Assembly: GCF_003600835.1 (NCBI RefSeq)
Contig: NZ_NQYC01000001.1
Coordinates: 992,001-1,056,000 of the forward strand
Direction: 5' to 3'
Source: Bacillus sp. PK3_68
Lineage (GTDB): Bacteria > Bacillota > Bacilli > Bacillales > Domibacillaceae
Length of the DNA: 64,000 bases
Shown here: positions 1-64,000 of the stretch, in pieces
Position numbering within the stretch: position 1 is the first letter of the stretch
Layout: each line of letters begins with the position of its first letter
Notes under the pieces: generated by a model
The model's database searches: none
The model's input: the letters and a program-made list of their open reading frames with translations, nothing else
What the model was told of the DNA's origin: nothing
Position numbers and translations under genes: made by a program

Positions 1-2694
1 CCGGTCAAATACAATGATGACTCCCCGATCTGTGCTGCTGCGAATGAGCCGGCCGAACCCTTGCCGAAAGCGCAGAACCGCTTGGGGAAGAGAGTAAGCA
101 GAAAAAGCATTTTTCCTCAATTGCGCCAGTTGTTCATTTTTTGCTTGGGTAAACGGCTCATCAGGCGGAGAAAATGGTAGTCGGACAATAATAAGACAAG
201 ATAAATCTTCTCCTGGAATGTCAATTCCCTCCCAAAAGCTGTTTGTACCAAATAAAATCGCTTTGTCAAACCTTTGGAAATTTCTTGTCAAACGGGTGCG
301 ACTTCCACTTGTAATTCCCTGGGCCAACAAAATAAAATCATCAAGAAGGCCGCTATCTTTCATTAGGTCATACGTTCTTTTCATCATGTCAAACGACGTA
401 AACAAAACGAGCATTCTTCCTTTGGCCGCTTCAGCAACGGCTGTTAAATGATTGGCTAAAGATTCGATGTATTCTTCCTGATGGACATTTTTTACTTCCG
501 GAACATCATTTGGAATGATCATCCGGCAATTTTGCTTAAAATCAAACGGAGATGGCAAAATGACCTCTTTATGATCAAATGCAGAAAGACCTGTCTCTTC
601 CGCGAAAAAACGAAAAGAGCCGTTGACTGCCAGTGTTGCCGAAGTAAACACTACATGTTTTTGCTGAAGCAAGGTGTCTTGAATCATTTTGGCCGCTTCC
701 ATTGGATGAGATTTAATGACAAACGTGTTAGCGAAGGAGCGGCTATCTCCTTCCATCCAAATAACTTCATTCTCTTCCGGACGGAAAATCAACCGTAAGA
801 GCGTAAGCTGAAATTCCTCCCATTCTGCAATCACCTCTTTAAAGCTATCCGTCTTCACTTGTTCTGAAGCCGACATTTGTTCTCTGAATTCATCCAGCTC
901 TCCAAGCCGGCGCTTCATCCAGGTGATAAGATTTCCCAATAACGAATCTATTCTTTCTGCACCATACTCGATATGATCCCAATAACGGAGGTTTCTCGTT
1001 TCATCAGTTATTCTCAACTGACGCCGGTGCCAGTTTCCTGACCGCTTTTTCGTATGCTGCTCAAAATACATTTGCAATACTTTGAACCATTCGTCACTTT
1101 CAAATTGAAGCTCTTGCAGCCTGCGATTGACAGACAACCGTTCGTCTTCTTTCTCTGGCTTGCCATACTTGGAAAATAGCTTTTCAATTTGATAAAATAA
1201 CTCTTTCTGTTCATAGGTACCAATTTTTGAAAACAACTGTTTACACGTGAGTTGGTCAATCGCTAAGCCGAGACGATCTCTTGCTGCCCGTTCAAAATGA
1301 TGCGCTTCATCAATAATTACATGACGGCATGCAGGAAAGAATGCGTTTTTTGCCATTAAATCCGCAACAAGTAAAGAATGGTTCGTAATAATAATATCTG
1401 CTTCTCTCGCCTGTTTTTTAGCGTGCAAATAAAAGTCTTTATCAAGCCAGGCTTTGCGCCCTTTATTCATGTAATCGCTATCCTGCCGAATTTCATTCCA
1501 AAATAATTCCCCGCCCGAGGAAAGATTGATTTCATCTACATCGCCCGTTTCTGTTTCAAGCAGCCACGTTAAAATTTGCATTTTAGCAAGTGTAAAGTCA
1601 TAATTATCGCTCATTCCCTTGAGGCTTTGGGAAAATTTGTATAAATCAATGTAATGGTTTCTGCCTTTCAATACAGTGGCCCTTATTGGAAAAGGCACCA
1701 GCTGTTGCAGCTGATAAATTTCCTTTTGCAGCAGTTGCTGCTGCAAAATCACTGTATATGTACTAACAATAACTGGTTCTTTCTCCTGTTTGCTCTGATA
1801 AACAGCCGGCAAAAGGTAACCAAGAGATTTTCCTGTGCCGGTTCCCGCCTCTACTGCTAAATGCTGTGAAGTTTGCAAGGAGCGATGGACAAGATCCATC
1901 ATGTCCATTTGGCTTTCACGAAGCTCAAAATGAGGAACACCCTCAATTAATGCGGCTTTTTCCTCTACTGTTTCCGGGTAAGCAGGGGGCGTTTTTTCAA
2001 TGATTCTCTGTTCAATTCTCTTTTTACGAAGAGCAAGCCCCCGATATACTTCGGTCTGTTCAGGCAGCTGCTCAATATTAGATTGCTTATCTTGAATAAT
2101 CGCTTTAATTAATAAATAAATATCGCTTTTCAAGCGTATAGAGAGCTTTTCCAGTTTCTCAAGGGTTACCATTGGCAGGCTCTCAAGCTTTTCAATCATC
2201 ATCAGCAGCATTTCTGCTGTTACATAAGCGTCACTGTCAGCTTGATGAGGACGATCATGATGAAGCCCTAGATTGCTGGTTAATTCCCCCAACTTGTAGC
2301 TATCTGATGTTGGCCAAACAATTCTAGCCAATTCCACCGTATCGATAGCAGGACCTGAAAAAGCACTGTATCCCGCTCGTTCAAGCTCCGACTGTAGGAA
2401 TTGAAGGTCAAAAGCGACGTTATGAGCAACAAAGACTGCTCCCTCTAACAAGGGAAGAATGTCCTTGGCGGCTTCATAGAAAAACGGGGCATCTTTCACG
2501 AGATCGTCAGAAATACCTGTCAGTTCTTCAATAAACACAGGAATCGGCATTTCTGGATTAAAAAAAGAGGTGTACTGTCCAGTAATTTGCTTATTTTCAA
2601 TTACAACAAAGGAAGCCTGTATAATACGGTCATTTCCTTTCGACGCATGGCCAGTCGTTTCAAAGTCGGTTACGACAAATTTAAAATCCTTCAT
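1..2694 (-). CDS. dinG: ATP-dependent helicase/exonuclease DinG (3' end beyond the window)
   Basis: The first 898 codons are present; the family is about 930 residues, so only a short C-terminal tail is missing. The N-terminus carries a DnaQ-type 3'-5' exonuclease domain: DFETT near residue 9, HNVAFDL, and HQADSDAY as Exo III. An XPD/DinG superfamily 2 helicase follows, with Walker A AGTGTGKS near residue 280 and DEAH in VIIDEAHHFE near residue 463. Motif VI, QGFGRLIRSS, lies at the left edge. The role known for the family is unwinding and processing of DNA, including R-loops and damaged forks. The ATG at 2694 follows an AAAGGTG ribosome site. In B. subtilis dinG directly follows panD; here a catabolic island separates them. 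Confidence 0.95.
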   Translation of the reverse strand, partial: MKDFKFVVTDFETTGHASKGNDRIIQASFVVIENKQITGQYTSFFNPEMPIPVFIEELTGISDDLVKDAPFFYEAAKDILPLLEGAVFVAHNVAFDLQFLQSELERAGYSAFSGPAIDTVELARIVWPTSDSYKLGELTSNLGLHHDRPHQADSDAYVTAEMLLMMIEKLESLPMVTLEKLEKLSIRLKSDIYLLIKAIIQDKQSNIEQLPEQTEVYRGLALRKKRIEQRIIEKTPPAYPETVEEKAALIEGVPHFELRESQMDMMDLVHRSLQTSQHLAVEAGTGTGKSLGYLLPAVYQSKQEKEPVIVSTYTVILQQQLLQKEIYQLQQLVPFPIRATVLKGRNHYIDLYKFSQSLKGMSDNYDFTLAKMQILTWLLETETGDVDEINLSSGGELFWNEIRQDSDYMNKGRKAWLDKDFYLHAKKQAREADIIITNHSLLVADLMAKNAFFPACRHVIIDEAHHFERAARDRLGLAIDQLTCKQLFSKIGTYEQKELFYQIEKLFSKYGKPEKEDERLSVNRRLQELQFESDEWFKVLQMYFEQHTKKRSGNWHRRQLRITDETRNLRYWDHIEYGAERIDSLLGNLITWMKRRLGELDEFREQMSASEQVKTDSFKEVIAEWEEFQLTLLRLIFRPEENEVIWMEGDSRSFANTFVIKSHPMEAAKMIQDTLLQQKHVVFTSATLAVNGSFRFFAEETGLSAFDHKEVILPSPFDFKQNCRMIIPNDVPEVKNVHQEEYIESLANHLTAVAEAAKGRMLVLFTSFDMMKRTYDLMKDSGLLDDFILLAQGITSGSRTRLTRNFQRFDKAILFGTNSFWEGIDIPGEDLSCLIIVRLPFSPPDEPFTQAKNEQLAQLRKNAFSAYSLPQAVLRFRQGFGRLIRSSTDRGVIIVFDR

Positions 2695-2827
2695 AGTCGG
2701 TTACGCACCTTTTTCCGTTAAACTTTCTTCACCAGTTTAACATATGAATTCATGTAAGAGCCAGACAGGACAAAAATCTGTTGGGATGCTGCTCTCTCTC
2801 TGATATACCTTCTTCATTATCATGACG

Positions 2828-2857
2828 TTGACAACTGTACCGTCCGGACGGTACAAT
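2828..2857 (+). promoter_or_regulatory. Promoter with overlapping palindromic operator of the TetR-type gene
   Basis: A consensus -35 TTGACA (2828-2833) is followed after 18 bp by TACAAT (2852-2857). A perfect 20-bp palindrome, TGTACCGTCCGGACGGTACA (2836-2855), fills the spacer and enters the -10. A dimeric TetR-type repressor bound there would block the promoter, so autorepression is the natural reading. The palindrome and hexamers are seen directly; the regulator bound to it is inferred from adjacency. Confidence 0.75.
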
Positions 2858-2893
2858 TAAAAGACAAAATTTTTAGAAAACGAGGCGTTGGAT

Positions 2894-3445
2894 ATGATCA
2901 CTGAAAAAAAAGATACAAAAGAGCGAATTATTGAAGCAGTCTATGCCTTAGTTCAAAAACAAGGAATCGCAAAAATGACTATGGAGACAGTAGCCGAAAA
3001 AGCAGGAATTAGTAAAAGTGGATTATTTTACCACTTCCCAACGAAAGAATTATTAATTGAGGCGATGGTGAATCGGCTATTTAATCAATTTGACCACCAG
3101 CTTAACCAAGAATATGAAGCGGACCAAAAACCGGGTGGACGAACACGCTCTTATATTAAAACGACCTTTCTTATGCACGATCAGGAAGAGAATGAGTTTG
3201 TGGTCGCGTTGCTTGCTGCACTTGTAAACAATCCTGAACTGCTCAGGCCGGCTAAAGATTATTATGAACTATGGCAAAGCCAATTGGAAAATGACGAAAT
3301 AGACCCGGTCATTGCTACCATCATCCGCTTAACGACCGACGGTTTGTGGTTTTCAGAACTATTTGGTTTAGCTCCTATTGATTCAGGTTTACGTCAGCGC
3401 GTTTATGAAACCCTTTCCAATTTAATAGACAAACGAGAGAAATGA
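2894..3445 (+). CDS. TetR/AcrR family transcriptional regulator
   Basis: This 183-residue protein has a typical N-terminal TetR helix-turn-helix (MTMETVAEKAGISKSGLFYHF, roughly residues 28-48) and a divergent C-terminal ligand-binding half. An upstream in-frame TTG at 2888 is too close to GAGG (2882-2885); the ATG at 2894 has an 8-base spacing and is chosen. It is preceded by the palindromic promoter at 2828-2857. No efflux pump is adjacent. The next gene, 66 bp downstream on the same strand with no terminator between, is a sigma-54 activator, so the two are probably co-transcribed. The ligand is unknown; a metabolite of the neighbouring amine-oxidation operon is a reasonable guess. Confidence 0.9.
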   Translation: MITEKKDTKERIIEAVYALVQKQGIAKMTMETVAEKAGISKSGLFYHFPTKELLIEAMVNRLFNQFDHQLNQEYEADQKPGGRTRSYIKTTFLMHDQEENEFVVALLAALVNNPELLRPAKDYYELWQSQLENDEIDPVIATIIRLTTDGLWFSELFGLAPIDSGLRQRVYETLSNLIDKREK

Positions 3446-3511
3446 TTTTATCTTTTTTCTTTCATTGTTTATGTATTTCTACCGTTATTCCAAGAGGGAG
3501 TGATTAAGAGC

Positions 3512-4447
3512 ATGCTCACTTTTGTTTCGCAAAATAAGCATATGGACAAATTGATGAAAACACTGGAAAGAATAGCACTCTTTGATACGACAGTTATTAT
3601 TTATGGGGAGTCAGGAACAGGAAAGAGCTTGTTAGCAAAATATATTCATGAAAAAAGCTCCCGTGCAAAGGAAGCGTGCATCATTATTAATTGCGCTGCT
3701 CTCCCTGAGCATTTGTTAGAATCGGAACTCTTTGGCTATGCGGACGGCGCTTTTACAGGAGCCAACAAAGCAGGAAAAATCGGCTTAATCGAAGCGGCAA
3801 ATCACGGTACACTCTTTCTTGACGAAATCGGAGAGCTGCCGCTTAATATCCAAGCGAAGCTGCTTCAGGTTCTTCAAGACCGCGAATTCACCCCTATTGG
3901 TGAAACAGCCTCAAGAAAAGTCGATATTCGTATTATTGCAGCTACCAACCAAAACTTAAGAGAAATGGTAAGAAGAAAGAAATTTAGAGAGGATCTCTAC
4001 TATAGATTAAATGTGGTGGACGTAAAAGTGCCGGCGTTAAGAGAACGGATGGATGATATCGTTCCTTTAACCAATCATTTTTTGGAGAAATTCAATAAAA
4101 AATTCAATACAGAGCGCACCATCTCCAAAGACGTCTACCGTTTTTTTAATGAATATACTTGGCCTGGGAATGTAAGAGAGCTTGAAAACTTAATTGAAAA
4201 GCTCATAGTTGTCTCTGAGACTTGTATCGATATCGATCATATCCCTGATACTCTGCAAGAACAAGCCGATCATCACGCCACTGATTCCCCCTTTACATCT
4301 TTTGACCAATCACTCGAAGAATTTGAAAAGAAAATTATCATTGAGGCATATAACCGCTTTAAAAATTATAGAAAGGTGGCTGAATTTCTTAAAATTAGCC
4401 AATCGAGAGCGGCAAGATTAATTAGAAAGTACTCTGCAAGCTGTTAA
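3512..4447 (+). CDS. Sigma-54 (SigL) dependent transcriptional activator lacking a sensor domain
   Basis: The protein is essentially an AAA+ sigma-54 interaction module from its first residues. It shows Walker A GESGTGKS (32-39), the sigma-54 contact loop GAFTGA (79-84), Walker B LFLDEIGE (101-108) and WPGNVREL. A C-terminal helix-turn-helix (KVAEFLKISQSRAARLI) completes it. At 311 residues it lacks the N-terminal PAS, GAF or receiver domain typical of Bacillus activators such as RocR or AcoR. An in-frame GTG at 3500 is an alternative start; the ATG at 3512 follows AGAGGGAG. It converges on a four-gene operon that has a consensus -24/-12 promoter, which it most likely activates. With no sensor of its own, control may come through expression by the TetR gene upstream. 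Confidence 0.92.
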   Translation: MLTFVSQNKHMDKLMKTLERIALFDTTVIIYGESGTGKSLLAKYIHEKSSRAKEACIIINCAALPEHLLESELFGYADGAFTGANKAGKIGLIEAANHGTLFLDEIGELPLNIQAKLLQVLQDREFTPIGETASRKVDIRIIAATNQNLREMVRRKKFREDLYYRLNVVDVKVPALRERMDDIVPLTNHFLEKFNKKFNTERTISKDVYRFFNEYTWPGNVRELENLIEKLIVVSETCIDIDHIPDTLQEQADHHATDSPFTSFDQSLEEFEKKIIIEAYNRFKNYRKVAEFLKISQSRAARLIRKYSASC

Positions 4448-4457
4448 TTTATAACCA

Positions 4458-4499
4458 AGCAGAAGGAGGAGAGGCATACATTCCTCTCCTCCTTCTGCT
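4458..4499. terminator. Bidirectional terminator between convergent units
   Basis: A perfect 17-bp stem (AGCAGAAGGAGGAGAGG and its complement) with an 8-base loop lies between the convergent activator gene and the reductase gene. Confidence 0.85.
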
Positions 4500-4532
4500 A
4501 AAATCATTTCGCTTTCAGTAAGTCTACCTCTA

Positions 4533-5546
4533 TCAAACCGTCACTTTATCTTTTTCCCCCATAATGCTTGTGCTGTGAAGCGGCTGTACCTTTGCCTTCG
4601 GATCAATATATACCTTCGCATTGCTTACAGCAGCGGGCGCTTCACCAAACCCGCTTGCTATTAACTTCACTTTACCTTCATACGTACAAATATCTCCTGC
4701 TGCATAAATGCCTTCCACGCTTGTCTCCATTTTTGAATTTACGACGATTGAACTCTTTTTAATTTCTAGGTCCCACTCCTTGATCGGACCAAGAGAAGAC
4801 ACAAATCCGTATGTGACTAACACATCATCTACGTCTAACACCCGTTCTTCACCGGTTTTTACCTCTTCCAAGACAACTTGATCAATTTGTTGTTGTCCGC
4901 GTAATCCGACTGGAACAAACGGCACGGCGACTTCAACTCTAGATTTTTTCAATAGCTCTACACTGTGTTCATGCGCACGAAACTTCTCCCTACGGTGGAC
5001 AAGTGTAACCTTTTCTGCAATTGATTCCAGCATTAAGGCCCAGTCAACAGCAGAATCTCCTCCACCAAAAATAGCCACTTTTTTACCTTCGTACCGGCTT
5101 AAATCATTGATAAAGTAATGAAGATTCTCCTTCTCAAATTTATCTGCTCCCTCGATCTGCAGCTTTCTCGGCTGAAAGGCCCCATTGCCAGCCGTAATAA
5201 TAATCGTTTTGGAATAATGAAGATCTTTATCTGTTACAATTTTAAATAAACCGTTCTCTAGCTTCTCAACATGCTCTACTGTTTGCTCCAGGCAAACAAT
5301 AGGATGGAACACATTCATCTGCGCTATTAAATTATCAATTAATTCTTGCGCACGGACTTTTGGGAAACCGGCAATATCATAAATAAATTTTTCTGGATAC
5401 AACGCTGAAAGTTGTCCTCCTAATTGAGGAAGACTTTCAATAATCTTAACCGATGACTGACGCATCCCTGCATAGAAAGCAGTAAATAATCCGACTGGTC
5501 CGCCCCCAATAATTGTCATATCAACCATTTCATTTGTATTTTTCAT
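4533..5546 (-). CDS. Ferredoxin/flavodoxin-NADP reductase, thioredoxin-reductase-like (YumC/YcgT type)
   Basis: A 337-residue FAD/NAD(P) oxidoreductase. It has the N-terminal FAD site [14 protein letters not shown] near residue 14, a second dinucleotide site [10 protein letters not shown] near residue 160, and the C-terminal FAD signature GDICTYEGK. The CxxC pair of true thioredoxin reductases is absent, as expected for YumC-type enzymes that pass electrons from NADPH to ferredoxin or flavodoxin. The ATG follows CAGGAGG. It is the last gene of the four-gene operon with a Rieske oxygenase, so its likely job is to feed electrons, through a ferredoxin encoded elsewhere, to that oxygenase. That pairing is inference from context. 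Confidence 0.88.
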
Positions 5547-5602
5547 TATAGCCTCCTGAGGTAAGACATTGATTAGTTTTGTTCTTATTAATTTTTGAAT
5601 AT

Positions 5603-6997
5603 TCAGATATTAACTTCGTTTACTGCTGTATGGTTCTTATCCTCTTCAATGAGTGCAGGCTCGGACTCATCAAAATCAAACATTGGCGCTGATTTTTTAA
5701 ACATTTTTGTAATGCACAGCAGGAAAATAAAGCCCGCTGTATTCCAGAACAAACCGAGTAAAAGTGCCTGTGCGTCCATACTGTACCACATAATCGAAAG
5801 AAAACCGATCCCTATTAATGGAAAGATCAAATACAAAAATGTCTCTTTTATAGACCGCCTTTTATTCTTCACATAGTAGTAAACAATGACGGATAAATTA
5901 ACAAATGTAAAAGCCGTAAATGCTCCAAAACTTATCAGCGAAGCGGCCGTCACCAGGTCAAAGAATACCGCCGTTAAAGCCACTCCTCCAGAAATAATAA
6001 TGTTATAAATAGGAATGCCGGAGCGAGGCGTGACGTATCCGAATATTTTCCGAGGAAGGACATTATCTCGCCCCATTGCGTACAATAAGCGCGAAATACT
6101 TAATTGTGCTGCTATTCCTCCCGATATATTACTGACGATAATGATTCCCAGAAAGATAGAGGCAAAAAGCATCCCTCCAATTTGGGGCGCTATTTCAGCT
6201 GCTGCTGCTTCAGGGTCGTGAAAAATCGATACATCCGGATAACTTGCCTGTAAGAAATAAGTAATCACCGTGTACGTGATTCCTGTATAAAGTGCTAAAG
6301 CAATCATCGCCCTGGGTATCGTTTTCGTTGGGTTTATCGTTTCCTCTGCCAGCGTACTCATTGCATCAAAGCCAACAAATGAATAAGCTAAAATAGTTAC
6401 CCCTGCCAAAACAGCTGAAAAAGTTAAATTAGCTGAATAGAGCGGTTCTAATGAAAATAAACTTCCTGCCTCCTCTCTGTTCATCATCCCTCCAATCAAC
6501 AAGGCAACAAAAATACCGGAGATGAGTACTTGTAATAATACGAAAAATGTACTAAACGATACAGCCACCTTAATATTAAATAAATTCGCCACACTTATTA
6601 GCAATATCGGAATAGCTACCCATAACCATTCCGGTACAGAAGGGAAATAAGCAGACATATAAATTTTTATCGCTAAGGCATAGACCATTGGAAGAAAGAG
6701 ATAATCACATAAAGCAGACCATCCAACGAGAAAGCCGATGTTGGGATGAAAAGTCTTTTGGACATACGTATAGGCCGAACCCGCACTTGGAAATGCTTTT
6801 ACCATCTGGACATAACTCAATACTGTAAAAATTATGGCACACATAGCGAACATATACACTAAAGGAACGTGTCCCTTAGTGGCAAGGGACGCGATTCCAA
6901 AAGTATCAAAGACGGTTGAAGGCGTTAGCAAAGCTAATCCGAGCACAAAAACATGAATAAACTTTAAGCGTCTTTTTAGTCCGACCTTTTCATTCAT
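5603..6997 (-). CDS. APC-family amine/amino-acid permease, PuuP-like
   Basis: A 464-residue membrane protein with about 12 predicted hydrophobic segments and the APC pattern. The N-terminal stretch [15 protein letters not shown] and the later [16 protein letters not shown]-like region (here [17 protein letters not shown]) and [14 protein letters not shown] closely recall the Escherichia coli putrescine importer PuuP, from memory. Its start lies 6 bases after the Rieske stop codon, with the GAGGGGGT ribosome site inside the end of that gene, so the two are coupled. In context it should import the compound oxidised by the operon. A polyamine or a small quaternary amine or amino acid are both possible; the substrate cannot be settled from sequence. 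Confidence 0.87.
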
Positions 6998-7003
6998 TAA
7001 TTC

Positions 7004-8119
7004 TTAGACCCCCTCTAATGCCTTCAAAACTAAACCATGAAAATGATGAACCCCATGCTCGCTTATGGATGATCTTTCATGATCAATCACATAACGGCCA
7101 TCCACATATCCCTTTGATCGAAGTCCGCGTTGCACGCTTTCAACTAAACTAATATCTTCGGGCGTTAATACTTCATCTTGATATTTGATATTTTCCCATC
7201 CTTCTTCCGATGGCTCCTTCGTTAAATAGTAAAATTCCAAGTATTCAATGGAAGACTCTGGTCCATTCGGCTCGATATACATAATGATTAATCCCGGCTC
7301 TCCCGGCATAACGTCGATAGCCAAAGTCGGCCATAACCAATAAGAAAGATACGTTTCGATATCCTGATCATTTGTTTCACTGTCAGTATTGCAAACTAAT
7401 TTCCCTTTGCTGTTGCTCGTTTGCGCCACATAATAATCTTGCGGTTCAATTTTATAACTCTTCATATCGATCAACTCGACGAATTGAGGATGGGCCACTT
7501 GGCAATGATGACATTCAAGGTAATTGTCTACTACGTTCTTCCAATTAGCCTTAATATCATATTTAATCCGATGTGACAATGTTAAACCGTCCAGCTGAGG
7601 GATATGAGCACGAATTTCCTCTTCTAATCCCGGCATCATTTCCCGCATTGGTTTAGCGTTCGGATCAAGATTAACAAAGATAAAGTTTAAAAAAGTTTCT
7701 ACCCGTACAGGGGTTAAGCACGCTTCTTCAAGATCAAAATTTTTAATTTGATCAACGGCACGGCCCCGGTTAAACTGACCGTCTAAATGAAATGTCCATG
7801 CATGATAAGGACAAGCAATGACGGATTTTTTCCCTTCTCCTTCGACCAGTTCATGCCCCCTGTGCGGACATACATTATAAAAACCTCTAATGACATGATC
7901 CTTCCCTTTAACGATCATAATATTTTGTTCAAATAGTTGAAAGGTAAAGTATTTCCCTGGGATATCTACTTTTTCTATATGCCCGGCATAAATCCAGTTT
8001 TTATAAAAGATCTTTTCCTTATCTAATTTTAATGCTTCATCACTTGTGTAATAATCCGATGGCAATGTATATGATTCCCGTGCGTCTGCTTTATAGCGAT
8101 GAATCATGTTTGTACTCAT
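7004..8119 (-). CDS. Rieske non-heme iron oxygenase, quaternary-ammonium (CntA/choline monooxygenase-like) type
   Basis: A 371-residue oxygenase alpha subunit. The Rieske [2Fe-2S] ligands are visible as CPHRGH (C84, H86) and CPYHAW (C103, H106). The catalytic region NYLECHHCQVAHP gives bridging Glu202 and iron ligands His205 and His210; Asp322 in the LTPEDISLVES stretch fits as the third ligand. Most Rieske oxygenases bridge with Asp; Glu at this place and this ligand spacing is typical of carnitine monooxygenase CntA and relatives acting on carnitine, choline or betaines. The start is the ATG at 8119 with GGGGGG upstream, not the TTG at 8134. The operon adds an aldehyde dehydrogenase, permease and NADPH reductase, implying oxidative cleavage or demethylation of an imported amine. 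The exact substrate is unknown. Confidence 0.9.
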   Translation of the reverse strand: MSTNMIHRYKADARESYTLPSDYYTSDEALKLDKEKIFYKNWIYAGHIEKVDIPGKYFTFQLFEQNIMIVKGKDHVIRGFYNVCPHRGHELVEGEGKKSVIACPYHAWTFHLDGQFNRGRAVDQIKNFDLEEACLTPVRVETFLNFIFVNLDPNAKPMREMMPGLEEEIRAHIPQLDGLTLSHRIKYDIKANWKNVVDNYLECHHCQVAHPQFVELIDMKSYKIEPQDYYVAQTSNSKGKLVCNTDSETNDQDIETYLSYWLWPTLAIDVMPGEPGLIIMYIEPNGPESSIEYLEFYYLTKEPSEEGWENIKYQDEVLTPEDISLVESVQRGLRSKGYVDGRYVIDHERSSISEHGVHHFHGLVLKALEGV

Positions 8120-8195
8120 GTTTTTACCCCCCAATATGTTTTGCTTTTACTGGCTTGTTGAGCCCTTGCAGCATTTTCAACTAGCGCTTTCTTTT

Positions 8196-8241
8196 AAAAA
8201 AGAAGTGAGAAATGGATCTTGTTTGTATCTAATCCACTTCT
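8196..8241 (-). terminator. Terminator-like hairpin between aldehyde dehydrogenase and Rieske genes
   Basis: On the minus strand AGAAGTG pairs with CACTTCT across a long loop and is followed by six T. It lies in the 136-base gap of the operon and could attenuate expression of the downstream three genes. The stem is short, so this is tentative. Confidence 0.4.
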
Positions 8242-8255
8242 CAACTAAAGTTTCA

Positions 8256-9746
8256 TTAGCCCGGGAACCAGCCAACCGGTTCTACATTAAGATTAATATT
8301 AATTTGTTTGATTTCCTGAAAATCTTCGAGTCCATATGTTCCAAGGCTTCGACCGATTCCACTTTGCTTGTATCCCCCCCATGGTGCTTCCACGTAAGTA
8401 GGATGATAAGCATTTATCCATGTAATGCCGGCACGTACTTGTTTAATGACACGCAAGGCTTTTGCTCCATCATTTGAGAACACAGCCCCTGCCAAGCCAA
8501 AATCTGTTTCGTTCGCAAGCTGAATGGCTTCATCTTCACTTTTAAACTTTTGAATCGTTACAACCGGTCCGAAAATTTCTTCTTTTACAATCCGCATATC
8601 AGAAGTTACATTTGTGAAGACTGTCGGCTCAATGAAGAAGCCTTGATCTAATCCATCAGTTAGCAAGCGGCTTCCACCACAAGCAAGAATAGCTCCCTCC
8701 TGCTTGCCGATTTCGATATAATTTAAAATAGCATTCATCTGCTGTTCACTTGCAATGGCTCCAACTTGGGAATCTTCATTCATTCCTGGACCTACTTTAA
8801 TTTGCTTTGCTCGCTCTATGTAACGCTCTACAAATTGATCATAGATGCTCTCCTCGACAAGAATGCGGCTTCCTGAAGAGCATACCTGTCCAGCTCCGAA
8901 GAAAATGCCGAATAACGCGTAGTCAACCGCTGTTTCAAAATCAGCATCAGCAAAAATAATATTCGGTGATTTGCCCCCAAGTTCAAGAGAAATCTTCTTT
9001 AGATTTCCAGCTGCTGCCTTCATAATTTCTCGGCCAACATTTGTGCTTCCGGTGAATGAAATCATATCTACATCATGACTTTCAGCAATTGTCTGGCCAA
9101 CAACTGCCCCTCTTCCCATCACGAGATTCATCACTCCCTGTGGAACCCCCACTTCTTCAATAATCTCGACCAACTTCATCGCTGTAATAGGCGTTGCTTC
9201 TGCCGGCTTATACACGATGGTGTTACCAGCTGCAAGAGCCGGTGCTATTTTCCACACACTCATCAAAAGGGGAAAGTTCCACGGTACAATCAATCCAGCA
9301 ACTCCCACTGGCTCACGAACGACCATAGCTTGAACGTTTTCAGGCACTTGGTATGTTTCTCCTTCCGGCGTTAGAATTAAGCCGGCATAATACCGGAAGC
9401 ATGTAGCAGCATCAGCTACATCAAACTCTGCCTCCGCTTTCAGCTTGCCGTTATCCATGACTTCCAAGTTTACGAGCTCCTCAAACTTTTCATCAATTTT
9501 ATCTGCAATTTTATTTAAGTATTGGGCCCGTTCATGTGTCGTTAAGCCTGACCAGATACCGCTTTCAAAAGCTGCTCTGGCAGCTGCAATCGCTTCTTCT
9601 GTCTCCTCTTTTGTTGCTCTTGGCGCTCTGGCAATCACTTCTTGTGTCGCCGGATTGATCACAATATTCTCGTCTCCGTTTTTTGCTGTTTTCCATTCTC
9701 CATTGACAAACATTTTCAATTCTAATACCGATGTGTCTACTGACAT
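8256..9746 (-). CDS. NAD(P)-dependent aldehyde dehydrogenase (betaine-aldehyde dehydrogenase-like)
   Basis: A 496-residue member of the aldehyde dehydrogenase superfamily. Visible motifs are PWNFP (oxyanion Asn157), FTGSTNVGR at 231-239, the general base Glu255 in LELGGKSPN and nucleophile Cys289 in GAGQVCSSGSR. It is the first gene of the sigma-54 operon, with ribosome site AGGAGGAAA before the ATG at 9746 and a -24/-12 promoter about 45 bp upstream. It probably oxidises the aldehyde released by the Rieske oxygenase: betaine aldehyde if the substrate is choline, malic semialdehyde if carnitine. Superfamily sequence does not discriminate these, so substrate is inferred from neighbours only. 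Confidence 0.92.
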   Translation of the reverse strand: MSVDTSVLELKMFVNGEWKTAKNGDENIVINPATQEVIARAPRATKEETEEAIAAARAAFESGIWSGLTTHERAQYLNKIADKIDEKFEELVNLEVMDNGKLKAEAEFDVADAATCFRYYAGLILTPEGETYQVPENVQAMVVREPVGVAGLIVPWNFPLLMSVWKIAPALAAGNTIVYKPAEATPITAMKLVEIIEEVGVPQGVMNLVMGRGAVVGQTIAESHDVDMISFTGSTNVGREIMKAAAGNLKKISLELGGKSPNIIFADADFETAVDYALFGIFFGAGQVCSSGSRILVEESIYDQFVERYIERAKQIKVGPGMNEDSQVGAIASEQQMNAILNYIEIGKQEGAILACGGSRLLTDGLDQGFFIEPTVFTNVTSDMRIVKEEIFGPVVTIQKFKSEDEAIQLANETDFGLAGAVFSNDGAKALRVIKQVRAGITWINAYHPTYVEAPWGGYKQSGIGRSLGTYGLEDFQEIKQININLNVEPVGWFPG

Positions 9747-9788
9747 ATACTTTCCTCCTGCTATAATTTTTCGTCCACATTAAACATA

Positions 9789-9804
9789 TGCAACAAGCGT
9801 GCCA
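9789..9804 (-). promoter_or_regulatory. Sigma-54 (SigL) -24/-12 promoter of the oxygenase operon
   Basis: Minus strand reads TGGCACGCTTGTTGCA, an exact match to the core consensus TGGCAC-N5-TTGCA. The expected start point is near 9778, giving a leader of about 32 bases before the ATG at 9746. An enhancer-binding protein gene at the other end of the island supplies the activator this promoter type needs. Confidence 0.9.
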
Positions 9805-9878
9805 ATGACCGGTAGTCTATAAACCCCTTACATATCAAGTGTTCAATCTCCTTATATAGAAACACGTTCGTTCAAAAT

Positions 9879-9894
9879 TGGCTGATTTCAACCA
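9879..9894. promoter_or_regulatory. Candidate upstream activating site for the sigma-54 activator
   Basis: An imperfect palindrome of form TGGyTGAnnTCArCCA (12 of 16 symmetric positions) is centred about 108 bp upstream of the predicted start point. This is the usual distance for activator sites at sigma-54 promoters. The site is seen; binding by the 3512-4447 product is inferred. Confidence 0.5.
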
Positions 9895-10019
9895 GAATTG
9901 ACACATTTACCGCTTTCATCAGACGGCTACAGTTTTTAAAAACTTTGGCGCTGTATACCTGTTGTTGATTTCTGCTGCAGGCGGACGCTGTCCGAGAAGC
10001 TTGACAGGCACAAAAAAGA

Positions 10020-10060
10020 GAGAGCAATCCCTCCCTTTACCAAAGGGAGGGATTGCTCTC
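10020..10060 (-). terminator. Strong terminator after panD
   Basis: A 19-bp perfect stem (GAGAGCAATCCCTCCCTTT and complement) with a 3-base loop is followed on the minus strand by CTTTTTTG. It ends the panBCD transcript and insulates the SigL operon from it. Confidence 0.9.
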
Positions 10061-10132
10061 AACTAATTTTAACTCTGCTTGTTAAAGCTATCTTCTGCTA
10101 TAGAAAGCTCCACCTCTATGTGGACTTTCCAA

Positions 10133-10516
10133 TTATATAATTGTACCAGCAATCTCCTCGTGAAGAAGCTGTTCAATCTCATTATTTTCCCCAGCCACCA
10201 CTACTTTCGGACGGTGATCCTTTACCTTCTCCTCGGCGACCATGACATAGGAGATAATAATAACTTTATCACCCGGTTGGACAAGTCTTGCTGCCGCCCC
10301 ATTTAAACAGATCACGCCGCTGTTCCGTTCACCTGGAATAATATAAGTTTCTAAACGGGCACCATTGTTATTGTTGACAATCTGCACTTTCTCATTTGCC
10401 ATCATTCCAGCGGCGTCCATTAAATTTTGGTCAATCGTAATGCTGCCCACATAATTTAAGTTCGCTTCCGTTACGGTAGCCCGGTGAATTTTCCCATTCA
10501 TCATTGTACGAAACAT
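10133..10516 (-). CDS. panD: Aspartate 1-decarboxylase (pyruvoyl proenzyme)
   Basis: Makes beta-alanine from aspartate for pantothenate. The 127-residue proenzyme starts [18 protein letters not shown] and has the self-cleavage site Gly24-Ser25 in YVGSITID, where Ser25 becomes the pyruvoyl group; Tyr58-type and [12 protein letters not shown] stretches follow. A longer upstream reading from 10555 exists, but the family start is the ATG at 10516. This start lies one base after the panC stop and uses the GGAGGAGAA site inside the panC end. Last gene of the panBCD operon. Confidence 0.97.
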
Positions 10517-10517
10517 T

Positions 10518-11375
10518 TCAGCATTCTCCTCCAACCGTAAAAATAATGTTATCAATTAAACGCGCTTTTGAATAATTGATCGCTGCTGCCAGAATCATCT
10601 TTCCTTGCACTTCTTTTAAAGAGTTTAATTCCGGATAAGAAAGCAAGTCCACATAATCAATTGTTGCGCCAGTGTGATTCTCTAAATAGGAAGCAGTCAA
10701 ATCAATAATTTCTTTTACACTTTTTCCGCCCTGTTCTGCTGCCTGTACGCCGTGCTGGAGAGCTTTTTGCAAATATGGCGCCTTTGTGCGTTCCTCTTCC
10801 GTTAAATAGACGTTGCGTGAGCTTTTTGCCAGTCCGTCCTCTTCTCTGACAGTCTCCACTCCTACAACTTCCACCGGAAAGTTTAATGACTTCACGAGAC
10901 CGTCAATGACAGCAAACTGTTGGGCATCTTTCAAGCCAAAATAAGCTTTATCTGGCTCAGCTAAATGAAATAGCTTCGTGACGACCTTCACTACCCCATC
11001 AAAATGTCCTGGCCGCTTCACGCCGCACAGCTTGTCTGTTCTGTCTGTAACTGTCATAGTTATAATAGAAGGCTCCGGATACATCTCTTCTACTTCGGGA
11101 GCAAAAAGACAGTCTACACCTGCTGAAGCGGCGAGTTGCTCATCTCGGTCTAAATCCCGCGGATAACGTTCAAAGTCTTCATTTGGTCCAAATTGCAGCG
11201 GGTTGACGAAGATGCTCATAATAATCGTGTCATTTTCCTGCTGTGCTTTATTGGCGAGGGTAAGATGCCCTTCATGAAGAAAGCCCATTGTCGGCACCAG
11301 GCCAATCTGGTGTCCAGCCTGTTTTTCCGTCCGGACAAAGGCTTTTAATTCCTTAACTGTCTTAATTACTCTCAT
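10518..11375 (-). CDS. panC: Pantothenate synthetase
   Basis: ATP-dependent ligation of pantoate and beta-alanine to pantothenate. The 285-residue cytidylyltransferase-like protein has [13 protein letters not shown] near residue 28 with the HxGH nucleotide motif. [13 protein letters not shown] and the later KSSRNVYL loop, corresponding to the KMSKS position, follow. Its ATG overlaps the panB stop by 4 bases (ATGA), indicating translational coupling. Length is normal for Bacillus PanC. Confidence 0.97.
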
Positions 11376-12211
11376 GAACGTGCTCCTTCATACAAAGCTT
11401 CCAGTTCTTCTTCTTTCATCGTAAATGAATGCTCCACTCCCGGGAATATTCCACCTTTTACTTCTTTTACATAAGCAGAAACGGCCGGTATAATTTCATC
11501 GTTCACATTGCTGTACGATTTAACAAATTTAGGTGTTCGGCTTACCCCATATTGAATAAGGTCATGGTAGACAAGCACTTGTCCATCCGTTTCCTTGCCT
11601 GCCCCAATTCCGATTATCGGAATAGTAAGAGCGCTTGCCACTTGAGCTGCAATCTGATAAGGAACACATTCAAGCACGGCCATAAATGCCCCTGCCTGCT
11701 CAAGCTTCTTTGCATCATCCAGCAGCTTTCGGGCTGCCTCTGCTGTTTTCCCCTGCACTTTATAACCGCCAAGAACCCCAACGGACTGCGGAGTTAGCCC
11801 TAAGTGGGCGACTGTTGGTACGCCAGCCTGCGTCAAATCCCGAACGGCCTCTACTGCCTCTTCGCCGCCCTCAATTTTTACAGCATGCGCTCCTGCTTCC
11901 TGCATAAGCGCTCTTGCTGCCCGCATCGTTTCTTCTCGGCTAATCTGATACGACATAAAAGGCAAGTCAGTAACGACAAATGTTTCTTTCGCCCCCCGCT
12001 TTACTGCCTTTGTATGATGAATCATATCGTCCAGGGTAACAGGAACGGTTGATTCATACCCAAGTACAACCATACCAAGAGAGTCTCCGACTAAAATGAT
12101 GTCCGCCCCACCCTCTTCAGATAATTTAGCAGAAGGATAATCATAGGCGGTGATCATGGCAATTTTTTCACCGTTTGCTTTCATTTTGATAAAGTCACTC
12201 GTTTGCTTCAT
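11372..12211 (-). CDS. panB: 3-methyl-2-oxobutanoate hydroxymethyltransferase
   Basis: First step of the pantoate branch: transfers a hydroxymethyl group from methylenetetrahydrofolate to alpha-ketoisovalerate. The 279-residue TIM barrel shows [26 protein letters not shown] (Mg2+ and substrate site) and KIEGGEE, all family signatures. It follows a structured leader of about 200 bases ending in an intrinsic terminator (12253-12420). The ribosome site is AAGGAGGAAGCGT before ATG 12211. First gene of panBCD. Confidence 0.97.
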
Positions 12212-12252
12212 GTACGCTTCCTCCTTTTTCGATCAGAGGAGACGAAACAATC

Positions 12253-12287
12253 AGTAAATAAAAAGGGTCCTTCAGACAGAAGGACCC
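12253..12287 (-). terminator. Leader terminator (attenuator) upstream of panB
   Basis: Minus strand GGGTCCTTC-loop-GAAGGACCC (9-bp perfect stem, 12265-12287) followed by TTTTTATTTACT, placed 42-76 bases before the panB start and downstream of a promoter. A terminator inside the leader implies regulated read-through. Confidence 0.8.
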
Positions 12288-12428
12288 GAATAATTAGATT
12301 CGTTGTTTCGACCCTCTGTCCCTGTCCTTACGGATCAAGGCAGAACTTTTCGCTTATTTTATTATTCCAGCGGCTGACTTCGGACAAGTGCAGTTCTCTT
12401 TAAGATACTGCCCGCCTTCATTATAACA
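12288..12428 (-). promoter_or_regulatory. Structured panB leader with promoter, candidate pan-motif RNA
   Basis: An extended -10 (TGTTATAAT on the minus strand, 12420-12428) predicts a start near 12413. The leader RNA then folds two 22-base hairpins, at 12390-12411 (GCAGT/ACTGC stem) and 12322-12343 (CTGCCTT/AAGGACAG stem). Each has a single bulged A on otherwise paired arms. The published pan RNA motif lies upstream of pan genes in Bacillota and has stems with conserved bulged A residues, often in two copies, so this is a plausible member. No T-box signature is seen. Assignment to pan RNA is from memory of the motif and needs a covariance search. Confidence 0.55.
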
Positions 12429-12509
12429 ACATCTTTTTTCTTTGACTATTAGAAATTTACCTGATCATAATAGGATGAATAAGTAACTATTAAGAGAGAA
12501 GGTGAGAAG

Positions 12510-13574
12510 ATGAAAAAATGGTTGTTGATCGCTCTCGTCCTGCTTACAGGCTGCTCTTCACCTGAAAAAGCTCCCGAAGAAGAATCTTCCGAAAATATTC
12601 CTGCAAGCACATCAGCTGGAATAAAAGTTATCGCTAAAAAACTGGAGGTTCCATGGAACATTACTAAGTTGGATAACAGCTTCTTTATTAGCCAGCGTAA
12701 AGGTACAATTGCCGAAATTTATTCTGATGGAAAGAAAAAAGAAATGGAATTGAAGCTGGATCAACCGGTACTGCACGAAGGAGAAGGCGGCTTATTAGGC
12801 TTTGAGCTTGATCCTGCCTTTTCCAGCAACGGACGCGCTTACATCTATCATACGTACAAGGAAAAAGAAAAAATAATGAATCGGATTGTACAAATTCAAA
12901 AGAAAGGCAGCGGCTGGCAAGAGACAAAAGAACTGTTGGCCAGCATTCCCGGCGGTACGATCCACAATGGCGGACGGATCGCTCTTGGTCCTGACCATAA
13001 GCTTTACGTAACTGTAGGAGATGCCGGTGTAAAGGAGTCTGCACAAAGTAAACAGCAGCTATCCGGGAAAATTTTACGTTTAAATTTAGATGGCTCTGTT
13101 CCCTCTGACAATCCTTTTAAAGGTTCCTATATTTTTTCCTATGGACATCGCAATCCGCAAGGGATGGCCTGGAGCAAAGACGGTACCATGTATGCGACTG
13201 AACATGGGCAAAGCGCTCATGATGAAGTGAACAAAATTAGTCCAGGGAAAAATTATGGCTGGCCTCTCATTCAAGGAGACGAGAAAAGAGAAGGAATGGA
13301 ATCACCTTTCATTCATTCTGGCGAGGAAACGTGGGCTCCCTCCGGTCTAGCTTATAGTAAAGGACAACTCTTTATTGCTACCCTTAAGGGAGAAAGGCTG
13401 CTTGCTTTCGATCTTAAACATCGGAAAATGACGGTTTCTTTTCAAGGCGAAGGACGCTTGAGAGATGTATATGCGAGCGATCACTATTTATATATTGTGA
13501 CAAATAATACAGATGGCCGAGGGACACCTTCTCAAGATGATGATCGACTTCTTCTTTTAAAAGAACCGCATTAA
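12510..13574 (+). CDS. Lipoprotein of the PQQ-type glucose/sorbosone dehydrogenase family
   Basis: A 354-residue exported lipoprotein: the N-terminal MKKWLLIALVLLTGCSS has a lipobox with Cys15. The mature part is a six-bladed propeller of the GSDH/YliI type, with VPWNITKLD, EGGLLGFELDP, HNGGRIALGPD, YGHRNPQGMAW and WPLIQGDE, all family landmarks. Relatives oxidise aldose sugars with PQQ; whether this organism supplies PQQ is unknown. It sits alone on the plus strand between birA and panB, genes adjacent in B. subtilis, so it looks like an insertion in the backbone. RBS GAGAAGGTGAGAAG precedes the ATG. Confidence 0.88.
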   Translation: MKKWLLIALVLLTGCSSPEKAPEEESSENIPASTSAGIKVIAKKLEVPWNITKLDNSFFISQRKGTIAEIYSDGKKKEMELKLDQPVLHEGEGGLLGFELDPAFSSNGRAYIYHTYKEKEKIMNRIVQIQKKGSGWQETKELLASIPGGTIHNGGRIALGPDHKLYVTVGDAGVKESAQSKQQLSGKILRLNLDGSVPSDNPFKGSYIFSYGHRNPQGMAWSKDGTMYATEHGQSAHDEVNKISPGKNYGWPLIQGDEKREGMESPFIHSGEETWAPSGLAYSKGQLFIATLKGERLLAFDLKHRKMTVSFQGEGRLRDVYASDHYLYIVTNNTDGRGTPSQDDDRLLLLKEPH

Positions 13575-13599
13575 TGGCAAAGGGTTATGCCTTAAATAG

Positions 13600-13636
13600 A
13601 AAACTGCCCGTGCTGCTGTCCAGCGGGCAGTTTTTT
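13600..13636. terminator. Bidirectional terminator between dehydrogenase and birA
   Basis: Stem CTGCCC/GGGCAG extended by GCTG/CAGC, flanked by AAAA and TTTTTT, between convergent genes. Confidence 0.8.
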
Positions 13637-13641
13637 CTACA

Positions 13642-14631
13642 TCATTCATCTGTCCTTGTATCGATTTCGATATCAGCGGAGTAAATATCATGGATGGTGC
13701 CGTCATCATCAAGCAGCTTCAATACACCTTCTTCTGTGATACCGAGTGCTTTGCCGTGAATCGTACCAGTCACTGTCCGCGCCGTAATTTTTTTACCGAT
13801 CGACAGCGCGTGCTTTTCCCAGCGTTTTTTTATGTTAATAAATCCTTCTTTCATGTATATGTCATAATAATTTTCAAGGTTTTTTAAAATTTCCTGAACT
13901 AGCTGCGAGCGTGAGACTGCCTCTCCTTTTTCAATAGCAAGCGAGGTGGCCACTTCTTTCAATTCGTCAGGAAACTCTTTTTGATTTACGTTAATGCCGA
14001 TACCGATAATAATTGAATGAATGCGGTCAGCGTCCGCTTGCAGTTCTGTTAAAATACCGGTAATCTTCTTGCCGTTTAACAAAATATCGTTCGGCCACTT
14101 GATCTCTGGCTGCAATCCGGTCACTTCAATAATCGCTTCAACAACGGAAACTGCCGTAATCAACGTGAACTGAGGCGCTTTATAAGGCGGCAAAGACGGT
14201 TTTAATAGTACGCTCATCCAAATGCCCGTATATTTTGGAGAATGCCATGCACGTGTCATTCTTCCGCGTCCCGCTGTCTGTTCTTCTGCAATCACTACCG
14301 TACCTTCCTTAAAAGGCTCTTGTGCCAAGCGATGAGCCTCCTTCTGAGTCGAAGGGGTAGATTCCAATGCGACGATTTCTTTTCCAAGCCAGTCGGTCTG
14401 CAGGCCGATTAAAATTTCATTTTCCGTTACTTTATCCGGCTTTGTAAGAATGCGGTAGCCCTTTTTTCGTACCGCTTCCAATTCAAATCCCTCTTGGCGC
14501 AATGATTCAATGTGCTTCCAAATGGCCGTCCGCGAGCAGCCGAGGATTTCTGCAAGCGCCTGACCAGATACAAATTCCCCATCCGCTCTTGAAAACGCCT
14601 CTAATAATTGCTGTTTTACAGAAGATTGCAC
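13642..14631 (-). CDS. birA: Bifunctional biotin operon repressor / biotin-protein ligase
   Basis: Activates biotin to biotinyl-AMP, attaches it to carboxylase carrier proteins and, when idle, represses biotin genes. The 329-residue protein has an N-terminal winged helix (residues about 5-60, LGCSRTAIWKHIESL). The ligase domain has the biotinyl-AMP loop GRGRMTRAW (121-129), the KWPNDI motif and a C-terminal SH3-like cap. The presence of the DNA-binding domain makes it the regulatory, group II type. It overlaps cca by 16 bases. Confidence 0.96.
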   Translation of the reverse strand: MQSSVKQQLLEAFSRADGEFVSGQALAEILGCSRTAIWKHIESLRQEGFELEAVRKKGYRILTKPDKVTENEILIGLQTDWLGKEIVALESTPSTQKEAHRLAQEPFKEGTVVIAEEQTAGRGRMTRAWHSPKYTGIWMSVLLKPSLPPYKAPQFTLITAVSVVEAIIEVTGLQPEIKWPNDILLNGKKITGILTELQADADRIHSIIIGIGINVNQKEFPDELKEVATSLAIEKGEAVSRSQLVQEILKNLENYYDIYMKEGFINIKKRWEKHALSIGKKITARTVTGTIHGKALGITEEGVLKLLDDDGTIHDIYSADIEIDTRTDE

Positions 14632-15809
14632 GCTTCAAGCCACTCCTTTATCTTTTCTTTACTGTTTTCAACTTTTCTCTCTACAACAGCCCGCTCGATC
14701 ATTTCAATATAACTTTTCATCCATGGCCCACCTGTTTCATTCTTCCATTCCTTCAGCTCTTTACCGGTGATAGCTAGTTCTTTTCGAGTGTGGATCGATA
14801 GGTCGGCATGTCGATTTTTCAGCTCTTCTGCTTTTGAAGGGCGGCCGGCAAGAAGCGCATTGACCGCCTCAGCATCCATCGCCTGGTCTACACCGGCTTC
14901 ATATAATGAAAAATCTGTCCACTCTTCTTTCTGCTGTTTGAGAGCCGTTTCGTATGTACCCGCTAAATACTTTATTTTCTTAGCTGGCATCCGCCACTCC
15001 TTCAGCCAATCACCTGGTTTATGTGGTGCAAGAAGGACGAGCAGAAGAAGCCACTTTTGGATTCCAGTTAACTTGTTAAGATCATAGGAGAGCATCTTAT
15101 TTATCCGTTGCTCCTGCCCGAGAAGCCCTGGCAAATAGGCAATCAAGCCTCCTTCAAGCAATATCTTGATGCCAGCTGCCGCCTCTTTCCCAGCCATTAG
15201 TTTATCCATCTCCATTAGTTTCCGTTCAACCGCAATATGCTCCAGTAGACTAGTACAGCGGCTTAGTGCTTCTTCTGTTTCGATATGCAGCTGGAAGCCA
15301 AGCTGGCTGGCAAATCGGGCGGCCCTCATCATTCGAAGGGCATCTTCCGAAAAACGCTCTTGCGCCTTGCCAACTGTTTGAATTTGCTGCGATTGTAATG
15401 CAGCCTTTCCGCCGAAAGGATCAACGATGGTTCCATGTCGATCCATAGCCATCGCATTAATAGTAAAATCCCTTCTCTTTAAATCTTCCTCAAGTGTCCG
15501 AACGAAAGATACTTTTTCCGGTCGTCGAAAATCCTTATAATCAGATTCTGTTCGAAAGGTAGTAATTTCATAACCGTCCCCCTGCCAAATCACGAGCACG
15601 GTTCCATGTTCAATGCCGACATCGACAGTTTTAGAAAAGACGCGCTTCACCTCTTCTGGCAAGGCAGCTGTGGCAATGTCAACGTCGCCAATCGGACGAT
15701 TCAACAAATAATCCCTTACCGCTCCTCCTACATAGTAGGCATCGAACCCTGCTTTCTCGAGTTGGGCAAGAATCGGAGCGGCTTTCTCAAAGATTAACTC
15801 ATTATTCAC
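14616..15809 (-). CDS. cca: CCA-adding tRNA nucleotidyltransferase
   Basis: Adds or repairs the 3' CCA of tRNAs. Class II nucleotidyltransferase head: [14 protein letters not shown] and the catalytic GDVDIAT near residue 40, then [17 protein letters not shown] and [14 protein letters not shown]. Length of 397 residues matches the family when started at GTG 15809, which has GGTG six bases upstream; a GTG at 15818 is the alternative. It overlaps both bshA and birA, indicating one tightly packed operon. Confidence 0.95.
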
Positions 15810-16953
15810 TATCCGCACCTGCCTGTTGGGGAAGCAAACTCATATATAGCTTTTCGTACTCGCGAACGATGTTTTCTGAATGAAAATGAGTTTGTACTGT
15901 TTGTATCGCCTGTTCACTTATCTTTTGATAAAAATTATCATCCGTTAGCAGCTGCAAAGCTTGTTTTGTCACGGACTCAATATCTCCCACTTCAGAGAGA
16001 AAACCATTTTTTCCATTTTCAATCACTTCGGGAATGCCACCAATATTCGTGCCAATGCAAGGAACTCCGCAAGCCATCGCTTCCAAAAGTACCAAACCAA
16101 AGCTTTCTTTCTCTGATAGCAATAAGACTAAATCGCTGAGCACATATAGCTCTTCTAAATTATCCTGCTTGCCGAGAAACAAAACACATTCTTCGAGGTT
16201 CAATTCAGAAACAAGCTTGCAAACGATAGTCATTTCTGGTCCATCGCCGACCAAAAGCAGCTTTGCCGGCATGTGTTCTCTAAGCCGCTTAAATACACGA
16301 ACCACATCCGGCACCCTTTTCACACTGCGGAAATTAGATACATGCATAACCACCTTATCTTGAGCAGCGATTCCCAACTCTTCGCGCAGTTGCTCATTTG
16401 CCGGTCTCTTTCGATAAACTCGCTCATCAATAAAATTATAAATAGGTTGGATGTTCTTTTGAGGGTAAATTACATCCATCGTTTGAGCGATTAGCGCTTG
16501 CGACACAGCAGTCACAGCGTCGGACTCTTCGATACCAAAACGAATCGCTGCTGTTAAGGAAGGATCATGTCCAAGCACAGTGATATCCGTGCCATGCAAC
16601 GTTGTAACAATCTTAATATTGGAACGTGCAATTTGCCTGCCAAGAATAGCACAAACAGCATGCGGGATCGCATAGTGGACATGCAGGATATCGAGCTGCT
16701 CCCTCGTTATAATTTCTGCTATTTTATTTGCTAGTGCAATTTCATACGGCGGGTGCTGAAAAACGGAATATTGGTTGACATCCACTTGATGAAAATAAAT
16801 ATTCGGGTACATCCGGTTTAACCTGAACGGACGATCCGTTGTGATAAAATGGATCTCATGTCCTTTTTCTGCAAGTAGCTTTCCAAGTTCTGATGCTACT
16901 ACACCCGAGCCACCGACAGTAGGGTAGCACGTAATTCCTATTTTTAATTTCAT
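15802..16953 (-). CDS. bshA: N-acetyl-alpha-D-glucosaminyl L-malate synthase (bacillithiol)
   Basis: First step of bacillithiol synthesis: UDP-GlcNAc plus L-malate. A 383-residue GT-B fold glycosyltransferase of family 4, with the N-terminal [28 protein letters not shown], and the C-terminal [20 protein letters not shown] containing the EX7E nucleotide-sugar motif. The start overlaps the bshB1 stop by one base (TAATG). With bshB1 next door and ypdA at 56 kb, the window carries a large part of bacillithiol metabolism. Confidence 0.96.
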
Positions 16954-17666
16954 TATAAATCCCCAATCAAATCTTGATCTATTAACAGTGGGACAGTAGT
17001 TAAAAACCCTTCTGCAAATGTTCGCCCCACTTCTTTTCCCATCAGGCGGTCTCTCGCTTCAACCGCCTCTATGTAACCGGTCGTTAAAGGTGTGGCGACT
17101 GATTTTTCCCCCATCTGGAACTGACTTTGATAAGTGCATAGACTTTGCTTTTTCTTATCCATAAATTCTCCTGTATCCACGCAAAAATCAGGGGTATGAA
17201 AACCGTTGATCATATAAAAATAAAGGCGCTCCGCCTTATGAGCATTTCCGTGGGCAGTCGTTTGGTATTTTTTAATTCCGGCAGAAAAAAACGCTTCCTG
17301 TACGATACGCGAACAAGCACCGTGGTCTGGATGACGGTCTTTTTCATAAGGTGCAAAAATGACTTTCGGTTGGTAACGACGGATGACCTCTGCTACTGCT
17401 TGAATCGCTTCTTGTGTTAGAAACAACCCACGATCTGGCAAGTCAAGCGTCAACCTCTCCCGAACACCTAACAGAGCAGCTGCTTTGTTTGCCTCTTCTG
17501 CTCTCGAAGCTACCGTGCCGTTAGATGACAATTCTGCTTTTGTTAAGTCACAGAAAACAACCGTTTTACCAGCCGCCGCATATTTAGCCGCTGTCCCCCC
17601 CATGCCAATTTCAATATCATCTGCATGAGCACCGAAGGCAAGAATATCTGCTTTAATTGTTTCCAT
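16953..17666 (-). CDS. bshB1: N-acetylglucosaminyl-malate deacetylase (bacillithiol)
   Basis: Second bacillithiol step, removal of acetate from GlcNAc-malate. A 237-residue PIG-L/LmbE zinc deacetylase: [15 protein letters not shown] gives the zinc ligands (HxDD) near residues 13-16. [11 protein letters not shown] supplies the C-terminal histidines. It overlaps mgsA by 14 bases and bshA by one, so it is translated as part of the mgsA-bshB1-bshA-cca-birA operon. Confidence 0.95.
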
Positions 17667-18066
17667 AGGTCGGCCTCTTTCCTTGTAATTGATCCAAGTC
17701 GCCTCTCTGCAAGCCCTCTATTAAAATCGTTCCGGTACCTATATTAGTTGCCAGGGGAATAGCGTACACGTCACAGAGCCGGACAAGCGCTGATACATCT
17801 GGCTCATGAGGCTGGGCGGTAAGCGGATCTCTGAAAAAGAAAACTAAGTCCATTTCTCCTCTGGCAATACTCGCTCCGATTTCCTGATCCCCGCCAAGCG
17901 GACCGGACTGGAAGCAATGGATGGGCAACCCGGAAGCCTTCATGAGCCGCCGCCCTGTCGTACCCGTGGCAAACAGCTCATGCTCTGAAAATACTTTCAC
18001 ATGTTCTAGAAAAAATTGAATTAAATCATCCTTTTTCTCATCGTGGGCAATTAAAGCTATTTTCAT
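17653..18066 (-). CDS. mgsA: Methylglyoxal synthase
   Basis: Converts dihydroxyacetone phosphate to methylglyoxal, an overflow bypass of glycolysis. The 137-residue protein has [14 protein letters not shown], the phosphate-binding GTTGRRLM and [12 protein letters not shown] with catalytic Asp, plus [15 protein letters not shown], all diagnostic. Length is normal. Neighbouring bacillithiol genes are notable because bacillithiol helps detoxify methylglyoxal, a link known from Bacillus. Confidence 0.96.
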
Positions 18067-18076
18067 AAGCGCCTCC

Positions 18077-18877
18077 TCAATCTAAAATATTTTCCATGCC
18101 ATAGATAAGCGTTTCTACCTTTACAACAGTTTCCACGCACACTTTGACGCCTGTCATAAAAGAAGTCCGATTATATGAATCATGGCGAATGGTCAACGTT
18201 TCACCATCTGCTCCGAACAACACCTGCTGATGAGCAATCAATCCTGGCAAACGTACACTATGAAGGTGCATTCCATCCATTTCTGCTCCGCGGGCGCCTT
18301 TCATTGTTTCTTTTTCCTCAGGATGGCCCTGTTGCTTCTTTTCTCTTACTTCGGCAATCATCTGAGCTGTCTTAATTGCCGTACCCGACGGTGCATCTAA
18401 TTTCTTATCATGGTGAAGCTCAATGATCTCCACATCTTGAAAATACTTGGCTGCCATTTCAGAGAATTTCATCATAAGCACTGCACCAATAGCAAAGTTT
18501 GGAGCAATAATACAGCCAAGGTTTTTTTCCTCAGTGAGTTCTTTTAACTCCTTTAATTGTTCCTCTGTAAATCCCGTAGTACCTACAACTGGCCGAATAT
18601 TGTGTTCTAGAGCGGTTTTTGTATGTATATATCCTGTTTCCGGTGTCGTTAAATCGATAAGCACCTCAGCTTCTACCTCACTAAAGCATTCATTGATGTC
18701 TGTAAAAATTGGCACGTCTATTCCCGAAAATCCCTCTACTTCACTTAACAGCTGTCCATTGTACTGACGATCTAAAACAGCAGCAAGTTGTAAGTTTTCT
18801 GATCTCTGTACCATATATACCGCTTCTTTCCCCATTCGCCCGCGCGGCCCTGCAATAATGACTTTAATCGTTTCCAT
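18077..18877 (-). CDS. dapB: 4-hydroxy-tetrahydrodipicolinate reductase
   Basis: NAD(P)H-dependent reduction in the lysine/diaminopimelate pathway, which also supplies dipicolinate for spores. The 266-residue enzyme has the nucleotide site [11 protein letters not shown] (10-20) and [11 protein letters not shown]. The catalytic signature [15 protein letters not shown] follows, with His-His and the Lys. It is separated from ypjD by 3 bases and leads into mgsA after 10 bases. Confidence 0.96.
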
Positions 18878-18880
18878 TAT

Positions 18881-19210
18881 TTATTCCCCCTCTTTTCTCG
18901 TCCAGCGATCTTTATCTCTCGTGTTAAACTTCTTCATGACTTGATCATGAGCTTCTTGCAGATCAATATTTAGTGAATTTGCCAGGCAAATAATGACAAA
19001 CTGCAGATCACCAAGTTCTTCTGCTATGGTTTTCGCCTCTTCTGTTGATTTTTTAGGCTTTTCACCATAGTAATGGTTCACTTCCCGTGCCAGCTCTCCT
19101 AGTTCCTCAGTCAAGCGAGCCATCATAGCAAGCGGGCTAAAGTAGCCTTCTTTAAATTGACCGATGTATTCATCGACTTCCTTTTGCATCTCTTTGATCG
19201 TTTTATCCAT
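18881..19210 (-). CDS. ypjD: MazG-like nucleotide pyrophosphohydrolase YpjD
   Basis: A 109-residue all-alpha NTP pyrophosphohydrolase of the MazG-like group: LTEELGELAREVNHYYGEKP and EELGDLQFVIICLANS carry the EExxE and ExxD metal ligands. The longer upstream reading from 19291 adds 27 residues that relatives lack, so the ATG at 19210, with CAGGGAAG upstream, is chosen. It heads the dapB operon. The in vivo substrate is not established. Confidence 0.9.
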   Translation of the reverse strand: MDKTIKEMQKEVDEYIGQFKEGYFSPLAMMARLTEELGELAREVNHYYGEKPKKSTEEAKTIAEELGDLQFVIICLANSLNIDLQEAHDQVMKKFNTRDKDRWTRKEGE

Positions 19211-19389
19211 GTCTTCCCTGCTTTCTTCCTTAATTAATTTTATGTTAGCTAATTCTTGAGTAGTTGACAATGAATTTATCGCTCTATACACCTCAGACTT
19301 TCATGTTTCTTATTGTCTGATCTCGCACAGTTATATATAATGACAGTTATCAATAACTGTCTCAATATTAATTCAAAGGTGGCTGGCGT

Positions 19390-20261
19390 ATGATATTTGG
19401 CATGAAACTCAAAAATATTTTCTTTATCTTAATTGGCGGTGCCATTTATAGTTTTGGCCTTGTTCATTTCAACATGGAGAACAAGCTGGCAGAAGGCGGT
19501 TTTACCGGAATTACATTACTTTTATACAATTTGTTTAAAATTGATCCTTCTTATTCCAATCTAATTCTGAATGTGCCTTTATTTTTTGTTGGTTGGAAAC
19601 TGCTTGGCAGAATGTCATTTTTCTATACGATCATTGGAACAGTCGGTGTGTCTATTTTTCTTTGGATTTTCCAGCGCAAGCAGCTTCCTATTCCGCTCCA
19701 TGAAGACTTGTTTCTCGCTTCTTTATTTGCCGGGGTCTTTGCTGGTGTAGGGCTTGGCATTATTTTCCGCTATGGCGGAACAACAGGCGGAGTCGATATT
19801 ATTGCTCGTTTGATTCATAAATACCGCAATGTTAGCATGGGAAAAACGATGTTTTTATTTGATGCTCTTGTGATTACGGCCTCTTTATTAACCTATCTAA
19901 ATTACCGGGAAGCTATGTACACGCTCGTGGCTGTTTTCGTCGGGGCGCGAGTCATTGACTTTATGCAAGAAGGTGCCTATGCTGCCAGAGGAGCCATGAT
20001 CATCTCTGACCATAATCAAGAAATTGCTGAGAAAATCACCAAACAGATGGAACGAGGCGTTACTATATTAAAAGGCCACGGTGCATTTACAAAGACAAAC
20101 CGGGAAGTTCTCTATTGCGTAGTTGGCAAAAATGAGATTGTCCGCCTTAAAACATTATCAACTCGGTTGATCCGCATGCTTTCGTTTCCGTTACAGTTGT
20201 GCATGATGTACTCGGTGAAGGATTTACCCTTGATGAGAACAAGCAGCCGATCCAAATATAA
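19390..20261 (+). pseudogene. ypjC: YitT-family membrane protein YpjC with a one-base frameshift near the 3' end
   Basis: About six membrane segments (DUF161) from residue 8, then a cytoplasmic DUF2179 domain (AYAARGAMIISD, GVTILKGHGAFT). The reading frame breaks after LKxx at a run of four A (20149-20152). Reading on in the +1 frame restores IINSVDPHAFVSV and GEGFTLDENKQPI and a stop at 20261. One extra A would give 290 residues, the family length. Read uncorrected, the frame runs through the terminator hairpin at 20261-20289 and ends at 20301. The run suggests a sequencing error rather than true decay. Function of the family is unknown; the role of the deviation is inferred. Confidence 0.85.
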
Positions 20262-20289
20262 AAAGCAGGAGACTCATTCTCCTGCTTTT
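20261..20289 (+). terminator. Terminator after ypjC
   Basis: Stem AGCAGGAGA/TCTCCTGCT with loop CTCAT, flanked by AAAA and TTTT; also serves the convergent yugP. Confidence 0.8.
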
Positions 20290-20303
20290 CTCTTTTTATG
20301 AAA

Positions 20304-20984
20304 TTAATCTTCGTTCTGCTGCATACCGGTAAACATCAAGACTAGACGAACCAGTTCCAGTACAGCTACAGCGGCGGCAGCAACATACGTCATGGCTGCG
20401 GCATTTAGTACTTTGCGGGCCTCGCGCTCTTCGTCATTGCGGATAATACCTGATGAAACAATTTGATCCATCGCGCGCGAAGAAGCGTTGAACTCGACAG
20501 GCAAGGTAATCACTTGGAATAAAACAGCTGCTGCCATTAAAATAATTCCGAGTAAAAAAGCTCCTGTCATTGATGTAAAGATCCCGATCATAATGAAAAT
20601 CCACGATAAGTTTGATCCAATATTTGCTACAGGTACGAGTGCATGTCGGAATCGTAGAAAGGCATATCCCTCTTTATCCTGAATAGCATGACCTACCTCA
20701 TGGGCTGCTACAGCAGCGGCAGCAATAGAATGTCCGTGATAGTTATTTGGAGAAAGATGAACCGTCTTTGTTAACGGATTATAGTGATCACTTAAAAAAC
20801 CGCTTGTTTCCACTACTTTCACTTGGTGAAGGCCATTTTCATCTAAAATGCGCCGAGCCGACTGCGCCCCGGTTACACCAGTGGAGACAGAAACTTTGGA
20901 ATATTTATTATACGTACTTTTTACTTTCATCTGCGCCCAGATTGGAACGAGAATTAGGATAAGAAAGTAAATTAGAAAGCCCAT
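20304..20984 (-). CDS. yugP: Neutral zinc metallopeptidase, YugP type (membrane)
   Basis: A 226-residue membrane protein with an N-terminal hydrophobic segment, the zinc-protease signature AAHEVGHAIQD near residue 92, and three further hydrophobic segments in the C-terminal half. LPVEFNASSRAM is also typical of this family (DUF2200-type peptidase, Pfam Zn_peptidase_2). No substrate is known. It lies alone between ypjC and ypjB, convergent with ypjC. Confidence 0.88.
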   Translation of the reverse strand: MGFLIYFLILILVPIWAQMKVKSTYNKYSKVSVSTGVTGAQSARRILDENGLHQVKVVETSGFLSDHYNPLTKTVHLSPNNYHGHSIAAAAVAAHEVGHAIQDKEGYAFLRFRHALVPVANIGSNLSWIFIMIGIFTSMTGAFLLGIILMAAAVLFQVITLPVEFNASSRAMDQIVSSGIIRNDEEREARKVLNAAAMTYVAAAAVAVLELVRLVLMFTGMQQNED

Positions 20985-21053
20985 TGTTTGGTGTTACCCC
21001 CATTTGTACTAATATTTACTTCTCTTTTATTTTATCCTTTTCTAATTTTTATA

Positions 21054-21845
21054 TCAATGATTCTGCTTCTTCCTCTCTTCTTCCTTCTGCCCTTTATATT
21101 TCTTCCAGCCTACATAAGAAAGCGTTACAATAATAATTCCCCCAGTAAAGCTGATGACCCATCCAAGAGAAGGCTGGGCAGGGTCCTCTTTTTCCATTTC
21201 CTTAAACACCATCTCTACTGCTTTTTCCAACTCTTCGATCTCACTTTCAGCAGATGCCTCTTTCAACATCTTTTCTCCACTTCGTTCCATATAACGAACA
21301 TGTTCATCAAGTATCCGAACACTCTTTTCAGAAACATCTACTTTCAAGCTGGGCTGGATGATATAGTAATTAGCCAAAAATCTATTGAGTGATTCATGAA
21401 ACCCTGAGGAATCGGCTGTCATAGAAGACTTTTTTAAAGATTGCAGGGAAGACATAACAGGCTGTTCCATTTCAGTCCATAACGGCCGGTAACGAGAAAC
21501 CACTGCATCGGCCACCAAGCGGAAGGTCGTAACAGTTTCCAACGTTTCTATTTCTTTTCCTTCAGGAGAGTTAATCACATGCAATGCTTCTCCAAGAGCC
21601 GTCGATAAAACTGTCCAATCTTCCATAGGAAGTCCACTGTCTTTAAATTGAAGTTGTATAAGTTCAAGCTGGACAGCTTTTAGCTGTGCTTCTGCATCTT
21701 CATAGAGACCGGCTTTCGTAAACTCCAGAGCCTGGCCGGCTATTTGATCTAATCTAAGAAGGCGGGCATCGGCATCCTCTGCCTGACTATGAACGGGAAT
21801 AATAAATAAGCAACAAATAAGAAACAAGCACTTTATTTTTTTCAT
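21054..21845 (-). CDS. ypjB: Sporulation-related protein YpjB
   Basis: A 263-residue protein with a signal peptide (MKKIKCLFLICCLFIIPVHS, likely cut near SQA-ED). A helical extracytoplasmic domain follows, then a C-terminal membrane segment (VISFTGGIIIVTLSYVGW) and a basic tail. This layout and the position next to ypjA and qcrC fit B. subtilis YpjB. Its biochemical function is unknown; assignment is by size, topology and synteny. Confidence 0.78.
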   Translation of the reverse strand: MKKIKCLFLICCLFIIPVHSQAEDADARLLRLDQIAGQALEFTKAGLYEDAEAQLKAVQLELIQLQFKDSGLPMEDWTVLSTALGEALHVINSPEGKEIETLETVTTFRLVADAVVSRYRPLWTEMEQPVMSSLQSLKKSSMTADSSGFHESLNRFLANYYIIQPSLKVDVSEKSVRILDEHVRYMERSGEKMLKEASAESEIEELEKAVEMVFKEMEKEDPAQPSLGWVISFTGGIIIVTLSYVGWKKYKGQKEEERKKQNH

Positions 21846-21934
21846 TTCTCTCCCTCCTCCGCTCCTGCTGTTAATATATGCATGAACCAGGGAAACGAGA
21901 AGAGAAACTTATAGTAGACGCTCGTTTATTCCAG

Positions 21935-22525
21935 TTAGAAAGTCCACTTCAAACGTTTTTCTCTGCTTGTTAAATACCAGGCAAGAAAAATAGAGAAGAC
22001 ACTCAACCAAAAAGTAAAATAGCCAATTTCTTTAATATATAGATGTAATTGCGGATATGACGGATATTGCATATAGACATAATCAATGATTTCATTATGC
22101 AAAGCCCAAAAAGCAGCTATGATTAAATGCCATGGTTTGATGCGATAAAATGGCGCATAGAGCAACCCTTGGATAGCCATTCCTAAATGTGAAGCCATCA
22201 GCATATATCCTTCCCATGGCAAATAGCCAGTCACTTTTAATACGAGTACGTTCATTACCACTGCCCATATGCCGTATTTAAACAGTGTCACAATGGCCAA
22301 TGCTTGAAAAAGCCCCCATGATTTTTTCCATAAAAATCCCAGCAACACAATCGTGAAAAACAGGCTTGCTGTGGGGCTGTCCGGAACAAAGGGCCAGAAA
22401 AACCAATCTGTGCGGACTAACTGCGGCGCATACCACATATATCCGTAAATTGTGCCGACTAGATTAATGAAAAATAAAATAAGTAAAAATCTTTTGTTCG
22501 CTAAAAACCAGTATACATATTGCAA
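21935..22525 (-). CDS. ypjA: DUF1405 membrane protein YpjA
   Basis: A 196-residue integral membrane protein with about five or six hydrophobic segments, including NKRFLLILFFINLVGTIYGY near the N-terminus and SVFSIFLAWYLTSREKRL at the end. WYAPQL and HNEIIDY are recognisable family stretches. It sits just downstream of qcrC on the same strand but after a terminator (22602-22628). Function unknown. Confidence 0.82.
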   Translation of the reverse strand: MQYVYWFLANKRFLLILFFINLVGTIYGYMWYAPQLVRTDWFFWPFVPDSPTASLFFTIVLLGFLWKKSWGLFQALAIVTLFKYGIWAVVMNVLVLKVTGYLPWEGYMLMASHLGMAIQGLLYAPFYRIKPWHLIIAAFWALHNEIIDYVYMQYPSYPQLHLYIKEIGYFTFWLSVFSIFLAWYLTSREKRLKWTF

Positions 22526-22601
22526 AATGGCACCATCCTGTCTTCTCTGCTAAACATATCGGAAAAATATTGTAATGATTACATTTATTATATAGAAAAA
22601 A

Positions 22602-22628
22602 AGATGCCCTATTCAAGATAGGACATCT
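22602..22628 (-). terminator. Terminator of the qcrABC operon
   Basis: Stem AGATGTCCTAT/ATAGGGCATCT (one wobble) with a short loop, followed on the minus strand by a T run. Confidence 0.8.
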
Positions 22629-22638
22629 TCTCTTTGTA

Positions 22639-23406
22639 CTATTTTAAATTAGAAATAAATTCAGCCATTTTATCGAGCTCTTCATCAGTGCCTTTAAACA
22701 CACCTGCAGGCATGGCCCCTTTACCTTCACGAGCAATCTTTTGGATTTCTTCAGGCTTTAATCCCGTGCCGACAAGAGATGGTGCTGCTGCACCGCCTGT
22801 CAAATTTTCTCCATGACAGTTAATACAGCCATTTTTCTGGTCAGCAAAGATTTTGTATCCTTCATCATTCTTATCGAACTCTGCTTCTTCGACAATTTTA
22901 CCTTGTGCCTCTGCAGCTTCCCAGTCATGGTGAACAACGGATTCCCATGTTAAGAAAACAATGGCTGATAAAGCAAGAATCATAAAGCCCGTAGCAAATG
23001 GACGTTTAATTGGTCTGCGTTCTGGTCCTCGGTCAATGAATGGAGCAAGTAAAAGTCCTCCAAAAGCTAGTCCTGGAATAACAAAAGCTCCAATAACATT
23101 GTAAGGTCCGGAAGCATACGTGTATTTCAGTAACTGGTAAAGAAATAAAAAGTACCAGTCTGGAAGCGGAATATAACCTGTATCCGTCGGATCCGCGACA
23201 CGCTCAAGCGGAGATGGATGCGCTACTGTCAAGCATAAATAACCAACTAAGAAAACGGCACCAACCATCCACTCTTTTAATAAAAAGTTCGGCCAAAAGG
23301 CTTCAGTTTTCCCCGGGTATTCCGAGTAATCTTTCGGAACATTCGGTTTGCGTACTGCCGGGATACGCGAATCACCAACGAATTTCATCCCTTTTCCACG
23401 ATGCAT
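22639..23406 (-). CDS. qcrC: Menaquinol:cytochrome c reductase, cytochrome b/c subunit
   Basis: A fusion peculiar to Bacillota: residues 40-160 hold the three helices corresponding to cytochrome b subunit IV (with PDWYFLFLYQLLKY). The C-terminal third is a cytochrome c domain with the haem motif CINCH near residue 195 and GAMPAG providing the Met ligand. Length of 255 matches B. subtilis QcrC. Last gene of qcrABC, which feeds electrons from menaquinol to cytochrome c. Confidence 0.97.
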   Translation of the reverse strand: MHRGKGMKFVGDSRIPAVRKPNVPKDYSEYPGKTEAFWPNFLLKEWMVGAVFLVGYLCLTVAHPSPLERVADPTDTGYIPLPDWYFLFLYQLLKYTYASGPYNVIGAFVIPGLAFGGLLLAPFIDRGPERRPIKRPFATGFMILALSAIVFLTWESVVHHDWEAAEAQGKIVEEAEFDKNDEGYKIFADQKNGCINCHGENLTGGAAAPSLVGTGLKPEEIQKIAREGKGAMPAGVFKGTDEELDKMAEFISNLK

Positions 23407-23457
23407 GGCGTTCCCCTCCTTTAAAAAGATCTTTAGACATTCAATGAAATTTTAATT

Positions 23458-24132
23458 TTACAATGGTCCGGAGATACCTTGTCTGCGAATCATAATAAAG
23501 TGAGCTGCCATTAAGCCGAGCAACGCTGCCGGCAGGAAGAACACGTGAATCGCAAAGAAACGAGTAAGCGTCTGGGCTCCAACGATATCCGGATGACCCG
23601 CAAGCAGGGTTTTTACCTGTTCCCCAATGAATGGAGTGGAAGCGGCGATTTCTATACCTACCTTCGTTGCGAATAACGCTTTCATATCCCATGGCAATAA
23701 GTAACCCGTGAAGCCGAGACCAAGCATAACAAAGAAAATTAATACGCCCACTATCCAGTTCAGTTCACGTGGTTTTTTGTAAGCTCCTTGGAAGAACACG
23801 CGCAACGTATGTAAGAATATCATAACGATAACTAAACTCGCACCCCAGTGGTGCATACCACGCACAATCATTCCAAATGCCACTTCATTTTGAAGATAAT
23901 AAACCGATTCCCAGGCATTTTTAATATCAGGCACATAATACATAGTCAAAAACATACCTGATAGAATCTGGATAACGGTTACGAAAAATGTCAATCCGCC
24001 AAAACAGTAAACGAAAGCCGAAAAGTGATGAGCCGGGTTTACGTGTTCAGGCACTTCATGATCAGCAATATCCCGCCACAAAGGCGTAATATCTAAACGC
24101 TCATCAACCCAATCATAAATTTTGTTTAGCAT
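23458..24132 (-). CDS. qcrB: Menaquinol:cytochrome c reductase, cytochrome b6 subunit
   Basis: The 224-residue four-helix cytochrome b core, with haem-ligand histidines in RGMHHWGASLVIVMIFLHTLRVF and FFAIHVFFLPAALLGLMAAH. LPWDMKALFATKVG forms part of the quinol site. It lies 14 bases after qcrA and 51 before qcrC. As in B. subtilis, the subunit is short because the rest of cytochrome b is fused to the cytochrome c in QcrC. Confidence 0.97.
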   Translation of the reverse strand: MLNKIYDWVDERLDITPLWRDIADHEVPEHVNPAHHFSAFVYCFGGLTFFVTVIQILSGMFLTMYYVPDIKNAWESVYYLQNEVAFGMIVRGMHHWGASLVIVMIFLHTLRVFFQGAYKKPRELNWIVGVLIFFVMLGLGFTGYLLPWDMKALFATKVGIEIAASTPFIGEQVKTLLAGHPDIVGAQTLTRFFAIHVFFLPAALLGLMAAHFIMIRRQGISGPL

Positions 24133-24146
24133 GAATTACGCCTCCT

Positions 24147-24650
24147 TTACGCAATGGTTTGTGGCTCCGGCTTGCCGAGCTGCAAGAAACCGTCTTTTAC
24201 TTTCGTTGGGTACTTATCAAGCGGTCTTGTCGGTGGTGTACCAGGAATGTTTTTTCCACTCTTTTCATATAAACCACCATGACACGGACAGTAGAACTTG
24301 TTTTTGTGACCGCTTCCTTCCCAGTCAACCGTACAGCCTAAGTGTTTACATACAGGTGAAAGGGCAACGATTTCGCCTTTCTCATTCTTGTAAACCCAAG
24401 CCGTTTGTGTAACATCGGATGTGTACCATGCATCTTTTTGTTCGTAAGAGAAGTCCACACGAGTCGGTTTCGTAGACAATTCATCCACTTTCTGCTTCGT
24501 AGTATGGTATTCGCCTTTTCCACCATGCGCCAAAACTGGATCAATTGCAAAACGAACCATTGGCATCAACATGCCAGCTGCCATAAAGCCGCCAACGCCT
24601 GTCAGTGTATAGTTAAGAAATTGACGTCTTGATACAGGTTGTTTACTCAT
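24147..24650 (-). CDS. qcrA: Menaquinol:cytochrome c reductase, Rieske iron-sulfur subunit
   Basis: A 167-residue membrane-anchored Rieske protein: MSKQPVSRRQFLNY resembles a twin-arginine signal and precedes the anchor helix. The cluster ligands are in CKHLGCTV and CPCHGGLY. An upstream extension of 30 residues is possible but lacks similarity; the ATG at 24650 follows a GAGGGGGGAAAAGA site. First gene of the operon. Confidence 0.96.
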   Translation of the reverse strand: MSKQPVSRRQFLNYTLTGVGGFMAAGMLMPMVRFAIDPVLAHGGKGEYHTTKQKVDELSTKPTRVDFSYEQKDAWYTSDVTQTAWVYKNEKGEIVALSPVCKHLGCTVDWEGSGHKNKFYCPCHGGLYEKSGKNIPGTPPTRPLDKYPTKVKDGFLQLGKPEPQTIA

Positions 24651-24804
24651 TCTTTTCCCCCCTCTATTGTAAGCTGCGTCCGCACTGGACGTATTTATAA
24701 GCGCACAAACATAAACTAGGACACCACTATGATAATCCAAACTTGGAAACAGGTCAATATCACAGCGATCGAAAATATATCAAAGTATGTGACGATTTTC
24801 TGAA

Positions 24805-25281
24805 TTATGACAAATTTTGCTGCCATTTGTGGACGATTATATTGACAAATTGTTTTGCTTGATCCTCTATTAACGAGTATTTGTACGAATCCTCCATATG
24901 TTCAAGCGGCACGGATGGAACCCAGATTAATGAGCCACCGATCTCTTCTTCAGCCAACTTCCAGCTGCTGTCTGAAGTGAAGAATAGCTTATGTTTAAAC
25001 CCACTCTTGTCCATCTCCTCAACCCAGCGATTTAACGCGGCAAACTTTCCTTGTTCCTCCTGCTGTCTTATGTAAGTAAACGGGGGAATAAGCAAGATTC
25101 GCCCTTTAAATTGCTTCTCAAGCAGCGTAGTTAACAACTGCATAAATTCATATTGAGAAGCTGTTTCTTTCATGTCGCTTTCAAAAGAAATAGGGATGAG
25201 CGGCACGAGTGCTGTATCCACATATTCTTTTTGCTGTTGAAAGCTTTCTGTATCTCTGCCATTCCAATTCATGTCATTCAC
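24805..25281 (-). CDS. ypiF: DUF2487 protein YpiF
   Basis: A 158-residue soluble protein of unknown function. Its N-terminus MNDMNWNGRDTESFQQQKEYVDTALVPL has the family pattern, and the place between ypiB and qcrA is as in B. subtilis. No catalytic motif is evident. Homologues sit reproducibly next to the bc complex genes, which hints at a link to respiration but proves nothing. Confidence 0.82.
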   Translation of the reverse strand: MNDMNWNGRDTESFQQQKEYVDTALVPLIPISFESDMKETASQYEFMQLLTTLLEKQFKGRILLIPPFTYIRQQEEQGKFAALNRWVEEMDKSGFKHKLFFTSDSSWKLAEEEIGGSLIWVPSVPLEHMEDSYKYSLIEDQAKQFVNIIVHKWQQNLS

Positions 25282-25341
25282 CTCTTGTTTTATAGTACCA
25301 CAGTGATTCGATGAGAATCATCCTTCTTTATTCAAAAATAA

Positions 25342-25366
25342 AGTCTTTTGCCGCAGGCAAAAGACT
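25342..25366 (-). terminator. Terminator at the ypiB stop
   Basis: Perfect 11-bp stem AGTCTTTTGCC with a 3-base loop; the minus-strand T-rich run TTTATTTTTG follows. It begins at the ypiB stop codon. Confidence 0.8.
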
Positions 25367-25904
25367 ATTTTAAAGCATTTAGTTGATCAGTCAACGCCAG
25401 AAATGCTGCTTTATCTCCGCTATCGAGCGCTCTATCTATGTCTTTGAGCAATCGCTCCTTCTGAAAACGATAGATTCCCTCTTTAAGAAAGTTTTCAGCA
25501 AGCACTTTATCCTTTTCCGTAATTCGTAAATTCCTTGGCATAAATGGGTTTTCTTCCATTACGGCCGCATATTGATGAGATACATTGGAAGACTTGAACT
25601 TCAATTCAATATAAATGTCCTCTTCCTTGTTCAACCGGATATCATGAAATGATTTTTCTGCATCCGTTGTCATGATGTTCTCTTTAAAAAAACGAAACGG
25701 GGCACTGTCAACACAGTGGGTAGACATGATCATTCCCCGTGGACAATATTGTGCGTCTTCTACAAAATGCACCTTTTCCATGAGCTGGTCGTGGCTCATT
25801 AAATAATTTAAAATCCATACAGATTCTCTTCTTTTTAATTGATAGTGATTTAAAAACCAGCGGATAAAATCTTTTTTCTCATGAACAGATACAGGGGCAG
25901 CCAT
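25365..25904 (-). CDS. ypiB: UPF0302/IDEAL-domain protein YpiB
   Basis: A 179-residue cytosolic protein with the UPF0302 core ([30 protein letters not shown]). A C-terminal IDEAL-like segment ([21 protein letters not shown]) follows. Position upstream of ypiF matches the Bacillus order. Biochemical role is not settled; homologues have been tied to control of other proteins, which I cannot test here. Confidence 0.85.
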
Positions 25905-25940
25905 TTTATAAATCCCTCCTCTGTAAAGATAGTCATTTAA

Positions 25941-27200
25941 TTAATCCGAAAGCCGCTCAATGAGCAACAGCCACTCTTCATTCGCGGGATCATTCTCCAG
26001 CAGCTGACGGAATATTTGCAGTGCTTCCTTACGATTTCCTTCTTCCATTAAGAAGTATCCGTATTCTTCTAAAAAGTGTGCATGACCTTTAAAGAAATTA
26101 TATGCTTCTTTATAAGCAGTTAATGCCTGACTATACTCTTCTAATTCATTGAGGGCTTTTGCCTCATCCCATAAAAGCTGTGGATCAGCCTCTCCATCTT
26201 TCTTCAGCAGTTCGGTAATTTCCAGTACATCTTCATAGCGTTCCTGATGAAGAAGCAATTTATTTAAGGTAAGGGCGGCTTCTGAATACTCAGGATCTAA
26301 TGCCAAGGCAGCGCGCAAAAACTGCTCTGCCTCCTCCTCTCTGCCTAACTTTAGGCTAAGCTTACCTGCAATGAGATGCAGCTCTTTGTGAAACTCGTCA
26401 TGCTTAATTCCCTCCTTAGCTACTTCTATCCCCTTTTCTAACTCCTCCTCCCGCTCATATGCTTTGGCTAAATAAAGATAAATAGAGTGATAGTCTGGGT
26501 CAAGCGCTTTTAACTCTTCAAATTTAGCGATCGCTGTTTGATAAAAGCCCGCTTGAAAAGCCGTGAAAGCGTAACCAAATAGTGTGTTAATTTCCAGATG
26601 GCCTTCAAGCGCTTTTTCATAATACTCCAAGCTCTCCTCAAAAGCTCCGCCTACGCTCAATGACTCAGCCAGGCGCTGATAAATGGAGATACCCGCTATC
26701 TCTTCTTGTCTATCTGCAAGCAGGGCTCTGTAAAGACGAATAGCTTCCAAAAACCTTCCCTGCTCCGAGTAGAACTCAGCAAGCGCAAATTGAATAACCG
26801 GTTCATCAGGCAACAGTTCATTGGCAGCTTGCAGCTTCTGTTCACTTACTTCATATAGACCTTGCATTTGGTATAGATCAGCAAGCAACAGCAGAGCTCT
26901 CGGATAGTTTTCGTCTGCTTGGTCCAGCTGCTCAAGGAGAAGCATGGCCTCTTCTTCTTTATCCATATCAACGAGCACTTCAGCAAGAAGGACGCGCAGC
27001 TCTCCTTCTTCCGGAAAGGTTTCCAGAAGCCCTTCGTACAGCTCCCGCGCTTCTTCCAGAAAGCCCAGACCATATAATTGTTCGGCCAGCGAAAATTTCT
27101 CTTCATCTGAGGAAAACGACTGGACCTTTTTAAATAGAGAAAACGCTTGTTGATTTTCCCCTTTTTCTAAACTTTCTAGCATTTGCTGTGCATAAGACAT
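25941..27200 (-). CDS. ypiA: Tetratricopeptide-repeat protein YpiA
   Basis: About 419 residues almost wholly made of TPR helices: repeated units such as GFLEEARELYEGLLETFP, EEEAMLLLEQLDQADENYP and EEYSQALTAYKEAYNFF, at roughly 34-residue spacing. Such scaffolds bind partner proteins; the partner is unknown. The ATG at 27200, ten bases after AAAGGA, is chosen over a TTG at 27227. It follows a candidate small gene and promoter. Confidence 0.87.
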   Translation of the reverse strand: MSYAQQMLESLEKGENQQAFSLFKKVQSFSSDEEKFSLAEQLYGLGFLEEARELYEGLLETFPEEGELRVLLAEVLVDMDKEEEAMLLLEQLDQADENYPRALLLLADLYQMQGLYEVSEQKLQAANELLPDEPVIQFALAEFYSEQGRFLEAIRLYRALLADRQEEIAGISIYQRLAESLSVGGAFEESLEYYEKALEGHLEINTLFGYAFTAFQAGFYQTAIAKFEELKALDPDYHSIYLYLAKAYEREEELEKGIEVAKEGIKHDEFHKELHLIAGKLSLKLGREEEAEQFLRAALALDPEYSEAALTLNKLLLHQERYEDVLEITELLKKDGEADPQLLWDEAKALNELEEYSQALTAYKEAYNFFKGHAHFLEEYGYFLMEEGNRKEALQIFRQLLENDPANEEWLLLIERLSD

Positions 27201-27237
27201 TTTCTTCGAATCCTTTCTAAAAAACAATTTACTCTTA

Positions 27238-27363
27238 TTAGGACTGTCGACAAACGTCCGACTTCTTTATTACTAGTCTGCTTGATCGATCATCCTCATC
27301 TACATCAGACTTAAGTTTTAAAGGACGGTCATTTGCAATCAATCCCAGGGTGCTTTCAATCAT
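27238..27363 (-). CDS. Possible 41-residue protein leading the ypiA transcript
   Basis: A short reading frame starts MIESTLGLIANDRPLKL and ends in a charged tail. It has AAGGTG eight bases before its ATG, a well-formed promoter (27389-27417) about 20 bases further up, and lies 37 bases before ypiA. I do not recognise the protein. It could be a genuine small gene or a leader peptide; no family support. Confidence 0.4.
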   Translation of the reverse strand: MIESTLGLIANDRPLKLKSDVDEDDRSSRLVIKKSDVCRQS

Positions 27364-27388
27364 CCTGTTCACACCTTGTAATATTGTT

Positions 27389-27417
27389 ATCATAGTGAAA
27401 GAAAAGCCTGACAGCAA
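27389..27417 (-). promoter_or_regulatory. Candidate SigA promoter for ypiA
   Basis: Minus strand TTGCTG, 17-bp spacer, TATGAT; predicted start near 27382, just upstream of the 27363 ATG. Confidence 0.55.
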
Positions 27418-27480
27418 CTTTTTTATCTTCAATAGTAAATACATTCTCCAGGAAAGAGCAATTTCCTTCTTTATGCAGAA

Positions 27481-27507
27481 AAAGGAGCTGATAAAATCAG
27501 CTCCTTT
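27481..27507 (-). terminator. Terminator of the aromatic operon (after aroE)
   Basis: Perfect 12-bp stem AAAGGAGCTGAT with loop AAA, bounded by A and T runs, 45 bases beyond the aroE stop. Confidence 0.85.
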
Positions 27508-27551
27508 TTGTTGGCTGCTGTGTGCGTCGCCAACTAAACACCTTGTTTTCA

Positions 27552-28841
27552 TTACTTTTGAATGAGTTGCTTCATATCTTCAAAGAAAGAAGGATAGGAA
27601 ACCGCAATAGCCTCGGGATTTTCAAGCTCAACGGCTCCCGTAGCCACTAGAGAAGCAACAGCCAGCATCATACCAATTCGGTGATCTCCATGCGATGAAA
27701 CACGAGCTCCAGACAGCGAGCTCTTGCCATGAATAATCATTCCATCCTCTGTAGCTTCAATTTCCGCGCCAAGCTTCTTTAATTCATTCACAACCGTGTC
27801 AATACGATTTGTTTCTTTTACTTTCAACTCTTCTGCATCCTTGATGACAGTCTTTCCTGCTGCCTGTGTGGCAAGCAGAGCAATGATCGGAATTTCATCA
27901 ATCAGCTTCGGAATTAAATCGCCGCCCACTTCAATGCTTTTTAATTGAGAAGTACGGATAGTAATCGTCCCTATCTCCTCTCCAACAGTCTCACGGGCCT
28001 CAATTTGAATATCGGCCCCCATTTGAACAAGCACATCAATAATTCCCGTTCTTGTCGGATTTAAGCCAACGTTTTCAAGAATGACTTCACTGCCAGGAAC
28101 CATTGCCCCAGCAGCAAGGAAAAAGGCCGCAGATGAAATATCTCCAGGTACATATACACTTGTCCCTTTAAATGACTGGCCGCCCTGCACGACAATATCA
28201 TTGCCGCGGCGTGTAACTTCCCCGCCGAATTGTTTGATCATTTTTTCTGTATGATCACGGGTTGGCTGCGGCTCCGTGATCACTGTTTCTCCTTCTGTCT
28301 GGAGAGCAGCAAACAAGAGGGCAGACTTTACCTGAGCGCTCGCTACAGGCAATTCATATCGGATGGGGGACAGCTTTGAACCGTCAATTGCCAGCGGTGT
28401 AAACCGTCCATTGCTTCTGCCATTAATTTTTGCTCCCATGCTCGTTAAAGGGGCAACAACCCGATCCATTGGCCGTTTGGCGATAGACTCATCTCCAATT
28501 AATACAGAGTGAAATGGACGGCCGGCCAAAATCCCCAATAAAAGTCTCGTCGTTGTTCCAGAGTTCCCAGCATCAAGGATTTCAGAAGGCTCAATCAATC
28601 CGTTCCATCCAGTTCCATAGACAACAATTTCTTCATCGGTCTCTTCAATGTTCACACCGAGCTTTCGAAAACAGTCAATCGTCCGCAGGCAATCTTCCCC
28701 TTTCAAAAAATGCCGAATGGTTGTCTTGCCTTCAGCTAAGGCGCCAAACATAACCGAGCGATGGGAAATTGATTTATCTCCCGGTACTTCCACCCGCCCA
28801 TTCAGCGGGGAATTTGTCAGCCTTAATTCCATTTCTTTCAT
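27552..28841 (-). CDS. aroE: 3-phosphoshikimate 1-carboxyvinyltransferase (EPSP synthase)
   Basis: Transfers enolpyruvate from PEP to shikimate-3-phosphate. The 429-residue enzyme shows [19 protein letters not shown] near the N-terminus, [17 protein letters not shown] (PEP and shikimate-3-phosphate site), and [10 protein letters not shown] with KVKETNRID. Named aroE in B. subtilis and aroA in other bacteria. An ATG at 28856 overlaps the tyrA stop but lacks a ribosome site; the ATG at 28841 follows AAGGGTGA and is preferred. Last gene of the aro/tyr/his block. Confidence 0.95.
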
Positions 28842-28852
28842 CGAATCACCCT

Positions 28853-29956
28853 TCATGCTAAAAATAAGTCGTAGTTTGTCTGTTTTTCAATGCATTGCCG
28901 GGCCCGCATCCGGTCTTTTTCATTCTGAAAGCTAATCACAAGCACTCCGTACACATCTTCTCTCGTTTCCACAATCCGAATATTCGTGATGCTAATTCTC
29001 TCTTCCGCTAAGTAAGCCGTGATTTCTGATATGACTCCCGGATAATCCGGTACATCGACATACAAATCATAAAATGAAGGAATAGCTCCCATTGCTTTAG
29101 CAGGAAGATCATCCCTAAATTCTTTTGCTTCATTAAAATAATCAAATAAAAGAGGAGCACTCTCTTCTTTTAAAATATCTATGACTCTTTCCATCTCTAT
29201 TTTCCAATCGCATAAAAGTGTGAGAAGCACTTCTTTATTATGTAGCGAAATATCCTTCCACATTTCCGGGCTTGATGAGGCAATCCTCGTTAAATCCCGA
29301 AACCCCCCGGCAGCAAGACGGGAAATCAAGGAATTGCTATTATTGTATTTGCGAGCCTGGTGAACAAGAGAGGCAGCAATGATATGAGGAAAGTGACTGA
29401 CAACCCCTGTAAGGTGATCATGGTCATCAGCAGAAATTTCCAATATTTTCGCTTTGGTTCCTTGCAGCCATTTTTTTAAAACGGCCACCTGCTTTTCGTT
29501 CGCTCCTTCACCTGGCGTTAGCAGGTAAAAGGCATTCTCAAATAAAAGCTCTTTTGCAGCTGTCACTCCGCTCTTATGAGAGCCCGCCATCGGATGACCG
29601 CCAACAAAGGTTATGTGGCGGCTTTCCAAAATGGCGGCACAGGACATAATTCTCTTTTTTGTACTGCCCGTATCTGTGATGATGACTTCTTCTTTTAAAT
29701 CAAATTCAGCCAGCTGTCTGATCAGCCTTTCTGTCTGTAAAACGGGTACAGCCAAAATGATAAGATCCGCTTGCTCTGCCCCCTCTTGAAATGTGCCTGC
29801 CTGCCTGTCAATAATATTCAATGCTTCGGCAAGGCCTACTTCACCTTCGCGGATGTCGTATCCGATAATTTCTGCCTGGGGATGGGCTGCTTTGATCGCT
29901 TTCGCCAGCGACCCGCCGATTAATCCCAATCCGGCAACTAATACAGTTCCTCTCAT
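28853..29956 (-). CDS. tyrA: Prephenate dehydrogenase with ACT domain
   Basis: Oxidative decarboxylation of prephenate to 4-hydroxyphenylpyruvate for tyrosine. The 367-residue protein has an N-terminal NAD site [28 protein letters not shown] (substrate His) and [10 protein letters not shown] follow. A C-terminal ACT domain starts near residue 295 ([16 protein letters not shown]), expected to bind an aromatic amino acid for feedback control. It lies 13 bases after hisC. Confidence 0.95.
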
Positions 29957-29969
29957 TCTTCACAAACAC

Positions 29970-31076
29970 CTACTGTCTAATTGCGTTTTCTGCTATAAAA
30001 CTCTTCATAGCTTGGATAACTCCTTCATTCTGTTCATAAGATCCGACTGTTACCCGAACAGCTCCTGGACAACCAAGGGCATTTCCGGAACGAACGATAT
30101 ACCCCTTTTTCATTAAATATTGGAACAGCTCATCACTGTCACATTTGAAATCAATTAAAATAAAGTTTCCTTCTGACGGATAATAGTCAAGATGTTCACT
30201 TTTACAAAATTGATAGAATTGTTCGAGGCCCTTTTTATTCTCTTCTCGGCATTTCTTTACGAAGTCCTGATCTGATAGTGCCGATAAAGCAACGCCTTCT
30301 CCAAGTGTATTAATATTAAATGGTTCGCGAACCGGCTCTAAAGCACGGATAATTTCTTCGGAGCCAAATCCATAGCCGACTCGGAAGCTCGCTAGACCGT
30401 AAATTTTAGAGAACGTTCTTAAAACGAGTACATTCGGATACTTCTTTGCAATCTCTAACGCATTATAATAATCCTCTGCCGTTACATACTCATAATAGGC
30501 TTCATCAAGCACAACGAGAACATCCTCTGGGACTTTATTTAAAAATTGCACGAGCTGGTCATTGTTAATATAAATGCCCGTTGGATTATTCGGACTGCAT
30601 AACCAGACAACAGCTGTTTGTGTGTCTATCGCTGAAAGCATCGCGTCTAAGTCATGGGCGCCGTCCACAAGAGGCACTTCACGGATTTCTGCTCCTTCAA
30701 TCGTAGCGTTATGCCGGTATTGCGGAAAAGTAGGAGTTGCCATAACCGTGTTTTTGCCTGGTTCTAACATCGCTCGAGAAATAATCAAAATCAGCTCGTC
30801 AGACCCATTGCCAAAAATAAGCTGCTTTTCATCTACACTAAGAAATTCGCTGAGAGCAGAGCGAAGGGCCGTTGTATAACCGTCCGGATAAAGAGCATAG
30901 GATGATCCGTAAGATTGCACCCACTCTTTCGCTTTATTGGATGAACCGAAAGGATTTTCATTTGATGCAAGCTTAACGATTTTTTCAAGACCGTACTCTT
31001 TCTTCACATCTTCAATTGAACGCCCGGGCTGATAAGCTTTCAATCCGGTAATTTGTTGTTTCCATTTCATCTTCAT
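29970..31076 (-). CDS. hisC: Histidinol-phosphate / aromatic aminotransferase
   Basis: A 368-residue fold-type I PLP aminotransferase: ASNENPFGSS, FGNGSDELI, CSPNNPTGIYI, DEAYYEY and the Schiff-base lysine in RTFSKIYGLASFRVG. In Bacillus the gene in this cluster serves both histidine and Tyr/Phe synthesis. Start chosen at ATG 31076 after AAGGGATTG; neighbouring GTG and ATG codons are alternatives. It follows aroH after only 18 bases; the trpEDCFBA genes that stand between them in B. subtilis are missing. Confidence 0.94.
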   Translation of the reverse strand: MKMKWKQQITGLKAYQPGRSIEDVKKEYGLEKIVKLASNENPFGSSNKAKEWVQSYGSSYALYPDGYTTALRSALSEFLSVDEKQLIFGNGSDELILIISRAMLEPGKNTVMATPTFPQYRHNATIEGAEIREVPLVDGAHDLDAMLSAIDTQTAVVWLCSPNNPTGIYINNDQLVQFLNKVPEDVLVVLDEAYYEYVTAEDYYNALEIAKKYPNVLVLRTFSKIYGLASFRVGYGFGSEEIIRALEPVREPFNINTLGEGVALSALSDQDFVKKCREENKKGLEQFYQFCKSEHLDYYPSEGNFILIDFKCDSDELFQYLMKKGYIVRSGNALGCPGAVRVTVGSYEQNEGVIQAMKSFIAENAIRQ

Positions 31077-31094
31077 CACAATCCCTTCTTTTGA

Positions 31095-31484
31095 TTACTT
31101 GCTTAATTGGCCACACTGGCTCGTTTGTTGCAGATCCGGCCGTAGCTTCACAGCTTCTCCTAAATAAATATGATTAACTTCCTGCTGCGCTGCTTTAGTA
31201 TTCACGTGCATCATGACTCTAATGCACTGTGCCAAGCTGCCAGGCACCGGAATTTCATTCATGCACATGACCGGCACGTATTCCCATCCGGGCAGTCGCC
31301 TTAAAGCTCTTGCAGGAAAAGCAGCATTAATGTCATTTGTTACTGAAATAAAGACCGAACACACATCCTCGGGCTGCAAATCATTTTTCTCAACCATTTC
31401 TCTTAAAAGTACTTCCGTACAATCAATCATTTCTTTTTCAGTATTCTCTTTAACAGTCGTTGCTCCCCTAACGCCTCTGATCAT
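31095..31484 (-). CDS. aroH: Chorismate mutase, AroH type
   Basis: Claisen rearrangement of chorismate to prephenate. The 129-residue trimeric fold member begins MIRGVRGATTVKENTE, with Arg in RGVRGA, VTNDINAAFPARALR and MCMNEIPVPGSL, corresponding to known active-site residues Arg7, Cys75/Glu78 and Arg90 in B. subtilis. Overlaps the end of aroB by four bases (ATGA). It is followed directly by hisC. Confidence 0.95.
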   Translation of the reverse strand: MIRGVRGATTVKENTEKEMIDCTEVLLREMVEKNDLQPEDVCSVFISVTNDINAAFPARALRRLPGWEYVPVMCMNEIPVPGSLAQCIRVMMHVNTKAAQQEVNHIYLGEAVKLRPDLQQTSQCGQLSK

Positions 31485-32572
31485 ACGGCAGCCTCCTCTC
31501 TCATAAAACGATCAGCTTCTTCTAATTCCGACCGGCTCATCTCTTTAATAACCGGTCGGCCCACTTCCTGCAATAAAACAAAGCGGATGCTTTCGCCAAT
31601 CGTTTTTTTATCTCTTTCCATTAATTTGTATAATTCATCAAATGACAGTTCGCTATTTAAATCCAGTGGATAGCCGAGCTCTTTAAGCCAAGCCATGAAC
31701 TTTTTCAAGTCAAAGGCTAAGCCTACCTTTTTCTCACTCGCGTACAGAGCAAAAACCATTCCCGCTGCTACAGCTTCTCCATGTGTAATCTGGCCATAGC
31801 CGAGTCTTGCTTCAAGTGCATGACCATATGTATGGCCAAAGTTTAAATAAGCCCTAATCCCTTGTTCTTTAACATCTTCTTTGACAATCTCTCCTTTGAT
31901 TTGAATGCCTTTTTCAAGGCAATAAGCAAGAAAGTCAGAAGACAGATCTTTAAAACTATTTACCTTGATCTGCAACTCTTTTAAAAAAGCAGAATCAGCA
32001 ATTAATGCATGTTTGATAATTTCAGCAAACCCTGAACGTATTTGTTGTTCAGGAAGCGTCTGAAGAAAGCGAGTATCAAAAACGACCGCTGCTGGCTGAT
32101 GAAAATGACCAATCATATTTTTGCCGAGCGGATGATTGATGGCCGTTTTCCCACCTACCGCGCTATCGTGTGCCAGGATAGTTGTCGGGATTTGAACAAA
32201 TGCAATTCCTCTCATATAGCTTGCTGCTACATAACCAGCTAAATCACCTGTAGCACCGCCGCCAAATGCTAAAATACACGATTTGCGATCGAGCCCTTTT
32301 TCGAGAGCGAATGTTAAACAGCTTTCAAATGACGCAAATGTTTTAGCCTGCTCACCGCTCGGGACCGTCAACCACTCATATGGCAATCCTGGTGGGAGAG
32401 CTTGCTTCAGCGTGTCCCCATGAAACGATGCGACCAGCTCATCAGCGATGATAAGCAGCTTTGTTGTTTCCTTGAGAGGACCGGCAAATAATCTGGTTAG
32501 TTGGTGCAACGCTCCTTCTCCAACATAAACAGGATAGGATTGACCCGGCGTCTCAATCATTAGTTCTCTCAT
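31481..32572 (-). CDS. aroB: 3-dehydroquinate synthase
   Basis: Second shikimate-pathway step, cyclising DAHP with NAD and a metal. The 363-residue enzyme shows PSGEQAKTFASFE, AFGGGATGDLAGYVAASYMRG, TTILAHDSAVGGKTAINHP and the metal ligands in NFGHTYGHALEA and HGEAVAAGM. It starts two bases after the aroF end. Confidence 0.96.
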   Translation of the reverse strand: MRELMIETPGQSYPVYVGEGALHQLTRLFAGPLKETTKLLIIADELVASFHGDTLKQALPPGLPYEWLTVPSGEQAKTFASFESCLTFALEKGLDRKSCILAFGGGATGDLAGYVAASYMRGIAFVQIPTTILAHDSAVGGKTAINHPLGKNMIGHFHQPAAVVFDTRFLQTLPEQQIRSGFAEIIKHALIADSAFLKELQIKVNSFKDLSSDFLAYCLEKGIQIKGEIVKEDVKEQGIRAYLNFGHTYGHALEARLGYGQITHGEAVAAGMVFALYASEKKVGLAFDLKKFMAWLKELGYPLDLNSELSFDELYKLMERDKKTIGESIRFVLLQEVGRPVIKEMSRSELEEADRFMREEAAV

Positions 32573-32574
32573 AA

Positions 32575-33746
32575 TTAGAACTCCTTTGTGTAGCGACGGA
32601 ATTCATCTAATGAGGCAGATAAGGCCGACATACGGTCACTATAGAACTGGTCAACAATAGCTGAAGCCAGCTCCCAGGCAACGGCAGCTTCGGCAACAAC
32701 AGCTGCTGCTGGCACAGCACAGCTATCTGAACGCTCGATACTTGCTGTGAACGGCTCTTTCGTATCGATATCTACACTCTCAAGTGGCTTGTAGAGTGTA
32801 GGGATCGGCTTCATTACCCCGCGAACAACAACCGGCATCCCTGTCGTCATTCCGCCTTCAAAGCCGCCAAGACGATTCGTTTTTCGATAGTACCCCTCTC
32901 TTCCTGCCAAGCAATTTCATCATGCACCTCGCTGCCAAATCGCTCTGCGGCTTCAAAACCGATTCCAATCTCTACACCTTTAAAAGCATTGATGCTCATA
33001 ACAGCTGCGGCTACTTTTGCATCGAGCTTTCTATCCCAATGAACATAGCTTCCTACTCCGGCTGGCATTCCTTCAGCGATTACTTCAACAACCCCACCGA
33101 TTGAATCACCGTTTGCTTTCGCATCATCAATCGCTTGCATCATTTTCTTTTCTGCTTCTGGGTCAAGACAGCGAACGGGTGAGTTTTCGCTTAACTCCTG
33201 TAATTGAGATAAATTTTCAAATTTCACCTGTTCGGCTTTAATGCCGCCAATTTCGATGACATGGGAGGCGATCTCAATGCCCAGCAGCTTTAACAACTGC
33301 TTCGCTACAGCTCCTGCTGCTACCCGGACGGTCGTTTCACGGGCTGAAGAGCGTTCAAGCACATTTCTCATATCACGATGACCGTATTTCAGGCCACCGT
33401 TTAAGTCCGCATGTCCTGGACGAGGACGAGTAATTTGTCGCTTGATCTCTTCTCCTTCTGTTTCATCAAACGGTTCGCTACCCATGATTTTTGTCCAATG
33501 TTTCCAGTCGTCATTTTCGACGACAAGAGTAACTGGTGATCCGAGCGTGTATCCATGTCGGACTCCACTCTTAATTTGGGCCTGGTCTTTTTCAATTTGC
33601 ATTCGGCGTCCCCGTCCATGGCCTTTTTGTCTACGGCTGAGTTCTTTGTTTATATCTTCAGCTGTAAGGGGCATTCCGGCTGGCAGCCCTTCAATAATGG
33701 TTGTTAATTGTGGTCCATGCGATTCTCCTGCTGTTAAGTATCTCAT
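32575..33746 (-). pseudogene. aroF: Chorismate synthase, interrupted by a one-base frameshift
   Basis: Final common aromatic step, EPSP to chorismate, FMN-dependent (aroF in B. subtilis, aroC elsewhere). The first part ([42 protein letters not shown]) runs to [10 protein letters not shown]. The remainder ([21 protein letters not shown] through the end) lies in another frame. The break is at a run of four G on the minus strand (32893-32896). Adding one G joins the two parts as [11 protein letters not shown] and gives exactly 390 residues, the family length. Without it the pathway would be dead, so an assembly error is more likely than a real mutation. The ATG at 33746 has GGGAGAAA upstream. 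Confidence 0.93.
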
Positions 33747-33909
33747 TTTACTTTCTCCCTTCAACTCGTTAAAGCGGTTATGTACTACTATAACATATTT
33801 TTTTAACTATGATTCAATTCTTAAGTATGTTTTTGAGAATTTTACCACAATTGACGGCATATTTGTCATAATTCTTTAGATTTTTCTAAATATTGATCTC
33901 CAAAAAGAA

Positions 33910-33930
33910 AAGGCTTTTCGCAGAAAAGCC

Positions 33931-33932
<2 letters not shown>
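33910..33932 (-). terminator. Terminator after cheR
   Basis: Stem AAGGCTTTT/AAAAGCCTT with loop of 5, T run on the minus strand; touches the cheR stop. Confidence 0.8.
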
Positions 33933-34833
<901 letters not shown>

Positions 34834-34849
34834 TTAAAGAACAATTAAA

Positions 34850-34876
34850 AAGCTACCGTCTTTTTGACGGCAGCTT
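34850..34876 (-). terminator. Terminator downstream of ndk and the repeats
   Basis: Hairpin AAGCT-ACCGTC / GACGGC-AGCTT with a T5 loop, followed by TTTTTAATTG on the minus strand. This stops transcripts leaving ndk through the repeat array. Confidence 0.7.
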
Positions 34877-34895
34877 ATACCTTTTTTGTGAAGCG

Positions 34896-35020
34896 TTTCC
34901 GCTTTTCTTACTGTCCAGCTACGCCTCCTTGGCGCTCGAGGTCGTATGTCAGTCTGACTGTATGGCTGACATACGCCATTTCGTCATTCTGTCATACGCT
35001 TGTCGCCCCAAAACAGTCGG
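34896..35020. repeat. Structured intergenic repeat, copy A
   Basis: Begins TTTCCGCTTTTCTTACTGTC, contains a GTATGTCAG...CTGACATAC inverted repeat, and ends GCTTGTCGCCCCAAAACAGTCGG. It is very similar to copy D. The region from 34723 to 35403 has no credible gene; it holds only the cheR upstream region, a terminator and four such units. Confidence 0.75.
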
Positions 35021-35140
35021 CTCCGCTTTTCTTTTATCTAGCTGCAGGCGCTAGCGCGTACGGTGATTACGACGATTCCGGGGAGTCAAAGAACGACTCC
35101 TCGGAATCACCTCCAATCCCCTATCACGCTGAATGAGCAC
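35021..35140. repeat. Structured intergenic repeat, copy B
   Basis: Shares the CTCCGCTTTTCTTTTATCTAGCTGCA head but has a different central palindrome (GATTCCGGGGAGTC ... GACTCCTCGGAATC), about 14-bp stem with one mismatch. Confidence 0.65.
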
Positions 35141-35142
35141 CT

Positions 35143-35265
35143 TCCGCTTTTCTTTTATCCAGCTGCAACAGCCATCGGCTCGAGGTCATAAGTCAAGCCG
35201 TCCAGAAGGTTAAAGAACAACCTTCCAGACGGCTCGCCTTATGCTTGTCGCCGATAAACGGCCGT
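35143..35265. repeat. Structured intergenic repeat, copy C
   Basis: Head TCCGCTTTTCTTTTATCCAG nearly identical to copy B, then a central palindrome CCGTC..GAAGGTT/AACCTTC..GACGG and the GCTTGTCGCC tail seen in A and D. Confidence 0.65.
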
Positions 35266-35400
35266 GTTTCCGCTTTTATTACTGTCTAGCTATGCCTTCT
35301 TGGGGCTCGAGGTCGTATGCCAGCCTGACTGCATGGCTGGAAAGACGCCACTTCGTCATGCTGTCATACGCTTGTCGCCCCAGAACAGTCGGCTCCGCTT
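35266..35400. repeat. Structured intergenic repeat, copy D
   Basis: Closely matches copy A across its length, including GCTCGAGGTCGTATG and the tail CGCTTGTCGCCCCAGAACAG. It stops four bases from the ndk stop codon. Confidence 0.75.
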
Positions 35401-35403
35401 TTA

Positions 35404-35850
35404 TTAGTAAATCCACTCGTTGATTTGTTTGTTGTAAGTTGTTAATTCTTCCTCTTTAAAGAAGATAGAGATTTCTCTCTCTGCACTTTCTGGAGAATCA
35501 GAGCCGTGGATGATGTTTTTGCCAACTGTTACTCCGAAATCGCCACGGATTGTACCAGGTGCTGCATCTTTAGGATTTGTAGAGCCCATCATTTGACGTG
35601 CTGTAGCGATTACATTCTCGCCTTCCCAAACCATGGCGAATACGGGGCTAGAAGTAATGAAGTCTACTAATTCGCCAAAGAAAGGACGCTCTTTGTGCTC
35701 TGCGTAATGTTGTTCAGCTGTTTCTTTAGAAACGCTCATTAGTTTAGCGCCGACTAATTGAAAACCTTTCTTTTCAAAACGGGCAACGATTTCACCGATT
35801 AAGCCTCTTTGAACGCCATCAGGTTTAACCATTAAATATGTTTTTTCCAT
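35404..35850 (-). CDS. ndk: Nucleoside diphosphate kinase
   Basis: Balances NTP and dNTP pools by gamma-phosphate transfer. The 148-residue protein begins [16 protein letters not shown] and has the phosphorylated His115 in NIIHGSDS, plus [10 protein letters not shown] and MMGSTNP. A 13-residue upstream extension from 35889 is possible but not family-like; the ATG at 35850 follows AGGAGTG. Followed by structured repeats. Confidence 0.97.
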
Positions 35851-35944
35851 TGTATTCACTCCTATAATATGTATCGTTTTTAATAACAATCCTTAAAAAT
35901 AGTACCATTGATTAGACGAGTTGACAATGTTTGCACTCAAAAAA

Positions 35945-36907
35945 CTAATATTTTCGTTTGCCGATGAATCTGGCAATATCCCGAAGTGATTTTTTTGTCC
36001 GATTAGGAGGCAGATCATCCAGTATATCTAAAGCTCGGCTTAAATACCGCTGGCTTAACGCATGTGAACGGTCGATGGCGTCACTTCGTTTAATATAACC
36101 GATAATTTCATCTATCTCTGATTTTACAGTATATTTGTTTACCTGGATGATCCTTTCCCGCAACTGCTCATCCTCTAATGCATACAGGACAGGTAGCGTC
36201 ACATTTCCTTGCCAAAGATCGCTTCCAGCCGGTTTACCGAGTTCTTCTTCCGTAGCTGTCAAATCCAGTATATCGTCCGTGATTTGGAAGGCCATGCCGA
36301 CATTATAGCCAAATTGGAACAGCTGCTCATGAACAGCCTTCGGGACATTGGCAGAAATGGCACCTATTTGACAACTTGCCGCGATTAATATAGCTGTCTT
36401 ACGCTTAATTCTGCGCAAGTAATCCCTTAAATTCTGGTCAAAACGGTATTTGTCTTTTATTTGATTTATTTCACCGATGCATAATTCGACCATAGTGTTT
36501 GACAAAATTTGATGCGCTTCAACATTTTCAATATCTGTCATGTATTCAAGGGCTCTGGCGAAAATATAATCGCCCGTATACATAGCTACCCGATTATCCC
36601 ATTCTGCTTTCACAGTTGGCTTGCCGCGTCGGAGTTCTGCATTGTCAATCACATCATCATGAACAAGTGAAGCCATATGAATTAATTCGAGAGCCACCGC
36701 TATATTCTTTACCCGATCTATATTGTATTCGCCAAATTTGGCCGCAAGCAACACAAAAATGGGACGTATTCGTTTTCCGCCTGCTTGCAGCAAATGAAGC
36801 GATGCATCCCGCAATGAAGAAGAGGGAGAAGAGATCGCCATCTCTAATTCTTTTTCGATTAAATCAATATCCGCTTTGAGAAACGAATACAGCATAGTTA
36901 ACTTCAT
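35945..36907 (-). CDS. hepT: Heptaprenyl diphosphate synthase component II
   Basis: Catalytic chain of the two-component enzyme making the C35 side chain of menaquinone-7. The 320-residue all-alpha prenyltransferase has both Asp-rich motifs: LVHDDVIDNAELRRGKP and QITDDILDLT, with GGKRIRP for diphosphate binding. ATG 36907, six bases after GGGTGG, is preferred over GTG 36916. It works with HepS encoded two genes upstream, with menG between. Confidence 0.95.
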   Translation of the reverse strand: MKLTMLYSFLKADIDLIEKELEMAISSPSSSLRDASLHLLQAGGKRIRPIFVLLAAKFGEYNIDRVKNIAVALELIHMASLVHDDVIDNAELRRGKPTVKAEWDNRVAMYTGDYIFARALEYMTDIENVEAHQILSNTMVELCIGEINQIKDKYRFDQNLRDYLRRIKRKTAILIAASCQIGAISANVPKAVHEQLFQFGYNVGMAFQITDDILDLTATEEELGKPAGSDLWQGNVTLPVLYALEDEQLRERIIQVNKYTVKSEIDEIIGYIKRSDAIDRSHALSQRYLSRALDILDDLPPNRTKKSLRDIARFIGKRKY

Positions 36908-36925
36908 TTTTTCCACCCAGCTTAT

Positions 36926-37633
36926 TTACTTTTGTTTAAAACCCATATGGGTTGCCGCCACGCCACCTGTATGCGGCATATAGCTAACATTGACAAACCC
37001 CGCCTGTTCAAACATTTGCTTTAATTTTTTCATTCCGGGAAAATCACGGGCAGATTCCTGAAGCCAGGAATACTCCTGATAGCTTTTCGCGAATAACTTT
37101 CCGAATAGCGGCATGATAAAACGAAAGTAAAAGAAATACAGCTGCCGGAAACCGATCATGGTTGGCTGGGAAGTCTCTAGACACACAGCCATGCCACCCG
37201 GCTTGAGAACACGGTTCATTTCTCGAAGTACCTGCATATAATCCGGAACATTTCGAAGTCCGAATCCAATGGTCACGTAGTCAAACGTATGATCATCGAA
37301 CGGAAGCTCCATAGCATTCCCTTGAATCATCTTCACTTGTTCCAAACCAGACTCTTCTACTTTTCTCTTGCCAACATTCAACATATTTTGACTGAAATCG
37401 AGCCCCACCACGTGACCCTCCGGCCCGACAGCTTGCGCAAGCGCAATTGTCCAATCCCCTGTTCCACAGCACACATCAAGGGCAGAAGCCGCTTTCGGGA
37501 CATTCATCTTTTTCATCGTGGTGTTTCTCCATCGCTTATGCTGTTGAAAGCTGATTAAAGAATTCATTTGATCATAGTTAGAGGAAATCTTCTCAAACAC
37601 GCGATGGACTTTTTCTTCTTTTGATTGTTGCAT
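36926..37633 (-). CDS. menG: Demethylmenaquinone methyltransferase
   Basis: SAM-dependent C-methylation, last step of menaquinone synthesis. A 235-residue UbiE/MenG protein with [13 protein letters not shown], the SAM loop [24 protein letters not shown] and [11 protein letters not shown], and C-terminal [15 protein letters not shown]. It lies between hepS and hepT, whose product makes its prenyl tail; the menaquinone made here serves the QcrABC complex. Confidence 0.96.
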
Positions 37634-37636
37634 TCT

Positions 37637-38437
37637 TTAACCTTCTTCCGCATATGTTTTGTTTCCAAAGACCGCATTATACAACAAACTGTATAACTGT
37701 TCCTCAGAACTAGCAGGCCATCGATATCCTAAAGTTCTTTCCGCTTCTTCTTTGGCACGATTAATATAATAATCATACACCTGCACAATTGCCTGTCGGT
37801 TATCTAAGGAAAGCGGAGTGTTTTTTTGCGGACCATCTAAGCTTGCGATTGCTTCGGCGGTTAAAGCTTGTCCTCCGGCGAGAAAGTTCTGTCTTTCCTC
37901 CAATAGCCTTTTCGCGAACAATAAACGGGAAACCATCGGAAAAAAAGATTGAAAATGAAAAACAGTATAAAAGCGTTCGACAATTTCTGTTTCAATTTTG
38001 TATACACTTTCCATTAAGGAATCAATGGATGTATGCTCCCGCTGGTAAAGGACGATTTTATTCTCATTGATACTTTTAACAGCATCTGAGAGTGTCCGAA
38101 TCATTCGGATATCTTTTAATTCCGCCAAAATTTGATAATATAATCCACTAAAATAATCTCCAGCGAGCACAGTCAGCTGTTGATCAATTGCAATTTCGTT
38201 AGATGAAGCCGTTACTTTTTCATGGGTATCGAGGGCGATTTGAATTAGGGTGGCTGTTGTAATATATTTTGTCGTCTCTTCTGACGATAGCTGCTCCATA
38301 GTAAAAGGCAGCATTAAAGTAAGCAGGCGAACTTCATCGACTTTCGGTTTCTCAATAAATTTCTTTAAATACGGATAAGAAAGTCTCCGCTGCACTTCTT
38401 TTTCAATTATTGTTTTTCTTTTAAGCCATTCATTCAT
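37637..38437 (-). CDS. hepS: Heptaprenyl diphosphate synthase component I
   Basis: The 266-residue non-catalytic partner of HepT, which sets chain length. It is a mostly helical protein without Asp-rich motifs, as expected; LADYFSGLYYQILAELKDIRMIR-type (here AGDYFSGLYYQILAEL) and family-typical spacing to menG support the call. Three bases separate it from menG. Similarity is low in this family, so synteny carries weight. Confidence 0.92.
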   Translation of the reverse strand: MNEWLKRKTIIEKEVQRRLSYPYLKKFIEKPKVDEVRLLTLMLPFTMEQLSSEETTKYITTATLIQIALDTHEKVTASSNEIAIDQQLTVLAGDYFSGLYYQILAELKDIRMIRTLSDAVKSINENKIVLYQREHTSIDSLMESVYKIETEIVERFYTVFHFQSFFPMVSRLLFAKRLLEERQNFLAGGQALTAEAIASLDGPQKNTPLSLDNRQAIVQVYDYYINRAKEEAERTLGYRWPASSEEQLYSLLYNAVFGNKTYAEEG

Positions 38438-38449
38438 CTCGTATACCCC

Positions 38450-38677
38450 TTATGCTTCATTTCCGCTTTCCACTTCACCGAAACTTGTAATAATTTTAGC
38501 GCGGCCGCGAACTTTAATGGCCGAAGTATGCTCTGTGAATTGGGCAATCATGACTTCTCCTTTATCCAGCTTTTCTGAATGATGAAAGCGGGTATCGGAC
38601 CCTCTCGTTAAACCGATAACGTTCACTCCATCTTCTATCGCCCGGATCATAATAAAGTCGGCCTGATTGTTCTTCAT
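38450..38677 (-). CDS. mtrB: Tryptophan RNA-binding attenuation protein TRAP
   Basis: The 75-residue subunit of the 11-mer ring that binds GAG/UAG repeats in trp mRNA when loaded with tryptophan. Visible features are [45 protein letters not shown] and the RGRAKI stretch. It lies between folE and hepS as in B. subtilis. Its usual target, the trp operon, is not in the aromatic block of this window. Confidence 0.95.
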
Positions 38678-38699
38678 TTGATCCTCAACCTCTCTTTTG

Positions 38700-39266
38700 T
38701 CAGCCTTTAATTAAATTCAACAATTCTGAGCGTGAGTGCACATCATTGGCAAACTTTCCGCGCGCCGCCGTTGTAACAGTTTTAGATCCTGGCTTCTTCA
38801 CTCCACGCATAGCCATACACATATGCTCCGCTTCGACTACTACCATTACACCATGCGGCTGAAGTTTTTCCATCATTGCATCGGCAACTTCAGCTGTAAT
38901 GCGTTCTTGCAATTGAGGGCGTCTCGCCACTGTTTCCACTGCTCTTGCCAGTTTGCTAAGCCCTGTGACCTTTCCGTTCTTAGGAAGATAGGCAACATGT
39001 GCATGCCCAAAAAAAGGAACAAGGTGGTGCTCACATACTGAGTAAAAAGGAATATCCTTCACGAGTACGAGTTCCTCATAATCCTCTCCAAAAATAGTTT
39101 CAAAATATTCTTTTGGATCTTTATTTAAACCGGAGAAAACTTCCTCATACATTTTAGCTACCCGCTTTGGTGTATCTAACAACCCCTCACGGTCAGGATC
39201 TTCTCCAACTGCTTCCAAAATCATACGAACTGCTTCTTCAATTTGAGCGTGATTTACTTCAGCCAT
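38700..39266 (-). CDS. folE: GTP cyclohydrolase I
   Basis: First enzyme of folate synthesis, GTP to dihydroneopterin triphosphate. The 188-residue protein has zinc ligands in [13 protein letters not shown] (C78, H81) and a later Cys in [15 protein letters not shown], with catalytic His in the same blocks. Also called mtrA in older Bacillus nomenclature because of its pairing with mtrB, 22 bases downstream. Length is normal. Confidence 0.97.
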
Positions 39267-39637
39267 CCTCTACAATCCTCTCTATCAATCGTAAAATTAA
39301 AACACTCACTAAATAGTAGCATAACTGGACGAAAAGCGAAAGACGCTCGTTCGGCGTCATAGCAGATTTATAGTTCTCATGAAGGGCCGCTTACACACTC
39401 TGATAGAGAAAGCAAAGTTAGCTTAGTAACTAGAGCTATTCCATGCCAGTACACATAAGTCCATCATACCCTTTCTATCTAGACAGGCAAAGATTCTTTA
39501 GCCAAAAAAGTATCGTTAACCTTTTCCTGTTAGCGACTGCTTTAGAAGGTTCATTCCAAGCCATAAATGTCTTCACTCTCCGCTCTCCAGCAAGCAAACA
39601 TGTGGACAGAGACGCTGGCTGTATATAAATATAAAAA
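39267..39637. other. Intergenic region between folE and hbs
   Basis: About 370 bases with no convincing gene. A 61-codon plus-strand frame (39443-39628) lacks a ribosome site and family similarity. I see no repeats; the folE promoter is presumably within the first 100 bases but no strong hexamers stand out. Confidence 0.5.
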
Positions 39638-39660
39638 AGAGAGACCACGAAGGCCTCTCT
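39638..39660 (-). terminator. Terminator after hbs
   Basis: Nine-bp stem AGAGAGGCC/GGTCTCTCT (one wobble) and a 5-base loop, followed by TTTTTTAT on the minus strand. Confidence 0.85.
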
Positions 39661-39681
39661 TGTAGCCGTTAGGCTATGTAA

Positions 39682-39954
39682 TTATTTAACCGCATCTTTT
39701 AAAGCTTTACCTGGTTTAAATGCAGGTACTTTGCTCGCTGCGATTTCGATTTCTGCTCCAGTTTGCGGATTGCGCCCTTTGCGTGCAGAACGCTCACGTA
39801 CTTCAAAGTTCCCAAAACCAATCAATTGAACTTTGTCTCCGCTTGCTAATGAGTTTTGGATGGCATCAAAAACGGCCTCAACCGCTTTAGTAGCATCTTT
39901 TTTAGATAATTCTGCTGTTTCTGCAACTTGATTAATTAAATCTGTTTTGTTCAT
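39682..39954 (-). CDS. hbs: DNA-binding protein HU
   Basis: Histone-like nucleoid protein, homodimer, essential in B. subtilis. The 90-residue sequence [40 protein letters not shown] and [12 protein letters not shown] is highly characteristic. Of two ATG codons, 39954 is eight bases from AGGAGG and is preferred to 39963. A 267-base upstream region separates it from spoIVA and must contain its promoters. Confidence 0.98.
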
Positions 39955-40182
39955 GCCATTCACCTCCTCCCAAAGGGGGTTTCAACGAAAGTCTGTATTT
40001 TCTACCATTACTTTCATTCCTAAGCTATTTTTTCGTTTTTTATACATAAAAATGAAAAAAAGCTTTTAAATCAATGTTTTATACATTAATTCTGTTAAAA
40101 GATTATCACATAAGAAATGCCATATCAAGCAGAATCCCTTAATAATTCTCATTCTTTCTAGGTTTGGGCAAAATCACAAAAA

Positions 40183-40209
40183 AGACTCCCCTGCCGTAAA
40201 AGGAAGTCT
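40183..40209 (-). terminator. Terminator after spoIVA
   Basis: Stem AGACTTCC/GGGGAGTCT with small mismatch, followed by TTTTTTGTG on the minus strand. Confidence 0.65.
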
Positions 40210-40221
40210 GCAAATAAATGC

Positions 40222-41700
40222 TTATAAAATAATAGCAATCATGCCACCTGAGCCCTCGTTTATAATTCTCTCCAATGTTTCTTTTAATTTATACCTAGCG
40301 TTTTCTGGCATAAGCGAAAGTTTACCCTGAATGCCTTCTCGGACAATGGAACTTAAATTCCGACCAAAAATATCAGAGTTCCAGATCGATAGTGGATCAT
40401 CCTCGAAATCTTGCATTAAATAGCGAACAAGCTCTTCACTTTGCTTTTCGGTTCCGATAATTGGAGCAAATTCTGATTCTACATCTACTTTAATCATGTG
40501 AATAGATGGGGCTACCGCTTTTAATCTCACGCCGAACCGCGACCCCTGTCTAATAATCTCTGGCTCATCTAGACTCATATCGGTCAGCGAAGGAGCTGCC
40601 ACACCATATCCTGTTTGTTTAACCATTCGTAATGCATCAGCAATTTGGTCATATTCTGTTTTAGCATTGGCAAATTCCTGCATAAGCTCGAGCAAATGAT
40701 CTTTTCCGCGAACTTCCACGCCGACAATTTCTTTTAATACTCGGTCATACAGCTCATCCGGAGCAAACAAGTCAATTTCAGCTACCCCTTGCCCCATATC
40801 CATACCGGCAAGGCCCGCATTCTCAATAAATTCATATTGATCAAATTGTCCAATCACCCGATCTACATCTCGAAGGCGCTTAATGTCTTGAACTGTTTCT
40901 TTAATCGCCTCTTGGTAATGACCGCGCAGCCAGTGATTTTCTTTTAATACCATGACCCATCCTGGTAAATTCACATTTACTTCATGGACAGGGAATTCAA
41001 ACAGAGCTTCACGAAGCACGCTCATTACGTCCGCTTCTCTCATGCTTTCCACTGACATCGCTACTACTGGAATATCATACTTTTCCGCAAGACTTTCACG
41101 CAAGCTCTCTGTCTCTGCATGATGAGGACGCGCCGAGTTTACAATCATAATAAATGGTTTGCCTACTTCTTTTAATTCTTCAACTAACCGCTCTTCCGCT
41201 TCTAAATAATTGGCTCTTGGTATTTCTCCAACCGTGCCATCTGTTGTAATTAACACGCCAATCGTAGAATGTTCCTGGATGACTTTTCGCGTGCCGATCT
41301 CAGCCGCTTCATGGAAAGGAATCGGCTCCTCAAACCAAGGGGTGTGAATCATTCTTGGGCCATTTTCGTCTTCATACCCTTTCGCCCCTTCAATCACATA
41401 CCCAACACAATCAACAAGCCTTACATTCACCGAAAGTCCTTCATCCACATTTATAGAAATTGCCTGATTGGGCACAAATTTTGGCTCTGTTGTCATAATT
41501 TGTTTGCCTGCTGCGCTTTGCGGCAGTTCATCAAGCGCTCTCGCTTTTTCCGCTTCATTGTCTATATTAGGAAGAACAAGCAGTTCCATAAATTTTTTAA
41601 TGAACGTGGATTTCCCCGTACGGACCGCCCCGACGACTCCTAAATAGATATCCCCACCTGTCCGTTCAGCTATATCTTTAAAAATATCTGCTTTTTCCAA
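40222..41700 (-). CDS. spoIVA: Spore-coat morphogenetic ATPase SpoIVA
   Basis: Polymerises on the forespore surface, using ATP, to form the coat basement layer. The 492-residue length is identical to B. subtilis and the sequence is strongly conserved. It has Walker A GAVRTGKS (24-31), VDCVGYVIEGAKGYEDENG with the Asp of Walker B, and a GTPase-like IVNSAR. The C-terminus is the conserved NEGSGGMIAIIL. Start is TTG, 6 bases after GGGAGGGAA. A SigE promoter lies upstream (41761-41791). Confidence 0.98.
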   Translation of the reverse strand: MEKADIFKDIAERTGGDIYLGVVGAVRTGKSTFIKKFMELLVLPNIDNEAEKARALDELPQSAAGKQIMTTEPKFVPNQAISINVDEGLSVNVRLVDCVGYVIEGAKGYEDENGPRMIHTPWFEEPIPFHEAAEIGTRKVIQEHSTIGVLITTDGTVGEIPRANYLEAEERLVEELKEVGKPFIMIVNSARPHHAETESLRESLAEKYDIPVVAMSVESMREADVMSVLREALFEFPVHEVNVNLPGWVMVLKENHWLRGHYQEAIKETVQDIKRLRDVDRVIGQFDQYEFIENAGLAGMDMGQGVAEIDLFAPDELYDRVLKEIVGVEVRGKDHLLELMQEFANAKTEYDQIADALRMVKQTGYGVAAPSLTDMSLDEPEIIRQGSRFGVRLKAVAPSIHMIKVDVESEFAPIIGTEKQSEELVRYLMQDFEDDPLSIWNSDIFGRNLSSIVREGIQGKLSLMPENARYKLKETLERIINEGSGGMIAIIL

Positions 41701-41760
41701 GAAATTCCCTCCCGACTTTATTGTTTGCTTTTTTTATTAGCGGTATTGTTCCTACAATAA

Positions 41761-41791
41761 ATTGTATGATGTTGTCCTGCTTTTATATGAC
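41761..41791 (-). promoter_or_regulatory. Candidate SigE promoter of spoIVA
   Basis: Minus strand -35 GTCATATA (41784-41791), 15-bp spacer, -10 CATACAAT (41761-41768), a close match to the mother-cell SigE consensus. B. subtilis spoIVA is SigE-dependent, in agreement. Confidence 0.8.
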
Positions 41792-41811
41792 TGAAAATAT
41801 TCCTATAAAAT

Positions 41812-41846
41812 AAAAGAAGCCATCCTATAAGCGGATGACTTCTTTT
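41812..41846 (-). terminator. Terminator of yphEF
   Basis: Stem AAAAGAAG-CATCC / GGATG-CTTCTTTT with one mismatch and a 7-base loop, overlapping the yphF stop. Confidence 0.8.
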
Positions 41847-42552
41847 ATTTCACCATAAAAACAGGTTCATTTTTATTGTTCACGGTATACGGAAGCGAAA
41901 ATGCAGGAGCAAACAGAGAATCCTTTAACAATATCGGCCGAATATCTTCTCCTTGCTTCAGCTTTTCCTGTGATTTCTTAATCGCTGCATACAAGTCACT
42001 GCTATAATCTACATAAATGTTGCCGTCACCTGAAATAACAAGCGGCAAGTTTTGTTGTGTATATGGACTAACAACATAAGGTTCCTCTTTAAAGCCAATT
42101 TTTTTAAAGTCTAACGAATAAACATTATGCGCTATCTCTTTTTTAAACGGCGGGTATCCTTGAGAGCGAATACGTATTTGTATATCCCTGATTTGTTCTG
42201 CCATGCGCAAATCAATTAACTTAACCGTTGGATTTTCTTCAACATCTACGAGAGCATATTGAAAAATCCCGCCCGACTCGTATGCATTACCCGGAGGCTC
42301 AGCGATAAATTGCGGGATGAGCTTTTTAAAATCAATTGGATATTTTTCATATAGCGGTGTGTTTTCCTCTTTTGTTTTGATCGGTAAAATTCCGCCATTC
42401 GCCTCTTTAAATTGATCAACAGCAGACTGAACAGTCTGAACTTGCTCTCCGTACGGCATTTGATTTTCAGCCCGCCGCTCTTGAGGAAACATACACCCGC
42501 TCATAAAGACTGCTGTCAGGGTAACTACGAAAACAATGGCTAGTTTTTTCAT
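41845..42552 (-). CDS. yphF: Lipoprotein YphF
   Basis: A 235-residue predicted lipoprotein: MKKLAIVFVVTLTAVFMSGCMF has a lipobox with Cys20. The mature domain (QTVQSAVDQFKEANGGILPIKT, KYPIDFKKLIPQFI) matches the Bacillus YphF family placed next to spoIVA. ATG 42552 after GGAGAGAA is preferred to an upstream TTG at 42579. Function unknown; homologues are linked to sporulation by expression. Confidence 0.83.
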   Translation of the reverse strand: MKKLAIVFVVTLTAVFMSGCMFPQERRAENQMPYGEQVQTVQSAVDQFKEANGGILPIKTKEENTPLYEKYPIDFKKLIPQFIAEPPGNAYESGGIFQYALVDVEENPTVKLIDLRMAEQIRDIQIRIRSQGYPPFKKEIAHNVYSLDFKKIGFKEEPYVVSPYTQQNLPLVISGDGNIYVDYSSDLYAAIKKSQEKLKQGEDIRPILLKDSLFAPAFSLPYTVNNKNEPVFMVK

Positions 42553-42575
42553 TCGCTGATTCTCTCCTTCAATCT

Positions 42576-42773
42576 TCAAGCTGGACCGCTAAACACAATA
42601 TACACCATAATCAATCCGCCGATAATCATACAAGCATACGCAAAAAGAGCGGAAATCGCTTTTAAAAACCCATTTTTAAATTTATAGCGGCTTACATAGA
42701 TGGCGAAAACTGATACAATCATTAGTCCCATCCCTATAAAAGAGATCCACATATTCATCATGGATGCTGACAT
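42576..42773 (-). CDS. yphE: Small membrane protein YphE
   Basis: 65 residues with two hydrophobic segments (MWISFIGMGLMIVSVFAIYVSR and FAYACMIIGGLIMVYIVFSG) joined by a basic loop. Position before yphF and size fit B. subtilis YphE. Function unknown. Confidence 0.75.
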   Translation of the reverse strand: MSASMMNMWISFIGMGLMIVSVFAIYVSRYKFKNGFLKAISALFAYACMIIGGLIMVYIVFSGPA

Positions 42774-42905
42774 CTTCTATTGCCCCTTTCCTTGATCAAT
42801 CGCTACATCTTGAATAACAAATCAGGGTAGCTCGGTACCCCTTGTCCTTTTCGTCATGATTATAACATAACCAATAAAAAATTGGACAACCTTGCCACAT
42901 AAAAA

Positions 42906-42933
42906 AGCTAAAGCAGCTTTTGCCGCTTTAGCT
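42906..42933 (-). terminator. Terminator after gpsA
   Basis: Perfect 9-bp stem AGCTAAAGC/GCTTTAGCT, loop of 10, then TTTTTT on the minus strand, about 90 bases past gpsA. Confidence 0.8.
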
Positions 42934-43024
42934 ATAACGACCACCAAATTACTAAGCGCTGGCTTATTCATTTTTTATTATATGACTAAGTCACGGGCTT
43001 TGATTATTTTAAATGCCCTTTCTG

Positions 43025-44074
43025 CTAGCTTCCTTGCTGACGATCAATAATGTCAACTAAACTTTCCATTTCATTTGTTTTCATACGAGCCATCAATTCG
43101 TCTACAGCTGCTTTTGGCTCTTTTCCTTCAAATAAAATACGGTATAATGCTTCAGTAATCGGCATTTCTACTTCATATTTAAGAGAAAGTTGACGGGCTG
43201 CCCTCGTGGTGCGGACCCCTTCCACAACCATTCCCATATTATCAAGAACGTCTTGCAGCTTTTGTCCTTTTCCAAGCATATTGCCTGCACGCCAATTTCT
43301 CGAATGAACGCTTGTACATGTAACAATTAAATCGCCAATTCCTGTTAGTCCAGAAAAGGTAAGCGGATCGGCCCCCATTTTTGTGCCCAGGCGGGCGATT
43401 TCAGCAAGTCCTCTCGTAATCAAGGCCGCCTTGGCGTTATCTCCATAACCGAGACCATCAGAAATGCCTGCTGCCAGAGCAATAATATTTTTTAAAGCTC
43501 CTCCAATTTCCACACCAACTATATCCGGGTTTGTATAAACACGAAAATGCTGATTCATGAAAATATCTTGAATTCTTTCTGCAGCTTCCATATTCTCAGA
43601 AGAAACTGTAACGGTTGTTGGATGACGCAGACTCACTTCTTCTGCGTGACTCGGACCGGAAAGAATAACGATATCCTTACATAATTTCTCAGGCAATTCT
43701 TCTCTAATCATTTCCGATATGCGCATTAACGTATCCGGTTCAATTCCTTTGCTGACATGAACGATGGTAAAAGGTTCTGTTCGAATCTCTTCGATGAGCT
43801 GGAGCACTTCACGAATTGCTTTTGTGGGAACAGCCAGTACAACGACATCCAACCCGCTTAATACGCTTTCCATTGAACTGGAAGCAACAATATTTTCAGG
43901 CAATTCAATGCCCGGTAAATATTGTTGGTTGGTGTGTGTTTCATTGATTTCTTTTATGCGTTCTTTGTTTTGAGTCCACAGGCGAACTTCATGACCGTTA
44001 TCAGCAAGAACAATGGCGAGTGCTGTTCCCCAGCTGCCCGCCCCAACCATTGCAATGCTCTCTTTGTTTTTCAT
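43025..44074 (-). CDS. gpsA: Glycerol-3-phosphate dehydrogenase (NAD(P)+)
   Basis: Supplies sn-glycerol-3-phosphate for phospholipids from DHAP. The 349-residue enzyme has the nucleotide site GAGSWGTALAIVLADNGH, LSGPSHAEEV, the catalytic Lys in GGALKNIIALAAGISDG and FSGLTGIGDLIVTCTS. It follows der by 21 bases; der-gpsA is a conserved pair in Bacillota. Confidence 0.97.
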   Translation of the reverse strand: MKNKESIAMVGAGSWGTALAIVLADNGHEVRLWTQNKERIKEINETHTNQQYLPGIELPENIVASSSMESVLSGLDVVVLAVPTKAIREVLQLIEEIRTEPFTIVHVSKGIEPDTLMRISEMIREELPEKLCKDIVILSGPSHAEEVSLRHPTTVTVSSENMEAAERIQDIFMNQHFRVYTNPDIVGVEIGGALKNIIALAAGISDGLGYGDNAKAALITRGLAEIARLGTKMGADPLTFSGLTGIGDLIVTCTSVHSRNWRAGNMLGKGQKLQDVLDNMGMVVEGVRTTRAARQLSLKYEVEMPITEALYRILFEGKEPKAAVDELMARMKTNEMESLVDIIDRQQGS

Positions 44075-44095
44075 AGATACTCACCAGCTTTTTTC

Positions 44096-45406
44096 TTATT
44101 TTCGAGCACGTGAAATAATACGTATCGGCGTCCCTTCAAAGCCGAACGCTTCACGAATGCGGTTTTGCAAAAAGCGCTCATAAGAGAAATGCATTAGCTC
44201 TGGTTCATTAACAAAAACAACAAACGTCGGCGGCTTAACAGCTACCTGTGTTGCATAATAAATTCTCAAGCGCTTGCCTTTATCGGTCGGCGTTGGGTTC
44301 ATCGCTACCGCATCCATCACCACATCATTTAGCACACTGGACTGAACGCGCATAGTATGGCTTTCACTTACTTGATTAATGACAGGTAATAACGTATGCA
44401 CACGTTTTTTTGTTTTAGCTGAAAGGAAAACGATTGGTGCATAATCAAGAAATAAAAAGTGGCTTCGGATTTTCCCCTCGAATTCTTTCATCGTTTTCTC
44501 ATCTTTTTCAATAGCGTCCCACTTATTAACAACAATGATAACAGCTCGTCCAGCTTCGTGAGCATACCCTGCAATGTGCTTATCCTGCTCTCGGATGCCT
44601 TCTTCCGCGTTTAACACAACAAGGACAACGTCAGAGCGTTCGATCGCACGAAGCGCGCGGAGTACACTATATTTTTCGGTTGTCTCATAAACTTTTCCTT
44701 TTTTACGCATGCCTGCTGTATCAATAATGACATACTCCTGACCTTCATACATGTAAGGTGAATCGATAGCGTCTCTCGTCGTGCCGGCAATGTCGCTGAC
44801 GATGACTCGTTCTTCCCCGAGCAAGGCATTCACCAATGAAGATTTGCCGACATTCGGACGGCCAATTAAGGAAAACTTAATGACATCCTCATCGTACTCC
44901 TCATCTTCTGCATTTGGAAAATGGCTCACTACAGCATCAAGCATGTCCCCAAGGCCAATCCCATGGGCTCCCGAAATTGGAAACGGTTCGCCAAAACCTA
45001 AAGCATAAAAATCATAGATTTGGCTTTTCATTTCTGGATTATCTACTTTATTAACAGCTAATACGATCGGCTTTTTTGACCGATACAATATTTTTGCTAC
45101 TTCTTCATCTGCGGTTGTTACTCCTTCACGCCCGCTCGTTAAAAAGATAATTACGTCCGCCTCTTCGATGGCAATTTCCGCCTGCTGGCGAATCTGCTCT
45201 AAGAACGGCTCATCACCAATGTCAATCCCGCCTGTATCAATAATATTAAATTCATTATTTAGCCATTCACCTGTGCTATATATGCGATCTCTCGTTACTC
45301 CCGGAACATCCTCAACAATTGAAATCCTTTCACCGACAATTCGGTTAAAAATAGTTGACTTCCCGACGTTCGGACGGCCGACAATCGCAACAACTGGTTT
45401 CACCAT
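44096..45406 (-). CDS. der: Ribosome-assembly GTPase Der (EngA)
   Basis: Essential GTPase for 50S subunit maturation. 436 residues, as in B. subtilis: two tandem G domains with [12 protein letters not shown] near residue 10 and [12 protein letters not shown] near 183. DTGG and DTAGMRKKG are the switch II sequences; NKVD and NKWD are the G4 motifs. A C-terminal KH-like domain follows. ATG 45406 follows AAAGGGTGA; an ATG at 45424 would lie before that site. Confidence 0.97.
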
Positions 45407-45467
45407 TTGGTTCACCCTTTCCATACATACATTCTATCTCATTTTTAGCTTATCCATCCGTACAAAT

Positions 45468-45497
45468 AAAACCCTTCTGACAGGAGAAGGGCTTTTC
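45468..45497 (-). terminator. Terminator between fni and der
   Basis: Seven-bp stem CCCTTCT/AGAAGGG extended by A-T pairs, T-rich tail on the minus strand. Confidence 0.7.
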
Positions 45498-45585
45498 TGA
45501 ACTCGTTCATTTTATCAATATTCCAGATGCCAAGCAACTATAATCCTTATTTTCAAACATAACGATTATTTATGGACAGTCAACT

Positions 45586-46638
45586 TCAACCTCTTTGACT
45601 GAAAGCAGACGGCTCATATCCACGGACATGAAGCCAATGAAAGGTCTCTCCCTTGATAATAAGAGGTGTTTTGTGAAGGTCTGTTATTTTTTTCGCTCCT
45701 ACTGCGCACATAATTATTTTCAAATCGTCATGTAAGGTATGTAGCTCGGCTACCAAAGCCTCTAGACCGCTATCCATTAGTACACGAAGCAATGATCCGG
45801 CCATCCCGACTGCCACAGCGCCAAGCGCAAGCGACTTTGCCGCATCAAGGCTATTTTGAAGACCCCCGGAAGCCATCACATCTAGTTGGCTGGCCGCTGC
45901 TTTGCATTCGACAATAGCGGGAGCCGTCGGAATACCCCAGTTATTGAAATAATCCAGCATCTTTCCCCGCCGTTCGTTCTCTACTGCGGCAAAGTTTGTG
46001 CCTCCAAAACCACTCACATCCACTGCTGCAACAGGTAATTTTGCGAGTTTCTCCGCTGCCTCTCTTCCTAAACCAAAGCCCGTTTCCTTCACAAAGACCG
46101 GTACAGTCAACTTATCAGCAATTCTCTCAATCCGCTCAAGCGCTCCCTTGAAGCTTCGATCTCCTTCCGGCATGGTCAGCTCTTGAATCACATTCAAGTG
46201 AATTTGCAGCGCATTGGCTTCTATCATATCAACCGCTGCTTCGGCTTGCTCGACTGTTGCTTCGCTGCCAAGATTAGCAAGAATCACCCCATTGCCATAA
46301 AGCTTGCGAACAGCCGAAAATGATTGCCTCTCCTCCGGATTCTTGAGAGCGGACATTTGGGAGCCAACCGCCATCGCTATGCCTGTTTCTTTTGCCGCAA
46401 GAGCAAGCTGACTGTTAATCTTTTCAGTATCTTTCCCTCCACCGCCTGTCATCGCATTGATAAAAATCGGCGAACTTAATAAAAGTCCGCCAATTTTGGT
46501 TTGAATAGATATTTCGCTAAGCGCTGTGTCAGGAAGGCTTTGATGAACAAACTCTACATCATCCAGCCCCGTCTGCCTATTTTGGCCTGTTGAAAGCGCA
46601 TACTGAATATGCTCTCGTTTTCTCTGAGCTCTCGTCAC
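45586..46638 (-). CDS. fni: Isopentenyl-diphosphate delta-isomerase, type II (FMN)
   Basis: Interconverts IPP and DMAPP. The 350-residue FMN barrel shows REHIQYAL, INAMTGGGG, AVGSQMSALKNPE, HLNVIQELTMPEGDR and VDVSGFGGTNFA, signature stretches of the type II enzyme (ypgA in B. subtilis). GTG start after GGTGAT. It supplies units for the prenyl chains made by HepST in this window. Confidence 0.94.
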   Translation of the reverse strand: MTRAQRKREHIQYALSTGQNRQTGLDDVEFVHQSLPDTALSEISIQTKIGGLLLSSPIFINAMTGGGGKDTEKINSQLALAAKETGIAMAVGSQMSALKNPEERQSFSAVRKLYGNGVILANLGSEATVEQAEAAVDMIEANALQIHLNVIQELTMPEGDRSFKGALERIERIADKLTVPVFVKETGFGLGREAAEKLAKLPVAAVDVSGFGGTNFAAVENERRGKMLDYFNNWGIPTAPAIVECKAAASQLDVMASGGLQNSLDAAKSLALGAVAVGMAGSLLRVLMDSGLEALVAELHTLHDDLKIIMCAVGAKKITDLHKTPLIIKGETFHWLHVRGYEPSAFSQRG

Positions 46639-46709
46639 TATTTATCACCGTTTTCCTAAAAAAGCAGAAGAACGGACCCATAAAAACAGATCCGAACTTA
46701 GCTTATTCC

Positions 46710-47858
46710 TTATTCTCCTCTTTTTAAACCTTTCAGCTTATCACCGATCATCTCACCAAGCTGGAAGCCGGTATTTTCTTCAGGCATAGTGTACGATTCA
46801 TTCTCCTGAGCAGATGGTTCTTCATCAAATGGCTTCATCGTTAAGGAAAGACGATTTTCCTCTTCATTCACATCAAGTACCTTTACCTTTACTTCCTGGC
46901 CCTCTTTTAATATTTCATGTGGAGTGCCGATGTGTTTGTTGGAGATTTGTGAAATGTGAACTAATCCTTCTACTCCTGGGAAAACTTCAACGAATGCCCC
47001 GTAAGAAACGAGACGCTTAACCGTACCAGTTAACTCTGCACCAACAGGGGCCTTTTCAGAAATGTCTGACCATGGTCCCGGTAGCGTTTCTTTAATAGAT
47101 AAAGAAATCCTTTCACTGTCGCGGTCTACAGATAAAACTTTCACCTTTACTTCCTGGCCTTCCTGAATGACATCAGATGGCTTTTCAACATGCTCATGTG
47201 ATAGCTGGGAAATATGAACAAGACCGTCTACACCGCCGATATCAACGAAAGCGCCAAAATCAGTCAGACGCTGAACTTTCCCTTCAAGAACGTCGCCCGC
47301 TTGGATTTCAGAAAGCACTTTCTTTTTGTTTTCTGATTTTTCCATATCAATCACAGCTCGATGGGATAAGATTAAGCGGTTTTTCTCTTGGTCAAGCTCA
47401 ACAATTTTAAAGTTCATTGTTTTCCCTTTATAATCTTCAAAATCTTCCACATAATGATCTTCCACTAACGAAGCAGGGATAAATCCGCGAATGCCAAGAT
47501 CAACAACAAGGCCGCCTTTTACTACTTCCTTTACTTCCGCTTCAAACACTTCACCGTTTTCGAAGCGCTTTTGCATTTCCGCCCAAGCCTTTTCTGCATC
47601 TGCTTTTCGCTTGGAAAGAACATAAAGGTCGTCTTCTTCTTTCGTTACTTGAAGTTCGAGTTTGTCGCCTTCCTTTACCACATCTGTTGCTTTTTCGACA
47701 TGAAGGCTTGAAAGTTCGCTAATTGGAATAATGCCGTCTTTTTTACTGCCTTCAATTTCAACTTGAACCTGTTTTTCTTCCACCTTTACTACAGTTGCCT
47801 GTACTTTATCGCCCACTGTATAATTGTTCACTTCTACCTGATTCATGTCCTCTGTCAT
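46710..47858 (-). CDS. ypfD: S1-domain RNA-binding protein, ribosomal S1 homologue YpfD
   Basis: 382 residues with four S1 OB-fold repeats: [60 protein letters not shown] and [20 protein letters not shown]. The last two are the best conserved ([10 protein letters not shown] and [10 protein letters not shown]). Shorter than Gram-negative S1 (six repeats), as typical for Bacillus; its role in translation is less clear there. Strong RBS AGGAGGAG. Confidence 0.94.
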
Positions 47859-47957
47859 ATGTACTCCTCCTTAATACAGAACTGCTTACATTTATTTGAT
47901 AAAATATTCTTTCTACTAACTTCTAACAATTGCCCACATTTGTCAAGCAGTATGCTT

Positions 47958-48542
47958 TTAATGTGCTTCCTCTTTTAAACGGCGAATATGGGCCATGATA
48001 ACAGCAGTTGTTTCTTCAGCACTTGCTTTACGACTGCGCAGATCCTCCATATCAATCGGAGGACCGTAGACTACTTTCAGCTTGCGGAACATTCTATAGG
48101 GACCGATGATGGCACAAGGAATAACATAAGCGTTTGTGCGCAAAGCAAAGAATCCGGCTCCTGCCATTCCCTCACCGATTTTCCCTGTTTTTGAACGGGT
48201 TCCTTCCGGAAAAAGCCCAAGAACTTTTCCTTCTTTTAAAAATTTAAGTCCCTTTCGAATAGCATCTCTGTCGCTCGCTCCTCTTTTGACTGGAAACGCA
48301 TTTAAGTTAGCTAACATTTTCCCGAAAATAGGAACTTTAAACAATTCTTCTTTTGCCATAAATAAAATAGGCCTTGGGGCCGTAATGCCTACTATTGGAG
48401 GATCAAGATTATCAATGTGGTTGCTGCATAGGAGCACACCGCCTTCTTTCGGAAAATGCTCCCGCCCATGTACTTCCACACGGTACAGCGGCATTAATAC
48501 CGATTTTACGACTGACCTTGCGATTGTATAAAATGTTACCAT
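47958..48542 (-). CDS. plsC: 1-acyl-sn-glycerol-3-phosphate acyltransferase
   Basis: Second acylation in phosphatidic acid synthesis. The 194-residue protein has the catalytic HX4D motif (His42, Asp47 in [11 protein letters not shown]) and [11 protein letters not shown] near residue 122. The N-terminal hydrophobic region and the lack of other domains are normal. Its ATG overlaps the end of cmk by 7 bases, so it is translationally coupled. Confidence 0.92.
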
Positions 48543-49216
48543 GCCTGTTCTCTTTCCTTTACAATTGAAATAATCCGATCCACCACGTCTGTAATAGACA
48601 AGGAAGTTGTATCTAGTTCTATTGCATCTTCTGCTTTTTTAAGCGGAGCGGCTTCCCGTTCTGAGTCCATTTTGTCACGAAGAGTAATCTCCTCTTTTAA
48701 TTTCTCTATATCTGACGGAAATCCTTTAGAAATATTTTCTAAATGTCTTCTTTTCGCCCGCTCTTCCACACTTGCTTTAAGAAAAATTTTCACTTCTGCT
48801 TCGGGAAGCACATGGGTGCCAATGTCACGTCCATCCATGACTACGCCCCCTTTTTTAGCAAACAGTTGCTGCCGCTTAACCATCTCTTCACGTACAGGGG
48901 CATGCTTGGCCACAAAAGAAACGGCGTTTGTTACTGTGCTCGTTCTAATTTCATTTGTCACATCTTGGTCGTTAATAAATACGAGCTGCCCAGCTTTCCC
49001 CGGCTTCAAATCAATCACTGACTCCTGGAGCAGTTCCAGAAGTTTTTCGGCGTCCTCCAAGTCAGCATCAGCCTGGAGAGCTTTATAAGTCAGGGCTCGA
49101 TACATAGCACCTGTATCAATATAAATATAGGATAGTTTTTCAGCAATGATCTTTGCTACCGTACTTTTCCCTGCCGCGGCTGGACCGTCGATTGCTATTT
49201 GCATTTGTCTTTTCAT
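48536..49216 (-). CDS. cmk: Cytidylate kinase
   Basis: Phosphorylates CMP and dCMP. 226 residues: P-loop [14 protein letters not shown] near residue 10, [18 protein letters not shown], the NMP-binding [16 protein letters not shown] and [12 protein letters not shown] 49216, after GAAGGTGA, is preferred to GTG 49225. Cmk-plsC-ypfD order follows B. subtilis. Confidence 0.96.
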
Positions 49217-49287
49217 GACGTTCACCTTCTAAACATTTTTTCTCCTTATTCTATCACATGAAGAGAGATTATTTCTCCAAAAAAAAG

Positions 49288-49303
49288 CCTGCCGGTTGGC
49301 AGG
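49288..49303 (-). terminator. Terminator after ypfA
   Basis: Perfect 6-bp GC stem CCTGCC/GGCAGG plus loop, followed by CTTTTTTTTGG on the minus strand. Confidence 0.75.
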
Positions 49304-49306
49304 GAG

Positions 49307-49965
49307 TTACTGAATCAATCCTTTTCTTTTCATAATCAGCTGGCGTTCGAAACAGAAACGAAGCAAAATCTGCTGATCTGTCCGTGGAATATCAACAAAT
49401 TCAATAGAGGCAATTGGCCGGCCTTTATCATCTATGCGAAGCCTTACAACACGCGCAGTTATTTCGAAGTAATGGTGGTCACCCGATTGCATTGGCACAG
49501 AAAGATAGACTCTTCCCTGTTGTTCATTGCTCACGTCTATCCCTTCTGGCAGAGGAACAGCGATCCCCCCGCACTAATATCTTCTGTAGCTGCCGTAAAG
49601 GGCGCAACATTTTCTAAATAGATAGCTGCATCCACCGGTATAGGCACCCGTACAAACTTTCGTCTTTGAATACGCACATATTTTTCCAACCCGGGATCAT
49701 GAAGGATTAAAAGTGGAATATCTCTTTTCGTCCGCCCTTTTACTTCCGTGTCAAATGTGTAGACTGCTGAAGAATATTTTGGGTCAATAAACTCAGCTGA
49801 AAGCTGCATGCCATCTACAAAAAAGGTAGAGCGATTTGTACCTATGTTTACGGGATAATCAATAAGTATGACTCCCTCATCAATATCTGCTACCCGGCAG
49901 CGATAATGCTCTTCCTGATCTTTTTCTCTAGAAACAAGCAGTAAATACATCCCTGTTTCAATCAT
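49307..49965 (-). pseudogene. ypfA: PilZ-domain cyclic-di-GMP receptor YpfA, one-base frameshift
   Basis: N-terminal YcgR-like domain, then the PilZ motif RIQRRKFVRVPI and DISAGG. The frame breaks at a run of six G on the minus strand (49565-49570). Continuing in the other frame gives IAVPLPEG-type sequence and the rest of PilZ (SVPMQSGDHHYFEITARVVRL). One more G yields 219 residues, the family length. As in the other cases, an assembly error is likely. B. subtilis YpfA (DgrA) binds c-di-GMP and slows motility; that role is from family knowledge. Confidence 0.88.
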
Positions 49966-50078
49966 CTTTATCACTCACCTAATTCCTTCTTCCTATTGGG
50001 TCCTTACACTGATTCTTTCTTCGAATTATAGTAGGTGATTAGTAAAAAAGCAACGGAAGATCGCTTGAATTGGAACTT

Positions 50079-51428
50079 TTATAGCAAGTTGTCATAAACT
50101 GGTTCCGATTGACGCATCTTTTCCACCTGCTCTTCTGTTCCATCTTTTGCATTAATTAAAACCCGATACGTTTCTTCACCGAGTGTGCCTAGGAATTCGT
50201 AACAGAGCACTTCCTGATTCAGCTCATTTTTAATGACCGCAAGCCGCTTTTCCTGAATGCGGACCCTCGGGTTAATGTATGTTTCTGCTTCTTTCTCGGT
50301 CAATACCGGCTTTTCCAACTTCCTCTTATGGTGATTCGCCAAATATTCATTCGCCGTGACTCCGATCACTTGTCCGTTATCCAAAGCTACTTTCACTTTA
50401 ACGGTATCAGGGTAAATCCGAACACCTTCTTGTTCACCAACGAAAGTAAACACGCCGACATTGTCATACTGAGTACTGTCATAAAGTGCTAAATCCTTCA
50501 TTTGATGACGATTTAAAAAAGCGGTGGCTTTATTGTTTGCTTCATTTAAACTGATCGTAGGTTTCCCTACTTCTCTGTTGATCATGTACCAAAGTGGGTA
50601 GCCGCCTCTTCTCGTTATATCGATGTTCGCCTCTTCGCCTTTTTTATTTTTCATGTATACACTGTAAAAAGAAAAGTCCGAGCCTTTTCCGCTTTTTGTG
50701 ACCTTTACATCGTTTATCTGCTTCATTTGAACATACTTTGCCGCTCGCATTTGTGCTTCTTTTTTAGTAATAGGTGCTGCTTTATTGTCCTTTAAATGAT
50801 TTATATCCAGTTGGTTTGTATTGCCTGGAAGCGTACCGGTATTTGTTTCACTATAGCCCTCGGCTTTCTTTTCAACTGTTTTAAATCCATCAATAATCGT
50901 GTTATCGGTTCCTTCTTTTTCTGCAGCTAAAGCAAGTTCAACATCCATCCATCTCAAGTTGTTTTTCAGTGTCATATGCTGCACTTTTCTCAGTTCGTTT
51001 TGAATATCAGCTGATTGCTCATATAAGTTTTTCAAATGATTATATTCTTTATCAGTAAGCGGTTCTTTATCTAAATCTCTTACAGCTGTTTTATAGCTGA
51101 AATCTCCGATACTGCCAAGAAACTCTTCTGTTTTATTAAACGGCAATAGCGTTAGTGGCAGTTGTCCTACATCATTTTGTGCTTCAGATGTTAGCCGCCA
51201 GACATCTGCAAGCGCTGGAGAAAGCGACTTTCTAGAGTTCATCGCCAGAGTCGTGCCAATTTGATCATGAATCCGATCGACTCCAAAAGTCAAATCGTGA
51301 AATGCTCGCTGATAGCTGTTTTCTGCATTAATTAAAATAGCGTTCTTTTCTTTATGTTCCTGATACCCCCAGAAACCCGTCCCGACAGCAGCCAGCGATA
51401 ATACAACAATAGCTAATGTACGCAGCAT
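50079..51428 (-). CDS. ypeB: Germination protein YpeB
   Basis: A 449-residue spore protein with an N-terminal membrane segment (TLAIVVLSLAAVGTGFWGYQE), a helical middle, and C-terminal PepSY-type repeats (ITKKEAQMRAAKYV, ISLNEANNKATAFLNRH, LTEKEAETYINPR). It is required for SleB stability and function in spores of Bacillus. sleB lies 15 bases upstream; both are likely forespore-expressed. Confidence 0.93.
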   Translation of the reverse strand: MLRTLAIVVLSLAAVGTGFWGYQEHKEKNAILINAENSYQRAFHDLTFGVDRIHDQIGTTLAMNSRKSLSPALADVWRLTSEAQNDVGQLPLTLLPFNKTEEFLGSIGDFSYKTAVRDLDKEPLTDKEYNHLKNLYEQSADIQNELRKVQHMTLKNNLRWMDVELALAAEKEGTDNTIIDGFKTVEKKAEGYSETNTGTLPGNTNQLDINHLKDNKAAPITKKEAQMRAAKYVQMKQINDVKVTKSGKGSDFSFYSVYMKNKKGEEANIDITRRGGYPLWYMINREVGKPTISLNEANNKATAFLNRHQMKDLALYDSTQYDNVGVFTFVGEQEGVRIYPDTVKVKVALDNGQVIGVTANEYLANHHKRKLEKPVLTEKEAETYINPRVRIQEKRLAVIKNELNQEVLCYEFLGTLGEETYRVLINAKDGTEEQVEKMRQSEPVYDNLL

Positions 51429-51443
51429 CGTAGTCCCCCCTTT

Positions 51444-52232
51444 TTATTGACAGAAAATATGTTTCCCTATTTTTTTAATTTGCGGCCTAGACCAAATCCA
51501 AGAACTTGTCGCTGTATCAGGATTAAAATAGTATAAAGCATTACTTGTCGGGTCCCATCCATTGATCGCATCTAATACGGCCTTCTTTGATGTTTCATTT
51601 GGTGTTAGCCAAATTTGTCCGTCTGCCACCGCCGTAAAGGCCCGCGGCTCAAAGATAACCCCTGACACTGTGTTCGGAAAGCTTTGGCTTTCCAAACGGT
51701 TTAGGATGACCGCTGCTACTGCCACTTGCCCTTCATAGGGTTCTCCGCGCGCTTCCCCATGCACGGCATTGGCCATTAACTGAATATCATTTTGGGAAAA
51801 ACCGGGTGGGACGCTTTGAGCTGGAGCTGATGTGTTTTCTCCTGAAGAGCCCTTCCCATAATGAGTAAAGGAACGGCCTTTTGCAATCTGTGATTTTACA
51901 TAGCTTTCATCATACTTAGATGCCTTTACAAGCTTATTCTTTGTGGTTCCCCCAACAAGCCCGTCGATCGGCAGTCCAAAAGCTTCCTGGAAGTTACGGA
52001 CAGCCCAATAAGTTCCCCAGCCATATACGCCATCAATTTTCCCTTTGTAGTAACCAATGTATTGAAGCCTTGCTTGAAGCTCAATAACATCATCGCCGGA
52101 AGCCCCCTTTTGAATGACCTGTCCTGAAAATGCCCGAGACGTTTCCGGCATAGCCAGCAGGCTGCAGGTGAAGAGACTAATAGCCAATGAAATGATAACA
52201 GCTGTTTGTTTCACATTGAGATCCATCCTCAT
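51444..52232 (-). CDS. sleB: Spore cortex-lytic enzyme SleB
   Basis: Lytic transglycosylase that degrades cortex peptidoglycan at germination. From ATG 52232 (GGAGGG upstream), 262 residues: a signal peptide, a peptidoglycan-binding domain (GASGDDVIELQARLQYIGYYKG), a Ser/Pro linker and a hydrolase_2 domain. The hydrolase shows NAVHGEARGEPYEGQVAVAAVILNR, whose Glu is catalytic, and ALYYFNPDTATSSW. Upstream in-frame residues to 52361 run through a terminator and are not credible. Confidence 0.95.
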   Translation of the reverse strand: MRMDLNVKQTAVIISLAISLFTCSLLAMPETSRAFSGQVIQKGASGDDVIELQARLQYIGYYKGKIDGVYGWGTYWAVRNFQEAFGLPIDGLVGGTTKNKLVKASKYDESYVKSQIAKGRSFTHYGKGSSGENTSAPAQSVPPGFSQNDIQLMANAVHGEARGEPYEGQVAVAAVILNRLESQSFPNTVSGVIFEPRAFTAVADGQIWLTPNETSKKAVLDAINGWDPTSNALYYFNPDTATSSWIWSRPQIKKIGKHIFCQ

Positions 52233-52304
52233 TTTTTTACCCTCCATCTGATAGATGATGTGTACAGCTATTTTTTGCAAGGTGCATATTTTTATACAAA
52301 AAAA

Positions 52305-52329
52305 GAAGCTCTTTTCAATTAAGAGCTTC
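52305..52329 (-). terminator. Terminator downstream of prsW
   Basis: Perfect 9-bp stem GAAGCTCTT/AAGAGCTTC, loop of 7, then TTTTTTTG on the minus strand; includes one copy of the 17-bp repeat also found at the prsW stop. Confidence 0.85.
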
Positions 52330-52486
52330 TCAAATAGTCGATAGTTGGCGGTCGGCGGCACTTCAAAGGCTTTTATGCCGTCTCCTCCTCTTCCCCTTTT
52401 AGCTTCATCTCTTAAAAAATCAAACGCTTCTAAGCAGCCTGTAGGGGCGTTTCGGTATACATATAGATTTTTTCAATTAAGAGCTT
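52312..52486. repeat. 17-bp direct repeats flanking a 141-bp non-coding segment after prsW
   Basis: TTTTCAATTAAGAGCTT occurs at 52312-52328 and 52470-52486, the second spanning the prsW stop codon. Between them is GC-rich sequence with no credible gene. It looks like a short inserted element or tandem duplication. Confidence 0.6.
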
Positions 52487-53160
52487 TTATTCCGCACAAG
52501 ACGAAGATGGTGCTGATCAGACAAGCGGTGGGCTTGTTTCACTTTCTTTAACGCCAGCCACCAAAGAAACAACATAAATGGAATTATATAATAGAGCCAG
52601 ACAGACTCAATCAATAAAATGTAATCGTACAACCCGTGTAATAAAGACGGGATTAAGAGTGAAAGCCACAGTCGCCTGTTTTCCTTGCCGTCCTGGCTAA
52701 ATTTGGCCTTCCCCAGATAGAACCCCATCAATACGCCAAAAAGCGCATGACTTGAAACCGGCAACAGCGCCCGAAAAAAAGCATGCTCCACTCCATAAGC
52801 CAGCAGGTAAAGAATATTTTCTGCTGTCGCGAATCCGAGTGAGACGCTTGTCCCGTATACAATGCCATCATAGGGCTCATCAAAATCTGTATGCTGGTAA
52901 ATTAGATAAAATAATATAAACCACTTTACAAATTCCTCAAGCAATCCACTCGATAAAAAAGCTGTAGCCGCACCGGAAAGAGCAATCTTCTCTTCCGCCA
53001 ATACATATTGGATAAACATCACTGGGAAAGTAAGCAGCACACCCGAAATAAAAGCTTTTGCAACTGTTGTCACCGGTTCTGTTTCATATTGATCACGCAA
53101 ATAAAAATAGCATAAAAGCGCCAGTCCAGGAGCTATCCCCGCCGAAAAAACCGCCAGCAT
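52477..53160 (-). CDS. prsW: Site-1 membrane protease PrsW
   Basis: Cleaves anti-sigma factor RsiW in B. subtilis, releasing SigW. A 227-residue polytopic membrane protein of the type II CAAX-protease-like clan: the EE motif in [13 protein letters not shown] near residue 70, [17 protein letters not shown] and [11 protein letters not shown] supply conserved Glu and His. ATG 53160 follows GAGGACGAAAGG; a longer upstream reading to 53232 is not family-like. The SigW system itself is not in this window. Confidence 0.93.
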
Positions 53161-53256
53161 CCTTTCGTCCTCTTTTCTTTCGGTTTTCTTCATCGTATCA
53201 TTATTAAAAAGGATTGAACATAGATAATCCAAATTTGTACAATGGAGGTTTTTCTT

Positions 53257-54231
53257 TTGTCAAAAAAACGAATATTCGTCATCCATACAGGAGGAACTAT
53301 TTCAATGGAGGAAGATAAGCAATCCGGTGCTGTTAAGCCAACCAGCACAAACCCGCTCTTTTCATTTGATCATTTGTTAGATGAGTCGGCGACAATCGTT
53401 TCTGCTGAACCATTTCATCTTCCTTCTCCTCACATTACTCCAAAAGAGATGCTTAAGCTGAAACATTTAATTGATGAGACGCTAGAGCAAGAATCCTTTG
53501 ATGGAGTGGTCATTACTCATGGAACCGATACGCTGGAAGAGACCGCTTATTTTCTAGATTTAACACTTACAACCGATGTTCCAGTAGTTGTTACAGGCGC
53601 CATGCGTTCTAGCAATGAAATCGGAGCAGATGGTCTATATAATTTAATTTCATCTATCCGTGTCGCTGCTTGCAGCGAAGCAAAAAGGAAAGGTGTACTT
53701 GTGGTGTTGAACGACGAAATTCATTCGGCCGACAATGTAACAAAGACCCATACGAGCAATATTTCAACTTTTCAAAGTCCGCAATACGGACCTATTGGAA
53801 TTATTACAAAAAGAAAAATTCTTTTTCATCATGAGCCGGCTCGCCGTCAGAAGTTTCCCGTGGCAGCCGTTGACAAACGCGTCGCCCTGATTAAAGCCTA
53901 CGCCGGTATGGACTCGTATTTGCTGTCTGCTTTAAAAGAACTACGTTATGACGGAGTGGTGATTGAAGCGCTTGGACAAGGTAACCTGCCTCCTGATGCC
54001 GTTTCAGCAGTCAAGGAACTCATTGAGGAAAAAATCCCGGTTGTGCTCGTCTCCAGATGCTTTAATGGCATTGTCCAGGATATATATGGATATGAAGGCG
54101 GTGGCAAACAATTGAAGGAACTGGGGCTCATCTTCTCAAATGGGCTGAATGGCCAGAAAGCACGATTAAAACTGCTTATTGCATTAGGTTCTAAACACCC
54201 CTCCGACAATCTTGAAAAACTATTTGAATAA
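53257..54231 (+). CDS. L-asparaginase
   Basis: Asparagine to aspartate and ammonia. A 324-residue type I/II asparaginase core: IHTGGTISM with the nucleophile Thr, [15 protein letters not shown] with the second Thr-Asp, [16 protein letters not shown], and the C-terminal [11 protein letters not shown] and VLVSRCFNG. It lacks a signal peptide, so it is cytosolic. TTG 53257, eight bases after GGAGGT, is the start; an ATG at 53242 overlaps the ribosome site. Divergent from prsW. B. subtilis does not have it at this place. Confidence 0.93.
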
Positions 54232-54235
54232 TAAA

Positions 54236-54258
54236 AAATGGGCCGATAAGGCCCGTTT
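54236..54258 (+). terminator. Terminator hairpin after asparaginase, left copy flanking the IS
   Basis: GGGCC-GATAA-GGCCC with A/T flanks. A near-identical hairpin (56013-56035) lies on the other side of the insertion sequence. Confidence 0.75.
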
Positions 54259-54260
54259 CA

Positions 54261-54304
54261 GACTGTAGACAAACTCAATGAAATTCTAGAGTTTGTCTAC
54301 AGTC
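54261..54304. repeat. 16-bp perfect inverted repeat at the left IS end
   Basis: GACTGTAGACAAACTC, 12-base loop, then its exact complement, followed by CTTTTTATTTT. It may act as a terminator protecting the transposase from outside transcription. Confidence 0.75.
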
Positions 54305-54330
54305 CTTTTTATTTTGCTTGTGAATGGGGG

Positions 54331-54469
54331 CTGTTGATTTCCATTCCAGGCGCTTCGCTTTCCGCGGGGGGGGGGGGCGGTGAGCCTCCTCGCCGTGAAA
54401 GCGCCTGCGGGGTCTCACCTGTCCCGCTGATCCCGCAGGAGTCTTTGCGCCATCCATTTCAATCAACAG
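54331..54469. repeat. 139-bp structured repeat with 9-bp terminal inverted repeats
   Basis: Bounded by CTGTTGATT and AATCAACAG; the GC-rich interior includes CGGTGAGCCTCCTCG and GCGGGGTCTCACCTGTCCCG. Similar sequence is, from memory, widely interspersed in Bacillaceae genomes. It contains a 12-G run (54366-54377). Confidence 0.6.
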
Positions 54470-54544
54470 GGGTTACAAAGTTAGAGTAGCCGTACAACCA
54501 TACCTGTTTTAAAATAAATAGATCAAACGCTTGAGGTGAGAAAG

Positions 54545-55903
54545 ATGCTTTCGAAAAACAATCCAATCCAACGGAATCAAATAGAAATGATCGCTCTAGA
54601 CCAGCTTGTACCAGAGAATCACCTGGTCCGTAAAATGGAGGCAGCGATGGATTTCTCTTTTATTTATGACTTGGTGGAAGGATTGTATGCGGAAGTGGGC
54701 CGCCCAAGCATTGATCCAATTATTTTAATTAAACTAACATTTATCCAATATGCCTTTGGCATTCGATCCATGCGCAAGACGATCGAGGAAGTGGAAACGA
54801 ATATGGCCTACCGCTGGTTTCTCGGTTATGGATTCCATGATAAAGTGCCGCATTTCTCTACCTTCGGTAAGAACTACGAGCGTCGCTTTAAAGATACCGA
54901 CCTGTTTGAACAGATCTTCTATCGTATCTTAAAAATAGCTGCCGAGAAAAAGCTCATTAGTGCGGAGCACGTTTTTGTGGATTCCACTCATGTAAAAGCT
55001 AGCGCGAATAAGCGTAAATTTGAAAAGAAAATGGTTCGCAAAGAAACACGCGCGTATCAGGAACGCCTCCAAGAAGAGATTAATCAGGACCGAGAGGATC
55101 ATGGAAAAAAGCCGTTCCCGCCAGATAAGTTCGATAAAGAAGAAACGAAAGAAATCAAGGAAAGTACAACCGATCCGGACAGTGGCTACTACGTTAAAGA
55201 CGAACGAACCAAACAATTTGCTTATTCCTTTCACGCGGCCGCAGACCGTAAGGGATTCGTAATTGGCACAATGGTCACACCAAGCAACACACATGACAGC
55301 CAGATCTTAGAGCCGTTAATGAAGAAAGTGATAGAAAAGGTAGGAAAACCTAAAGCTGTTGGTGCAGATGGAGCTTACAAAACACCTGCCATTGCCAGTT
55401 ATTTAATGGAAAACGGCATGACACCTGCCTTGCCTTATACACGGCCGCGCACAAAAGAGGGCTTCTTCAGAAAGCATGACTATGTGTACGATGAACATTT
55501 TGACTGTTACCTTTGTCCGGCAGGGGAAGTATTGAATTACTCAACGACGAATAAGGAAGGCTATCGTGAATACAGATCACCCAAACAGGTTTGTACCTCC
55601 TGCCCTTTTTTAGCTAAATGCACGGAAAGCAGAGATCATCAAAAAGTGGTGACACGCCATATTTGGCAGAAATATATGGAAGAGGCCGACCATCTTCGCC
55701 ACCACGAAGAAGTTAAAGCGATTTATGCGGAGCGAAAAGAAACGATTGAGCGTGTATTCGCAGATGCAAAAGAAAAGCATGGCATGCGTTGGACAACGTT
55801 AAGGGGACTTAAAAAATTGTCGATGCAAGCGATGCTTACTTTCGCTGCCATGAATCTCAAGAAAATGGCCAGCTGGACTTGGCGAGAACCAGAAATGGCT
55901 TAA
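54545..55903 (+). CDS. IS1182-family DDE transposase
   Basis: A 452-residue transposase. The N-terminal DUF772-like domain has VPENHLVRKMEAAMDF and RPSIDPIILIKLTFIQYAFGIRSMR. The catalytic core has Asp in HVFVDSTHVKASANK, Asp in AVGADGAYKT and Glu in ERVFADAKEKHGMRWT, and a CxxC-type zinc segment near CTSCPFLAKC. The frame is uninterrupted, so the element may be active. ATG 54545, after GAGGTGAG, is preferred to GTG 54536. Confidence 0.94.
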   Translation: MLSKNNPIQRNQIEMIALDQLVPENHLVRKMEAAMDFSFIYDLVEGLYAEVGRPSIDPIILIKLTFIQYAFGIRSMRKTIEEVETNMAYRWFLGYGFHDKVPHFSTFGKNYERRFKDTDLFEQIFYRILKIAAEKKLISAEHVFVDSTHVKASANKRKFEKKMVRKETRAYQERLQEEINQDREDHGKKPFPPDKFDKEETKEIKESTTDPDSGYYVKDERTKQFAYSFHAAADRKGFVIGTMVTPSNTHDSQILEPLMKKVIEKVGKPKAVGADGAYKTPAIASYLMENGMTPALPYTRPRTKEGFFRKHDYVYDEHFDCYLCPAGEVLNYSTTNKEGYREYRSPKQVCTSCPFLAKCTESRDHQKVVTRHIWQKYMEEADHLRHHEEVKAIYAERKETIERVFADAKEKHGMRWTTLRGLKKLSMQAMLTFAAMNLKKMASWTWREPEMA

Positions 55904-55962
55904 ATGATGACCTCGGAGAGGTCTATCTTTCTCTCGAATGGCTTTAAAACTACCGAAAAATC

Positions 55963-56000
55963 AAAAGGGGTTCGGAATAAGACTATTCCGAACCCCTTTT
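55963..56000 (+). terminator. Transposase terminator
   Basis: Perfect 17-bp stem AAAAGGGGTTCGGAATA with loop AGAC, ending in TTTT. Confidence 0.85.
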
Positions 56001-56012
56001 GTCGACAAACTA

Positions 56013-56035
56013 AAACGGGCCGATAAGGCCCGTTT
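56013..56035. terminator. Terminator hairpin of ypdA side, right copy flanking the IS
   Basis: AAACGGGCC-GATAA-GGCCCGTTT, nine-bp perfect stem, near-identical to 54236-54258. It probably terminates ypdA on the minus strand. Confidence 0.75.
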
Positions 56036-56118
56036 GGATTAATAAAAAACTATAAAAACAACTGAATCTACAAATTCGGCTGTACGTGCTTAGAGAAGGA
56101 AAAAAACCCTTACACACT

Positions 56119-57090
56119 CTATATGTTCTCCCTCTCGGCAATGGCTGTTGCAATTTCACCACCGTGAAAGCGACCATTTTCGATAAAGATTTCGTTAGCA
56201 TTATTGCCAGCCGCAATAACTCCGGCAATAAAAATTCCTTTCACATTCGTTTCTTTCGTTTCCTCATTGTAGACTGGCCGGCCAGTCTCTCCGTCAATCT
56301 CTACACCCATTTCTCTTAAAAAATTGTGATCCGGGTGATAGCCGGTCATGGCAAAAACAAAGTCATTTTTTAATTGTTTTTCCACACCATGCTGGCGATA
56401 TATAATGGCGTCTTCCGTAATTTCAATGACCTCTGCATGAAACTCCATTTTAACTTCCTCGTTCCGGACAAGTCCTTCAAATTCAGGAAGAATCCACGGC
56501 TTAATACTTTTGGAATACTCGCTGCCACGGTAAAGAACGGTCACCCGTGCCCCTGCTTTGTGAAGCTCTAAAGCGGCATCAACAGCCGAGTTCTTGCCGC
56601 CGATGACAGCCACATCCATATCAAAATAAGGGTGGGCCTCTTTAAAATAATGAAATACTTTATCGAGCCCCTCCCCTGGAATATGCATATAATTTGGATG
56701 GTCATAATAACCTGTGGCAATAACCACATATTTTGTTTCATATGTTCCGGCCGACGTATACACCCGAAATTGCTCATCGGACAGCTTCTCCACTCTTTGA
56801 ACCGTTTCAAAACGGTGAATGCGAAGTTCTTTCATTTTTACGACTTCTCGGTAATACGTCAGTGCCTGGTTGCGCTTTGGCTTCCGTTCTTCAATGATAA
56901 AAGGTACATCCCCAATAGCGAGCTTTTCACTTGAGCTGAAAAACGTTTGATGTGTCGGGTATTTGTAAATAGAATTTACGATATTGCCTTTTTCAATAAC
57001 AAGCGGATCTTTGCCAATTTGCTTTAAAGCGATAGCAGCAGACAGTCCGCATGGTCCGCCGCCTATAATAATACATTCTTCCTTACGCAT
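56119..57090 (-). CDS. ypdA: Bacillithiol disulfide reductase YpdA (Bdr)
   Basis: NADPH-dependent flavin reductase that recycles oxidised bacillithiol. The 323-residue protein has the FAD site GGGPCGLSAAIA with Cys14, the conserved and functionally important Cys of this family. VVIATGYYDHP, the NADPH site GGKNSAVDAALEL and GIFIAGVIAAGNNANEIFIENGR follow. It completes, with bshA and bshB1 here, much of the bacillithiol toolkit. In B. subtilis gudB follows; it is absent here. Confidence 0.94.
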   Translation of the reverse strand: MRKEECIIIGGGPCGLSAAIALKQIGKDPLVIEKGNIVNSIYKYPTHQTFFSSSEKLAIGDVPFIIEERKPKRNQALTYYREVVKMKELRIHRFETVQRVEKLSDEQFRVYTSAGTYETKYVVIATGYYDHPNYMHIPGEGLDKVFHYFKEAHPYFDMDVAVIGGKNSAVDAALELHKAGARVTVLYRGSEYSKSIKPWILPEFEGLVRNEEVKMEFHAEVIEITEDAIIYRQHGVEKQLKNDFVFAMTGYHPDHNFLREMGVEIDGETGRPVYNEETKETNVKGIFIAGVIAAGNNANEIFIENGRFHGGEIATAIAERENI

Positions 57091-57186
57091 AATTCCACTC
57101 CTCGTTATCCGTACAACAAAATTTCCTGCTATACTTTGATGATAGGAGAAAAACGTCTAACTTTCAATGGATAGACCTTAAAGGAA

Positions 57187-57768
57187 TCATGCTTTCTTTA
57201 CAAAGTATTCATAGACCTTCCTTGTTGCCTCCAATGGAATCACAAGGATCGCATATTCTTTTAATAACTCCTCAGAGAGACTCGACATCCAGCCATATTC
57301 CAACAAAGCGGACTCAAGCGCATCATACTGGCTGTCAAAATCAAATGAGAAACAGAGGTAATAAGCATCTTTAAAATAGAAAAGCGAACTCTGCACATCT
57401 CTCACTTTTTTCTCATCATGGACCAATCCAATGACATCTTCAATATCCGCAAACTTAAATGTCAGCTCACAGCCATATTCATCCTCTGTCTCTGCCGGTG
57501 TGTCTTCTACTTTGTTTAAAAAATCGAAATGATCAATCGTTAAAATTAAAACAAGCTCATCGCCTGACATAGAATGAACCTCAATGGCAATCATTCCTTC
57601 CGTGTCAATATCCAGCTGCTCCTCGATCACATCCAGCATTTCATCAAAGATTTCGTGCCAGATGTATGAATCCTCAAGAATGTGCTTTTTCAAACAGCCT
57701 TTTTTTCTTAACTCTTCGTAAGTAATGGAAAGCATCACCTTATTATCTGATAAACGTTCTATCCTCAT
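57187..57768 (-). CDS. ypbH: Adaptor protein MecB/YpbH (MecA paralogue)
   Basis: A 193-residue adaptor of ClpC, matching MecA architecture: N-terminal target-binding MRIERLSDNKVMLSITYEEL, an acidic middle, and a C-terminal ClpC-binding domain (FADIEDVIGLVHDEKKVRDVQSSLFYFKDAYYLCF). ATG 57768 after AGGGGG is preferred to 57804. In B. subtilis YpbH is linked to competence and sporulation control; targets here are not known. Confidence 0.9.
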   Translation of the reverse strand: MRIERLSDNKVMLSITYEELRKKGCLKKHILEDSYIWHEIFDEMLDVIEEQLDIDTEGMIAIEVHSMSGDELVLILTIDHFDFLNKVEDTPAETEDEYGCELTFKFADIEDVIGLVHDEKKVRDVQSSLFYFKDAYYLCFSFDFDSQYDALESALLEYGWMSSLSEELLKEYAILVIPLEATRKVYEYFVKKA

Positions 57769-57863
57769 AGTCTGCTGCCCCCTGCTTAAGGACCTGTTTA
57801 TCACATACTATGAAGGAAAACGCAGATGGTGAGTTGTTATGCTATTTTGGTAAAGACGCCCGC

Positions 57864-58631
57864 TTATCCTTGTTTGATTGTAATTAAATGCGTTTCTGCT
57901 TTAGCACCGAGGCGAAGCGGTACAGCACTCGTTCCATACCCATTTGAGACGAGGGTTTTCATCTTTCCGGAGTTTCCCCAGCCACCTTTTTTATAAGGGC
58001 CAACGCCGAAAAACCGAATTTGCCCTCCATGTGTATGACCGCTCAAGAACAGTGAAACTCCGTCAGCAGCAGCCAGCTTTTTCTCAAAAACCGGATTATG
58101 GCTAATCAAAATTTTGAAGGCTCTCTGGGGCACTTCACTAAAAGTGGAGGATTTACTGCTCCTGCCTTTGCTAACATCGTCTGTCCCTAGCAAATATACC
58201 GGTACATCACAATCCATACTAACCGGCAAACAAAAAGACTCATTGCGCAAAACGTGGACACTGTGCTTTTGAAACAATTTAGACAGCTCTTCAGCAGGGA
58301 CTTCATAGTCATTGTTTCCCCACACAAAAAAAACAGGAGCTACCTGTTTCAGGCATTGCAAATTATGGGATATTCGCTCCAGCGGCACCCCTTTCTCTGC
58401 TAGATCCCCGCCAATAATAACAATATCCGCTTTTCCACTTACTCTTTTAAGAATGGACGGATGAATAGTCCGCCGATGAATATCCGAGATAAAAAAGATC
58501 GTTAACGGCTGCTGGCATGGATAGCATTTAAATAAAAGTACATCGGCGATTACTTCGTTTCTCAGTGCTTCTCTCCACATAAAAACGATGACACTTAATA
58601 TGAGGAGAAAGACGATTAGTAAATACAACAT
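57864..58631 (-). CDS. ypbG: Membrane-anchored metallophosphoesterase YpbG
   Basis: 255 residues: an N-terminal membrane anchor (LYLLIVFLLILSVIVFMW), then a calcineurin-like phosphoesterase domain. Metal ligands are in FFISDIHRR, VIIGGDLAEKG, VWGNNDYE and ILISHNP, SGHTHGGQIRFF. ATG 58631 follows AAGGGA; GTG 58634 is alternative. Substrate unknown. It lies after the divergent cotJ operon, with the promoters between them. Confidence 0.88.
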   Translation of the reverse strand: MLYLLIVFLLILSVIVFMWREALRNEVIADVLLFKCYPCQQPLTIFFISDIHRRTIHPSILKRVSGKADIVIIGGDLAEKGVPLERISHNLQCLKQVAPVFFVWGNNDYEVPAEELSKLFQKHSVHVLRNESFCLPVSMDCDVPVYLLGTDDVSKGRSSKSSTFSEVPQRAFKILISHNPVFEKKLAAADGVSLFLSGHTHGGQIRFFGVGPYKKGGWGNSGKMKTLVSNGYGTSAVPLRLGAKAETHLITIKQG

Positions 58632-58703
58632 CACTTTTCCCTTCGTTCCCTAAATAATAATAATGCAAAATAATAATCAGAATAACAGATTAAACGAAAA
58701 AAA

Positions 58704-58734
58704 GAAATAATGTCCCCTCCTCCTCCATACATAT
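58704..58734 (+). promoter_or_regulatory. Candidate SigE promoter of cotJABC
   Basis: A -10 like CATACATAT (58726-58734) matches SigE; the -35 region (GAAATAA, 58704-58710) is a weaker match at 15-bp spacing. cotJ of B. subtilis is SigE-dependent. Confidence 0.55.
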
Positions 58735-58763
58735 AGATTGAAGTATAAAAAAGGAGGAAGGGA

Positions 58764-58997
58764 ATGAACAACTGCACCTGGTACAAAACATACCGTCCGT
58801 ATATAAGTCCACTGGACCCCTGTCCGCCCATAAGAGTAAAGAGATATTCCACTCCGCCCCAATTGTACGTCGGATTTCAACCGCCGGGCCTTGAACAATT
58901 CCCGGCCCACGCGGCCCTAAAAGCCGGGACACTATGGAAATGCTTTTATGATCCATACTATTCATTAAGAGAAATGAAGAAGGGGGTTAGAGAATGA
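58764..58997 (+). CDS. cotJA: Spore coat protein CotJA
   Basis: A 77-residue Pro/Tyr-rich protein beginning MNNCTWYKTYRPYISPLDPCPP, with the family stretches PPQLYVGFQPPGLEQFP and ALKAGTLWKCFYDPY. CotJA and CotJC interact in the coat in B. subtilis. GGAGGGAAGGGA precedes the ATG. It overlaps cotJB by four bases. Confidence 0.92.
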   Translation: MNNCTWYKTYRPYISPLDPCPPIRVKRYSTPPQLYVGFQPPGLEQFPAHAALKAGTLWKCFYDPYYSLREMKKGVRE

Positions 58998-59260
58998 AAC
59001 AAAAACAACTGCCCCCTGAATACTACAGCGAGCTGGAAGAGATCCAGGCCGTCGATTTTGTCATTGTTGAATTAGTTCTCTATCTTCATACCCATCCTGA
59101 TGATCTTGAAGCAATAAAGCAATATAATGAGCACGTAAAATTAAGCAAAACTCTAAAAAAAGCTTTCGAAAAAAAATACGGAGCGCTGACGAGCTTCGGA
59201 TACAGCTACTCCCGTTACCCATTTGATTACAAAGGAACTCCATGGCCTTGGCAAGTGTAA
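58994..59260 (+). CDS. cotJB: Spore coat protein CotJB
   Basis: An 88-residue protein with LPPEYYSELEEIQAVDFVIVELVLYLHTHPDD and a C-terminal PFDYKGTPWPWQV, both typical of CotJB. Start overlaps the cotJA stop (ATGA). Function beyond coat association is unknown. Confidence 0.92.
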   Translation: MKQKQLPPEYYSELEEIQAVDFVIVELVLYLHTHPDDLEAIKQYNEHVKLSKTLKKAFEKKYGALTSFGYSYSRYPFDYKGTPWPWQV

Positions 59261-59288
59261 TAAAGATGATCGCTGAAAGGAGATTACT

Positions 59289-59858
59289 ATGTGGGTATAT
59301 GAAAAGAAGCTGCAATATCCAGTGAGAGTGAGCACATGCAACCCGAGGCTCGCCAAATACTTAATTGAACAGTACGGAGGAGCAGACGGAGAATTAGCCG
59401 CTGCCCTGCGCTATCTCAATCAACGCTACACCATCCCCGATAAGGTAGTCGGCTTGCTGACCGATATTGGAACAGAAGAATTTGCTCATCTGGAAATGAT
59501 CGCCACAATGGTGTATAAGCTGACAAAAGATGCCACACCTGACCAAATGAAGGCAGCTGGCCTGGCTGATCACTATGCAGATCATGATAAAGCACTCTTT
59601 TATCATAATGCAGCTGGCGTTCCATGGACAGCCACTTACATTCAGGCAAAAGGCGATCCGATTGCCGATCTGTATGAGGACATTGCAGCAGAAGAAAAAG
59701 CTCGCGCTACTTATCAATGGCTGATTGATTTAAGCGACGATCCTGATCTTAACGATGGGCTCCGCTTTTTACGCGAGCGGGAGATTATCCACTCCCAGCG
59801 TTTCCGAGAAGCCGTCGAAATACTAAAAGAGGAAAGAGACCGCAAAAAAGTCTTTTAA
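59289..59858 (+). CDS. cotJC: Manganese catalase-like coat protein CotJC
   Basis: A 189-residue dimanganese catalase-fold protein: MWVYEKKLQYPVRVSTCNP, LGGEGEL-type region (here YGGADGELAAALRYLNQRY with metal Glu), TEEFAHLEMIATMVYKL and EEKARATYQWL supply the metal ligands. It likely detoxifies peroxide in the coat. RBS GAAAGGAG. Last gene of cotJABC. Confidence 0.94.
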   Translation: MWVYEKKLQYPVRVSTCNPRLAKYLIEQYGGADGELAAALRYLNQRYTIPDKVVGLLTDIGTEEFAHLEMIATMVYKLTKDATPDQMKAAGLADHYADHDKALFYHNAAGVPWTATYIQAKGDPIADLYEDIAAEEKARATYQWLIDLSDDPDLNDGLRFLREREIIHSQRFREAVEILKEERDRKKVF

Positions 59859-59867
59859 TTATTTAAA

Positions 59868-59898
59868 AAAGCTCCGAAGTCTCAAACTCCGGAGCTTT
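59868..59898. terminator. Bidirectional terminator between cotJC and the permease
   Basis: Stem AGCTCCG/CGGAGCT plus inner pairs, with A run and T run on both sides. Confidence 0.75.
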
Positions 59899-59903
59899 CC
59901 GTA

Positions 59904-61262
59904 TTAAGATGTCTGCTTCTGCAGTCCTTTTCCATAATACATGCCTACTAAAAACAGCAGCCATAATGGACCCACATACAAAGCAATCCGCGTATCTGGC
60001 GAAAAAGCCATTAAAACGATAACCATCGCCAAAAAAGCTAGAGAAAGATAGGAGCCTATTGGCCAGAATGGAGCAGCAAACTTTAATGATTTTCTCTGTT
60101 CAGCAGATAGCCCCCTTCTAAACTGAAGCTGCGAAAGTAAAATCATGGACCATGTCCAAATAGCGCCGAATGTAGAAATGCTCGTTACCCACACAAACAC
60201 TTTCTCAGGAACGAAATAATTTAAGATTACACCAATTAACAGGACACCAGCTGATACAAGAATGGCCCGAGATGGAACACCGGTTTTAGCTACTCTTTTA
60301 AAAGCAGGCGATGCTTGACCTTGATCTGCCAGGTTGAACAACATCCGCCCTGTGCTAAAAATCCCACTATTACAGCTGGAAAGAGCGGCTGTCAAAACAA
60401 CAAAATTGATAATTCCCGCTGCACTTGGGATACCAATTTTTTCAAATGTTAAAACAAATGGACTGCCTGCTGTTCCGATTTCATTCCATGGGTAAATGGA
60501 CATGATGACAAATAATGCACCCACATAAAAAACGAGTATGCGCCAGAACACAGTATTTACCGCCCGCGAAATAGCTTTTTCTGGATTTCTTACTTCGCCT
60601 GCCGTTACACCGAGCATTTCAATGCCGAGATAAGCGAACATAACCATTGTCATAGACATTAAAATTCCTTTTAAGCCATTCGGGGCAAAGCCACCGTGTG
60701 CCCATAAATTACTAATACCAGTAGCTACTCCCCCATTGCCAATTCCGAACAAAATAATACCGAGACCTACTACAATCATTAAAATAATTGCGACAATTTT
60801 AATTAAAGCAAACCAGAATTCAAACTCTCCATAGGCTTTCACTGTAATTAAGTTTACAGCGGACATAATAACCAGTGCAGCAAGCGCCCAGATCCAATTA
60901 GGCACATCTGGATACCATAAATGCATGTATACTCCTACCGCTGTAATTTCTGCCATACATGTAACAATCCATAAAAACCAATAGTTCCAACCAGTAATAT
61001 AACCATAAATAGGACCTAGGTGGTCCTGTGCATATCGACTAAAAGAACCAGCAACTGGATTTTCAATAGCCATCTCCCCAAGCGCTCTCATAATCACAAA
61101 CATGACAGCACCAGCCGCGATGTAAGCTAGCAAGATCGCCGGGCCAGCCATTTTGATCGTAGTAGCCGATCCCAAGAACAAACCTACTCCGATACAAGCG
61201 CCGAGCGACATTAACGTAATATGCCTCTCTTCTAAACCCCTTTTAAGTTCTTGACCCTCCAT
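59904..61262 (-). CDS. Amino-acid permease, APC superfamily (AAT group, AlaP/ProY-like)
   Basis: A 452-residue transporter with 12 hydrophobic segments. It starts with the AAT signature GLEERHITLMSLGACIGVGLFLGSA, followed by GPAILLAYIAAG, GEMAIENPVAGSFS and the GAPxxxxKxSxxGVP-like SPAFKRVAKTGVPSRAI. Close relatives take up alanine, proline or GABA; specificity cannot be read. ATG 61262 is preferred to GTG 61268. It stands alone between cotJ and ypbE, where B. subtilis has no such gene. Confidence 0.9.
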   Translation of the reverse strand: MEGQELKRGLEERHITLMSLGACIGVGLFLGSATTIKMAGPAILLAYIAAGAVMFVIMRALGEMAIENPVAGSFSRYAQDHLGPIYGYITGWNYWFLWIVTCMAEITAVGVYMHLWYPDVPNWIWALAALVIMSAVNLITVKAYGEFEFWFALIKIVAIILMIVVGLGIILFGIGNGGVATGISNLWAHGGFAPNGLKGILMSMTMVMFAYLGIEMLGVTAGEVRNPEKAISRAVNTVFWRILVFYVGALFVIMSIYPWNEIGTAGSPFVLTFEKIGIPSAAGIINFVVLTAALSSCNSGIFSTGRMLFNLADQGQASPAFKRVAKTGVPSRAILVSAGVLLIGVILNYFVPEKVFVWVTSISTFGAIWTWSMILLSQLQFRRGLSAEQRKSLKFAAPFWPIGSYLSLAFLAMVIVLMAFSPDTRIALYVGPLWLLFLVGMYYGKGLQKQTS

Positions 61263-61389
61263 GTACACCTATCCCCTCTTAACTAAAATAAAGCGTTTTC
61301 ACAAATGAAGTATATCACAGTTCGACAAGATTCCTCATTTTTTTGATTTTTCTAATTACTATCCTCGTGATAATGATTTTACACCTACT

Positions 61390-61427
61390 AAAAATTCCCC
61401 TACCTAAAATTAGGGTAGAGGAATTTT
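61390..61427 (-). terminator. Terminator overlapping the ypbE 3' end
   Basis: A long stem AAAATTCC-CTACC / GGTAG-GGAATTTT (one mismatch), spanning the restored ypbE stop at 61410. Confidence 0.7.
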
Positions 61428-62152
61428 TAGCACTTGGCCTACTCGAATGTCATTGCCATTCAATTGATTGGCTTGCCTTATTTTTTCGATTCCTTCTTGC
61501 GACTTATAATACATCATAGAGATCCTAAAAACGGTCTCTTGAGGCTTTACAGTATGATAGACCACTTTTCCTTCAGGCTGCTCCTTATGTATCGGAGCCG
61601 TTTCTTTTTTTCTTCTACTTGTCTCTCCGGATGAGTTTCCTTTTGTACCTTTTCCTGTTCTACTTTTGGTTTCTCGTCAACCGGCTCGGCTTCTTGTTTC
61701 TCTTTTTCTTTAACCGGCGGCTCGCTTGTCTTTTCTGGAGGTGCCTCCACAGTAGAAGCTATTACCTCCTGAGCAGGCTCTGCTGATTTCTCCTCTATCT
61801 GTTTATCATTTTTGGCCGTCTTCTCCTCCCTCTCCTGCTCATCCGGCTCCTCCTCTTCATCGGATACGTCGTATAGCGGTGTGGAAGGACTTGAACTCTC
61901 GGTCACTACAGTCGTTGAGGAGTAGTCACGATCTCTTGCATGTGTATACCAGAATAACGTAATAAAGGGCAAGGTAATAAAAAAGACGAGCAGTACTTTT
62001 AGCAACGGGTATTTCTTTTGTTTTTTCTCCTCTTTTCTTTCCATTCGTGAGGAGGTTGTTTCCTGAACAGGCGGCTCTTCCTGCTCACGTTTAACTCTTT
62101 GAATTTCTACGCGAGTCTTTTGCGCCAACTCACGATAAGGGTCTTTCGTCAT
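61410..62152 (-). pseudogene. ypbE: LysM-domain membrane protein YpbE, one-base frameshift
   Basis: An N-terminal cytoplasmic part, a membrane segment (YPLLKVLLVFFITLPFITLFWY), a long Glu/Lys/Pro-rich stalk and, in another frame, a C-terminal LysM module (VVYHTVKPQETVFRISMMYY ... GNDIRVGQVLKIPLP). The frame switch lies at a run of seven T (plus strand 61605-61611). One more base restores 247 residues with the LysM, close to B. subtilis YpbE. LysM binds peptidoglycan. The deletion is probably an assembly artefact. Confidence 0.86.
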
Positions 62153-62166
62153 AGTTCATCCCTTCT

Positions 62167-62757
62167 TTATAATTCATTCTTATTTTGTTTGTGGCGAATG
62201 GCTAATCCCAGCAGAAAATCAATCGTGAAATGCATCATTATGACAACTGCTAGATTGCCAGTCCAATCAAATAGCCAGCCAATGCCAAAGCTTAGAAGAA
62301 TGACATTGATTGTTAAATACCACTGTGATAAATACCTCACATGAATGATAGCGAAAAGAATACTTGCCGGAATGAATCCAACTATCGTCTGGACCATTCC
62401 CCTGAAAAAAATTTCTTCAGACACTGCAACCAAAAAAGCAATTAAAAAGATTTCTGCAACAGAACGGCTCGTGAATAGCCGGTTATTGATGCCCCCGTCA
62501 TCATAATACTTTTCAGGCAGCTTTTTCATTAAATATAAATCCATTGCAACCACTAACAGTCCCGCTCCTCCGCCCCAAATAACGATATCCGCGAAGGACC
62601 ATTTAAACAAGCGGTAAAACTCCTTTAAATCCTCAAATACAAAACTGCCGATAATGAGTGATAGCAGCAGCAAAAGAAATTGCGTTAAATAAAGAGCATG
62701 GAGCACCTCTTTATCCGTCATTTGCCGGATGAGATCAGCTTGCTTATTTCTTTTCAT
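62167..62757 (-). CDS. ypbD: CPBP-family intramembrane protease-like protein YpbD
   Basis: A 196-residue membrane protein with the ABI/CPBP motifs: EE in VSEEIFFRGMVQ near residue 132 and FAIIHVRY near 160, about five hydrophobic segments. Such proteins act as CAAX-type proteases; no substrate is known. ATG 62757 follows the recS stop region, with GAGGTGACGGG upstream. Confidence 0.9.
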   Translation of the reverse strand: MKRNKQADLIRQMTDKEVLHALYLTQFLLLLLSLIIGSFVFEDLKEFYRLFKWSFADIVIWGGGAGLLVVAMDLYLMKKLPEKYYDDGGINNRLFTSRSVAEIFLIAFLVAVSEEIFFRGMVQTIVGFIPASILFAIIHVRYLSQWYLTINVILLSFGIGWLFDWTGNLAVVIMMHFTIDFLLGLAIRHKQNKNEL

Positions 62758-62770
62758 ATGTCTATTCCCG

Positions 62771-64000
62771 TCACCTCTCAACTTGAAGCAAAGAACTGAG
62801 AATAGCTTGCCAATCCAGCTCCTCACGTTTTTCTGGGGAACCACGCTTGTTATATTTCTGCCAGTCTATGCCGCACAAATCACAGCAATTAGCGGGTTTA
62901 CTCTCCAGCTGTTCTTCAAAATAGTTAAGAATTTCTTGCCGTCGGCATGTCTTTGCCCGTACCCACCGAAGCATCGTCAGCCGTTTTTCTTCCTTCTGCC
63001 TGAGCCGTTCCTGTCGTTTGGCCATAACATACTCAGCAATATTGGTCTGGCCTTTTCGCGCTGCTTCTTGAGCATAATGACGAAGGAAACGGGCCTGCAC
63101 GTCAGTCAGCTGCAAAGCCGTTATCCGCTCCTCTTCTGTCTGACCGTCAGAGGGAGATAAATAGCCGGTAATTTGGCTGTCGGAGGGAAATTCCCCTTCG
63201 GCTATCATCGAATGAAACTCTTCATCTCCCGGGGTATATAACAGAACGGAAAGCGCCCTTCCTCCGTCTCTGCCGCCTCTGCCAATCTCCTGCAAATAAG
63301 ATTCAAGCTGAGCTGGAAGATGATAATGAATAACAAACCGAATGTTATCTTTATTCACTCCCATTCCGAAGGCACTGGTCGCACAAATAACATCTAGTTC
63401 GTCACGCAAAAATTGCTGCTGAATCAAAATACGGTCTTCCTGTTCCATGCCCCCGTGATAAAATGCTACTTTTCCAATGCCATGCTGCCGTAACCAGCCA
63501 GCCCCCTCCTCTGTTGCCCGCTTACTTGAAAAATATACAATTCCCGGCTTCTCAAGCTCGCTAATTAGCCTCAGCAGTCTGGCTTGCTTATCAGCATGTG
63601 ACGGGAGCTGTTCTACCGCCATTGCAATATTTGGCCGGTCCACGGAAAAGATCCACTCTTCCATCTGTTCGACCTTTAAATACTGAATAATATCGCGCCT
63701 GACTTCAGCTGTGGCTGTGGCTGTCAAAGCGAGAGTTAGAGGAGAGCCAAGCCGCTCTCTCACTTCACCTAACAGACGGTAATCTGGCCGAAAATCATGG
63801 CCCCATTGGGAAATACAATGCGCTTCATCCACAACAAAAAGAGAGAGCTGTATCCTGCTCAGCGCCTTAATCACTTGCTCGCTCATCAGCATTTCCGGGG
63901 ATAAAAAGATAAAGCGGTAGTTCGGCAGCTGGCGGATCACTTGCTGCTTTTCTTCGAACGACAAAAATGAGTTCAAAGCAGCCACGCTTTTCTCCCCGCG
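62771..64000 (-). CDS. recS: RecQ-family DNA helicase RecS (5' end beyond the window)
   Basis: The window holds about 410 C-terminal codons, from just before motif [21 protein letters not shown] (DEAH), [24 protein letters not shown] and [13 protein letters not shown] (motif VI). A C-terminal Cys4 zinc module follows ([10 protein letters not shown] ... CCDLCG). No HRDC domain follows, as in B. subtilis RecS. The internal ATG at 63985 is not the start. Role: 3'-5' unwinding in recombination and replication repair. Confidence 0.94.

Follow-up and report, generated by a model that had tools for sequence, protein, structure and literature searches.

Described amine operons and the layout of the island

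The CntA/CntB operon of Acinetobacter baumannii (YeaW/YeaX in E. coli) combines a group Va Rieske oxygenase with a neighbouring aldehyde dehydrogenase (ALDH) gene, a transporter and a reductase, and the same kinds of parts occur in a seven-kilobase island of Bacillus sp. PK3_68. However, the island differs in the residues of its oxygenase pocket and ALDH, in having a PuuP-like permease rather than a BCCT transporter and an FNR2 reductase rather than CntB, in lacking a D-malate dehydrogenase, and in being placed under sigma-54 and TetR whereas CntA/CntB is under LysR control. The carnitine-type operons of Bacillales, for example L047 in the same genome, share with the island a sigma-54 activator, a group V Rieske oxygenase, an ALDH and FNR2, but have a PAS-type activator, DmlA and often BCCT and ferredoxin genes. 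The putrescine cluster of this genome (L123) has in common with the island a sigma-54 activator, a PuuP-like permease and an ALDH (69%), yet there a putrescine aminotransferase and a glutamate dehydrogenase replace the oxygenase, and the activator has 709 aa. In plants, a ferredoxin-fed choline monooxygenase of the Rieske type is followed by a BADH-type enzyme, a likeness that we draw from descriptions of the plant system; choline oxidation is already done by GbsB/BADH in the present genome. Sigma-54-controlled amine catabolism in Bacillus has been described for the SoxR and GabR systems of Bacillus thuringiensis; unlike the island activator, GabR has a PAS sensor, and the accessible parts of these papers mention no TetR partner (PMC4941409, PMC4279683). 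PspF of E. coli, 35% identical to the island activator, also consists of AAA+ and HTH domains only, but is described as controlled by the protein PspA (in the part available of PMC3128695), whereas the island activator is probably controlled through transcription by a separate repressor, TetR.

The island lies within the 64,000-nucleotide stretch that was analysed (the window) and comprises the following features:

2828..2857, + strand: sigma-A-type promoter predicted for tetR and the activator gene, TTGACA-18-TACAAT (consensus)
2836..2855, no strand: probable TetR operator, perfect 20-bp palindrome TGTACCGTCCGGACGGTACA (genome-wide site search)
2897..3445, + strand: TetR-type repressor with TetR_C_28 domain, 182 aa (Pfam)
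3512..4447, + strand: sigma-54 activator, AAA+ and HTH only (Pfam)
4458..4499, no strand: possible two-way terminator (inverted repeat) between convergent units (repeat search)
4533..5546, - strand: FNR2/YumC-type ferredoxin-NADP reductase (PDB matches)
5603..6997, - strand: PuuP-like amine permease, APC family (identity to E. coli PuuP)
7004..8119, - strand: group Va Rieske oxygenase (CntA match, residues)
8256..9746, - strand: BADH/aminoaldehyde-type aldehyde dehydrogenase (TIGR01804, pocket residues)
9789..9804, - strand: sigma-54 promoter TGGCACGCTTGTTGCA of the ALDH-Rieske-permease-reductase operon (exact consensus match)
9888..9901, - strand: weak candidate activator site TCAATTCTGGTTGA, not claimed (motif search)

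The island has no counterpart at the same site in any of a panel of three congeners. Its GC content is 40.5%, against 42.7% for the remainder of the window, and base composition alone does not show transfer; no mobile-element ends were recognised among the repeats listed for 2600-10200. We hold it moderately probable that the island is an insertion, i.e. an acquired catabolic operon. What the sequence itself shows is the parts and their order, the promoter, the operator-like palindrome, the lack of a sensor domain in the activator, the pocket changes and the absence from this site in the three congeners.

The six-gene set is rare. Two relatives were found: Pseudalkalibacillus decolorationis (L021), which has all but the reductase, hence five genes, and L114, which carries a broken copy. 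An earlier note on this DNA would have been contradicted by relatives that split the set, and this is partly the case: tetR, activator, oxygenase and permease occur together in all three known copies, one of them decayed, the ALDH in two and the reductase in the island only. The search of genome contigs for copies returned L021 (79%) and a paralogue at 37%. When 61 relatives and a sample of 397 genomes from the order were screened, the genome itself was the only one to give a match above 42% identity; some match was present in 18 of the former (E <= 0.001) and 25 of the latter (E <= 1e-60). In further samples, overlapping and partial as are those above, the threshold E <= 1e-80 left two of 398 genomes of the class (this one and G553) and one of 398 of the phylum (this one), while the family of G553 gave one of 11 (G553 itself). 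Matches were found in 925 plasmid records; among the best 25 of these the top match reaches 44%, and the closest outside relatives (43-44%) lie on alphaproteobacterial plasmids in another gene setting with BKACE-type enzymes. That different setting was counted against the explanation favoured below, as were the absence of the reductase from both relatives and of the ALDH from one, and the lack of a ferredoxin gene in the window. No description of the operon was found, by title and start of abstract, in a search of mostly open-access literature. CntA genes of Bacillus smithii are mentioned in the accessible part of PMC9508527, so that group V enzymes in Bacillus are already known.

The oxygenase and its partner proteins

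The oxygenase carries the Pfam domains Rieske and Ring_hydroxyl_A, with a Rieske motif and a His-His-Asp iron site, and its nearest solved structure is CntA (293.9 bits). It keeps the residues aligned with CntA Tyr203, Glu205, Cys206, His208, Cys209, His213 and Asp323. Glu205, to which a bridging role is ascribed, and the Cys206/Cys209 pair, described for some group V members (both from the part seen of PMC10952381), are present in the window, in L021 and in all 51 further sequences of the alignment. Position 203 is Tyr, and group Va is defined by Tyr or Phe here, group Vb by Asn, according to the portion available of PMC7948474. In the tree, the enzyme falls on the CntA side with support of 100/99, and the carnitine-type oxygenases of Bacillales form a separate side. 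The earlier assignment to the quaternary-ammonium group is supported. CntA is represented in the tree and the residue counts by the A. baumannii gene; the incomplete L085 frame was excluded from both, and the L114 fragment, which stops before the pocket, is not in the tree.

The substrate pocket is another matter. Among the CntA residues Phe258, Asn270, Tyr295, Tyr315, Phe319 and Tyr225, Tyr225 alone is kept; Asn270 is replaced by Asp, and position 295 is Leu where 51 of 51 other aligned sequences have Tyr. The L021 oxygenase shows identical changes. With five of the six residues changed and Tyr295 turned to Leu, the pocket points to a substrate that has no carboxylate, although the argument is a loose one, since the presumed Bacillales carnitine-operon oxygenases themselves deviate from CntA at 258, 270 and 315.

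Against the BADH model TIGR01804 the ALDH reaches 609.2 bits, below the cut-off of 668.6. It carries the APWGG motif, as does the BADH of this genome on contig 2, to which it is 53% identical; its paralogues in the putrescine aminotransferase cluster and in a dimethylamine-monooxygenase-like cluster reach 69% and 80%, respectively. The malic semialdehyde dehydrogenase residues Arg166, Arg284 and Ser447 are replaced by Trp, Phe and Thr. The permease is homologous to E. coli PuuP over its full length (45.6% identity, 443 aligned residues), as the earlier note had suggested, and 80% identical to that of L021; since its family has 20 further match places in the genome, likeness to PuuP alone is insufficient to set the substrate.

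The NADPH:ferredoxin-type reductase of the earlier note proved to be of the FNR2/YumC type, matching 6gas (537 bits) and B. subtilis FNR2 3lzw (522.5 bits), and has four paralogues in the genome (66-74% identity). Of 42 Bacillales neighbourhoods of group V Rieske genes, 16 contain FNR2, and 13 of these 16 also have a ferredoxin gene, which makes the pairing an ordinary one. Every part named in the earlier note lies where it had been placed, and the proposed unit for uptake, oxidation and control of an amine is supported, but "complete" was an overstatement, because a search of the 64-kb window found no ferredoxin gene and the reductase is missing from both relatives.

Proposed substrate and pathway

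We consider it moderately probable that the island takes up a small N-methylated amine that has no carboxylate and is probably quaternary, and cleaves it at a C-N bond, under a two-step TetR/sigma-54 control. The PuuP-like permease would bring in the amine and the oxygenase would hydroxylate the carbon adjoining the nitrogen. The C-N bond would break as a result, releasing a methylated amine and an aldehyde that the dehydrogenase would oxidise to the acid. Electrons could pass from NADPH to the Rieske cluster by way of the FNR2-type reductase and a 4Fe-4S ferredoxin whose gene lies elsewhere. We infer the substrate class, the C-N cleavage and ferredoxin as carrier. "Another methylated amine", the last of the candidates in the earlier note, is the reading that we prefer. 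An N-trimethylated diamine is our tentative choice for the substrate; next comes choline, or some other amino alcohol, as a nutrient, an unlikely but not negligible candidate. More speculatively, and with low confidence, the island could encode a pathway undescribed in Bacillota that turns an N-trimethylated diamine or similar dication into an omega-amino acid and trimethylamine, with sensing transferred to TetR. A PuuP-type importer and an aminoaldehyde dehydrogenase would then be joined by a Rieske oxygenase that stands in for an aminotransferase, whose reaction the quaternary nitrogen would block. Some group V Rieske oxygenases release trimethylamine and are of interest for that; the island would represent a Bacillales lineage of the group apart from the commoner ones, with a reductase partner other than CntB and a pocket that points to a different substrate.

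A diamine or polyamine with primary or secondary rather than quaternary nitrogen, oxidised by a putrescine-type route, would suit the PuuP-like permease, the ALDH lineage common to the putrescine aminotransferase cluster and the change of Asn270 to Asp. We judge it improbable, as the Tyr203 position, which makes a cation-pi contact, is retained and a putrescine transamination cluster already exists in the genome; CntA, moreover, is described as refusing non-quaternary analogues (accessible part of PMC7948474). A plant-like conversion of choline to glycine betaine, in which the Rieske enzyme would be the choline monooxygenase, the ALDH the BADH and the product a retained osmoprotectant, is slightly harder still to credit. 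GbsB (748.5 bits), BADH (689.6 bits) and CudC already lie together on contig 2 and cover this synthesis, which tells against choline as proposed earlier, and the island ALDH is under the BADH cut-off and well removed from the contig-2 enzyme. PuuP-like permeases, moreover, are not known as usual carriers of betaine or choline. In its favour stand the 609.2 bits of the ALDH with the BADH model, the inclusion of choline monooxygenases in group Va (PMC7948474) and the supply of electrons to the plant enzyme by ferredoxin (PMC6157903), the last two as given in the parts available of these papers.

Carnitine or gamma-butyrobetaine as substrate of a monooxygenase operon is very unlikely, even though CntA is the nearest solved structure and groups with the oxygenase in the tree: the pocket has lost Tyr295 among its five changes, the ALDH lacks the malic semialdehyde residues, no DmlA was found among the six genes and no BCCT gene in the island, and L047 holds the entire carnitine gene set elsewhere in the genome. 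The pocket, the ALDH residues and the separate operon thus argue against the carnitine of the earlier note. Its betaine and stachydrine would call for N-demethylation by a group Vb enzyme, the least credible of the readings; GbcA (NF058607) is indeed the top NCBIfam match of the oxygenase, but at 155.7 bits, mostly over the N-terminal half, it is well under the cut-off of 670, and group Vb has Asn where the island enzyme has Tyr203. The genome has separate carnitine-type, choline-to-betaine and putrescine clusters beside an island for which we continue to prefer a methylated amine without a carboxylate.

Proposed control by TetR and sigma-54

The consensus -24/-12 promoter reported earlier was recovered as TGGCACGCTTGTTGCA, the sole exact match to TGGCACNNNNNTTGCW within the 64 kb, where 0.06 were expected; at least one exact match arose in five of 100 shuffles. 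When one mismatch was allowed, five matches were found against 2.56 expected, which leaves only the exact match informative. The genome search gave a single sigma-54 gene (213.7 bits), in line with the proposed SigL control. The counterparts of the site in L021 and L114 each have 10 of 12 consensus letters. The tetR promoter has 11 of 12, and both relatives show an equal hexamer layout with an 18-bp spacer upstream of tetR, so that this tetR promoter layout and a sigma-54 site are present in all three copies.

The palindrome overlapping the tetR promoter pairs at 10 of 10 positions, a result reached by none of 2000 random windows, and is the single such site genome-wide with up to three mismatches allowed. 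Palindromes at the equivalent position pair at eight of 10 positions in L114 and six of 10 in L021, whose TetR proteins are 47% and 75% identical to that of the island. The activator, 66 bp downstream of tetR, has the domains of a bEBP (Sigma54_activat, 233.4 bits; HTH_50, 28.6 bits) but starts at the AAA+ domain, with no N-terminal sensor domain, a feature that the earlier note had not remarked on; such a domain is usual, though not universal, in bEBPs. Its relative in L021 has a PAS domain and that in L114 none.

In the control that we propose, TetR would repress the promoter common to its own gene and the sensor-less activator until a ligand, either the substrate or the aldehyde, frees it; the activator would then be produced and the sigma-54 promoter would fire. 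We infer that tetR and the activator gene are co-transcribed, that TetR has a ligand and that the sensor-less activator is functional. Signal sensing seems to have moved from the activator to TetR, which may have taken over detection from a PAS-less activator while a relative retains the PAS form; the island's tetR and sensor-less activator, set beside that relative, would make a natural pair for studying a change of input signal in sigma-54 systems. The poor palindrome of L021 and the PAS domain of its activator count against this cascade.

TCAA-N-TTGA was considered as a common activator-binding motif and is not claimed, being absent from L114 and matched once in the window (L021 has four matches, in an overlapping set). 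The inverted repeat at 4458..4499, missing from the output of the terminator scan, has arms of 20 nt that are 95% complementary and 2 nt apart.

A six-gene island between panD and dinG

The island consists of six genes, with dinG and panD on either side (gene calls, Pfam):

2897-3445, + strand: tetR
3512-4447, + strand: sigma-54 activator gene
9746 down to 4533, - strand: aldehyde dehydrogenase (ALDH), Rieske oxygenase, permease and reductase genes, convergent with tetR and the activator gene

The four-gene unit is preceded by an exact -24/-12 site, which is the sole exact match within the window (0.06 expected; at least one present in 5 of 100 shuffles), and a sigma-54 gene is present in the PK3_68 genome. 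The six-gene set, its sigma-54 promoter and sigma-54 itself were thus all found, bearing out what the earlier note had described. In all three other genomes of the genus, panD and dinG are neighbours; judged by alignment ends, roughly 130 to 270 bp separate them there, and about 7.4 kb lies between them in the window. A gain of the island in the PK3_68 lineage is the simplest reading. The GC content of the island differs slightly from that of the rest of the window (40.5% vs 42.7%), and family searches found no mobility gene among the six island genes.

Two relatives of the island were found, one in Pseudalkalibacillus decolorationis (L021) and one in a genome of the same class (L114). The L021 products are 75% (TetR), 68% (activator), 76% (ALDH), 79% (oxygenase) and 80% (permease) identical to those of the window; the reductase gene was not found in the 13.4-kb stretch of L021. 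In L114, TetR and the activator show 47% and 54% identity, their genes flank one of the small multidrug resistance family (PF00893, 103 bits), and an oxygenase fragment (query residues 7-241, 63%) is fused into a permease fragment (272-461, 56%). As the two fragments are continuous, a deletion broke both genes, and the fusion, at 9165-10452 of L114, marks a decayed island copy. Hence all three copies have the tetR, activator, oxygenase and permease genes, two have the ALDH gene and one has the reductase gene. We found no further copy: own genome excepted, neither the sample of 61 relatives nor that of 397 genomes from the order gave an oxygenase match above 42%, the class sample (n=398) returned only PK3_68 and one other genome (G553), and the phylum sample (n=398) only PK3_68. 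The island is real, rare and explained in part only; it is of a kind already known, and its novelty lies in the combination of genes and their control.

The oxygenase and its pocket

The alignment with CntA, the oxygenase of carnitine monooxygenase, spans nearly the full length of the island oxygenase (293.9 bits), which retains CntA His208, His213, Asp323, the bridging Glu205, the Cys206/Cys209 pair and Tyr203. PMC7948474 separates two clades by residue 203, which is Tyr or Phe in clade Va (carnitine, choline, benzalkonium) and Asn in clade Vb (betaine and stachydrine demethylases); the Cys pair is reported for some group V enzymes (PMC10952381). PMC7948474 names six more pocket residues, of which Tyr225 is kept and five are changed (Phe258Tyr, Asn270Asp, Tyr295Leu, Tyr315Gln and Phe319Leu), identically in L021. 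Position 295 is Tyr in all 51 other aligned rows, and Leu319 is also found in the five alphaproteobacterial-type rows. According to the same paper, Tyr295 is involved in polar contact with the substrate, and affinity is lower when the carboxyl group is missing; we infer that the contact lost in the island oxygenase would be the one with the substrate's carboxylate end. Other Bacillales rows, presumed carnitine ones included, also deviate from CntA at 258, 270 and 315, and the differences from CntA must not be over-read.

In a midpoint-rooted tree of 53 sequences, the window and L021 oxygenases group with CntA and a plasmid clade (rhizobial, roseobacter and one Pseudomonas; 100/99), with the 42 other Bacillales oxygenases on the opposite side. 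The join of the window and L021 with the plasmid clade is weaker (91/88), and the program warned of long branches there; the best plasmid oxygenases among the matches listed are 43-44% identical to the window. In four of the five plasmid-clade records inspected, the genes after the oxygenase encode a 3-keto-5-aminohexanoate cleavage enzyme, an aminobutyraldehyde dehydrogenase and a protein of the 3-hydroxyacyl-CoA dehydrogenase type, and the fifth has choline-sulphatase and SDR genes by the oxygenase. Choline-type ABC genes lie near the oxygenase in three records, and one record has a gene for a choline-binding protein nearby. These surroundings are unlike the island, whose substrate is not deducible from them.

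Probable amine oxidation and electron supply

The island ALDH has Trp, Phe and Thr where malic semialdehyde dehydrogenase contacts its substrate via Arg166, Arg284 and Ser447 (PMC11353897). It shares the APWGG motif with the genome's BADH and scores 609.2 bits against the BADH model, below the 668.6 cut-off; the contig 2 gene reaches 689.6, and lies together with GbsB (748.5 bits, cut-off 550) and CudC (234.4 bits, cut-off 218) choline genes. A paralogue at 69% adjoins a putrescine aminotransferase (NF008570 774.4 bits, cut-off 612; TIGR03372 648.1 bits, slightly under 658.65), a permease 46% identical to that of the window, glutamate dehydrogenase and a sigma-54 activator. An 80% identical paralogue adjoins a haem-dependent N-demethylase-like protein and a DmmA-family protein (59.4 bits, cut-off 60). 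This ALDH lineage accompanies amine-derived aldehydes. The cluster with the 80% paralogue (L124, G000:C1:2964000-2980000, 1776-8816) also holds an NCS1-type permease, a glutamyl-tRNA reductase-like gene and a reductase.

The permease shares 45.6% identity with E. coli PuuP, and since its family has 20 other match places in the genome (E <= 1e-20), some split or broken, this likeness would point at best to an amine-type class. With 20 other ALDH matches to TIGR01804 (E <= 1e-100), the genome holds a large amine-uptake and aldehyde-oxidation gene set.

FNR2 enzymes reduce ferredoxin. The PF13370 ferredoxin has seven matches in the genome, three adjoining FNR2 genes, and none within the 64-kb window; the island enzyme probably borrows a ferredoxin encoded elsewhere. 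At L076 (G000:C1:2149000-2167000, 7004-10863), FNR2 and ferredoxin genes adjoin a PaaA/PaaC-type gene, so other oxygenases may also rely on this pair. We surveyed 42 Bacillales neighbourhoods with such an oxygenase gene (raw counts, many genomes being related): 31 have a sigma-54 activator within the surveyed stretch, 16 an FNR2 gene (with a ferredoxin gene nearby in 13 of these), and one, L021, a relative of the window TetR. An FNR2 gene adjoining a Rieske gene is a wider habit of Bacillales.

The island is unlikely to be the carnitine operon, since PK3_68 has another locus (L047, G000:C1:1800000-1815000, 5155-13591) that corresponds to the A. baumannii carnitine operon, the route of which to D-malate and pyruvate has been reconstituted (PMC11353897). 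L047 comprises FNR2, ferredoxin, oxygenase, ALDH, DmlA and BCCT genes together with a PAS-type activator gene that is divergent; it differs from A. baumannii in the reductase, FNR2 and a 4Fe-4S ferredoxin occupying the place of CntB, an arrangement seen again in other Bacillales. Another group V Rieske cluster (L048, G000:C1:1820000-1835000, 5598-13767) has, by our reading of its ORFs, FNR2, ALDH, AMP-ligase, a different permease and a leucine-dehydrogenase-like gene.

Proposed mechanism and control

We propose that a ligand would lift the repression by TetR, and that the activator would then be produced and the sigma-54 polymerase would transcribe the four-gene operon. The amine would be imported by the permease and cleaved by the oxygenase, with ALDH carrying out the last step. 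The oxygenase would stand where the related putrescine cluster has its aminotransferase because a trimethylated nitrogen is not open to attack by an aminotransferase.

The tetR promoter (TTGACA-18-TACAAT) contains a perfect 20-bp palindrome (10/10 pairs, reached by none of 2000 random windows), the genome's only site at up to 3 mismatches. The promoter layout is present in both relatives, with 8/10 pairs at the equivalent place in L114 (at least 8 in 87 of 2000 random windows) and 6/10, chance level, in L021. Among solved structures the best full-length match of TetR is 2yve (46 bits), labelled only as a transcriptional regulator, which we take to be CgmR, a binder of cationic drugs. A -24/-12 site precedes the structural genes in all three copies (12/12 in the window, 10/12 in each of the others). 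The window activator begins at its AAA+ domain, 66 bp downstream of tetR, and has no sensor domain, as in L114; that of L021 carries a PAS domain. Since the three activators form one group (SH-aLRT 89; window and L021 98), the sensor was lost twice, or else once with a later regain, and in L021 the TetR and PAS inputs may operate jointly.
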